Source: Elusimicrobiales bacterium (GTDB lineage Bacteria; Elusimicrobiota; Elusimicrobia; Elusimicrobiales; UBA9959). Taken from it: 36,020 nucleotides of DNA. Location of the stretch: positions 1 through 36,020 of the forward strand of contig JAVHLJ010000025.1 of assembly GCA_031082205.1 (NCBI GenBank). Reading direction: 5' to 3'. The translations under genes and the position numbers were made by a program. Shown here one piece after another: positions 1-36,020 of the stretch. A model generated the notes under the pieces. It was not told the origin of the DNA and did not search any database. It saw nothing but the letters and a program-made list of their open reading frames with translations. Every line of letters starts with the position of its first letter. Positions within the stretch are counted from its first letter, which is position 1.

Positions 1-302
1 GGCTCATCCAGGCGTTAGGGATCAGGCACGTTGGTGAGCGGGCCGCACGGCTGCTGGCCGAGCGTTTCGGCTCGCTGGCCGGCCTGATGGCGGCCGGCCG
101 GGAGGAACTGGAGGCGGTGCCCGAAATCGGGCCGAAGATTAGTGACAGCGTGTTGAGCTTTTTTGCCCGGGACTCCAACCGCCGGGTGGTGGCTAAGCTG
201 GTGCAGGCCGGCGTGAATACGGTGGCCGACAGGCCGCGGCCGCCGCCGGCAGCGCCGCGCCCGGGAGGGCGGGCCCGGACTGCCCCGGACCCTGGACGGT
301 GA
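1..302 (+). CDS. ligA: NAD+-dependent DNA ligase LigA, C-terminal part, BRCT domain missing (partial at the window's left edge)
   Basis: The reading frame is open from base 3 and ends with TGA at 300-302. The visible about 99 residues contain the tandem helix-hairpin-helix region of LigA, the nick-sealing ligase of replication and repair: ALGIRHVGERAARLLAERFG, then AVPEIGPKISDSV, then NRRVVAKLVQAGVNTV. In ordinary LigA the next segment is a short linker and a BRCT domain of about 80 residues. Here the frame continues only as a Pro/Arg-rich tail of about 26 residues and stops. No BRCT-like sequence is visible in the other two forward frames. The last 110 bases overlap the end of the convergent Hint/Tim44 gene. 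This may be a real truncation, a deletion, or an assembly join near base 225-250. The family assignment is firm; integrity is uncertain. Confidence 0.8.
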   Translation, partial: LIQALGIRHVGERAARLLAERFGSLAGLMAAGREELEAVPEIGPKISDSVLSFFARDSNRRVVAKLVQAGVNTVADRPRPPPAAPRPGGRARTAPDPGR

Positions 303-1485
303 TCTCCGCGGCCTGTGCCGGGTCCAGGTTCTCCGCCCTGCTTTCCCTTTCCAGCGCGCGCGACTCGCCGGCCTGGTCTATGCCTCCCAGCACCCACTTG
401 GAGTTGAGCCAATGGAAGGTCCAGAATTCCTGGAACGTTCCCGGTCCGGTATCCCCGTGCAGGCGGCGTCCGGTCGCCTCGTCGACATAGTGGTCCTTCG
501 CGCTGGCCGTGATGAGCGCGGTGAAGCGCCGGCGCCCGGCGTCCGCCGCCCAGAAGGCGTGAACTATCCGTATGGACAGGACCGCCAGGCCTTCCAGCAC
601 GTTTATCTCGCGGCGCCGCCGCATGTCCTCTATCTGCGCCGTGTGCTTCGCGTAGATGTGCGGCAGTATGAAACCCCTGACCCCGGAATAATCCCTCGCC
701 TGCCAGGCCGTCTGGACGGAGGCGAATATCCCGCGCGCTGTCTCCCTCAGCGCCGCCGGGTCCGCTCCCGGGTCGGCCCGCGAGGCAGCCTTGAGCGCCG
801 CTAAGGCGCCGGCCTCGGCGCGCGCCGCCGCTTCCTCCGGCACGGAGGCCCGTCGCGGCCCGGACGTCCCTCCGCCCCGGACTTTCCCAATGGCCTTGGA
901 GACGCCTACGAAAACGAGCAGCACCGCGTAGACGATGATCTCCCCGCCCGAAGACCTCCTGCCGTAGCGGCGGCTGCGGTAGCTCCTGCCGCCCCCGAAG
1001 CCGCCCTTGTTGTGGACCACGAAACCGCCCGCCACGAAGGTGTGGGGCGCCGCCGTGCCGAGATTGTATACCGCGCCGGAGCCGGCCGCCGCCGTCGAGA
1101 CCAGGGGAGTCCATGAGAGCGAGCCGCCGTCCAGGCGGGCCAGCTCTTCTCCGGGCCGCAGGGACCCGGCTTCGGCGAAGCCGGTCCTGGTAAGGAAAGG
1201 ATGCTCCGGGGTCGTGGTTACGCCCCCGGCCGCTGTGTCCAGGCGCAGAAAAGAATTCTCGGCCCCGTGGACCCGCGCGACCTCGGAGGCGAGGACGGCT
1301 CCGCCGTAGACGGACAGGACCTTGTCGCCGGGGCGAAGTTCTTCCACCGGAACGGGGCCGTCGGGGGTCATGACGGGCGTACCGGCCGGAAAACAGCCGC
1401 CCCCGCCGCCGCCCCCGCCGGCCCTGGCCCAGGCCGAAGGGGGCAGGCAGAGCAGGAGCGCCGCGGTCAAAAGGGTTTTTTTCAT
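193..1485 (-). CDS. Secreted Tim44-like protein interrupted by a Hint (bacterial intein-like) domain
   Basis: A 430-residue protein. Residues 1-20 form a signal peptide ending in AWA. A run of eight Gly (23-30) leads straight into a Hint domain: Cys31 in CFPAGTPV (block A), TTPEHPFL with Thr92 and His95 (block B), and a C-terminal block with His148 and VVHN (His158-Asn159). No endonuclease insert is present; the domain is about 129 residues. The residue after Asn159 is Lys, not Cys/Ser/Thr, as in bacterial intein-like rather than classical inteins. The following GGFGGGRSYRSRR continues the Gly-rich linker. A membrane segment lies at about 181-200, then a Tim44/NTF2-like domain ending around FQEFWTFHWLNSKWVLGG. 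The Pro/Ala-rich end overlaps ligA by 110 bp and may not be the native terminus. It follows the DUF350 gene by 19 bp, without a clear SD, so coupled translation is likely. The biological role is unknown. Confidence 0.75.
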   Translation of the reverse strand: MKKTLLTAALLLCLPPSAWARAGGGGGGGGCFPAGTPVMTPDGPVPVEELRPGDKVLSVYGGAVLASEVARVHGAENSFLRLDTAAGGVTTTPEHPFLTRTGFAEAGSLRPGEELARLDGGSLSWTPLVSTAAAGSGAVYNLGTAAPHTFVAGGFVVHNKGGFGGGRSYRSRRYGRRSSGGEIIVYAVLLVFVGVSKAIGKVRGGGTSGPRRASVPEEAAARAEAGALAALKAASRADPGADPAALRETARGIFASVQTAWQARDYSGVRGFILPHIYAKHTAQIEDMRRRREINVLEGLAVLSIRIVHAFWAADAGRRRFTALITASAKDHYVDEATGRRLHGDTGPGTFQEFWTFHWLNSKWVLGGIDQAGESRALERESRAENLDPAQAAEITVQGPGQSGPALPGAALPAAAAACRPPYSRRPAPA

Positions 1486-1504
1486 GGGGGCGGAAGGCGA
1501 AGGA

Positions 1505-1774
1505 TCAGAGGAGGCCGGCTATAAGTCCGCCCAGCACCGCCGCGCCTATGATGACGCTCAGGCCTATGATGCCGGCCGATACCACGCGGCCGAAATACTC
1601 CGCGGCGGCCATGTTGCCGCGCGCTATCTCGCGCCCCTCGTCCATCCCGGGCGTGAGTTTGTCGAACACGGCCGGCAGCCTGCCTGCGAAGAACACGAAA
1701 AGCAGGGTTCCGAGGGCTCCTCCCAGTCCGGCGAAGGCCAGGGCCCAGGTTATGTCAACAAGGTTCTGCGGCAT
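1505..1774 (-). CDS. DUF350-family small membrane protein
   Basis: An 89-residue protein with two hydrophobic segments (about 8-30 and 63-89). Between them is the DUF350 hallmark: LTPG followed by a charged stretch and then RGNMAAAEYFGRVVSAGIIG. Family members usually carry two copies of this two-helix unit; this protein has one, so it probably acts as an oligomer. The start is supported by GGAGGA a few bases upstream on the minus strand. It is the first gene of a two-gene unit with the Hint/Tim44-like protein. Both products are membrane or envelope proteins, so a joint role at the inner membrane is plausible, but no biochemical function is established for the family that I can name. Confidence 0.7.
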   Translation of the reverse strand: MPQNLVDITWALAFAGLGGALGTLLFVFFAGRLPAVFDKLTPGMDEGREIARGNMAAAEYFGRVVSAGIIGLSVIIGAAVLGGLIAGLL

Positions 1775-1850
1775 TTTTCCTCCATCTATCCGATACCCGG
1801 AAGTCTATATATTTTTAAACGCCTATTCCACTTCCCGGCGGACAAAATGC

Positions 1851-1993
1851 TAAAATAGAGACACGCGGCGCCCTTCCCGGGCCCGCGATGGAGTCCTCTG
1901 ACAGCGGTCCGCCTCCGGCCGACCTCAAAATTCCATCGGAGAGACTTTCGCCTGGGCGGGGCTTCGTAGCCCCGTCCCCGAGCGGTACCGTTT
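1851..1993 (+). promoter_or_regulatory. Leader of the ABC-F gene: extended -10 candidate and start-proximal hairpin
   Basis: An extended -10, TGC followed by TAAAAT, lies at 1848-1856; no good -35 is visible. About 130 nt of leader follow. Just before the ABC-F start is a hairpin, CGGGGC-ttcgta-GCCCCG, around 1957-1974. No clear Shine-Dalgarno precedes the ATG at 1994. An out-of-frame ATG at 1888 opens a reading frame that runs across the true start. Leader-based attenuation is known for some ABC-F genes; applying it here is speculation. Confidence 0.35.
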
Positions 1994-3805
1994 ATGATCA
2001 CGCTGCGCAATGTTTCCAAATCCTTCGGCGGCCAGTCCCTTTTCGAGGACGCCTCTCTCCAGATAAACGACGGGGAGCGCTTCGCTCTTGTCGGCCCCAA
2101 CGGGGCCGGCAAGTCCACGCTTTTCAGGATGATGCTGGGACAGGAGGAGGCCGACGAGGGGGAACTGCAGTTCAAGCGCGGGACCGTCGTGGGCTACCTG
2201 CCGCAGGAGAACGCGCCGGTCTCGGAACGCACCGTTCTCGAGGAGACGCTTGCCGAACTCGACGACTTCGACGGCCGCAAGGAGGCCGAGGCCAAGGCCG
2301 TGCTGATGGGGCTGGGCTTCAAGGTCTCCGACTTCACGCGCAAGGTCAACACGCTCAGCGGCGGCTGGGCCATGCGGGTGGCCATGGCCCGGCTGCTGGT
2401 AAAGAAGCCGGACCTGCTGCTCCTCGACGAGCCCACCAACCACCTGGACCTCGACTCCCTCATCTGGCTGCAGGACTACCTTGCCTGGTACCCGGGCGCC
2501 GTGTTCATAATCTCGCATGACCGCGCTTTCATAGACTTCCTCTGCACCGCCATCGTTTCCCTGCAGGACAAGAAACTCAGGGTTTATCACGGCGACTACG
2601 CCAACTTCCTGGCCCAGCGCGAGGCCGAGAAGGAGAAGCTCGTGTCGCAGTGGAAGCAGCAGCAGCTGGAGATAGCGGACATGGAGGACTTCATCGCGCG
2701 CAACCGCGCCCGCGTCTCCACGGCCTCCCGCGTGCAGAGCATGATAAAGCGCCTGGAGAAGCTGGAGCGCATAGAGCTGCCGCCGGAGACCAAGACGGTG
2801 AAGATACGCTTCCCGCAGCCGTCGCGCACCGGCACCAAGGTGCTGGAGCTTAAAAATATCTCCAAGACCTACCAGGTCCCCGGCCACGACCCCATAAAGG
2901 TCTACGAGAATTTCAATTTCGAGCTGACGCGCGGACAGAAGCTGGCCTTCGTCGGCCACAACGGCGCCGGCAAGAGCACGCTGCTAAAGATGCTGGCCGG
3001 CGTGATAGAGCCGGATTCGGGCGAGCGGGTCCTGGGACTCAACGCCAAGACCGGCTATTTCTCCCAGCACCGCACCGGCATACTCGAGCCGCGCCGCACC
3101 GTCCTGCAGGAGGCTCTGGACAACGACAGGATGAACCCGGAGCTTATGGTGCGCACCGTGCTGGGAACCTTCCTTTTCCCGGGCGACAATGTCTTCAAGA
3201 AAGTGTCCGTCCTCAGCGGCGGAGAGAAGAGCCGGCTCATGCTGGTAAAGCTGCTGCTGGACCCGCCGAACGTCCTGCTCCTCGACGAGCCCACGACCCA
3301 CCTGGACATCCCCAGCGTCGAGGCGCTGATAGCCGCCCTCAAGGAGTACGAGGGCACGGTCTGCTTCATCAGCCACGACCTGTATTTCGTGAACCAGCTG
3401 GCCGACGCCGTGGTGCACGTGGAGAACGGCAAGGCCACGGTGTACCCCGGCAACTACGATTATTTCCACAGCCGCCAGGAGCAGATGAAGGCCGAGGCGG
3501 AAGCCGAGGCCGCCGCGAAGGCGAAGAAAGCCGCCGCCGCGCCGGAGCCCCAGGCCGACCCCCGCGACGAGGAGCGCCGGCAGAAGCGGGAGCGCGAGCA
3601 GGAGGATCGGCGCCGGGCGAGACTGGCCGAGGAGATAGCCGCGGCAAAAAAGAAGGTGGAAGAGCTGGCCGCGCGGCTTTCCGAACCGGCCGTGCACGCC
3701 GATTACGACCTGGTCAGGTCCATAGGCGAAGAGATAAGGGTTTTGGAGTCCGAGGCCGCAGCCAAGGAGAGCGAGCTCTCCGGCGGCCCGGAGGCAGGAC
3801 GGTGA
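1994..3805 (+). CDS. ABC-F family ATPase (ribosome-associated, Uup/YheS/EttA type)
   Basis: A 603-residue soluble protein with two ABC ATPase domains and no membrane segments, the layout of ABC-F translation factors that act in the ribosomal E site. Domain 1 has Walker A GPNGAGKST (34-42), signature LSGGW and Walker B LLLLDEPTNHLD. A charged helical linker (about residues 215-275) corresponds to the P-site tRNA interaction motif. Domain 2 has GHNGAGKST, LSGGEKSR and LLLDEPTTHLD, with Thr in place of the usual Asn. The last 110 residues are a Lys/Glu/Ala-rich coiled coil, as in Uup and YheS. The stop overlaps a GTG of the bipA reading frame, so the two genes are probably cotranscribed; both act on the ribosome. 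The exact subfamily cannot be settled by eye. An antibiotic-resistance role is possible but not indicated. Confidence 0.92.
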   Translation: MITLRNVSKSFGGQSLFEDASLQINDGERFALVGPNGAGKSTLFRMMLGQEEADEGELQFKRGTVVGYLPQENAPVSERTVLEETLAELDDFDGRKEAEAKAVLMGLGFKVSDFTRKVNTLSGGWAMRVAMARLLVKKPDLLLLDEPTNHLDLDSLIWLQDYLAWYPGAVFIISHDRAFIDFLCTAIVSLQDKKLRVYHGDYANFLAQREAEKEKLVSQWKQQQLEIADMEDFIARNRARVSTASRVQSMIKRLEKLERIELPPETKTVKIRFPQPSRTGTKVLELKNISKTYQVPGHDPIKVYENFNFELTRGQKLAFVGHNGAGKSTLLKMLAGVIEPDSGERVLGLNAKTGYFSQHRTGILEPRRTVLQEALDNDRMNPELMVRTVLGTFLFPGDNVFKKVSVLSGGEKSRLMLVKLLLDPPNVLLLDEPTTHLDIPSVEALIAALKEYEGTVCFISHDLYFVNQLADAVVHVENGKATVYPGNYDYFHSRQEQMKAEAEAEAAAKAKKAAAAPEPQADPRDEERRQKREREQEDRRRARLAEEIAAAKKKVEELAARLSEPAVHADYDLVRSIGEEIRVLESEAAAKESELSGGPEAGR

Positions 3806-3876
3806 CGCCGGAAGAGGGGACGCCATGTCTAATGGCGTCCCCGGCCGCGTCCGCCCCGCGAGGGGACAAGGAACGA

Positions 3877-5712
3877 ATGCAACAGGAAACCACAGCGCGC
3901 AGGGCCGACCTGCGTAACATAGCCATCATAGCCCACGTCGACCACGGCAAGACGACCCTGGTGGACGCCATGCTCAAGCAGACCGGGGCCTTCACCGACA
4001 AGAGCGGCGAAGAGGCCATCTGCATAATGGATTCCAACGACCTCGAGCGCGAGCGGGGCATAACCATACTTTCCAAGAACACCTCGGTACGCCGGGGGGA
4101 TACGACGATCCACATAGTCGACACCCCCGGCCACGCCGACTTCGGCAGCGAAGTGGAGCGCGTGCTTCGCATGGTGGACGGCGTGCTGCTTCTGGTGGAC
4201 GCCCTCGACGGGCCCATGCCCCAGACCCGCTTCGTCCTCAAGAAATCGCTGGCCCTCGGCCTGAGGCCGATAGTGGTCATCAACAAGGTGGACCGCCCCA
4301 ACTGCGATCCCCACGCCGCTCTGGACAAGGTCTTCGCGCTGTTCATGGAGCTGGGCGCCACCGACGCGCAGCTGGATTTCCCGGTCGTTTACGCCGTGGG
4401 CCGGGACGGCTGGGCTTCGCCCGACTATCATAAGCCGGCCAGGGACCTCTCCTTCCTCTTCGAGACCATAATGAAGCACGTGCCCGGGCCGCTGGACCTG
4501 GACTCGGAGCCCCTGCGGGTGCTGGTCACCATGCTGGACTACAGCTCCTACACCGGCCGGATAGGCGTGGGGCGCATAGTCCAGGGCGTCATCGCCTCCG
4601 GGCAGCAGGTAGCCGTCGGCTCTCCTTCCTCCCAGCCCGCGACACGGAAGGTCATGCAGCTCATGGGCTACCGCGGCCTGGACCGCGTGAACATAAAGAC
4701 CGCCCGCTCCGGCGATATCGTCGCCATAGCCGGCCTGGAGGGGGTGGAGGTGGGCGATACGGTCTCCTCCGTCGATTCTCCCGGCGTGCTGCCGGGACTC
4801 GAGATAGAGCAGCCCACTCTCTCGATGGAGTTCTTCGCCAACGACGGCCCGTTCTCCGGCCGCGAGGGGAAATTCGTCACGATAACCCAGATACGCGACC
4901 GCCTCTACCGCGAACAGGAGACCAACGTCGGCCTCAAGGTCGAGGAGATACCCGGCCAGGCCGGCTTCAAGGTCTCGGGCCGCGGCGAACTGCACCTCTC
5001 CATACTGATAGAGACGATGCGCCGCGAGGGCTACGAACTTTGCGTCTCGAAAATGGCCGTCATCACGAAGGAGGAGAACGGCGTGGTCATGGAACCGGTG
5101 GAGTACCTGATCCTGGACGCTCCCGCCGAGTTCCAGGGCGCCGTCATGACCGGCCTGGGCGCGCGCGGAGCGCAGATGAAGAACATGGTCACGGGCGACG
5201 ACGGCCGTGTGCGCTTCGAGTACGTCATCTCCTCCCGGGCGCTGATCGGATTCAAGTCGGAGTTCATGACCTTCACAAAGGGCTCCGGCCTGATGCATCA
5301 CAGCTTCCACGGCTTCCTGCCGGAGGGCAACTTCAGCCGGCCGCCGCGCAACGGGGTTTTCGTGGCCAAGGAGTCGGGCCAGTCGGCCGGCTACGCCCTG
5401 AACGGACTGCAGGACCACGGCGTCATGTTCGTGGGGCCCGGCGAGGACGTCTACGCGGGCCAGGTGGTCGGCGAACATTGCCGCGGAAACGACCTGGTGA
5501 CCAATCCGTGCAAGGAGAAGAAACAGACCAACATGCGCTCTTCGACCGCGGACGCCTCGATCATACTCACTCCCCCGCTCAGGATGAGCCTGGAGCAGGC
5601 CATAGAGTACGTCGAGGAGGACGAGTTCGTGGAGGTCACGCCGAAGAGCCTGCGCCTGCGCAAGAAGATACTCGACCATTCCATGCGAAAAAGGAGCGAG
5701 AAGGACGAGTGA
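3877..5712 (+). CDS. typA: Ribosome-associated translational GTPase BipA/TypA
   Basis: A 611-residue translational GTPase close to the usual BipA length. G motifs are all visible: AHVDHGKTT (19-27), [14 protein letters not shown] and NKVDRP. The EF-G-like domains III and V follow, and the C-terminal BipA-specific domain contains [15 protein letters not shown] and [12 protein letters not shown]. BipA aids 50S assembly and growth under stress, including cold. I chose the ATG at 3877, preceded by AGGGGACAAGGAACG, which gives the standard N-terminus. The frame also extends upstream to a GTG at 3802 that overlaps the ABC-F stop, but those 25 residues are not family-like. It is coupled downstream by a GTGA overlap to a small exported protein. 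Confidence 0.96.
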
Positions 5713-6266
5713 GGCAGATCTTCGCCGCTATCCTTCTCTCCCTGGCGGCGGCCGCCCCGAGGCCCGCGGCCGATCCCGCCGACGGCTACGCCGGCCTCTG
5801 GGCCGGGGAGGCCCGTCTGGATTCGGGCCAGTCTTACGAGGTGTCGGTATCCATCCGCAAGGCTTCGCACGGGTTTTCCGCTTCCTATAACGCCTCGCCC
5901 AAGGGCGGGCGGCCGGGCGGCCGCGTGAGCGGCACGGCCGAGGCGGCCAAAAAGCCGGAGGGCACTTACAGGATAAGGCTGAGGCTGGACGCTTTCAGGA
6001 ATTTTAACATGCCGGCCGCGGCTTTCGTGGACGAAGGCGGGAAGCTTACGATAGAGTCCGTGCTTTTCAGAGGTTTCGGCAACCTCAACGCCAGGAAGGA
6101 CCAGATACGCTTCATGTACGATTCGCGGATGGGCTCGGGCAGCGGGGTGCTGACGAAGAAGGTCCCCAAAAAGCCGGGCGTCGCCAGGAAGAAGAAAGAG
6201 GTCTCCTCTCCTCCGGCTCCCTCGGGTCCGGTCGATTTCGAAGTGTCCCCGGTCAGGCCCGACTGA
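5709..6266 (+). CDS. Exported protein of unknown function
   Basis: A 185-residue protein starting at a GTG that overlaps the bipA stop (GTGA), with AAGGA just upstream. The first about 20 residues ([20 protein letters not shown]) look like a signal peptide. The mature part starts with YAGLWAGEARLDSGQSYEVSVSIRK split over two beta-rich segments and contains further alternating polar/hydrophobic strands, suggesting a small beta-barrel or lipocalin-like fold. It ends in a Lys/Pro-rich tail. I do not recognise the family. It converges on, and overlaps by 14 bp, the BrkB-like gene. Cotranscription with bipA is likely, but a functional link is not evident. Confidence 0.7.
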   Translation: MRQIFAAILLSLAAAAPRPAADPADGYAGLWAGEARLDSGQSYEVSVSIRKASHGFSASYNASPKGGRPGGRVSGTAEAAKKPEGTYRIRLRLDAFRNFNMPAAAFVDEGGKLTIESVLFRGFGNLNARKDQIRFMYDSRMGSGSGVLTKKVPKKPGVARKKKEVSSPPAPSGPVDFEVSPVRPD

Positions 6267-7101
6267 CACCGCCCGCCGGCCTTTTGGCCGCCCCGGCCGG
6301 GCACAGGCAGGCGCAGTAGATCACGACGCAGGCCGAGATATAGACCCACAGCAGCAGCGCCATTATGCCGCCCAGCACTCCGTAGACGCTGCGGCCGGCG
6401 GCGTACCCCGTGTAAACGGAGAAAAGCCATTCGGTGGCCCGCAGTACGGCCGTAGCCGCCAGGGCCGGGCCCCATACGTCGCGGAACCTTTTCTTCCCGG
6501 CCGGCGCGAACTTGTAGAAAAGGGCCAGCCCCGCGAAGATGACCGCCCAGGGCAGGAAGACGAAGAACAGGTTGTACAGGGCGCCGGGAAGTATCCCCAG
6601 GTCCAGCCCCCAGGCTTTCGCCAGGTTCGCCGCGGCCCCGGCGGCCAGGCCGGCCAGCACCAGCGCCGATATCAGGAAAAAAAGCAGCAGTCCCTTCAGG
6701 TTGTCCCTCAGCCAGCCCGTCCTGCCGTCGCCGCATGCCAGGTTTATGGCCTCCGCCATCGCGGAGAATGCCCTGGAGGACATCCAGAACAGCAGCAGGA
6801 GCGAGACCGCCCCGACCCCGGCCCTGGCCTCGGCCAGGCCGGTTATGGTGTCGGCTACCCAGCGCCGGAGCTGCGGTCCCAGCGAGGCGAAAGTCTCCGC
6901 GTAGCCTATGACCTTCGCCACGGCCAGGTCATAGTCCAGGAACATCGAAGCCCCGGCGACCAGCAGCACGATGCCCGGAAAGAGGGAGAAGAAGGCGTGA
7001 AAGGCCACCGCGGCCCCGCGCTGGGAACCGTCTATCCTTATGAACGTATCCATGGCCCCGCGCAGGGCGCGCCAGATTTTGATGGCGGGATTCTCGCGCA
7101 T
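6253..7101 (-). CDS. YihY/BrkB family integral membrane protein
   Basis: A 282-residue inner-membrane protein with about six transmembrane helices. It has the family hallmarks: RGAAVAFHAFFSLFPGIVLL near the N-terminus (helix 1) and GVLGGIMALLLWVYISACVVIYCA near the C-terminus, split here by function as penultimate and last helix. The family was once called ribonuclease BN in error; its transport role is still unclear. The start ATG at 7101 lies just behind a promoter-like TAATAT/TATACT region and lacks a Shine-Dalgarno sequence. The gene is divergent from the cytosine deaminase, with 59 bp between them, and its last 14 bp overlap the convergent exported-protein gene. Confidence 0.88.
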   Translation of the reverse strand: MRENPAIKIWRALRGAMDTFIRIDGSQRGAAVAFHAFFSLFPGIVLLVAGASMFLDYDLAVAKVIGYAETFASLGPQLRRWVADTITGLAEARAGVGAVSLLLLFWMSSRAFSAMAEAINLACGDGRTGWLRDNLKGLLLFFLISALVLAGLAAGAAANLAKAWGLDLGILPGALYNLFFVFLPWAVIFAGLALFYKFAPAGKKRFRDVWGPALAATAVLRATEWLFSVYTGYAAGRSVYGVLGGIMALLLWVYISACVVIYCACLCPAGAAKRPAGGVSRA

Positions 7102-7160
7102 ACAGTATAGATATTATCAAAAGCGGGCCCCCCGGTCCCCAATTTTGGTATATTTTGATC
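7102..7160. promoter_or_regulatory. Compact divergent promoter between the brkB-like gene and the cytosine deaminase
   Basis: On the plus strand, TGG+TATATT (extended -10) ends at 7154, six bases before the ATG at 7161. On the minus strand, TGA+TAATAT ends nine bases before the ATG at 7101. Neither start has a Shine-Dalgarno sequence. Transcription starting about seven bases after each -10 would give leaderless or nearly leaderless mRNAs. Confidence 0.5.
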
Positions 7161-7604
7161 ATGAATGACGATCTCAGGTTCATGCGCGAGGCTATAAAAG
7201 AGGCCCGGAAAGGCCTGGCGGAGGGGGGGATCCCGATCGGTTCGGTATTGGTCAAAGGGGGGCGTATAATAGGAAGAGGCCATAACCGCCGTGTCCAGAA
7301 GAAATCGGCCATACTGCACGCGGAGATGGACTGCCTTGAGAACGCGGGCCGCCTCAAGGCCGCCGATTACCGCCGCTGCACCATCTATTCCACCCTGTCC
7401 CCCTGCCACATGTGTACCGGGGCCATACTGCTCTACGGCATCCCCAGGGTCGTGATAGGGGAGAACCGCACTTTCAGGGGGCCCGAGGCGTATTCCCGCC
7501 GCCGTCTTAAGCTGGTGAACCTGGACCTGGCCGAATGCCGGGAGCTCATGGAGGGGTTCATAAAAGCCAGCCCGCAGCTCTGGTATGAGGATATAGGGAA
7601 ATAA
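7161..7604 (+). CDS. Cytosine deaminase of the fungal Fcy1 type (zinc-dependent CDA fold)
   Basis: A 147-residue zinc deaminase. The metal and catalytic residues are His53-Ala-Glu55 (HAEMD) and Cys82-His-Met-Cys85 in TLSPCHMCTGAI. The match to yeast cytosine deaminase Fcy1 goes beyond the generic fold: GGIPIG, GRGHNRR, LENAGRL, YGIPRVVIGEN and the C-terminal WYEDIG all have direct Fcy1 counterparts from memory. Bacterial CodA belongs to a different, amidohydrolase superfamily. The likely reaction is cytosine to uracil, a salvage step; other bases or pterins remain possible. The track-like upstream TTG at 7155 is only two codons earlier; I prefer the ATG at 7161, which sits at the predicted transcription start. 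Confidence 0.85.
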   Translation: MNDDLRFMREAIKEARKGLAEGGIPIGSVLVKGGRIIGRGHNRRVQKKSAILHAEMDCLENAGRLKAADYRRCTIYSTLSPCHMCTGAILLYGIPRVVIGENRTFRGPEAYSRRRLKLVNLDLAECRELMEGFIKASPQLWYEDIGK

Positions 7605-7632
7605 ACCATGTTCAAGGCGCGGGATAATATGG

Positions 7633-7751
7633 TATTATATCCGTGTACCCAGAACTCAGTCTATTGCGGTCCGACCCGGCAATACTGCGGTGTAGAAGAT
7701 AGCAGAGAGTGAGTTTGCGGACAGAGAGAGTATTGTCAGGAGGATAGCATA
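7633..7751 (+). promoter_or_regulatory. Promoter and about 107-nt structured leader of the RRM protein gene
   Basis: An extended -10, TGG+TATTAT, lies at 7630-7638, predicting a start near 7645. The leader can form a stem between AGTCTATTGC (7658-7667) and GCAATACT (7679-7686). The same GCAATACT can instead pair with AGTATTG (7729-7735), directly before the CAGGAGGA ribosome binding site (7737-7744). Mutually exclusive pairings next to the ribosome binding site suggest post-transcriptional control, as in cold-inducible leaders. This is inference from base pairing only. Confidence 0.4.
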
Positions 7752-8087
7752 ATGAAAAAGATATACGTAGGGGGACTCCCCTTCTCGACCACCGAGGACG
7801 AACTGAACGGTCTGTTCGCCAGCTACGGCAAGGTCTCCAGCGCCAAGATCATCACGGACAAGTTCAGCGGGCAGTCCCGCGGCTTCGGCTTCGTGGAGAT
7901 GGAGGACGACGGTGAGGCCACCGCGGCCATGGACAAGCTGAACGGCTCCGATTTCGGCGGCCGCAAGCTGACCGTGAACGAGGCTCGCCCCATGGAACCC
8001 CGCTCCGGCGGCGGTAAGGGCGGTTTCGGCGGCGGACGCGGCGGCGATCGCGGCGGTCGCGGCGGCGGCGGCTTCTCCAAGTGGTAA
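7752..8087 (+). CDS. Glycine-rich RNA-binding protein with one RRM domain
   Basis: A 111-residue protein. Residues 1-80 are a single RRM with RNP2 IYVGGL (4-9) and RNP1 RGFGFVEM (43-50), including the aromatic RNA-stacking residues. The tail (about 88-111) is a Gly/Arg-rich RGG-like stretch ending in FSKW. Proteins of this layout bind single-stranded RNA; in cyanobacteria and other bacteria they are often cold-induced. It has a strong ribosome binding site (AGGAGGA), its own promoter, a long leader and a downstream terminator, so it is a monocistronic gene that is probably highly expressed. Confidence 0.93.
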   Translation: MKKIYVGGLPFSTTEDELNGLFASYGKVSSAKIITDKFSGQSRGFGFVEMEDDGEATAAMDKLNGSDFGGRKLTVNEARPMEPRSGGGKGGFGGGRGGDRGGRGGGGFSKW

Positions 8088-8121
8088 GCTGACCCGATAG
8101 ACTGAAACTGAAAAGTTTCGA

Positions 8122-8156
8122 CCCCCGTTCGCGTAAAGCGGACGGGGGTTTTTCTT
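8122..8156 (+). terminator. Rho-independent terminator after the RRM gene
   Basis: A GC-rich stem (CCCCCGTTCGC with GCGGACGGGGG, one mismatch region) around a GTAAA loop is followed by TTTTTCTTT. A smaller hairpin, GAAACT-gaa-AGTTTC, lies just upstream at 8104-8119. Confidence 0.85.
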
Positions 8157-8196
8157 TGCCCCGCGATCCCGGGCTTTTTTTTATCCGCCAGGACCC

Positions 8197-8240
8197 TTGA
8201 CGCGACTGCTATACGGATGTATAATTATACAATCGTATAG
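8197..8240 (+). promoter_or_regulatory. Promoter and 32-bp palindromic operator of the TetR-efflux operon
   Basis: TTGACG (8197-8202), a 17-bp spacer and TATAAT (8220-8225) form a near-consensus promoter. A near-perfect palindrome at 8209-8240 (arms CTATACGGATGTATAA and TTATACAATCGTATAG, 14 of 16 positions symmetric) covers the -10 and the predicted start. Its position would block RNA polymerase, as expected for autorepression by the TetR protein encoded directly downstream. Confidence 0.75.
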
Positions 8241-8256
8241 TTATCACGGAGGGTAT

Positions 8257-8886
8257 ATGGCCAGACCGGCCTCGGGAACGGATATAAAACTTAAAGCCGC
8301 CGGCAAAGAGCTCCTGCGGGAGAAGGGCGTCACGGGTTTCGGCGTGCGCGAGGCCTGCCGCCGCGCGGGCGTGAACACCGGCATGTTCCACTACCATTTC
8401 GGCTCGCGCGAGGAGTTCCTGCGGGCCGTGATGAAGGAAATGTACGCCGATTTTATGGTAGATTTCAGGGCGGGGGTATCCGCGGGGGGGAGTCCGCGGG
8501 ACAAACTGAAGAACGCGCTGGTACAGGTGGGACGCTTCGCCCGCAGCATGAGGCGCGCCGCGCCGATGGTGCTGGCCGATCTGGCTCACGGCAATAAAGA
8601 GGCTTTCTCCTTCATGAAAAGCAATTTCACCGAGCATATCGGGGAGATCGCCGCCCTGGCCGCCGAGGCGCGGCCGCGATCGGCACTGAAGGCGCATTCG
8701 GTGCCGTATATGGTCGGGGCCATGGTGCCGGTGATGATCTTCCCGGTGATAATAGGCGGGATCATGGAGCGCAACGGAGTCAAAGAGCTAAGGGGGGAAA
8801 AGCTCTCCGGGCTGATGGAGGAATTCATCTCAGACTCCGGCATAGAGGAGAGGGCGGAGATAGCGCTGCGGGGGATAGGTTTATGA
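8257..8886 (+). CDS. TetR-family transcriptional regulator of the efflux operon
   Basis: A 209-residue protein. Residues about 9-58 are a TetR helix-turn-helix: AAGKELLREKGVTGFGVREA leading into a recognition region with NTGMFHYHFGSREEFL. The C-terminal part is the helical ligand-binding and dimer domain. I chose the ATG at 8257, which has GGAGGG at good spacing; the upstream in-frame TTG at 8197 is the promoter -35 itself. The stop overlaps the TolC-like start (ATGA). The arrangement of TetR, HlyD-like protein, ATPases and ABC-2 permeases resembles E. coli cecR-ybhGFSR, whose regulator responds to antibiotics. The ligand here is unknown. Confidence 0.9.
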   Translation: MARPASGTDIKLKAAGKELLREKGVTGFGVREACRRAGVNTGMFHYHFGSREEFLRAVMKEMYADFMVDFRAGVSAGGSPRDKLKNALVQVGRFARSMRRAAPMVLADLAHGNKEAFSFMKSNFTEHIGEIAALAAEARPRSALKAHSVPYMVGAMVPVMIFPVIIGGIMERNGVKELRGEKLSGLMEEFISDSGIEERAEIALRGIGL

Positions 8887-10205
8887 GACCACTGATATCC
8901 TTCCTTATGATGCTGCCGGCCGCCGCAGGAGCGGGGGAATTCTCCGTATCGCTGGCGGAAGCCGAGCGCGGCGCGCTGGAAGTCTCGGGCGATCACAGGA
9001 GCGCCTCGCTCGCGGCCCGCGCCGCGGAAGCGGGAGCGGAGGCGGCCGGTTCCGCCCTTTATCCCAGGCTGGCCCTCGAGGGCGGCCTGCGCTACGCCGC
9101 GGAGGTGGCGGAGATCTCCATGCCCGCCGCCCTGGGCGGAGCCCGTCCGCTGGGCGACAACTGGACATACACCATCGGGCCTTCCGCCTACTGGACCCTC
9201 GACGGCGGCGGCCTGCGCCACGCGCGCGAGGCCGCGCGCAGGAACGCGGCCTCCCGCTCGGCTTCGGCGGAAGCGGCCCGGCGCGGCGCGCTGCTGCGGG
9301 CCCGCGCGGCCTATTTCCGCCTGCAGCTGGCGCTGGAGAAGGTCTATCTCATAGGCGAGAGCCTGGCGCTGTCCGAATCGCAGCTCAGGGACACGGAACT
9401 GGCGGTCAGGACGGGGACCCGCAGCCGCCTCGACGGCATAAGGGCGCGTCAGGAGACGCTGGACCGGCGCCGCGAAATGATAAGGGCCCGCTCGGAGCTC
9501 GCGGGCGCCCTGGCGGAGCTGTCGCTGGCGTCCGGTATCGAGGCGCCGCGCTCCGAAGAGCCGCCGCTGGACGCGCGCCTCTCGGGCAGGGATTACGCGC
9601 GCGGGGCGCTGCTCCTCAAGGCCGAGAATTACGACGACCTGCTGGCCCGGCTGATGCCGGCCTCCGAGGGGGGGCCGGGAACTCCCCCGTCGGTGCGCGC
9701 CCTGGAAGAGAGCTCCGCGGCGGCGCTGGCCTCGGCCCGCCTCTATCGCTCGGAGAAGCTGCCGCGGCTGGTCTTCAGCGCGCGCACCTCGCTCGATTAT
9801 CCCAACGGCCCCAATCTTTATTCGTTCGTACAGGGCAGCGCCGGGCTGGCGCTGAACATGCCGCTTTTCGAGAGCGGCAGGCTGGACGAGCGGGAGAAGG
9901 AGAGCCGGCTGACGGCGGAAGCCGCCTCGGCCCTGCGCGACGAAGCGGCGCGGCGTTCGGCCCGCGATTATTACCTGGCGCTCGACGAGTACCGGGCCCT
10001 GCTCGACGAGCAGGCGGTCAACATAGAGGCGGCCGAAGAAGCCGGCGAAGCCGCCGGCCTGGCCTACGCGGCCTACAAGTCCGGCGGGGCCACCTGGCTG
10101 GAAGTGGAGAGCGCCAATCTGCGGGCCCTGCGCGCCCGCACCGACCTGGCCTCGGTCAACGCCGGAGTCCTCATAAAACTGGCCGTTCTGGACAGTCTGA
10201 AATAA
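8883..10205 (+). CDS. TolC-family outer-membrane efflux protein
   Basis: A 440-residue protein with a signal peptide (MRPLISFLMMLPAAAGAGEF) and two repeated long Ala/Arg/Glu-rich helical halves, each with an outer-membrane beta-strand segment. The second repeat shows the typical LNMPLFESGRLDEREKES motif. It would form the trimeric outer-membrane and periplasmic channel of a tripartite exporter. It sits between the regulator (4-bp overlap) and the adaptor (10-bp gap) in one operon. E. coli ybhGFSR does not carry its own channel, so this operon appears to encode a complete envelope-spanning pump. Confidence 0.88.
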   Translation: MRPLISFLMMLPAAAGAGEFSVSLAEAERGALEVSGDHRSASLAARAAEAGAEAAGSALYPRLALEGGLRYAAEVAEISMPAALGGARPLGDNWTYTIGPSAYWTLDGGGLRHAREAARRNAASRSASAEAARRGALLRARAAYFRLQLALEKVYLIGESLALSESQLRDTELAVRTGTRSRLDGIRARQETLDRRREMIRARSELAGALAELSLASGIEAPRSEEPPLDARLSGRDYARGALLLKAENYDDLLARLMPASEGGPGTPPSVRALEESSAAALASARLYRSEKLPRLVFSARTSLDYPNGPNLYSFVQGSAGLALNMPLFESGRLDEREKESRLTAEAASALRDEAARRSARDYYLALDEYRALLDEQAVNIEAAEEAGEAAGLAYAAYKSGGATWLEVESANLRALRARTDLASVNAGVLIKLAVLDSLK

Positions 10206-10215
10206 GGCGGAGAAC

Positions 10216-10938
10216 ATGAAAAAGATAATACCTGTCGCGATCATAGCGGCCCTGGCCGCGGGAATATATCTGAAAACGCGGGGGGGCGGCGACTTCAGGT
10301 ACGCCGGGACGGTGGAAGCCACCGAGACCGACCTCTCGGCACGCGTCGGAGGCGTCATAGAGCGCTACGGCGCCCGCGAGGGGGAACCGGTCAAGAAAGG
10401 GCAGACGGTCGCGGAACTGGACTGCGCCGACCTGAAGCTCGCCGCGGACATAGCGGCCAGGGATTTCGACCGCGCGGAGGAACTCTACAAGGCCGGATCG
10501 GTCTCGCGCGAGAATTACGACCGGCTGAAATACAGGCGGGACGATACGGCACTGAAGGCGGGCTGGTGCTCGGTCAAGTCGCCGGTGGACGGCAGGCTGC
10601 TCTACGCCTACCGCGAGCCGGGCGAACTTGTGGCCCCGGGGACGAAATTGGCCACGGTCGCCGACCTCTCCGAGGTCTGGGCGTACATCTACGTCCCGCA
10701 CGACGGGCTGGTGAAACTGTCGCACGGCATGGGAGTCAAGGGATATCTCCCCGAGGCCGGCGATAAGGAACTGCCGGGGCGGGTCTCGGTCATCTACCCC
10801 GAGGCCGAGTTCACGCCCAAGAACGTCCAGACCCGCAAGGAGCGCACGCGGCTGGTCTACGCCGTCAAGGTCAGCTTCCCGAACCCCGACGGTCTGCTCA
10901 AGCCGGGCATGACGCTGGAAGTGGAACTGCCGGAGTAA
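10216..10938 (+). CDS. HlyD-family periplasmic adaptor (membrane fusion protein)
   Basis: A 240-residue protein with one N-terminal membrane anchor (MKKIIPVAIIAALAAGIYLK). It shows the two halves of a biotinyl-lipoyl domain (ARVGGVIERYGAREGEPVKK and VKSPVDGRLLYAYREPGELV) around a very short helical hairpin of about 35 residues, then a beta-barrel domain. At 240 residues it is shorter than typical HlyD or YbhG proteins, mainly because the hairpin is short. It would link the inner-membrane ABC exporter to the TolC-like channel. SD GGCGGAGAAC lies upstream; the next gene starts 4 bp after the stop. Confidence 0.87.
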   Translation: MKKIIPVAIIAALAAGIYLKTRGGGDFRYAGTVEATETDLSARVGGVIERYGAREGEPVKKGQTVAELDCADLKLAADIAARDFDRAEELYKAGSVSRENYDRLKYRRDDTALKAGWCSVKSPVDGRLLYAYREPGELVAPGTKLATVADLSEVWAYIYVPHDGLVKLSHGMGVKGYLPEAGDKELPGRVSVIYPEAEFTPKNVQTRKERTRLVYAVKVSFPNPDGLLKPGMTLEVELPE

Positions 10939-10942
10939 AACG

Positions 10943-11662
10943 ATGTTCTCCCTCCGGACGGAAAACCTCGTCAAGACCTTCGGCGCCGTCAAGGCGCTCG
11001 ACGGCGTCTCTTTCGACTTTTCCGCCGGCCTGATACACGGCCTCATCGGCTCCGACGGGGCCGGCAAGACCACGACCATGCGCCTGCTGGCCGGACTGCT
11101 GCGGCCTTCGGGCGGCTCGGTGTCCTATCTGCGGGACGGCGGCCCCTCGTCCTTCGCCGAGTTCCGCCCCGGGCTCGCCTACATGCCGCAGCAGGCCAGC
11201 CTTTACCCCGATCTTTCCATCGCCGAACACCTGGAGTTCTTCCGCGACCTTTACCGTCTGGAGGACGGGGTCTTCGGGCGGCGCTCGGAGGAACTCCTGG
11301 AGATAACCAGGCTCGGTAAGTTCCGGGACAGGCGGGCGGGCCAGCTTTCGGGCGGCATGTACAAGAAGCTGGGCCTCATGTGCGCCCTCCTGCAGAGCCC
11401 GTCGGCGCTGCTGCTCGACGAGCCCACCAACGGCGTGGACCCCATCAGCCGGCGCGAGTTCTGGGAACTGCTCTACGCCCAGGGCGGGACCGGCATGCTG
11501 ATAATCGTCTCTACCGCTTACATGGACGAAGCCGAGCGCTGCGCCCGGGTACACCTGCTCGACTCCGGCCGGCTGCTGGCCGCGGGCGAGCCCCGCGCCC
11601 TGCTGGCCGAACGCGGCGCCGCGGGTTTCGAGGAGATCTTCATAAAGGGGGCCGCGCGATGA
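10943..11662 (+). CDS. ABC exporter ATP-binding protein 1
   Basis: A 239-residue ABC ATPase. Walker A is GSDGAGKTT, the Q-loop region reads YMPQQASLYPDLS, the signature is LSGGMYKK, Walker B and the D-loop are LLLDEPTNGVDP, and the switch His is replaced: VSTAYMDEAERC has Thr-Ala where many ATPases have Thr-His. In E. coli YbhF two such ATPase domains are fused in one protein; here they are separate genes with a 4-bp overlap. The altered switch suggests asymmetric ATP sites in the heterodimer, but this needs an alignment. Confidence 0.9.
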   Translation: MFSLRTENLVKTFGAVKALDGVSFDFSAGLIHGLIGSDGAGKTTTMRLLAGLLRPSGGSVSYLRDGGPSSFAEFRPGLAYMPQQASLYPDLSIAEHLEFFRDLYRLEDGVFGRRSEELLEITRLGKFRDRRAGQLSGGMYKKLGLMCALLQSPSALLLDEPTNGVDPISRREFWELLYAQGGTGMLIIVSTAYMDEAERCARVHLLDSGRLLAAGEPRALLAERGAAGFEEIFIKGAAR

Positions 11663-12585
11663 ACGGGGGACCGGCCCTGGAGGCGAGGGACCTCACCATA
11701 AAGTTCGGCGACTTCACCGCCGTGGACGGCGTCACTTTCTCCGTGGAGCGGGGGGAGATCTTCGGCTTCCTCGGCGCCAACGGCGCGGGCAAGACCACCA
11801 CCATAAGGACGCTCTGCGGCCTGCTGGTCCCCACCCGCGGCGAGGCCCGCGTCGGCGGCCTGGATTTCTCCGACGGCGGCAGGGGGATAAAGGGCAAGGT
11901 CGGCTACATGTCGCAGAAGTTCACGCTGTACAACGACCTGACCGTCGGCGAGAACCTGGACTTCGCGGCCGGCCTCAGGAAGCTGGACCCGGCCTACGCC
12001 CGGCGCCGGCGGGAGGAGCTCTTCTCCCTCATCGCTTTCGACAGGCCGCTCTCCACCATGGTATCCTCCCTGCCCGGCGGGGTCAAGCAGGAACTTTCGC
12101 TGGCGGCCGCCATGCTCCACGACCCCGAGATAGTGTTCCTCGACGAGCCGACCGCCGGGGTCTCTCCGGCCTCGCGGGCCCGCTTCTGGGAGCTGATACG
12201 CGAGGTCACGGGCCTGGGCAAGACGGTCCTGGTCACCACCCATTACATGGACGAGGCCGAGCAATGCGGCCGCATAGCCCTCATGCGCACGGGGAAGCTG
12301 ATAGCCCTGGACTCGCCGGCGGGGCTCAAGAGCGCGGCGTTCCCGGGGCCGATGGTCGAGCTGGACTTCGGGGGACCCGCGCCGGCGGCCGCCCTGGAGG
12401 GTCTCGGCAGGGCCCCCGGTCTGCTGGAGCTCTCCCCGCACGGCATGCGCTGGCACGCCGCCTTCGCCGGCGGCCGGGAGATGGAGGCCGCGCTGGCGGG
12501 GCTGCCCGCCGGGACCGGCCGGCGGCGGATACCGCCCTCGCTGGAGGACGTGTTCATACGCCTGGTCGAGGGGGCGGAGCGATGA
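11659..12585 (+). CDS. ABC exporter ATP-binding protein 2
   Basis: A 308-residue ABC ATPase. Walker A is GANGAGKTT, the signature is degenerate (LPGGVKQ instead of LSGGQ), Walker B is IVFLDEPTAGVSP with Ser where the D-loop normally has Asp, and the switch His is intact in VTTHYMDEAEQCGR. A C-terminal extension of about 80 residues is typical of DrrA/YbhF-like subunits. The start ATG overlaps the stop of ATPase 1, and the stop overlaps the first permease, so all four transporter genes are translationally coupled. ATPases 1 and 2 probably form a heterodimer with one degenerate site each. Confidence 0.9.
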   Translation: MNGGPALEARDLTIKFGDFTAVDGVTFSVERGEIFGFLGANGAGKTTTIRTLCGLLVPTRGEARVGGLDFSDGGRGIKGKVGYMSQKFTLYNDLTVGENLDFAAGLRKLDPAYARRRREELFSLIAFDRPLSTMVSSLPGGVKQELSLAAAMLHDPEIVFLDEPTAGVSPASRARFWELIREVTGLGKTVLVTTHYMDEAEQCGRIALMRTGKLIALDSPAGLKSAAFPGPMVELDFGGPAPAAALEGLGRAPGLLELSPHGMRWHAAFAGGREMEAALAGLPAGTGRRRIPPSLEDVFIRLVEGAER

Positions 12586-13700
12586 CCTTCTTCGACCCGC
12601 GCCGCGCGGCCGCCGTGGCCCGCAAGGAGGTCATGCATATAATGCGGGACCCCTTCACGCTGGTCCTCGTCCTGGGCCTGCCGGTCGTGCTGGTCGTCTT
12701 CTTCGGTTTCGCCATAGATTTCGACGTCAAGAACCTCCGGCTGGGCGTTTACGACCGGGACAATACCCGCCATTCCAGGCAGGCGGCGTCCGTCTTCGGG
12801 AGTTCCGGCTACTTCCTGCCGGAGGGGGCCTCGAGCCCGGCGGACGCCGCGCGCGGGCTCGATTCGGGCCGCTACTCAGCCGCGCTTCTCATAGAGCCCG
12901 GTTTCGGCCGGGACCTCGGCCGCGGCGCGCCAGCCCGCGCCCAGTTCATAGTGGACGGCACCGACAATTCCAAGGCCCAGGCCGTGCTGGGCTACCTCCC
13001 GGGCATCACCTCGGCGGCGCTGCGCAAGACCGGCTCGCCCGCGGCGGCCGACCCCGTGCCGCTGGCGACCCGCTACATGTACAACCCGGAGCTCAACAGC
13101 CGGTGGTTCGTCATTCCCGGCCTGGCCGTCATCATAATCGGCCTGCTCTCCATACTGATGACGGCGCTGACCGTGGCCCGCGAGTGGGAGAACGGCTCGA
13201 TGGAGCTCCTGCTCTCCACCCCGCTGCGCCCGGCCGAGATAATCGCGGGCAAGATCGCCCCTTATGTGCTGCTGGTGCTGGGCGGGGTCTTTTTCGTCAA
13301 TCTCGTCGCGCGCCTGGGCTTCGGCGTGCCCTTCCGCGGCAGCCACCCGCTGTTCCTCTCGGGCACGCTGCTGTTCGCGCTGGCCTGCCTGTCCCAGGGC
13401 ATAGTCATTTCCGTGATAACGCGCCAGCAGCAGCTGGCCATGCAGCTCTCGATGATAAGCGGGCTGCTCCCCTCGCTCCTGCTTTCCGGCTTCATCTTCC
13501 CCGTCGAGAGCATGCCGGTCTTCTTCAGGTATTTCACCATGATACTCTCGCCGCGCTGGTTCATGGAGGCCGCGCGCGGCATCACGATACGGGGGGCCGG
13601 GGCCGCGGACCTGGCCCTGCCGCTGCTGGCGCTGGGCGGGCTCTGCGCGCTGCTGCTGGCGGCGGCCTTCCGCAAATTCAAGACGGACCTGGAACCATGA
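12582..13700 (+). CDS. ABC-2 type permease 1 (YbhS/YbhR-like)
   Basis: A 372-residue protein with the ABC-2 layout: N-terminal amphipathic segment ARKEVMHIMRDP, one membrane helix, a periplasmic domain of about 140 residues, then five C-terminal helices. The coupling segment TVAREWENGSMELLLSTPLR is the family's most conserved region. It is the first of a permease pair that would form the membrane pore of the exporter. Substrate is not predictable; related systems export drugs or cations. ATGA overlaps join it to both neighbours. Confidence 0.9.
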   Translation: MTFFDPRRAAAVARKEVMHIMRDPFTLVLVLGLPVVLVVFFGFAIDFDVKNLRLGVYDRDNTRHSRQAASVFGSSGYFLPEGASSPADAARGLDSGRYSAALLIEPGFGRDLGRGAPARAQFIVDGTDNSKAQAVLGYLPGITSAALRKTGSPAAADPVPLATRYMYNPELNSRWFVIPGLAVIIIGLLSILMTALTVAREWENGSMELLLSTPLRPAEIIAGKIAPYVLLVLGGVFFVNLVARLGFGVPFRGSHPLFLSGTLLFALACLSQGIVISVITRQQQLAMQLSMISGLLPSLLLSGFIFPVESMPVFFRYFTMILSPRWFMEAARGITIRGAGAADLALPLLALGGLCALLLAAAFRKFKTDLEP

Positions 13701-14797
13701 AAAGGACGCTGCTCGCTTTCATACGCAAGGAATTCGCCCAGGTCCTGCGCGACCCGCGGATGAAGCTGATGCTCTTCGTCATGCCGATGATACAGATGAC
13801 GGTCTTCGGCCTGGCGCTCTCGAGCGAGATAAAGAACATCCGGCTGGCGGCGGTCCACGCGCCGGACGACGCCGCCGCCCGCCGCCTGGCGGAGCGGTTC
13901 ACCTCCTCCGGCTGGTTCCTGCCGGTCGCAGCCGAGGGGCGGGACCCCTCGGACCTGGTGGTCTCCGGCGCGGCCGACGCCGTGCTGGTGTTCCCGGCGG
14001 AGGGCTTCGCCCGCGCCGCCTCGCGCGGGCGGGGCGCCGTGCAGCTGCTGGTGGACGGCACCAGCGTCACCCGGGCGCGCAGCGTGGAGGCCTACGCCCG
14101 CGCCGTCTTCTCCGCCCGGGCGGCGGCCGAAGCCGGGCTGACCCCCGCGCCGCCGCCGCTCTCCTTCGACGCGCGCGTCCTCTACAATCCCGGGATGGAG
14201 TCGCCGGTCTTCATGGTCCCCGGGGTGATGGGCATGATAGTCTGCCTGGTCACCATAATACTCACCAGCATGTCGCTGACCCGCGAGCGGGAGATGGGGA
14301 CCTTCGAGACCATAGTCTCGGCCCCTCTCGAGAACCGCGAGATCCTGCTGGGCAAGACCGTGCCTTACGTGGTGCTGGGCCTGGTGAACGCCGCGCTGGT
14401 CATAGCGGCCGGTTTCCTGATCTTCGGCGTGCCGGTCAGGGGAGCCCTCTGGCAGCTGGCGGCCGCGGCGCTGGCTTTCGTGGTGACCACGGTGAGCATA
14501 GGCACGCTGATCTCCACCATCTCGCGCAACCAGCAGCAGGCGATGATGGGCGGGTTCATCTTCCTCTTCCCGGCGGTGCTGATGAGCGGCATCATGTACC
14601 CGGTGGAGAACATGCCCGCGCTGCTCAAGCCGGCCGTCTACCTGAACCCGCTCTATTATTTCACAACGCTGCTGCGCAATATCCTGCTCAAGGGCGGCGA
14701 CCCGGCCGTCTTCGCCCGCGACATGGCCGCCCTGGCCGTCATGGCCGCGGCCACCGGCACGCTGGCCTATAAACGCTTCAAGCAGACGCTGAATTAA
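13697..14797 (+). CDS. ABC-2 type permease 2 (YbhR/YbhS-like)
   Basis: A 366-residue paralogue of the preceding permease with the same topology: IRKEFAQVLRDPRMKLMLFV at the N-terminus, a periplasmic domain, then SLTREREMGTFETIVSAPLE and five helices. It contains PAVLMSGIMYPVENMP, a match to the SGFIFPVESMP segment of the first permease. The two proteins probably form a heterodimer driven by the two separate ATPases. It is the last gene of the operon; no strong terminator follows, and the cupin promoter begins within 2 bp of the stop. Confidence 0.9.
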   Translation: MKRTLLAFIRKEFAQVLRDPRMKLMLFVMPMIQMTVFGLALSSEIKNIRLAAVHAPDDAAARRLAERFTSSGWFLPVAAEGRDPSDLVVSGAADAVLVFPAEGFARAASRGRGAVQLLVDGTSVTRARSVEAYARAVFSARAAAEAGLTPAPPPLSFDARVLYNPGMESPVFMVPGVMGMIVCLVTIILTSMSLTREREMGTFETIVSAPLENREILLGKTVPYVVLGLVNAALVIAAGFLIFGVPVRGALWQLAAAALAFVVTTVSIGTLISTISRNQQQAMMGGFIFLFPAVLMSGIMYPVENMPALLKPAVYLNPLYYFTTLLRNILLKGGDPAVFARDMAALAVMAAATGTLAYKRFKQTLN

Positions 14798-14804
14798 GTA
14801 TACT
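14777..14804 (+). promoter_or_regulatory. Candidate promoter of the cupin-DUF438-DUF1858 operon
   Basis: TTCAAG (14777-14782), a 16-bp spacer and TATACT (14799-14804) lie across the end of the permease gene. A good ribosome binding site, TAGGAGGAATC, precedes the cupin ATG. Supported by motif quality and position only. Confidence 0.45.
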
Positions 14805-14825
14805 GTCCCCGGAATAGGAGGAATC

Positions 14826-15167
14826 ATGTTCAAATCGGCTAACAGCAAGGAAGATCTCAGGGGCAAGGCCCTGAAAGCCAAGGACCTGGTCGGTTACGAC
14901 AAGGGCGCGGTGGTCAGCCGCACCATAATCGACAAGAAGACGGGCACCGTCACTATATTCTCGTTCGACAAGGGCCAGGGGCTCTCGGAGCACACGGCGC
15001 CCTTCGACGCGATGGTGCAGATACTCGACGGCGAGGCCGAGATCACCATCTCCGGCAAGCCGCGGCGCGTGAAGGCCGGGGAATTCATCATCATGCCGGC
15101 GCACAAGCCGCACGCGCTCAAAGCGGTCAAGCGCTACAAGATGGCGCTGATAATGATAAAGGCTTAA
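14826..15167 (+). CDS. Small single-domain cupin protein
   Basis: A 113-residue cupin. Motif 1 is visible around LSEHTAPFDAMVQILDGEAE and motif 2 as GEFIIMPAHKPHALK. Only one of the usual metal-binding His pair is obvious in motif 1 (His in SEHT), with His in PHAL in motif 2. Small cupins of this type are common next to hemerythrin-like and redox proteins in anaerobes, where they may bind a metal or act as sensors. SD GGAGG is present. It is the first of four closely spaced genes with DUF438, DUF1858 and a membrane protein. Confidence 0.85.
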   Translation: MFKSANSKEDLRGKALKAKDLVGYDKGAVVSRTIIDKKTGTVTIFSFDKGQGLSEHTAPFDAMVQILDGEAEITISGKPRRVKAGEFIIMPAHKPHALKAVKRYKMALIMIKA

Positions 15168-15177
15168 GGGGGGGAGA

Positions 15178-16329
15178 ATGGGCGGAACTCCGGACAGGAA
15201 GCGGATACTCAAGGAAATAATCGGGCAGCTCCATGCGGGGCTGCCGCTGGAGGCGGCAAAAAAGCGTTTCGAGGCCGAGATAGGGCCGGTCACCTCGAAG
15301 GAGATATTCGAACTGGAACAGTCGCTTCTCGAGGAGGGCGTTCCCGCCGAAGAGATAAAGAAGTTCTGCAATGTCCACGCCCTGCTCTTCGAGAAGTCCC
15401 TCGAGAAGAGCATGGCCGACCCGGAGGACCCGAACCATCCCGTCGCGCTGTTCAAGGCCGAGAACGCCGGGATAAAGCGCCGCGTCGATTCGGCCAAAGC
15501 CCTGCTGCCGGGCCTGAAGGACGGCAAGGGCGCGGACTGGGTGAGGAACATCCTGGAGGAACTGCGCGCCGTCATAAAGCATTACGAGCGCAAGGAACAG
15601 CTCCTCTTCCCGTACCTGGAGAAAGCCGGCTTCTACGGCCCGTCCAAGGTCATGTGGGGCAAGCACGACGAGGTGCGGGGGCTGTTCAAGAAGGCCTTCG
15701 CGGCGGGCCCGGCGGAATTCCCGGAGGCCGCGGCCGCCCTGCTCGAAGAGATCGACGGCATGATCTTCAAGGAGGAGAGCATACTCTTCCCGACGGCGCT
15801 CGAGAAGCTCAAGCCCGCCGACTGGGCCGAGATCTTCCGCGAGAGCGCGCAGGCCGGCTATATCTTCATAGAGCCGCCCGCCGCCATGGCCGAGGCCCTG
15901 GACATCGCCGCCAATACCGGCGTGGCCGGCGGCGCGGTGAACCTGCCCAGCGGCAATATGCGGCTGGACCAGCTCGTCGCCCTGCTCGACACGCTGCCGG
16001 TGGACCTGACCTTCGTGGACGCCGACGATACCGTGCGCTATTTCTCCGAGGGGAGGGACCGCGTCTTCCTGCGCGCCCGCTCCATCATCGGCCGCAAGGT
16101 GCAGAACTGCCATCCGCCGGCCAGCCTGGGCGCCGTGCAGAAGATAGTGGACGCTTTCCGGGCCGGGACGAAGGACTCGGAGGAGTTCTGGATAAACATG
16201 AAGGGCCGCGTCATACACATCCGCTATTTCGCCCTGCGCGGCCCGGCGAAGGAATACCTGGGAGCGCTGGAAGTGACCCAGGATATAACCGACGTGCAGA
16301 AAATTAAAGGCGAAAAGAGGCTGGCCTGA
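15178..16329 (+). CDS. DUF438 / hemerythrin-like / PAS domain protein
   Basis: A 383-residue protein with three parts. Residues 1-75 are DUF438 (ILKEIIGQLHAGLPLEAAKK, then SLLEEGVPAEEIKKFCNVHA). Residues about 80-225 are a hemerythrin-like four-helix bundle with HPVALFKAEN, IKHYERKEQLLFPYLEK, WGKHDEVRG and FKEESILFPTAL, supplying the His/Glu ligands of a di-iron site. Residues about 260-375 are a PAS domain (DLTFVDADDTVRYFSEG, then GRKVQNCHPP). Such proteins are thought to sense oxygen, NO or redox state. No output domain is present, so it may act through its partners cupin and DUF1858. SD GGGGGGAGA precedes the ATG. Confidence 0.92.
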   Translation: MGGTPDRKRILKEIIGQLHAGLPLEAAKKRFEAEIGPVTSKEIFELEQSLLEEGVPAEEIKKFCNVHALLFEKSLEKSMADPEDPNHPVALFKAENAGIKRRVDSAKALLPGLKDGKGADWVRNILEELRAVIKHYERKEQLLFPYLEKAGFYGPSKVMWGKHDEVRGLFKKAFAAGPAEFPEAAAALLEEIDGMIFKEESILFPTALEKLKPADWAEIFRESAQAGYIFIEPPAAMAEALDIAANTGVAGGAVNLPSGNMRLDQLVALLDTLPVDLTFVDADDTVRYFSEGRDRVFLRARSIIGRKVQNCHPPASLGAVQKIVDAFRAGTKDSEEFWINMKGRVIHIRYFALRGPAKEYLGALEVTQDITDVQKIKGEKRLA

Positions 16330-16330
16330 T

Positions 16331-16561
16331 ATGGAAGCGAAAATAATAGACCTGGACCGGACGCTCTACGACCTTACGACGGAGCACCCCGAGCTCATAG
16401 ACCTGCTCTTCGGGCTCGGCTTCATGGGAGTGAAGAACCCGGTGATGCGCGAGACCCACGGCAAGCAGATGACGGTGCGCGCCGGCTGCGGCCACCTCGG
16501 CATAGACCTGGAGAAGGTGAAGGCCGCGCTGGCCGCCAGGGGCTTCACGGTCAAAGGTTAG
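16331..16561 (+). CDS. DUF1858 domain protein
   Basis: A 76-residue single-domain protein. The DUF1858 pattern is clear: LYDLTTEHPELIDLLFGLGF near the N-terminus and a C-terminal helix LEKVKAALAARGFTVKG. It has one Cys (RAGCGHLGI). The ATG is one base after the DUF438 stop. DUF1858 and DUF438 are often neighbours or fused, and DUF1858 also occurs with hybrid-cluster and nitrite-metabolism proteins, pointing to redox or NO-related roles. Confidence 0.85.
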   Translation: MEAKIIDLDRTLYDLTTEHPELIDLLFGLGFMGVKNPVMRETHGKQMTVRAGCGHLGIDLEKVKAALAARGFTVKG

Positions 16562-16568
16562 TCCGGCG

Positions 16569-17447
16569 ATGAGCGAGGCCCCGCCGCACGCCCTTCTTTT
16601 CAGCCTGGGGGCGGTGTCCCACGCGGTCTGGCTGGTGCGCCGCGACCTGCGTGCCGGCGGACTCACGCTCTCCGCCCTTGTATCGCTTATAGGCCTGTTC
16701 CCCGGCAGGAACGAGCGCGACTACGACCTCTCCTACCACCTGGTCTATTCCGCCCTGATATTCTGCGTCATGATCGCGGTCACCTTCCGCAGGTCCCTGC
16801 TGCCGCGCGTCAACGAGAAGATACTGCTGGCCTATACCCTGGCTTTCTGGTACGCCTTCCTGGTCATGGCCTACGAGCCGGACTGGTGGTTCTGGAAAGC
16901 GCTGGCCGCCCTGTTCGCGCTCCCGAGCCTGGGGGTGCTTTGGCTCGGCGTCTCCAGCAGGCCGCTGGGTTTCGGGCTGAAGCTGGGGTTCTACGCCTGG
17001 TACCTGGTCCTGGTCATATCCATGGTGCTATTCCAGTTCACCTACGGCTATCTCCTGCCTTTCTTCTCTTCCGCCGCCCCCGCGGACGGGTCCGGCGCGG
17101 GGGCTTTCCTGGGCGGGATGGCCTTCTGCTACATGGTGATCAACGGGACCTACCTCTACCAGATGCTGCCTTTCAGGCGCAAGCGCGAGAGCGAGGCGGA
17201 GGCCCGCAGGCGCTGGAAGGAGTGGACCGACCTGATGACCGGCCGTTACGACGACAGCTGCCAGCTTTGCGGCTGGCAGTCCCTGTCGATAGTCGCCATC
17301 CTGGGCGGGGCTCTCGCCGCCAATTACTCCCTCGGTTTCGCCGACCATGTCACGCTGGTCAACCTCTCGCTGCTGGTCCCGCTCGCTCTGATGCCTTCCT
17401 CCCACGCGCCGCCCCTTGACATAAAACGGGACTCTGTTAAAATATAA
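16569..17447 (+). CDS. Multi-pass integral membrane protein of unknown function
   Basis: A 292-residue protein with about eight hydrophobic segments. Notable features are an early LVRRDLRAGG loop, many aromatic residues (YEPDWWFWKAL) within the membrane part, and a charged loop at about 203-235 (RRKRESEAEARRRWKEW) followed by a Cys pair, CQLCGW. I do not recognise the family. It starts 7 bp after the DUF1858 stop with only a weak ribosome binding site, so it is likely the last gene of the cupin operon. A role as membrane partner of the DUF438 sensor would be a guess. Confidence 0.75.
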   Translation: MSEAPPHALLFSLGAVSHAVWLVRRDLRAGGLTLSALVSLIGLFPGRNERDYDLSYHLVYSALIFCVMIAVTFRRSLLPRVNEKILLAYTLAFWYAFLVMAYEPDWWFWKALAALFALPSLGVLWLGVSSRPLGFGLKLGFYAWYLVLVISMVLFQFTYGYLLPFFSSAAPADGSGAGAFLGGMAFCYMVINGTYLYQMLPFRRKRESEAEARRRWKEWTDLMTGRYDDSCQLCGWQSLSIVAILGGALAANYSLGFADHVTLVNLSLLVPLALMPSSHAPPLDIKRDSVKI

Positions 17448-17452
17448 GGCCG
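17416..17452 (+). promoter_or_regulatory. Promoter of the serine hydrolase gene, predicted leaderless
   Basis: TTGACA (17416-17421), a 16-bp spacer and TAAAAT (17438-17443), the latter preceded by TG at the extended -10 position. Only nine bases separate the -10 from the ATG at 17453, leaving no space for a normal 5' leader. Confidence 0.6.
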
Positions 17453-18793
17453 ATGGAAGTCCGTTCCGCCCCGGTCAGGCATCGCTCGTGTTCCCGTTCC
17501 CCGCTCGGGGGGCGTGCCTTTTTGTCCCTCCGGATCAAAAAGGCCGTCCTGGCCCTATGTGTCTTTTTCCCGGCCGGACTCCAGGCTTCGGCCGCCGATT
17601 ATCACATCTCCTATCTCTGGCATCCGGACCTGGCCACGGTGGAGGCCTATAAGAAAAAAGTCGCCGGGCAACTGGGCCTGGATATGTCGAAGCGGCTGCG
17701 CGTGGTCCGGGGCCAGGATAATTACGGCCTGGTCTATCCGCGCAAGGGCGGCCTCGAGTCGGCCAGAACGGTCGCCGCCCGCCATTCGCGCCTGCTGGCG
17801 GCCAGGGGCCTGGACGCCGCCGTGGCGGTACCGGCCTCGGACTGGCGCGACGCGCTGGCCGCGCTCCCCGTTGCGGCTGAGCCCGCCGCTCCATCCGCGC
17901 CGGCGGCGTCCGCCGCGTCACTCCCGGCTAAGAAGCCGTCCGCCCTCTCCGGCCTCGGCGACAAGGTCGAGTCCTACATAAAGGGTTTGCGGCGGAAGCG
18001 GATAGTACAGTCGGACGAGCGCACCGCCTGGTCCGTCTACGATTTCACCTCCGGGGAGAAGCTCGTCTCCATAAACGAAGAAGTCCCGATGTCCGCCGCC
18101 AGCATGATAAAGCCCTTCGTGGCGCTGGCCTGGCTGCACGAAGCCGAGGCCGGGCGGAAGAACTACGGCGCGGAGGAGCGTCGGCGCATGGAGAACATGA
18201 TCCGCGATTCCGGCAATGTCTCCACCAGCCGCTTCATGCGCGACCTGGGCGGGCCGGCCGCCGTGCAGCGCCTGCTCAAGTCCAATTACCCCGGCATCTT
18301 CCAGCAGATCAGCATCGTGGAATACATCCCCGCCAACGGCAGGACCTACCGAAACCGCGCCTCGGCCCGCGACTACAGCCGCTTCCTCTACGCCGTCTGG
18401 AAGGACGAGGTGAAGGGCTCGGCCGAGATAAAGCGCCTGATGGGCCTCTCCAAGCCCAACCGGCTCTACACTTCGGTGCCCGAGGTGCCGGAGGATACCG
18501 AGGTCATGGACAAGACCGGCAGCACGGCCAGGCTCTGCGGCGACATGGGCATAATGGTGGCCAGGGACGCCGACGGCAACGCCTATCCCTATATAATAGT
18601 CGGCATGATCGAGAAATCGCGCCCCGCCAGCGGCTACGCCGGCTGGATGCGTTCGCGCGGAAACGTCATACGCGCCGTCTCCGGCATGGTATACGAGGAG
18701 CTCTCGGCGGCCCACGGCTTCGGCCCCGCCTCCGTGGCCGCCAGCGGGGGGGAGGACGGCGCCGGGCCGGACGCGGACGCCGGCGGATCCTGA
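17453..18793 (+). CDS. Exported serine hydrolase of the class A beta-lactamase / PBP-like fold
   Basis: A 446-residue protein. The hydrophobic signal segment (KKAVLALCVFFPAGLQASAA) starts only at about residue 30. The in-frame TTG at 17522 would give a conventional signal peptide, so the start is uncertain; the ATG at 17453 fits the promoter. Residues about 47-135 form an alpha/beta SPOR-like region, followed by an Ala/Pro linker. The hydrolase domain has SMIK (SxxK nucleophile motif), SGN in RDSGNVSTSRF (SDN-like) and KTG in MDKTGSTARLCGD. The Glu-containing omega-loop of true class A beta-lactamases is not apparent, so a peptidoglycan-related role is more likely than antibiotic resistance. 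No neighbour clarifies the role. Confidence 0.82.
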   Translation: MEVRSAPVRHRSCSRSPLGGRAFLSLRIKKAVLALCVFFPAGLQASAADYHISYLWHPDLATVEAYKKKVAGQLGLDMSKRLRVVRGQDNYGLVYPRKGGLESARTVAARHSRLLAARGLDAAVAVPASDWRDALAALPVAAEPAAPSAPAASAASLPAKKPSALSGLGDKVESYIKGLRRKRIVQSDERTAWSVYDFTSGEKLVSINEEVPMSAASMIKPFVALAWLHEAEAGRKNYGAEERRRMENMIRDSGNVSTSRFMRDLGGPAAVQRLLKSNYPGIFQQISIVEYIPANGRTYRNRASARDYSRFLYAVWKDEVKGSAEIKRLMGLSKPNRLYTSVPEVPEDTEVMDKTGSTARLCGDMGIMVARDADGNAYPYIIVGMIEKSRPASGYAGWMRSRGNVIRAVSGMVYEELSAAHGFGPASVAASGGEDGAGPDADAGGS

Positions 18794-18809
18794 CCCGCCG
18801 CTTTTTTAT
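18781..18809 (+). terminator. Terminator overlapping the serine hydrolase stop codon
   Basis: CGGCGG (18781-18786) pairs perfectly with CCGCCG (18795-18800), followed by CTTTTTTATT. The stop codon TGA lies in the loop, so the last codons of the gene are part of the terminator stem. Confidence 0.7.
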
Positions 18810-18845
18810 TTGACATCTATTTGGCGATTTGGCAAAATAGCAAAT
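18810..18845 (+). promoter_or_regulatory. Promoter and operator of the first arsR operon, leaderless
   Basis: TTGACA (18810-18815), a 17-bp spacer and CAAAAT (18833-18838) lie seven bases before the ATG at 18846. An inverted repeat, TATTTGGC (18818-18825) and GCAAAATA (18832-18839), spans the spacer and -10, and a further pair TATTTG and CAAATA frames the region up to the start codon. This placement suits autorepression by ArsR. Confidence 0.65.
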
Positions 18846-19136
18846 ATGAAAGCCCCGATACTGGAAACTTACGGCAGGGAGGCCGCGGCGTTCAAGGCGC
18901 TGGGCCACCCGACGCGCCTCTTCATCGCCCATCAGCTGGGCAGGCGCGATACCTGCGTCTGCGAGCTGCGGGACATGGTAGGCGACGATATATCCACCGT
19001 TTCCAGGCACCTTTCCGTCCTCAGGAGCGCCGGGATAGTCGATTCCGTCAGGAAAGGCAACCAGATAATTTACAGCCTGAAACTCCGCTGCGTGCTCAAC
19101 ATAAGGGTCTGCGGCAACTTCGGCGGGAGAAAGTGA
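18846..19136 (+). CDS. arsR: ArsR/SmtB-family metalloregulator 1
   Basis: A 96-residue winged-helix repressor. ALGHPTRLFIAHQLGRRDTC leads to the metal-site motif TCVCEL (Cys37, Cys39) at the recognition-helix entrance, as in As(III)/Sb(III)-sensing ArsR proteins. The DNA-binding helix is DDISTVSRHLSVLRSAGIV. Two more Cys (82 and 89) near the C-terminus could complete a metalloid site. The ATG at 18846 fits the promoter spacing; the frame extends upstream only into the -35. The ArsP-type permease gene follows after 1 bp. It probably represses its own operon until arsenite, organoarsenical or another thiophilic metal binds. Confidence 0.9.
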   Translation: MKAPILETYGREAAAFKALGHPTRLFIAHQLGRRDTCVCELRDMVGDDISTVSRHLSVLRSAGIVDSVRKGNQIIYSLKLRCVLNIRVCGNFGGRK

Positions 19137-19137
19137 C

Positions 19138-20439
19138 ATGAGCTGGAAAGACGAATGGCGCCGGCTGGCCGGGTTTGTCGCGGTATTCTTTCTTTTTTAT
19201 TTCCTGCCGGTAGGCGCCCCCCGCTTCGACGGGGCCCTGACCGAGGCGCTGGAGCTGACCAAGTGGTACGTGCGCGAGCACGTGGTGCTCTGCCTCATCC
19301 CGGCCCTGTTCATAGCCGGCGGCATAGCCGCCTTCGTCAGCCAGGCCTCGGTGATGAAGTATTTCGGCGCCCGGGCCAATAAATTCCTTTCCTACGGCGT
19401 GGCCTCGGTATCCGGAACGATACTGGCCGTCTGTTCCTGCACGGTGCTGCCGCTGTTCGCCGGCATCTACAAGCGCGGCGCCGGCCTGGGCCCGGCCATA
19501 GCCTTCCTCTATTCCGGCCCGGCCATCAATGTGCTGGCCATAGTGCTGACCGCCCGCGTACTCGGCTTCGAGCTGGGCGCGGCGCGCGCCATAGGCGCCG
19601 TGGCGTTCAGCCTTGTCATCGGCCTGGCCATGCATTTTATTTTCCGGCACGAGGAGCACGCAAAGGCCGCGGCCCAGGCCGACCTGCCCGAGCCCGAGGT
19701 CAAGCGCCCGCTCTGGCAGACCACGCTGTACTTCGCCTCGATGGCCGCCGTTCTGATATTCGCCAACTGGGCAGAAGCGGACCCTTCGGATAGGGTATTC
19801 CACGCCATACACGGCCTTAAATGGCCGCTCACGGGCTTCTCGGCCCTGGCGCTGGCCGTCATGCTCAAGGCCTGGTTCGGCGCCAACGGCCCGCGGCTTA
19901 TCCTGGCGGCCATACCCGCCGTATCGCTGGCCTTCTTCATGCCGGACCTGCCCATACTCTCTTTCTCCGCGGGCTTCATCGGCCTGTCCTGGGTGCTCAA
20001 CACCTCCGGCGAGGGGGAACTGGCGGACTGGTTCTCTTCCGCCTGGGACCTGTCAAAGCAGATCTTCCCTCTTCTCATCGGCGGCGTGCTGGTCTCCGGT
20101 TTCCTGCTGGGCCGGCCGGGTCACGAGGGAATCATCCCCTCGCACTGGGTGGCCTGGGCCGTCGGCGGCAACTCCTTCGCGGCCAATTTCTTCTCCTCGC
20201 TGGTCGGCGCTTTCATGTACTTCGCCACGCTGACCGAGGTGCCGATACTGCAGGGCCTGCTTGGCTCCGGCATGGGCAAGGGCCCCGCGCTGGCGCTGCT
20301 GCTGGCCGGCCCGGCCCTCTCGCTGCCCAATATGCTGGTGCTCAAGACCGTGATGGGGACTAAGAAGACGGTCGTTTACGTCGTCCTTGTAGTGGCGATG
20401 GCCACGGCCAGCGGCATGTTCTACGGTAAATATTTTTAG
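19138..20439 (+). CDS. ArsP/SO_0444-type permease (PF03773-like), metal or organometalloid efflux
   Basis: A 433-residue membrane protein with about ten helices in two related halves. The first half shows IPALFIAGGIAAFVSQASVM, KFLSYGVASVSGTILAVCSC and FLYSGPAINVLA; the CSC pair within the membrane is typical of this family. The second half has a similar NSFAANFFSSLVGAFMYFAT and LLLAGPALSLPNMLVL. Relatives include ArsP, which exports trivalent organoarsenicals, and larger permeases annotated as Cu/Zn exporters. Being directly behind arsR and ahead of ArsE/F/G-like genes, organoarsenical efflux is the best guess. Methylmercury is an alternative raised by the nearby hgcAB. Confidence 0.85.
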   Translation: MSWKDEWRRLAGFVAVFFLFYFLPVGAPRFDGALTEALELTKWYVREHVVLCLIPALFIAGGIAAFVSQASVMKYFGARANKFLSYGVASVSGTILAVCSCTVLPLFAGIYKRGAGLGPAIAFLYSGPAINVLAIVLTARVLGFELGAARAIGAVAFSLVIGLAMHFIFRHEEHAKAAAQADLPEPEVKRPLWQTTLYFASMAAVLIFANWAEADPSDRVFHAIHGLKWPLTGFSALALAVMLKAWFGANGPRLILAAIPAVSLAFFMPDLPILSFSAGFIGLSWVLNTSGEGELADWFSSAWDLSKQIFPLLIGGVLVSGFLLGRPGHEGIIPSHWVAWAVGGNSFAANFFSSLVGAFMYFATLTEVPILQGLLGSGMGKGPALALLLAGPALSLPNMLVLKTVMGTKKTVVYVVLVVAMATASGMFYGKYF

Positions 20440-20448
20440 GAGGACCTT

Positions 20449-20694
20449 ATGAAAAAGAAGATACAGGTGCTGGGGATGGGCTGTCTCAAGTGCAACCGCC
20501 TTTACGCCAACGCCGAGCTGGCCGCGAAAGAGCTGGGCCTGGATTACGAGATGGAGAAGATAGCCGACATCGACAGGATAACCGACATGGGCGTCCTTAT
20601 GACCCCGGCTCTGGCGGTGGACGGCAGGGTGCTGCTCTCCGCGAAGGCGCCTTCCGTAGAGGAACTCAAGAAGCTGCTCGGAGAGCTTAAATGA
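20449..20694 (+). CDS. Small thioredoxin-like protein (redox-active CxxC), ArsE-like position
   Basis: An 81-residue thioredoxin-fold protein of the short MTH895/TM0996 type: active site CLKC (Cys12, Cys15) after a first beta strand, and a cis-Pro motif MTPA (Pro53). SD TAGGAGGACC is strong. It is cytoplasmic, with no signal. Its position between the permease and ArsF/ArsG-like genes matches ArsE, the small protein of the arsEFG set described for nitroaromatic arsenical handling in Shewanella (from memory). It may reduce a metalloid substrate or its protein partner. Confidence 0.85.
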   Translation: MKKKIQVLGMGCLKCNRLYANAELAAKELGLDYEMEKIADIDRITDMGVLMTPALAVDGRVLLSAKAPSVEELKKLLGELK

Positions 20695-21260
20695 AACCGT
20701 CGCCCGTGCTGAAGACCGCCCTTCTCGTTTTCGTCGCCGCGGCCGCCGGCTCCATGGTCTATAAGGCCGCCGTCGCGCCGCGCTCCGCCAATGAAGCGCG
20801 GAGCTCCGCGTCGGCCGGGACGGCCGGCGTCCCCGCCGCCTCGGCGGCCGCGGCGCCGGCCGCAAAGTCCGCCGCGGCGGTTTCCGCTTCCCCGGCGGCG
20901 GTGAAGAAAGCGGAGGCCCCGGCGAAAAAAGCCATGGTCTATTATTTCCACACCAGCGCCAGGTGCTATTCCTGCAATACGCTGGAGAAGTACACCCGCG
21001 AGGCCGTGGAAGGCGGTTTCAGGGAGCCTTACAAGGGCTGGCGGGTGGAGTTCCGCGGCGTGAACCTGGATGACCCGGCCAATCGCCGCTTCGTCGAGGA
21101 GTACAAGCTGGCTTCCAAGGCCGTGGTGGCGCAGAAATTCGAGGGCGACCGCCCGCTGGCCTGGAAGGAGCTGCCGGATGTCTGGCGGCTGCTGCGCTCT
21201 AAGGAGCTCTTCACCGGCTACGTGACCGGCGAGATACAGGGCCTCCTGGACGCCGAATGA
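20691..21260 (+). CDS. arsF: ArsF-family protein, membrane-anchored with CxxC
   Basis: A 189-residue protein starting in an ATGA overlap with the thioredoxin gene. Residues 6-24 form an N-terminal membrane anchor or signal, followed by an about 55-residue Ala/Ser/Pro-rich linker. The conserved domain starts with VYYFHTSARCYSCNTLEKYT (Cys92, Cys95), and continues with VNLDDPANRRFVEEYKL and a C-terminal IWxL-like helix region. This is the family annotated as a nitrophenyl compound nitroreductase subunit, ArsF. It is probably a periplasm-facing thioredoxin-like protein working with the ArsE-like and ArsG-like neighbours. Confidence 0.82.
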   Translation: MKPSPVLKTALLVFVAAAAGSMVYKAAVAPRSANEARSSASAGTAGVPAASAAAAPAAKSAAAVSASPAAVKKAEAPAKKAMVYYFHTSARCYSCNTLEKYTREAVEGGFREPYKGWRVEFRGVNLDDPANRRFVEEYKLASKAVVAQKFEGDRPLAWKELPDVWRLLRSKELFTGYVTGEIQGLLDAE

Positions 21261-21949
21261 CGGCGGAATTCTTGGCGGCCGCCGCGACGGCGCTGTGGAC
21301 GGGGGTGATCACCTCGGTGAGCCCCTGTCCCATGGCCACCAATATCGCCGCTCTCTCGTGGATATCCAGGCATTCCGGCTCGCATAAGATGGCCGTGCTG
21401 GCCCACGGCCTGCTCTACGCCGTCGGCCGCGCGCTGGCCTACATGATCATCGGCTTCCTGCTGGTCAAAAGCCTGCTCAGCGCCCCGGCCTTCTCTTTCT
21501 TCATGCAGAAGTACGGCAACCAGGTCCTGTCGCCGCTGCTGGTGCTGGCCGGCATGTACATGCTGGACATGTTCGGCGGGTCTTTCGCCGGGTTCAATTT
21601 CTTCGATATGACGCGCTTCAAGGCGAAGGCGGGGGCGCTGTCCTCGCTGCTGATGGGCATGTTCTTCGCCCTGGCCTTCTGCCCCATCGCGGCGGCGCTG
21701 TACTTCGGCATGACCATACCGCTGGCCGCCGCCAATTCGGCGCCGTTCTCCATACCGCTGCTCTACGGCCTGGGCACGGCGCTGCCCGTCATAGGCGCGG
21801 CCGTGGCCATAGACTTCGGCCTCAGGAAGGTCTCCGCGGTGACGGGGCTGGCCGGGCGCTTCGAGCATTGGGCCAGACCCGTGACCGCCTGGGTCTTCAT
21901 CGCCGCCGGCGTCTACCTGGGGCTCAAGTATATTTTCGGGATAATTTAG
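21257..21949 (+). CDS. arsG: ArsG-family transporter (DsbD/CcdA-like)
   Basis: A 230-residue protein with six membrane helices in the CcdA/DsbD pattern. Two half-repeats each have a Cys-Pro motif: VSPCPMATNIAALSW (Cys24) and ALAFCPIAAALYFG (Cys at about 138). The family is annotated as the ArsG permease for aromatic aminobenzylarsenicals; the fold is that of thiol-electron transporters, so it could instead pass electrons to ArsF. It starts in an ATGA overlap with arsF and ends 5 bp from the convergent hgcB stop. No terminator separates the two operons. Confidence 0.85.
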   Translation: MTAEFLAAAATALWTGVITSVSPCPMATNIAALSWISRHSGSHKMAVLAHGLLYAVGRALAYMIIGFLLVKSLLSAPAFSFFMQKYGNQVLSPLLVLAGMYMLDMFGGSFAGFNFFDMTRFKAKAGALSSLLMGMFFALAFCPIAAALYFGMTIPLAAANSAPFSIPLLYGLGTALPVIGAAVAIDFGLRKVSAVTGLAGRFEHWARPVTAWVFIAAGVYLGLKYIFGII

Positions 21950-21954
21950 GGTTT

Positions 21955-22248
21955 TCAGCAGCAGGTGCCGTCGTCGCCGCAGCCGCAATCCGGTTCAGTG
22001 CCTTTCAGGAGGCCGTTGCGCACGGCCTGAGCGCAGCCCACGCCTTTTTTCACCGAGATGGCGTCCACGGGGCAGTTATTCGCGCAGGCTCCGCATTCCA
22101 TGCACAGGTCCGCGTCCGTGACGGACGCCTTGCGGCCCTCCACCGTGAACACGGCGTGCGGACAGACGGCGACGCACATGCCGCAGCCTATGCATTTCTC
22201 CGCGTCCAGTTCCAGCGTGGAGACCCCGCGCAGGTATTTCATGCTCAT
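21955..22248 (-). CDS. hgcB: Mercury-methylation ferredoxin HgcB
   Basis: A 97-residue protein with two 4Fe-4S motifs, CIGCGMCVAVCP (Cys19, 22, 25, 29) and CMECGACANNCP (Cys49, 52, 55, 59). What marks it as HgcB and not a generic ferredoxin is the rest: YLRGVSTLELD at the N-terminus, VKKGVGCAQAV with the extra Cys72, and a C-terminal tail with Cys88 and Cys90 and a final vicinal pair Cys96-Cys97, which can bind Hg(II). HgcB reduces the corrinoid of HgcA and probably delivers mercury. Its ATG overlaps the hgcA stop (ATGA) and has GGGGAGG upstream, so it is the second gene of an hgcAB operon. Confidence 0.95.
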   Translation of the reverse strand: MSMKYLRGVSTLELDAEKCIGCGMCVAVCPHAVFTVEGRKASVTDADLCMECGACANNCPVDAISVKKGVGCAQAVRNGLLKGTEPDCGCGDDGTCC

Positions 22249-23237
22249 AAGAACCTCCCCGCCGCCAGGATGGCCAGCCCCGAGGCGAAGGCCAGGGCGT
22301 GCGCCGGCATGGCCAGGCGCATCTCTTTCTTCACCCCGGAAAGGGAGGTGTAGGTGGAGGCGCCGGTGAAATCCAGTCCGACGAAAGAGGCGGCGGCGCC
22401 GTAGATAAGCGCCCTGGCCGCGAACTGCGCCGTGGTCTGGTCGTGGGACAGGGCGATGATAGCCGTGACCAGCAGACCGGCCGCGGCGCTTTTCACGGCG
22501 AAGCTCCTGCCCGGCAGCCAGGGGAGCAGGGCTGGCACCAGCGCCCCTCCGGCGAACAGCGCTCCCGCTGTATAGGCCGCGTCCTCCGTGTACCCCAGCG
22601 CGTAGAGCAGCGCCGCGGCCGGCAGCATGTACCTGCCGAAATGCACCAGCTGCACCGGCGCCAGTATCATTCTGTCCATGAAATTAAAGCGTACCCTGCG
22701 CATTCCGGGCGTGGCGCGGCCCAGCCGCAGGTATTCGGGGATGTCCTCCGCCCTGACCGGCCCGAAGACGGCCGAGAATCCCGTATAGGCCTTTAACCTG
22801 TGGGCGCTGACGCCGGGCGCTCCCAGCTGGGGGAGTATGACCTTGCGGTGATTCACCCGTTTTTCAAGCCCGGTCTCGGCGATGATCCGCGCGAGCTCCG
22901 GCGTGCCGAAGGTCCCTTTGCCGGCGGCGCACCAGACATTGACGCCCCTGGTGTCCAGCACCAGGATCCAGGCGTTCAGGCCTTTGAGATTGACGCGCAG
23001 GGCGTCGAAACTGAGCTTGTAGTTGGCGGTGGCGAAGACGGGCGAGTCCGCGCCGGGCGCGCCCAGCGCGTAAAGGCCTGGCTTCACCCGGTGCGCCATG
23101 CGGCCGATCCCCCAGCGGGCTTTCCAGGCCGCCAGCCTGTCGGCCCTTGTGTATTCCGGGGTGGCGGTCTCCACGGCCGACGGTCCGGCGGCGCCCAGGC
23201 CCGGCGATAACTTAACTTTGAGAATATTCCCGCTCAT
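22245..23237 (-). CDS. hgcA: Mercury-methylating corrinoid protein HgcA
   Basis: A 330-residue membrane corrinoid protein. The N-terminal cytoplasmic domain includes WGIGRMAHRVKPGLYALG, FATANYKLSFDALR and the diagnostic cap-helix motif NVWCAAGK (100-107), whose Cys103 is the cobalt ligand required for methyl transfer to Hg(II). Five transmembrane helices follow (about 185-330), with the conserved TSLSGVKKEMR near the end. The ATG at 23237 has AAAGGA upstream; the frame extends further upstream but without family similarity. The methyl group usually comes from one-carbon (Wood-Ljungdahl-type) metabolism, not seen in this window. The gene is divergent from the second arsR across a shared palindrome. 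Confidence 0.96.
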   Translation of the reverse strand: MSGNILKVKLSPGLGAAGPSAVETATPEYTRADRLAAWKARWGIGRMAHRVKPGLYALGAPGADSPVFATANYKLSFDALRVNLKGLNAWILVLDTRGVNVWCAAGKGTFGTPELARIIAETGLEKRVNHRKVILPQLGAPGVSAHRLKAYTGFSAVFGPVRAEDIPEYLRLGRATPGMRRVRFNFMDRMILAPVQLVHFGRYMLPAAALLYALGYTEDAAYTAGALFAGGALVPALLPWLPGRSFAVKSAAAGLLVTAIIALSHDQTTAQFAARALIYGAAASFVGLDFTGASTYTSLSGVKKEMRLAMPAHALAFASGLAILAAGRFL

Positions 23238-23271
23238 GAGTCCTTTCGCGTCCCGGTCTCTCCCGGGCGGC

Positions 23272-23310
23272 TTGCTTTCACCGGCATATATGCGTATAAT
23301 AGCATATATG
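23272..23310. promoter_or_regulatory. Shared divergent promoter and ArsR-type operator between hgcA and arsR2
   Basis: A perfect inverted repeat, CATATATGC (23285-23293), 8-bp spacer, GCATATATG (23302-23310), ends exactly with the arsR2 start codon. Plus strand: TTGCTT (23272-23277), 17-bp spacer, TATAAT (23295-23300), seven bases before the ATG. Minus strand: TGC+TATTAT (extended -10) occupies 23296-23301, giving hgcA an approximately 50-nt leader with its own SD and a CCCGG/CCGGG hairpin (23253-23268). The two -10 elements almost coincide, so one bound repressor dimer would silence both directions. Confidence 0.72.
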
Positions 23311-23703
23311 AAAGCGGAGCGACGCGATAACGAGGCGGCGGTCAAGGCGGTCAGGGCGCTCAAGGCGCTGGCCGACGTCAACCGTCTCCGGACGGCCGCC
23401 CTGCTGGCCCGCGCCGGGCGGGAGCTTTGCGTCTGCGAGCTGGTGGACGCTCTGCGGGAGAGCCAGTACAACGTCTCGCGCTACCTGGGCGCGCTCTGCG
23501 CGGCCGGCCTGATACGCAAGGAAAAAAGGGGCCGCTGGGCTATGTACTCGCTGGTGAACGACCGCGGCCCCCTTGCCGGATATATCGGCAGGCTGGTCCG
23601 GCCGCGGCCCTGCTGCGGCGTCATCGCCGCTGATATCGCCAGGCTGGAACACAGACTCGCTTTGCGGCGCCGCGGCGTTTGCGTGGTGGGGGGCAACTGC
23701 TAG
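23308..23703 (+). CDS. arsR: ArsR-family metalloregulator 2, divergent from hgcA
   Basis: A 131-residue winged-helix repressor. ALKALADVNRLRTAALLARA leads into ELCVCEL (Cys41, Cys43), the canonical ArsR As(III) motif, followed by the recognition helix ESQYNVSRYLGAL. Extra Cys occur at a CC pair (PRPCCGV) and in the C-terminal GVCVVGGNC. Start at the ATG that closes the palindrome, with a -10 seven bases upstream and no SD, so probably leaderless. It leads the iscA-like, arsC, acr3 and phnD-like genes and is well placed to control hgcAB too. ArsR-type regulation of hgcAB has been reported in Pseudodesulfovibrio (from memory). Confidence 0.92.
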   Translation: MKAERRDNEAAVKAVRALKALADVNRLRTAALLARAGRELCVCELVDALRESQYNVSRYLGALCAAGLIRKEKRGRWAMYSLVNDRGPLAGYIGRLVRPRPCCGVIAADIARLEHRLALRRRGVCVVGGNC

Positions 23704-23735
23704 CCGTTTTAACCCTGCGATAAAGGAAAGAGACA

Positions 23736-24053
23736 ATGGAGATCAAAGACGCTGCGGTGGAGAAACTCAAGGCGCTGCTCAAGGAGTCCGGCAGGACCGG
23801 GACCCTGCGCGTATTCGTGACGGCGGGCTGCTGCGGGCCTTCCATCGGGATGGACCTCGTGGAGAAAGCGGAAGAGGGCGACCTGGAGGTCCGCAATAAG
23901 GACTTCAAGGTCTATGTGGACAAGAGCGCCGCGGCCATGGTGGAGAAAGCGGCGCTGGACTGCGACGAACAGGGCGACATCATAATGAGGAACCTGCCCG
24001 CCCCCGGCTGCGGCGACGGCTGCGGCGGCGGGGACTGCGGCTGCGGTCATTGA
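23736..24053 (+). CDS. IscA/HesB-like protein with a cysteine-rich tail
   Basis: A 105-residue protein. The IscA/HesB fold is visible in VEKLKALLKESG, LRVFVTAGCCGPSIGMDL (Cys32-Cys33) and FKVYVDKSAA. The family's usual C-terminal Cys-Gly-Cys appears expanded: Cys76, then GCGDGCGGGDCGCGH with four more Cys and a final His. Members of this branch occur in metal and arsenic operons and in anaerobes; function beyond Fe-S or metal binding is not established. Here, between arsR2 and arsC, it could protect or repair Fe-S clusters attacked by As(III) or Hg(II), or serve as a metallochaperone. SD AAAGGAAAGAG is present. Confidence 0.82.
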   Translation: MEIKDAAVEKLKALLKESGRTGTLRVFVTAGCCGPSIGMDLVEKAEEGDLEVRNKDFKVYVDKSAAAMVEKAALDCDEQGDIIMRNLPAPGCGDGCGGGDCGCGH

Positions 24054-24060
24054 GGCAGAT

Positions 24061-24480
24061 ATGAAGATACTTTTCCTTTGCACGGGGAATTCCTGCCGCA
24101 GCCAGATGGCCGAGGGGTGGGGGAGAAAGCTGCTCGCCGGAAAAGCCGAGGTGTTCTCGGCCGGGACCAAGCCCGGCACGGTGGACCCGCGGGCGGTAAA
24201 GGTGATGGCCGAGGCGGGGGTGGACATCTCGGGCCACCGCTCCAAGCACGCGGACGAGTTCAAGTATACGGCATTCGACCTGGTGGTGACCGTCTGCGAT
24301 AACGCGCGCGAGAGCTGTCCCGTCTGGTTCGGCAAGGCGGAGAAGATGCACAGGAGTTTCGAGGACCCGCCGCACCTGGCCAAAGAGGCCGGGAGCGAGG
24401 AAGAGGCGCTGGCGCATTACCGCCGGGTGCGCGACGAGATACGCGATTTCGTGGCCGGACTGGCCGGAGGAGAAAAATAA
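24061..24480 (+). CDS. arsC: Arsenate reductase ArsC, thioredoxin-coupled (LMW phosphatase fold)
   Basis: A 139-residue protein. The P-loop is CTGNSCRS, with nucleophile Cys7 and Cys12. The redox pair Cys79 and Cys86 in [10 protein letters not shown] has the same spacing as Cys10/82/89 of S. aureus ArsC. The catalytic Asp is Asp102 in EDPPH. It reduces As(V) to As(III) using thioredoxin, feeding the exporter encoded directly downstream, whose ATG overlaps the arsC stop by one base. The gap from the IscA-like gene is 7 bp. Confidence 0.96.
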
Positions 24481-25571
24481 TGGACGGCATCGTCAAAAAA
24501 CTTTCGTTCCTGGACCGCTATCTTACTCTGTGGATCTTCGCCGCCATGGCCGTCGGCGTGGCCGGCGGCTGGATGTGGCCGCAGGCCGTGGCCGACTTCA
24601 ACGAGGCCTCCAGCGTGGGCACGACCTCCATACCGATAGCCATAGGCCTGATACTCATGATGTACCCGCCGCTGGCCAAGGTGAAATACGAGGAGATGCA
24701 CCGCGTCTTCTCCAATAAGAAAGTGCTGGCGCTGTCGCTGGTACAGAACTGGCTGGTCGGCCCCGTGCTCATGACGGCGCTGGCCATTATCTTCCTGCGC
24801 GACAAGCCGGAATACATGGTGGGGCTCATCATGATAGGCCTGGCGCGCTGCATCGCGATGGTCATAGTCTGGAACGACCTGGCCCGCGGCGACCGCGAAT
24901 ACTGCGCGGGGCTGGTGGCCTTCAATTCGGTGTTCCAGGTCCTGTTCTTCCCCGTCTACGCCTGGTTCTTCATCACGCTGGTGCCCGGCTGGTTCGGCCT
25001 GGAGGGCGCCGCCGTGAACATCACCATGGGGGAGATCGCCAAAAGCGTATTCATCTATCTCGGCGTCCCGTTCATCGCCGGCATGCTGACCCGTTTCTCC
25101 CTGATAAAGGCCAAAGGGCGGGCCTGGTACTCGGAGAGATTCATCCCGGTTATAAGCCCGCTGACGCTTATAGCGCTGCTCTTCACCATCATAGTCATGT
25201 TCTCCATAAAGGGCGAGAACATCGTGCAGGTGCCTTTCGACGTGGTCCGGATAGCCGTGCCGCTGCTGGTCTATTTCGTCCTGATGTTCCTGGCCTCTTT
25301 CTGGATGAGCCGCAAGGCCGGCGCTGATTACCCGGAATCGGCCACGCTGTCGTTCACGGCGGCCTCCAATAACTTCGAGCTGGCCATAGCCGTGGCCATC
25401 GCCACTTTCGGCATAAGCCACGGGGCGGCCTTCGCGGCCGTCATAGGCCCGCTGGTGGAGGTGCCGGTGCTCATAGGCCTGGTCCACGTCTCGCTGTGGA
25501 TAGGCCGGCGCTGGTTCGGCCGGCCCGCCGCGGACGGGCCCGCTACGGTGAGGACGGCGGAAACCGCTTGA
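24480..25571 (+). CDS. acr3: Arsenite efflux transporter Acr3
   Basis: A 363-residue protein with about ten transmembrane helices of the BASS/ACR3 fold. The Acr3 hallmark [17 protein letters not shown] contains the essential Cys124, and [16 protein letters not shown] contains the conserved Glu of the ninth helix. It exports As(OH)2O-/As(III) by the membrane potential or proton gradient. It completes the arsC-acr3 resistance pair. Start: ATG at 24480 after GGAGGAGAAA. The last 15 residues are a non-conserved Ala/Pro tail. Confidence 0.96.
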
Positions 25572-25626
25572 AAGCCCCGTCCGTATTTTGTGACAATAGG
25601 GTAAAGCGGAAGCAGGGGGAGAATCT

Positions 25627-26538
25627 ATGAACACAAAATCCATGAGCGTCGGTTTCGCGGCGGGCCTGACCGCCATACTATTCATGTCCGGCTGCGCCAG
25701 GAGGGACGAGGCCACGGTGGGCACGCCCGCCAACCCGCTGGTGGTGGTGCTGTCTCCGGCTTACTCGCCGGCCGCGGCGCCGGACGCCGAAAAGACCTTG
25801 CGCGAGCACCTGGAAAAGGCCTCCGGCCTGACCGTGCAGCTGCGCGTGGCCCCTTCCCAGATGGAGGCGATAAACGCCTTCTCCTCCGGCAAGACCGACG
25901 CGGCCCTGCTGCGTCTGGAAGAATACCTTGTGGCCAGGCAAGAATACGGCGTAAGCCCGGGCCTGCAGGCGCTGCGCGAGGGCAAGGCCTCCGACTATGA
26001 GGCCGTGATACTCGGCCGCGACGGCAAGGCGCAGGAGATAGGCGCGCTCAAGGACGGGAAGATCGGCCTGGTGGGCCCCTATTCCGTCAGCGGCTTCACG
26101 CTGCCCTCAATCTACCTCAAGAAAGCGGGCGGCAAGTTCACTCCCGTCTTCTCCAAGAGCCACGACGAGAACGTGGAGCGGCTGCTCAAGGGCGAATTCG
26201 ACGCCGCGGCCACCTACGCCCGTTACGCGGCCAAGCGCAAGGGGCTCAAGGTGCTGGCCGTCACCGGCCGGGTCCCCAATGAGCCCGTGGCCGTGCGACG
26301 CGGCCTGGACGCCGCCAAGCGCGAAAAGATCCTGGCCGCCTTCTCCACGCTGGCGGACAAGCCCGAGGGCCGCAAGGTTCTGGCCGCCATGGCGGATATA
26401 ACCGGTTTCCGCCCGGTCGACGCCTCGGTCTATAAGCCGATACACGACCTTATCCGTTCCGAGGGCAAGGCCGTCTACGACCTGGTCCCGGACGGCTGGA
26501 CCATACATAAACTGAACCAGCCCTATTTTCACGACTGA
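25627..26538 (+). CDS. PhnD-like periplasmic binding lipoprotein without a cognate transporter
   Basis: A 303-residue protein with a lipobox (FMSGC, lipidated Cys23) and a two-lobed PhnD-type fold: NPLVVVLSPAYSPAAAPDAE, an oxyanion-contact region SGKTDAALLRLEEY, VGPYSVSGFTLPSIYLK and GEFDAAATYARYAA. Relatives bind phosphonate, phosphite or phosphate; AioX, which binds arsenite, is also a member. No other Cys is present, so an AioX-like As(III) thiol site is unlikely; arsenate or a phosphonate is more plausible. No permease or ATPase gene is nearby. It follows acr3 by 55 bp with SD GGGGGAGAA and no evident terminator, so it is likely in the ars operon. Confidence 0.8.
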   Translation: MNTKSMSVGFAAGLTAILFMSGCARRDEATVGTPANPLVVVLSPAYSPAAAPDAEKTLREHLEKASGLTVQLRVAPSQMEAINAFSSGKTDAALLRLEEYLVARQEYGVSPGLQALREGKASDYEAVILGRDGKAQEIGALKDGKIGLVGPYSVSGFTLPSIYLKKAGGKFTPVFSKSHDENVERLLKGEFDAAATYARYAAKRKGLKVLAVTGRVPNEPVAVRRGLDAAKREKILAAFSTLADKPEGRKVLAAMADITGFRPVDASVYKPIHDLIRSEGKAVYDLVPDGWTIHKLNQPYFHD

Positions 26539-26550
26539 CGGGGCCCGGGC

Positions 26551-26590
26551 CGGCCTCCCTTCGCCGACGGCGGGGGGAGGCCGTTCTGTT
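26551..26590 (+). terminator. Possible terminator after the PhnD-like gene
   Basis: GGCCTCCC pairs with GGGAGGCC, enclosing a second stem CGCC/GGCG, followed by GTTCTGTTTG. The stem is strong but the T-tract is broken, so termination efficiency is doubtful. Confidence 0.4.
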
Positions 26591-26646
26591 TGTGGGCGGG
26601 GATGAAAAAAACGGCCCCATGTGCTAGACTATAAAGAGAGGCTTTT

Positions 26647-27060
26647 ATGAAGCACAGGGTTCTGATAGTCGACGACGATCCCAATATCAGGCTGGTCCTG
26701 AAGGGGATCTTTGCGGGCTGCGAGATCAGCGAGGCGCAGGACGGCAAGGCCTGTCTGGTCATGATACAGTCCGCCCGCCCCTCCGTCGTCCTGCTCGACC
26801 TCAAGATGCCAGTCATGAACGGCATAGACGCCCTCAAGAAGATAAAGGAACTGTCCCACAGGCCGCTGGTCTTCGTCCTCACCGGCAACGACGACCTCGA
26901 TACCGCCGCCAAGGCCCTGGACCTGGGCGCCTGCGGCTATATAACCAAGCCTTTCAAGCCCGGCGACATAAAGCGGGTGGTGTTCGCGGCCCTGGCCGAG
27001 AAAGAGGAGAAGAACCCGCATCCCGACCGCTTCTGGCGGGTGGTGGGCAAGGACGAATAA
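26647..27060 (+). CDS. Stand-alone response regulator receiver domain protein
   Basis: A 137-residue single-domain receiver. The acidic pair is Asp10/Asp11 (VDDDPN), the phosphoacceptor Asp51 (LLDLKMPVMNGI), the switch Thr79 (VLTGND) and the conserved Lys101 in ITKPF. No output domain follows, only about 20 polar residues, so it works by protein-protein contact. No histidine kinase is encoded in the window. It has its own promoter region (TATAAA at 26630-26635 or an extended TGC+TAGACT) and SD AGAGAGG, and is followed by a strong terminator, so it is monocistronic. Confidence 0.93.
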   Translation: MKHRVLIVDDDPNIRLVLKGIFAGCEISEAQDGKACLVMIQSARPSVVLLDLKMPVMNGIDALKKIKELSHRPLVFVLTGNDDLDTAAKALDLGACGYITKPFKPGDIKRVVFAALAEKEEKNPHPDRFWRVVGKDE

Positions 27061-27082
27061 AGTATTGTGCCCCCTAAATTAA

Positions 27083-27116
27083 AGAACCCCGGGCCTGCGC
27101 CCGGGGTTCTTTTTTG
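27083..27116. terminator. Strong terminator between convergent genes
   Basis: A perfect 12-bp stem, AGAACCCCGGGC with GCCCGGGGTTCT, with a four-base loop, is followed by TTTTTT on the plus strand. On the minus strand only a short AT-rich stretch follows, so it mainly ends the receiver-gene transcript and may also stop the fadL-like one. Confidence 0.93.
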
Positions 27117-27129
27117 TCCTTCGCCCTGT

Positions 27130-28359
27130 TTAGAACTTATAGCCGACCGAGATGGCGGGCAGGCGGGCGATGGAGTTATAGGTGCCGTTGAGCTCCGTGC
27201 CGGTGGTTACAGGGGCTTTGTTGTCCTGAACGCTATCGTTAATCGTCCTCTCCATGAACTTCAGGTAAAGATAAGAAGCGTCCACGGTCCAGTTCCCTTT
27301 GGCCCAGCCGGCGCCCACCGAGAAGCCCAGGCGGTTGGCGTCGGGATTGCGGGTCTCGAAATAGGAGTTCGAGACGGGGCTGATGTCATAATAGGCCCCG
27401 GCGCGCAGTTTCAGGTTCTCATTGACCTTGTGTTCGCCGCCTACGCGGAAGGCCCAGGTGCTGCGCCAGTTCTTGGTTTCCGAGGTCTGGGCCCATGCCC
27501 CGTTATCCTGCTGGTAGTCGATGACCAGTTTGCGGTAGGTGGTCCAGTTGGTATAGTCGGCCTCGGCAGAGAATATCCAACTGTCATTGGGCTTATAGGC
27601 CGTGCCGAGCTGCAGCGTGTCGGGGAGAGTTATGGTCGTCTTGCCCGGCTTATTGTTGGCCGGCGGGTATGTGCCGGCAAGCAGAACGGTCGGGAAGTTT
27701 ATTTTACCTTCTATGCCGACCTTAACGGGGCTGCGGTAAACGGCGGCGAAGTTCCACTTGTTCCACTTATATAAAGCCGCCAGGTTCCAGCCGCCGCTGG
27801 TGCCGTCGCCTTCCAGCGTCTGTTCAATGTTGTCGAAGTATTCTATTTTCTTGTTCATCGTGGCGTCCAGGTAAACGAAGCTGGCGCCGAGGGCCACGGA
27901 GAGGTTCTCATTGACCCTGTAGGCGCCGTTGAGATTGGTGTATACGGCCTTCAGGGCCGACTCGGTGGCGACCTCGCGGGTCAGCGAATTGGTCTTGTCC
28001 CAGTCGGTGGACAGGCCGAAAGGGGGATTTACGCCCACGCCCAGGGCCCATTTTTCATTGAGCCTGCGGGTGGCGTAGAAATGCGGCAGCGCGTGCACTT
28101 TGCTCTCGGGCTTGTCTAGGGTCGCGCCCTGCTTATGCTCCGTCACCGGGGCCACGAAGACGCCGCCCAGCGAGATATTGGTGCCGGCGAGGTCCGTCAT
28201 GGCGGCCGGGTTGTACCAGACCGCGGAGGCGTCGTTGGCCACCGCCGTGAAGGCGTTGCCCATGCCGTTGGCGGCGGCGCCCTGGTTGGCCTGCCTGAAG
28301 CCGGCGGCGCCGGCGTTGGCGGCCATGGCCGCCACTATCAGTATCGCTAGTTTTTTCAT
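27130..28359 (-). CDS. OmpP1/FadL-family outer-membrane porin
   Basis: A 409-residue beta-barrel protein. The signal peptide is MKKLAILIVAAMAANAGAAG. The mature N-terminus has the family hatch motif FRQANQGAAANGMGNAFTAV, followed by SAVWYNPAAMTDL, the NPA signature. Alternating strand patterns continue to the C-terminal aromatic residue (VGYKF), which is the barrel-assembly signal. FadL-type channels take up hydrophobic compounds such as fatty acids or aromatics. I chose the start at 28359 (SD AAGGAGA); the frame extends 18 codons upstream without similarity. No fatty-acid degradation genes are nearby. Confidence 0.92.
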   Translation of the reverse strand: MKKLAILIVAAMAANAGAAGFRQANQGAAANGMGNAFTAVANDASAVWYNPAAMTDLAGTNISLGGVFVAPVTEHKQGATLDKPESKVHALPHFYATRRLNEKWALGVGVNPPFGLSTDWDKTNSLTREVATESALKAVYTNLNGAYRVNENLSVALGASFVYLDATMNKKIEYFDNIEQTLEGDGTSGGWNLAALYKWNKWNFAAVYRSPVKVGIEGKINFPTVLLAGTYPPANNKPGKTTITLPDTLQLGTAYKPNDSWIFSAEADYTNWTTYRKLVIDYQQDNGAWAQTSETKNWRSTWAFRVGGEHKVNENLKLRAGAYYDISPVSNSYFETRNPDANRLGFSVGAGWAKGNWTVDASYLYLKFMERTINDSVQDNKAPVTTGTELNGTYNSIARLPAISVGYKF

Positions 28360-28623
28360 TGTTGTCTTTCTCCTTAGCCCTGCGCCGCTCCGGCCGCGTT
28401 CAGCCGCGTTCACACCGGAGAGGTCCGGGGCCGTTACATTCTAATAGTTATCCGGCCGCGGAACCTTGAGCCAGGTCAAAGTTCCCGGCCGGGAGGGCGG
28501 CGCCGGCCGCTTCGGCTGAGGCCGGCCAAAGGGCCCAGTAAAAAAGGGGACTTTCAAGTCTTGACAGGTCAAGCCTTTGATGGTATTAATATGTATGACG
28601 GTAACGCGGTAACAGGGGAACAT
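28360..28623. promoter_or_regulatory. Divergent intergenic region with two related TTGA/TCAA inverted repeats
   Basis: Plus strand: TTGACA (28561-28566), 17-bp spacer and TATTAA (28584-28589) with upstream TG form the promoter of the secreted protein. Its -35 lies inside an inverted repeat, CTTGAC-AG-GTCAAG (28560-28573). A related element, CTTGA-gccagg-TCAAAG, occurs at 28465-28481 upstream of the fadL-like gene, near a minus-strand TAGAAT-like -10 (28439-28444 area). The shared AGGTCAA half-sites suggest one regulator for both genes. A GCCGGCC/GGCCGGC hairpin at about 28503-28527 has no T-tract. Confidence 0.45.
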
Positions 28624-29559
28624 ATGAAACTCTTTCTGGCATCGGTACTTTCAGCCGGCGTATTCTGCGGGGCCGCGGGCGCCTCCGGCTTCGAGGCGGA
28701 GCTCAGGCAGGCCGAGGATAATTTCGCGGACGTGAAGCTGGGCGAAGGTCTGGAACTGCCGCTTCCCGTCCCTTCCGCCTCCATGCCGGAGGGCATGGAC
28801 GGCATGCCGGACATCTTCGGCTATTTCGAGGCGCTCAAAGCCTCCGAGCCGGCCGCCCGGGACCTGGCCGGCTTCGACAAGGCCGCAACGGCGCTCAACC
28901 GCCCCGCCGGCGAGGTCCTCTACACCGTGGACCTGGCCAGGGTGAAGAACGCCTACCTGCGCACCGCCAGGACCTTCAAGACCTCGCGGGGCACCACGGT
29001 GCACGTCAGCGGTTCCAAGGCTTCCAACTGCCCCGACGGGGGCAACGGCTGCAAGGACAAGGAGAAATTCTTCCTGGTGCTCACCACGGACAAGGGAGAG
29101 TCCTTCTTCGCCCGGGCCATGGACATAGTCAACTGGGGCATCTTCATGAGCGGCTCCAAAACCTTCAATATCGACGGCGAGAATTACACGGTCAAGGTCA
29201 AGGCCAACGCCTCCACCCCCGAGAACAGCACGCTCGAGGTTAAAGGCCCGCGCGGCGTGGTCCTCAACGCCAGCCTCAAGGACCTCGGCGACGCCGTGGC
29301 GGCCAAGGGCGTGGACGTGCGCCTTTCGAGGAACTACAAGCTGGCCTACGGCAACGAGATAGTGCAGGGCCCGCAGGGCGCCAGGTTCACCCAGAAGATG
29401 CTGGTCCTGATGATCCCCTTCCCGGTGCAGGACGCGTCGAACTACTTCATACTCGAAGCCGCGGATATCAAGCCCGCAGGCGTCATGTTCCCCGAACTGG
29501 ACCGCGGCCACGGCTTCAGGATGGACGGCGGCGCGCTGGAGATCTTCAGGCTCAACTGA
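28624..29559 (+). CDS. Secreted protein of unknown function
   Basis: A 311-residue protein. Residues 1-20 form a signal peptide (MKLFLASVLSAGVFCGAAGA). The mature part begins acidic, with a Pro/Met-rich patch (LPLPVPSASMPEGMDGMPD), and continues as a beta-rich domain. It has a Cys pair in NCPDGGNGCKDKEKFF that could form a disulfide. I do not recognise the family. The ATG at 28624 has AGGGGAAC upstream. It is monocistronic, with a good promoter and a strong terminator, so it may be well expressed. Its possible shared operator with the fadL-like gene hints at co-regulation. Confidence 0.75.
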   Translation: MKLFLASVLSAGVFCGAAGASGFEAELRQAEDNFADVKLGEGLELPLPVPSASMPEGMDGMPDIFGYFEALKASEPAARDLAGFDKAATALNRPAGEVLYTVDLARVKNAYLRTARTFKTSRGTTVHVSGSKASNCPDGGNGCKDKEKFFLVLTTDKGESFFARAMDIVNWGIFMSGSKTFNIDGENYTVKVKANASTPENSTLEVKGPRGVVLNASLKDLGDAVAAKGVDVRLSRNYKLAYGNEIVQGPQGARFTQKMLVLMIPFPVQDASNYFILEAADIKPAGVMFPELDRGHGFRMDGGALEIFRLN

Positions 29560-29578
29560 GCGCGCGGCGAGCGACGAA

Positions 29579-29612
29579 GAGCCCCGGGCCCCGCCCGGGG
29601 CTTTTCTTTTTT
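29579..29612 (+). terminator. Terminator after the secreted-protein gene
   Basis: A stem AGCCCCGGGC with GCCCGGGGCT and a three-base loop is followed by TTTCTTTTTT. It separates this gene from cysE. Confidence 0.9.
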
Positions 29613-29621
29613 CGTAAATAC

Positions 29622-29634
29622 TATAATGTAGCCG
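29622..29634 (+). promoter_or_regulatory. cysE promoter -10, predicted leaderless
   Basis: A consensus TATAAT (29622-29627) ends seven bases before the cysE ATG at 29635. There is no Shine-Dalgarno sequence in those seven bases. The preceding terminator T-tract occupies the -35 region. Confidence 0.6.
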
Positions 29635-30252
29635 ATGTTCAACTTCTCCGAGGACATAAACACCGTTTTCCGCAAGGACCCGGCCGCGCGCGGTCTCGTG
29701 GAGGTCCTGACCTGCTACCCCGGCCTGCACGCCGTCTGGCTGCACCGCCTGGCCCATCGCCTCTGGACGGCCGGCTGGCGTACCGCCGCCCGCCTTATAT
29801 CGCATATCGCCCGCTTTTTCACCGGCGTAGAGATACATCCGGGCGCCACGATAGGCCGCCGCTTCTTCATCGACCACGGCATGGGCGTGGTCATAGGCGA
29901 GACCGCGGAGATAGGCGACGACGTCCTGCTCTACCAGGGCGTGGTCCTGGGCGGCACCTCTCTGGAGCACAAGAAGCGCCATCCCACGCTCGGCGACGGC
30001 GTGGTGGTGGGCGCCGGTTCCATAATACTGGGCGCCATAAATATCGGCGCCCGCTCCAGGGTCGGAGCCGGATCGGTGGTCCTGCGGCCCGTTCCGCCCG
30101 ACAGCACGGTTTTCGGCGTGCCGGCCCACGCCAAGGCCTCCCCGGCCGAAAGGGGAACCCAGCTCGACCACGACAGGGTCGCCGACGTATGCTGGGACGA
30201 GCTCGAGGCCCTGCGGGCGGAAGTGGCCGAGCTCAGGCGGAAGATCGGATGA
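29635..30252 (+). CDS. cysE: Serine O-acetyltransferase, short form
   Basis: A 205-residue left-handed beta-helix acyltransferase. The hexapeptide region has [32 protein letters not shown] and [20 protein letters not shown] with active-site His residues (DHG and the KRHPT loop), ending with GVPAHAK. It makes O-acetylserine from serine and acetyl-CoA, the first step of cysteine synthesis. It lacks about 70 N-terminal residues of E. coli CysE, as in many short bacterial forms. It starts right at its predicted transcription start and ends 43 bp before the NUDIX gene. Confidence 0.95.
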
Positions 30253-30295
30253 GGCCCGCGCCCTCCTGGATTCCCCGCGCGGGAGAGCCCCGGTC

Positions 30296-30754
30296 ATGAA
30301 ACTGGCCACGCTCTGCTATGTCCGGCGCGGCGGCCGCACCCTGATGCTGCACCGCGTCAAGAAGAAGGACGACGTCCACGAGGGCAAGTGGAACGGCCTT
30401 GGCGGCAAGCTGGAGCCCGGCGAGAGCCCCGAGGACTGCGTCATTCGCGAGATACGCGAGGAGGCGGGTCTGCGCATAAAGAACCCGGTCCTCAAAGGCG
30501 TACTGACCTTCCCGGACTTCGCGAAGGGAGAGGATTGGTACGTCTTCGTCTTCACCGCCGCCTCTTTCGCCGGGAAGCTTATCGATTCCCCTGAGGGGGA
30601 GCTGCGCTGGATCCCCGACCGGGACCTCCTCAAGCTTAATCTCTGGGAAGGCGACAGGGTCTTTCTGCCGCTGCTGCGCCGCCGCGGCCACTTCTCCGGC
30701 AAGTTCCATTACCGCGCCGGCCGCCTGGTCAAATACAAAGTGGAGAAGTATTGA
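30296..30754 (+). CDS. NUDIX hydrolase, MutT/8-oxo-dGTPase-like
   Basis: A 152-residue protein with a full Nudix box: Gly37, Glu43, Arg51-Glu52, Glu55-Glu56 and Gly58 fit the GX5EX7REUXEEXGU pattern. The N-terminal LATLCYVRRGGRTLMLHRVK and the KWNGLGGK segment resemble 8-oxo-dGTP diphosphatases (MutT, MTH1 type). It probably hydrolyses oxidised or other nucleoside triphosphates to monophosphates; the substrate is not fixed by sequence. Its stop overlaps a possible TTG start for anmK, suggesting coupling. Confidence 0.92.
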   Translation: MKLATLCYVRRGGRTLMLHRVKKKDDVHEGKWNGLGGKLEPGESPEDCVIREIREEAGLRIKNPVLKGVLTFPDFAKGEDWYVFVFTAASFAGKLIDSPEGELRWIPDRDLLKLNLWEGDRVFLPLLRRRGHFSGKFHYRAGRLVKYKVEKY

Positions 30755-30756
30755 AC

Positions 30757-31887
30757 ATGGAAAAGACGGTTAAAGCGCTGGGATTGATGAGCGGGACCTC
30801 GGCCGACGGATTGTCCGTCGCTTATTGCGGGATAAAGGGCCGTTCGCTCAGGGTCCGGAAATTCGCCAATTACGCCTACCCGGCGGCGCTCCAGGCCCGG
30901 ATAATAGCGGCCAAGGACATGCTGGCGCCGGAACTTTCCGCGCTCAACTTCGAGCTGGGCCGCCTCTGGGCGGGCATGGTGAAAAAGTTCTGCCGCGCCG
31001 GCGGGATCTCCTTAAAGTCGCTGGACGTCATCGGTTCGCACGGCCAGACGGTCTGGCACGCCCCGGGCCGCAAGGGCCACACTTTTCAGATCGGCGATCC
31101 GGCCTTCCTGGCCGAGGCGACGGGCGTCCCGGTGGTCTCCGACTTCCGACCGGCCGACATGGCCGCAGGCGGCGAGGGCGCCCCGCTGGTCCCGTTCATG
31201 GACGAGTATCTTTACGGCGGCGGCGCGCCCGTAGCCCTGCAGAACATAGGCGGCGTGGGGAACATCTCTTTCGCCGGCAAAGGGGTGAAGACCTTCGGTT
31301 TCGACACCGGCCCCGGCAATTCGCTGATGGATACCGCTGTATTCGAGCTTTCGGACGGGAAACTCTCCTGCGACAGGGGGGGCAGGTGGGCCGCGGCCGG
31401 GGAACCCGACATGGAGAAGGTCCGCGCCCTGCTCAAGGCCCCGTTCTTCCTCCGGCGGCCGCCCAAGTCCCTGGACCGCAGCGAATACACTCTCGCTTTC
31501 ATAAGGAAGAACTTCGGCCCGATGTTCAGCCGCAGGCGCTCCCGCGACCTGCTGGCCACGCTCAACGCATTTACGGCCGCCTCCATAGCCCTGGCTTTCG
31601 GAAGATACGCGCCGCGAGGCGCCCGTGAACTTATAGTGGCCGGAGGCGGGGCCCTCAATCCGGTCCTGATGGACAATATAGCCGCTTTCCTGCTTCCGCT
31701 CGGCGCCGGGGTCCGCTCCTGCGCGGAACTGGGCCTGCATCCGCTGGCCAAGGAGCCGGCCTGCTTCGCCCTGCTGGCCGCCCTTGCCCTGCGTGGCCGG
31801 GTCAATCACTGCCCTTCCGCCACCGGCGCGCGGGCGCCGAGGGTACTGGGGAGATTGTCCTCGCCTTTCCCCGGGCGGCATATTTAG
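30757..31887 (+). CDS. anmK: Anhydro-N-acetylmuramic acid kinase AnmK
   Basis: A 376-residue sugar kinase of the ASKHA fold. GLMSGTSADGL is the phosphate-binding motif, SHGQTVWHAP and FQIGDPAFLAEATG are typical AnmK segments, and FDTGPGNSLMD holds the catalytic Asp. In most AnmK proteins the first motif continues as DG(I/V)D; here it is DGLS. It phosphorylates and opens 1,6-anhydroMurNAc in peptidoglycan recycling. The start is either the ATG at 30757 or a TTG two codons earlier that overlaps the NUDIX stop; GGAGAAG serves both. The last about 30 residues are a Pro/Arg-rich, non-conserved tail. Confidence 0.94.
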   Translation: MEKTVKALGLMSGTSADGLSVAYCGIKGRSLRVRKFANYAYPAALQARIIAAKDMLAPELSALNFELGRLWAGMVKKFCRAGGISLKSLDVIGSHGQTVWHAPGRKGHTFQIGDPAFLAEATGVPVVSDFRPADMAAGGEGAPLVPFMDEYLYGGGAPVALQNIGGVGNISFAGKGVKTFGFDTGPGNSLMDTAVFELSDGKLSCDRGGRWAAAGEPDMEKVRALLKAPFFLRRPPKSLDRSEYTLAFIRKNFGPMFSRRRSRDLLATLNAFTAASIALAFGRYAPRGARELIVAGGGALNPVLMDNIAAFLLPLGAGVRSCAELGLHPLAKEPACFALLAALALRGRVNHCPSATGARAPRVLGRLSSPFPGRHI

Positions 31888-31899
31888 TAAAATTTCACG
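31888..31899 (+). promoter_or_regulatory. Leaderless promoter -10 of the squalene/phytoene-synthase-like gene
   Basis: TAAAAT (31888-31893) ends six bases before the ATG at 31900, which has no Shine-Dalgarno sequence. The -35 is weak (TTTCCC at 31866-31871). Confidence 0.5.
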
Positions 31900-32970
31900 A
31901 TGCCGCAAAAGAGACAGGACCCCCTGCCAGGCGACCTGACAGCCACGCTCAAGGCCGTTTCCCGCACCATATATTTCAGCTTTAAAGTCCTGCCGCCCGG
32001 CGTCAGGCTGCCGATGGCTCTCGGCTACCTCATATGCAGGGCCATGGACACGGCCGTGGATTCCTCCTCCGCCGGCCAGGCCGAAAAGAATCGCTTCCTG
32101 GACCTCGTTTCCGGCCTGGGCCCCGGTTTCGACGCCGCCGGCGCGGCGGCGGCCTCGGCCGCTTTCCTCCCGGGGGTCAGGCACAAGGGGGAGCGGGCCC
32201 TTCTGGGCTCGATGGCCCTGGTTTTCGAAGAAGCCCTGCGCCTGGACGCCGCGGACCTGGCCGGACTCCGGGACGCGGTCGCCGGCGTGGCCGACGGCAT
32301 GAAAATGGACCTCGACTATTTCGCCGGCGGTTCGCCGGCCGCCCCGGCCGCGCTGCCCGACGACGCCGCCCTGGTGCGCTACTGCGACCTTATAGGCGGC
32401 AAGCCGGGCCTTTTCTGGGCCGGTCTTTACCTGCGCCGCCTCCGCGGGACTTTTCCGGAGACTTCCGGCCTTCCGGCCGCCGTGGACGGCGGCATGATAG
32501 GCTCGGCCCTGCAGGTGACCAACATACTCAAGGACGCCGCGGCCGACCTGGCCATGGGGCGCTGCTATTTCCCGGCGGCCGACCTGGCCGCGGCGGGGCT
32601 GACCCCCGCCGATCTGCGCGATCCCGCCTCCATGCGAAAGTTCAGGCCGATAGCCGGCAAGTGGATATCCTGGGCCGTCGACCAGATGGATATCTGCGAG
32701 GCCTTCGTCTCCTCCATCCCCAAATCGGAGCTCGGCATGCGCGCGGCCGTCATCTGGCCCGTCTACTGGGCCATGGACACGCTGCTGGAGGTGGCTAAAT
32801 CCAATATCCTCGACCCGCGCGCCAAGCCCAGGATAAGCAAGAAACGCGTTTATACTACGATCGCCGCCACGCCGCCGCTGCTGCTGAGCAATACCGCCTT
32901 CACGCGCGGCTACAGGTTCAGGCGCGAGACGCTTCTGGTGGCTATATCCGGAACGGAGGCTCCCCTATGA
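31900..32970 (+). CDS. Squalene/phytoene synthase family protein
   Basis: A 356-residue all-helical trans-isoprenyl head-to-head synthase. The first Asp-rich motif is RAMDTAVDS (Asp50, Asp54) after SRTIYFSFKVLP; the second is NILKDAAADLAMGRCYFP (Asp212, Asp216). YCDLIGGKPGLF lies before the second motif, as expected. These residues bind Mg2+ and prenyl diphosphates. The first motif most resembles squalene synthase, with farnesyl diphosphate to squalene as the probable reaction, but no hopanoid or carotenoid genes are nearby to decide. It overlaps the OmpA-like gene by 4 bp (ATGA). Confidence 0.88.
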   Translation: MPQKRQDPLPGDLTATLKAVSRTIYFSFKVLPPGVRLPMALGYLICRAMDTAVDSSSAGQAEKNRFLDLVSGLGPGFDAAGAAAASAAFLPGVRHKGERALLGSMALVFEEALRLDAADLAGLRDAVAGVADGMKMDLDYFAGGSPAAPAALPDDAALVRYCDLIGGKPGLFWAGLYLRRLRGTFPETSGLPAAVDGGMIGSALQVTNILKDAAADLAMGRCYFPAADLAAAGLTPADLRDPASMRKFRPIAGKWISWAVDQMDICEAFVSSIPKSELGMRAAVIWPVYWAMDTLLEVAKSNILDPRAKPRISKKRVYTTIAATPPLLLSNTAFTRGYRFRRETLLVAISGTEAPL

Positions 32971-33455
32971 AGAACCTGCTGACAGCCATGCTGATGCTTT
33001 CCCTCGCCGCTTGCGGCGGGCGAGGCCTGACGGACGCGGAAGCCGAGGAACGGAGGCGGGGGGAACTGGAACTGCAGTCCGTCATGGACATGGTGACCAC
33101 CAGGAAGGTCAGGCCCATAGAGTTCGAGTTCAATTCCGACGTGCTGCTTCCCAGCTCCATGGACCTGCTCGACCGCGTGGCCGCCGTGCTGCGCGGCCGG
33201 CCCCGCCTTAAGTTGATAGTCGAGGGCCATACGGACGACGTGGGGGACGACGGCTACAACATGGAGCTCTCCCGCTACCGGGCCGACGCGGTCAAGAGCT
33301 ACCTGGTGCGCAAGGGAATACACCCCGAGACCATACGGGCCGTCGGCTACGGGGAGACCCGGCCGGTAAGCCCCGGCAGGACCGAAAAGGACAGGGCCCT
33401 GAACCGGCGGGTGGAGTTCAGGATCACCACCCGCGACTGGGGCACCGTGTTCTGA
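32967..33455 (+). CDS. OmpA-family (Pal-like) lipoprotein
   Basis: A 162-residue lipoprotein with lipobox LAAC (Cys16). After a short charged helix the OmpA-like domain follows: IEFEFNSDVLLPSSMDLLDR, IVEGHTDDVG, the peptidoglycan-contact region ELSRYRADAVKSYLV, IRAVGYGETRP and NRRVEFRI. It would bind meso-diaminopimelate of peptidoglycan and tether the outer membrane. Coupled by ATGA overlap to the squalene/phytoene-synthase-like gene, which suggests an envelope context for that enzyme. A strong terminator follows. Confidence 0.92.
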   Translation: MKNLLTAMLMLSLAACGGRGLTDAEAEERRRGELELQSVMDMVTTRKVRPIEFEFNSDVLLPSSMDLLDRVAAVLRGRPRLKLIVEGHTDDVGDDGYNMELSRYRADAVKSYLVRKGIHPETIRAVGYGETRPVSPGRTEKDRALNRRVEFRITTRDWGTVF

Positions 33456-33477
33456 AGCTCTTTACGCCGTTAAAAGG

Positions 33478-33508
33478 AAAACCCCGCCGTATGGCGGGGT
33501 TTTTTTTA
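33478..33508. terminator. Bidirectional terminator between the OmpA-like gene and obg
   Basis: A perfect stem, AACCCCGCC with GGCGGGGTT and loop GTAT, is followed by TTTTTTT on the plus strand and preceded by an A-rich stretch that gives TTTTCCTTTT on the minus strand. It can stop transcripts from both sides. Confidence 0.92.
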
Positions 33509-33527
33509 TCCGTTCGGCGGAGCGGCC

Positions 33528-34910
33528 TTACTTCTTGCGGAACTTTTTCTTTCGCCTGGCCTCGAGCTTGACGTTGTGCTTGTACTTGTAGGCGAACTTG
33601 CCGGGCCTGCCGGCCGGGACGGGCGGCGGTTCCTGCCATTCGAATTCCCAGCCCTCCACCGAGACGATGTCTCCCTCGGCCGCGCCGGCCTTTTTCAGCG
33701 CCTTGTCCAGGCCTATTCCCTTGAAGATCCTGCGCAGGCGCTCCAGCGAGTCCGGCTGTCCGAAATTGGTCATGGCAAGCAGCGTCTTGAGGCGCGGCCC
33801 GCGCACGTTCCAGCGGTTATTCCCGGAATTTTCGACCCGGAAGCCTTTATCCATCTTAAGCTCGAGCACGGGGCCCTTCTCCTCGGGCTTGTAGAGCTCC
33901 GGCACGGGCAGCGAGGGCAGCAGCTCGATGACGCGGTCCAGCAGCTTCGAGACGCCCTCGCCGGTCACGCCGGATATGAGGAACACCTCGTCCTTTTTAT
34001 ACTTCTTCTTTATGGCCGCGTAAGCCTTGGCGGCCTCCGGCAGGTCGGCCTTGGTCACGGCCAGCAGCCGCTTCCTCGCTCCCAGTTCAGGGTTGAATTC
34101 GGAGAGCTCGGAGGCTATGACCTTCACGCTCTTCTCCGGGGTCACCCCGCCGAACCCCTGCGGGTCCACCAGCTGTATGATGAGGCGGGTGCGCAGTATG
34201 TGGCGGAGGAAATCGTCGCCGAGCCCCTTGCCCTCGTGCGCGCCCTCGATGAGGCCCGGTATGTCGGCCACGACGAAGCCCGCGTACTTGTGCGTGACCA
34301 CGCCGAGGTTCGGGTTCAGCGTGGTGAAGGGGTAAGCCGCGATCTTGGGCCTGGCCGCGCTGACGCGCGAGAGCAGGGTGGACTTGCCCGCGTTGGGGAA
34401 GCCGGCCAGCCCCACGTCGGCCAGCAGGCTCAATTCCAGTTCCAGCGTGGCCTCCTCTCCGGGCTCGCCTTTCTCGGAGATCATGGGCGCGGTGTTGAAA
34501 TGGGTCTTGAACATGGCGTTGCCGCGGCCGCCGCGGCCGCCCTTGGCGGCCAGGAAGGAATCCCCTTCCTTCTTGAGGTCGGCCACCACCTGGCCGCTCC
34601 TTAGCACCAGCGTGCCGGGGGGGACCGGGATCACGGTGTCCTCGCCGTTTCGCCCGTAGAGGTTCTTACCCTTGCCGTTTCCGCCGTCGGCCGCGGCGAC
34701 GTGGGGGTGGAAAGAGAGTTCGGTGAGCGTGTTGCAGCCGGTCGAGGCGCGAAGGATTATGTCCCCGCCGTCGCCGCCGTTTCCGCCGTTGGGGCCGCCG
34801 TAGGGGATGTATTTCTCGCGCCGCATGGAGGCGCAGCCGTCGCCGCCCTTGCCGGCCTTGAGGAATATCCTGACCTGGTCCACGAATCCGCCGCGTTCTC
34901 TTTCAGCCAT
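33528..34910 (-). CDS. obg: Obg GTPase (ObgE/CgtA)
   Basis: A 460-residue protein. The N-terminal glycine-rich Obg fold shows DQVRIFLKAGKGGDGCASMR and GGPNGGNGGDGGDI. The G domain (about 165-335) has GFPNAGKST (G1), DIPGLIEGAHEGKGLG (G3) and TKADLP (G4). A C-terminal OCT domain follows (ELKMDKGFRVENSG to VSVEGWEFEW), then a Lys/Arg-rich tail. Obg is essential for 50S assembly and stress control. It is third in the order rplU, rpmA, obg, the standard bacterial arrangement, but a terminator lies between rpmA and obg. Confidence 0.97.
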   Translation of the reverse strand: MAERERGGFVDQVRIFLKAGKGGDGCASMRREKYIPYGGPNGGNGGDGGDIILRASTGCNTLTELSFHPHVAAADGGNGKGKNLYGRNGEDTVIPVPPGTLVLRSGQVVADLKKEGDSFLAAKGGRGGRGNAMFKTHFNTAPMISEKGEPGEEATLELELSLLADVGLAGFPNAGKSTLLSRVSAARPKIAAYPFTTLNPNLGVVTHKYAGFVVADIPGLIEGAHEGKGLGDDFLRHILRTRLIIQLVDPQGFGGVTPEKSVKVIASELSEFNPELGARKRLLAVTKADLPEAAKAYAAIKKKYKKDEVFLISGVTGEGVSKLLDRVIELLPSLPVPELYKPEEKGPVLELKMDKGFRVENSGNNRWNVRGPRLKTLLAMTNFGQPDSLERLRRIFKGIGLDKALKKAGAAEGDIVSVEGWEFEWQEPPPVPAGRPGKFAYKYKHNVKLEARRKKKFRKK

Positions 34911-34936
34911 ATGGGTTACCGCCGTTCTTCCCTTTC

Positions 34937-34970
34937 AAAAAAAAACCTCCCAACCGGAAGTCGGGAGGTT
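34937..34970 (-). terminator. Terminator or attenuator between rpmA and obg
   Basis: On the minus strand AACCTCCC pairs with GGGAGGTT around an 11-base loop, followed by a run of nine T. It should end part of the rplU-rpmA transcripts and lower obg expression relative to the ribosomal proteins. Confidence 0.85.
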
Positions 34971-34989
34971 CTCGTCCTGGACGCGCTCC

Positions 34990-35253
34990 TTACTTGGAGG
35001 CGGCCGGGTAGACGCTGATCTGCTTCTTGCCCTTGCTGTGCCACTCGAACTTGACGACGCCGGCGGCCTTGGCGAACAGCGTGTCGTCCGAGCCCTTGCC
35101 CACGTTGAGGCCGGGGTGGAACTTGGTGCCGCGCTGGCGCACTATGACCTCGCCGGCCTTGACTAACTGGTCGCCGTAGCGCTTGACGCCCAGCCTTTGG
35201 CCGTGACTGTCGCGCCCGTTTGTCGATGAACCCTGTGATTTTGTTCCGGCCAT
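34990..35253 (-). CDS. rpmA: Large ribosomal subunit protein bL27
   Basis: An 87-residue protein with the bL27 core: [39 protein letters not shown] and [15 protein letters not shown]. The flexible N-terminus that reaches the peptidyl transferase centre reads [10 protein letters not shown] instead of the more common AHKKGGGSS, with fewer basic residues. No cleavable extension of the Firmicutes type is present. SD AGAGGTAAAG is good. It lies 26 bp behind rplU. Confidence 0.97.
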
Positions 35254-35279
35254 TTCTTTACCTCTTTAAAAAGCCGTCC

Positions 35280-35591
35280 TCAGGACAGCTGTATATCCTT
35301 GATCTGGAGCTCAGTGAGCCCCTGGCGGTGCCCGGCGCTCTTCTCGTAGGCCTTCTTGGGCCGGCGCTTGAAGACTATCACCCTGGGACCGCGCAGGTGG
35401 CGAAGCACCTTGGCCGTTACCTTGGCGGAGAGGGGATTGGCGCCGGCTTTTTCCTCCGTGCCGGAGGCCGCTGACCAGAGGGCCTTTATGCTTATCTCCT
35501 CGCCTTCCTTGGCCGAGAGCTTCTCAACCTGTAAAATCTCACCGGGGACTACCCAGTACTGTTTCCCGCCTGTCTGTATAATAGCGTACAT
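35280..35591 (-). CDS. rplU: Large ribosomal subunit protein bL21
   Basis: A 103-residue protein with the bL21 pattern MYAIIQTGGKQYWVVPGE at the start and VFKRRPKKAYEKSAGHRQG near the end, the RNA-binding loop, where GHRQGLTELQI is the family's closing signature. It is the first gene of the rplU-rpmA-obg unit. There is no Shine-Dalgarno sequence before the ATG, and the -10 lies only nine bases upstream, so the mRNA may be nearly leaderless. Confidence 0.97.
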   Translation of the reverse strand: MYAIIQTGGKQYWVVPGEILQVEKLSAKEGEEISIKALWSAASGTEEKAGANPLSAKVTAKVLRHLRGPRVIVFKRRPKKAYEKSAGHRQGLTELQIKDIQLS

Positions 35592-35629
35592 AGTGGAGAT
35601 ATGATACCAAAAAAGACGCGAGGATGCAA
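35592..35629 (-). promoter_or_regulatory. rplU promoter
   Basis: On the minus strand TTGCAT (35624-35629), a 17-bp spacer and TATCAT (35601-35606) precede the ATG by nine bases. The insertion-sequence end begins about 17 bp beyond the -35, so the core promoter appears intact but any upstream element has been replaced. Confidence 0.6.
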
Positions 35630-35645
35630 AGGCGCCCGGGGTCAG

Positions 35646-36020
35646 TGTAGCGATTTTTTTAAAATGTCATGGTTGCGGCAAGTAGAAATGTCATGGTCCG
35701 GGGTAAAATAACCCTCCAAGCGCCGTTCCCGGAGGGATTTAATGGAGCAACTGACCATGAGCAACCGCGAAGTAGACAAGGTTAAAGTCATACAAAACAC
35801 TATAGACGGCCGGTTCAGCTGGCCGCAGGCGGCAGAGATCCTTTCCCTGTCAGAGCGGCAGGTCGGCCGCTTGTGCGCCAAGGTCCGCAAAGAGGGCAAC
35901 CGGGGCATAATCCATGGCCTTAAAGGGCGTCCATCCAATAACCGGCTTGAAGAAGGCCTCGGGGATAAAGTAGGCGGGTTTGTTTAGACCAGTTCTAGGC
36001 ACGCCCTAAGGTGAAATTGT
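35646..36020 (+). mobile_element. Left end of an insertion sequence, cut by the window edge
   Basis: The element probably begins at TGTAGCGATTTTTTT (35646). Two copies of AAATGTCATGGT lie at 35662-35673 and 35686-35697, 24 bases apart, as expected for transposase-binding sites in a terminal repeat. A transposase reading frame with SD CGGAGGG follows. The right end, and any target duplication, are not in the window. The exact boundary is inferred. Confidence 0.6.
35742..35987 (+). pseudogene. Transposase N-terminal fragment (helix-turn-helix, ISNCY/IS481-like)
   Basis: An 81-residue fragment. The helix-turn-helix domain is clear: DKVKVIQNTIDGRFSWPQAA, then ILSLSERQVGRLCAKVRKEG and HGLKGRPSNNRL. 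A full transposase of this type continues for some 300 residues with a DDE integrase core. Here the sequence after NNRLEEGL becomes atypical (GDKVGGFV) and stops at TAG 35985-35987. None of the remaining 33 bases resembles the expected continuation. It is either a decayed copy or a wrong assembly at a repeat edge. The fragment has an intact start and ribosome binding site. Confidence 0.7.

Follow-up and report, generated by a model that had tools for sequence, protein, structure and literature searches.

The question raised by this locus is why genes for mercury methylation should lie inside an arsenic-resistance island, and whether the two are bound by more than their place. The window, that is the whole stretch of 36,020 nucleotides analysed here, is one whole contig, and its host belongs to the Elusimicrobiota, as the preliminary description had surmised. 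The answer favoured here, with a probability of about 0.72, is that hgcAB forms with arsR2 and hesB a functional and mobile cassette under the control of ArsR2, lodged in a slot between arsG and arsC that it holds in common with arsM. The island and its parts are the following (profile scores in bits, followed by the cut-off where there is one):

18846-19136, plus strand: arsR1 (NF033788, 80.4 against 55)
19138-20439, plus strand: permease of the ArsP_1 family, a family match without substrate assignment (PF03773, 239.8)
20449-20694, plus strand: arsE-type thioredoxin-like protein (TIGR00412, 91.9 against 62)
20691-21260, plus strand: arsF-family protein (NF040494, 87.8 against 60)
21257-21949, plus strand: arsG-family efflux permease (NF040495, 224.7 against 200)
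21951-24051: exchange cassette hgcB-hgcA-arsR2-hesB, swapped for arsM in L180 and L181
21955-22248, minus strand: hgcB, ferredoxin with two [4Fe-4S] clusters (NF040864, 126 against 99)
22245-23237, minus strand: hgcA, corrinoid methyltransferase, 330 amino acids from ATG (NF040863, 393.8 against 275)
23285-23310, no strand: palindrome of 26 bp, putative ArsR2 operator, CATATATGC-gtataata-GCATATATG
23308-23703, plus strand: arsR2, ArsR/SmtB repressor with a CVC motif (NF033788, 69.6 against 55)
23736-24053, plus strand: hesB/iscA-like gene (PF01521, 38.8 against 26.3)
24061-24480, plus strand: arsC-like gene of the low-molecular-weight phosphatase fold (LMWPc; TIGR02691, 138.8, below the cut-off of 174.3)
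24480-25571, plus strand: acr3, arsenite efflux (TIGR00832, 450 against 282.8)
25627-26538, plus strand: phosphonate-binding-type periplasmic protein (PF12974, 154.4), part of the conserved island by synteny

The arsenic-resistance flanks described at first sight were recovered by profile matches, with arsR1, arsP and arsEFG on one side of the pair and arsR2, hesB, arsC and acr3 on the other. The acr3 gene is single-copy in the genome and starts 1.2 kb from hgcA, and on the right the island continues after the phosphonate-binding-type protein with a response regulator and a FadL-type porin.

The two mercury genes, overlapping by 4 bases, had been taken for the methylmercury-forming pair, and this identification is exact in its coordinates and passes both curated NCBIfam cut-offs, HgcA covering profile positions 3-324 of 325 and HgcB positions 1-93 of 93. 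The diagnostic residues are all present: in HgcA the cap-helix motif NVWCAAGK with its cobalt-ligating cysteine (residues 100-107), the WCAAG core of which is invariant across the HgcA alignment, and in HgcB the eight cluster cysteines (19, 22, 25, 29, 49, 52, 55 and 59, in two CX2CX2CX3C motifs), Cys72 and the terminal pair Cys96-Cys97. As to the five C-terminal membrane helices claimed for HgcA, the number is inherited from the full-length family match; about three strong segments stand out by simple hydropathy. From 75 positions conserved (93% or more) among 74 HgcAs of other phyla, 73 are retained in the window's family, and a dN/dS of about 0.22 indicates purifying selection on hgcA. The pair is real and typical, and represents a variant of an already known association with ars genes.

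The preliminary description had also raised the possibility of an artefact, either a chimeric assembly or a CFeSP paralogue mistaken for HgcA. The genome is a draft of 2.75 Mb in 98 contigs with a contamination estimate of 3.4%, a point on the side of an artefact, but the same gene order and junctions recur in independent MAGs (including HGW-, GWB2- and GWC2-Elusimicrobia bins), so the locus is not a chimera, and G+C is even over the window. As for the latter, the HgcA model gives 316-428 bits for the HgcAs of Elusimicrobiota and 64-82 bits for their CFeSP-like proteins, ranges that exclude a confusion, and the acetyl-CoA synthase gamma model (NF003195) scores the window's HgcA at 75.3 bits, below its cut-off of 306. 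Given the recurrence in independent assemblies and the family scores, both forms of artefact were rejected as highly improbable.

HgcA above the cut-off was identified in 23 of 341 Elusimicrobiota genomes. Within the window's family ars genes adjoin hgcAB in 14 of the 15 genomes with hgcA, the fifteenth being G143, in which a 3.8-kb contig stops near the gene; in the other families of the phylum acr3 adjoins hgcA on the same strand in four of eight. Among 75 named loci from other phyla hgcA is directly preceded by a co-oriented arsR-like gene in 22 and stands divergent to one in 2, and ars transport or reductase genes are found within 10 kb in 17; since many contigs are short these counts are lower bounds. 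A methylator from this phylum linked to arsenic genes had been put forward as an addition to knowledge, but the literature has had hgcA from Elusimicrobia, and hgcAB with acr3, arsC, arsR or arsM at its side, since 2020 (PMC7438021, PMC7573106). McDaniel et al. 2020 (PMC7438021, Fig. 6) found acr3, arsC, arsR and arsM adjoining hgcAB or a few genes away from it in diverse methylators and already counted Elusimicrobia among the carriers of hgcA, whereas the window presents one arrangement kept across a family, a divergent operator and an exact exchange with arsM. The Phycisphaerae locus L075 (1441-7259) resembles the window in its divergent arsR followed by hgcA-hgcB and a facing arsG-arsF-arsE-arsP-arsR, and differs in belonging to another phylum and in an HgcA outside the window's clade; the window-type operator was not found at this locus.

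The exchange is seen in L180 and L181, from the two genomes of the window's genus that lack hgcA: homology with the window breaks off where arsG ends (21950) and picks up again at 24052, immediately ahead of arsC. There one arsenite methyltransferase gene (arsM) replaces, at gene ends, the 2.1 kb cassette. These two and the further hgcA-less relatives (L182-L197) share the island backbone and its flanks with the window, at 75-89% DNA identity where aligned, and differ in carrying arsM instead of hgcB-hgcA-arsR2-hesB, or arsR2-arsM-hesB without hgcBA. Three ArsM proteins of such islands score 280.9, 270.0 and 283.3 bits with NF008823 (cut-off 263), that of L181 exceeding the curated cut-off, and the top PDB matches of the slot ArsM are solved ArsMs. 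In other arsM islands the order after arsG is arsR2-arsM-hesB-arsC or arsR2-arsM-arsC, and because such orders exist the state with hgcA may represent a gain of hgcBA beside arsR2 and a separate loss of arsM. A single replacement of arsM by hgcAB is not claimed, the arsR2-arsM-hesB orders of L182 and L183 fitting two events at least equally well. The exchange of arsM and hgcAB in one slot is new, as far as the literature search shows, and is the valuable part of the finding.

In the family's 59 genomes an arsM orthologue was identified in 1 of 15 with hgcA and in 20 of 44 without it (p 0.011, ancestry ignored); among those carrying the island (ArsG-positive) the figures are 1 of 10 against 17 of 21 (Fisher p 3e-4, ancestry likewise ignored), and restriction of these to a completeness of 90% or more leaves 0 of 7 against 14 of 16. 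Nowhere in the window's genome was there an arsM match at E 1e-30. This near-exclusion and the slot in common speak for a functional substitution, in which HgcAB would take the job of ArsM as an arsenic-induced, corrinoid-based alternative to that SAM enzyme; its selected role would lie in methylating arsenite or another metalloid, or in a joint handling of mercury and arsenic, mercury being either one of the substrates or the object of a side reaction, and permeases of the ArsP type would export the product. We know of no arsenic methylation by HgcAB, and the literature search found no paper that treats hgcA, its native function, arsenic and corrinoid together. The rpoB tree, with 33 genomes, requires six changes of hgcA and seven of arsM, and its informative independent pairs are all opposite in direction, a point in favour of substitution together with the differing gene orders, which suggest gain and loss as separate steps; such pairs, however, number only about two, too few for phylogenetically corrected significance. 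This tree is based on rpoB from 34 of the 59 family genomes, with 33 rows used, the row of G127 having a frame error (35 stops masked). Substitution is further weakened by slots that are empty or hold unrelated genes, by two genomes that carry hgcA as well as arsM (G142, 63% complete, and G186, which is not of this family), by arsM near hgcAB elsewhere (McDaniel et al., PMC7438021) and by the active-site columns of HgcA, which are all of the usual type, and it is considered unlikely. The swap with arsM gives a testable lead on the purpose of the mercury genes.

The other contents of the slot bear on a different reading. The slot is empty in L186 (13 bases) and apparently so in L261, and in L262 (G151) the region between arsG and arsC (1711-4821) comprises a clostripain-like peptidase, an M20-type amidohydrolase and a membrane protein, all named by eye; the slot therefore takes varied cargo. 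It could then be a general insertion site which hgcAB reached by chance or through the mobility of the island, the exclusivity with arsM being competition for one place and the co-regulation having no physiological meaning. The small number of independent events fits this reading as well, but it accords poorly with the arsR genes that directly precede hgcA or diverge from it in 24 of the 75 loci of other phyla, with the transport and reductase genes near 17 of them, with the acr3 genes adjoining hgcA in four other Elusimicrobiota loci and with an operator core kept in 12 of 12 loci of this ArsR arrangement. Hitchhiking of this kind is judged slightly less probable still than substitution.

The cassette reading is carried further by the region between hgcA and arsR2, which diverge from the two sides of the palindrome. 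The window has no second site of this kind, and 100 shuffles gave none, even at three mismatches. The operator core, ATATGC[GA]TATAATAGCATAT, occurs once per genome in 12 of the 341 Elusimicrobiota genomes, all of them with hgcA and always at the hgcA/arsR2 site, and the reversed core, used as a control, had zero matches; the conservation in 12 of 12 loci is inflated by linkage by descent. The palindrome encloses the -10 box of the arsR2 side (TATAAT), which in L036 and L046 stands in the form TTGACA-17-TATAAT (12/12). The opposite strand reads TGC-TATTAT, a TG-extended -10 facing hgcA, in 12 of 12 hgcA loci, and the promoter scanner called this TATTAT independently in L036 and L046; arsM-type islands have four related sites, and there the hexamer on the hgcA side starts with A, not T. 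In the window the -35 box of arsR2 is weak (TTGCTT) and a strict promoter scan found no promoter, and the -35 on the hgcA side is poor in most loci, where the promoter is a candidate one. ArsR2 has its CVC motif in the metal-binding helix / recognition-helix region (ELCVCELVDA), CVCE being conserved in all aligned ArsR2 rows. A palindromic promoter region common to hgcAB and a CVC-bearing ArsR makes the metalloid control suggested earlier for hgcAB likely, and an operator that two divergent genes share and that is confined to hgcA loci has, to judge from the papers found, no precedent.

Other arrangements were also identified. The window-type operator is missing from L038, L048 and L051; the first and last of these pair a different palindrome, TTCGTTA-N10-TAACGAA, with an ArsR of another kind. 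Genome G139 contains two hgcAB loci, L043 with the CATATATGC-type operator and L051 with TTCGTTA-N10-TAACGAA and a different ArsR. A further copy of the ArsR2-type palindrome belongs to a second ArsP-like permease gene of G132 (L183, 9646 and 10593), possibly forming a small regulon. The start codons of the two window arsR genes (23308 and 18846) lie only a few bases past the expected -10 region, so both mRNAs may be leaderless.

In the cassette reading, ArsR2 bound at 23285-23310 would shut off two transcripts that start from overlapping -10 elements, hgcAB to the left and arsR2-hesB-arsC-acr3 to the right. The repressor would let go once its CVC site took up As(III) (or Sb(III)), so that hgcAB would be expressed at the same time as the genes for reducing arsenate and exporting arsenite. 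Control of hgcAB by an ArsR-like regulator with a response to arsenic was shown in Pseudodesulfovibrio mercurii ND132 (Gionfriddo et al. 2023), as summarised in PMC10349881; according to that summary the arsR of ND132 is upstream of hgcAB and co-transcribed with it, whereas arsR2 of the window points away from hgcAB, stands first in the arsC-acr3 operon and has one putative operator in common with that pair. A natural swap at one site and a named operator turn a possible link between mercury methylation and arsenic into specific tests, namely whether ArsR2 frees hgcA in response to arsenite and whether HgcAB is capable of ArsM's job. If the reading is true, exposure to arsenic could raise the methylmercury potential in this lineage.

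The reaction itself would proceed by transfer of a methyl group from the methyl-THF pool to Hg(II) by HgcA, with HgcB re-reducing the corrinoid. The check for methyl donors proposed at the outset gave MTHFR and a MetH-type B12-binding domain in the genome; HgcA is the only PF03599 match, so that the genome has no CFeSP. Methyl-THF through a MetH-like route would be the likeliest donor, in agreement with the Elusimicrobia methylators described without the CODH catalytic subunit (PMC7438021). A search of the genome for MerB gave no match, and its control was also without any match.

There remains the mobility of the cassette, which by the proposed explanation travels as one piece, hgcAB together with its own repressor gene and hesB. 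Between G000 and G127, the latter from another genus, the dS of the four cassette genes is 0.46-0.53 and that of the other aligned island genes 0.59-1.18. Since the cassette is less diverged between genera than the rest of the island it probably moves as a unit, and it seems from these values to have passed between genera as a block. No earlier report of this lower divergence was met in the literature search. The HgcAs of the family form a single clade with full support and a long stem, and hgcA is scattered over the rpoB tree (33 genomes). An Acr3 tree was set aside except for the nearest neighbours of the window: it falls into two groups whose branches measure about 5 changes per column, probably since some rows cover different halves of the protein. 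Upstream of the island, at 15178-16561, a DUF438-hemerythrin-PAS protein and a short next protein were identified, and both recur next to several of the relatives' islands.
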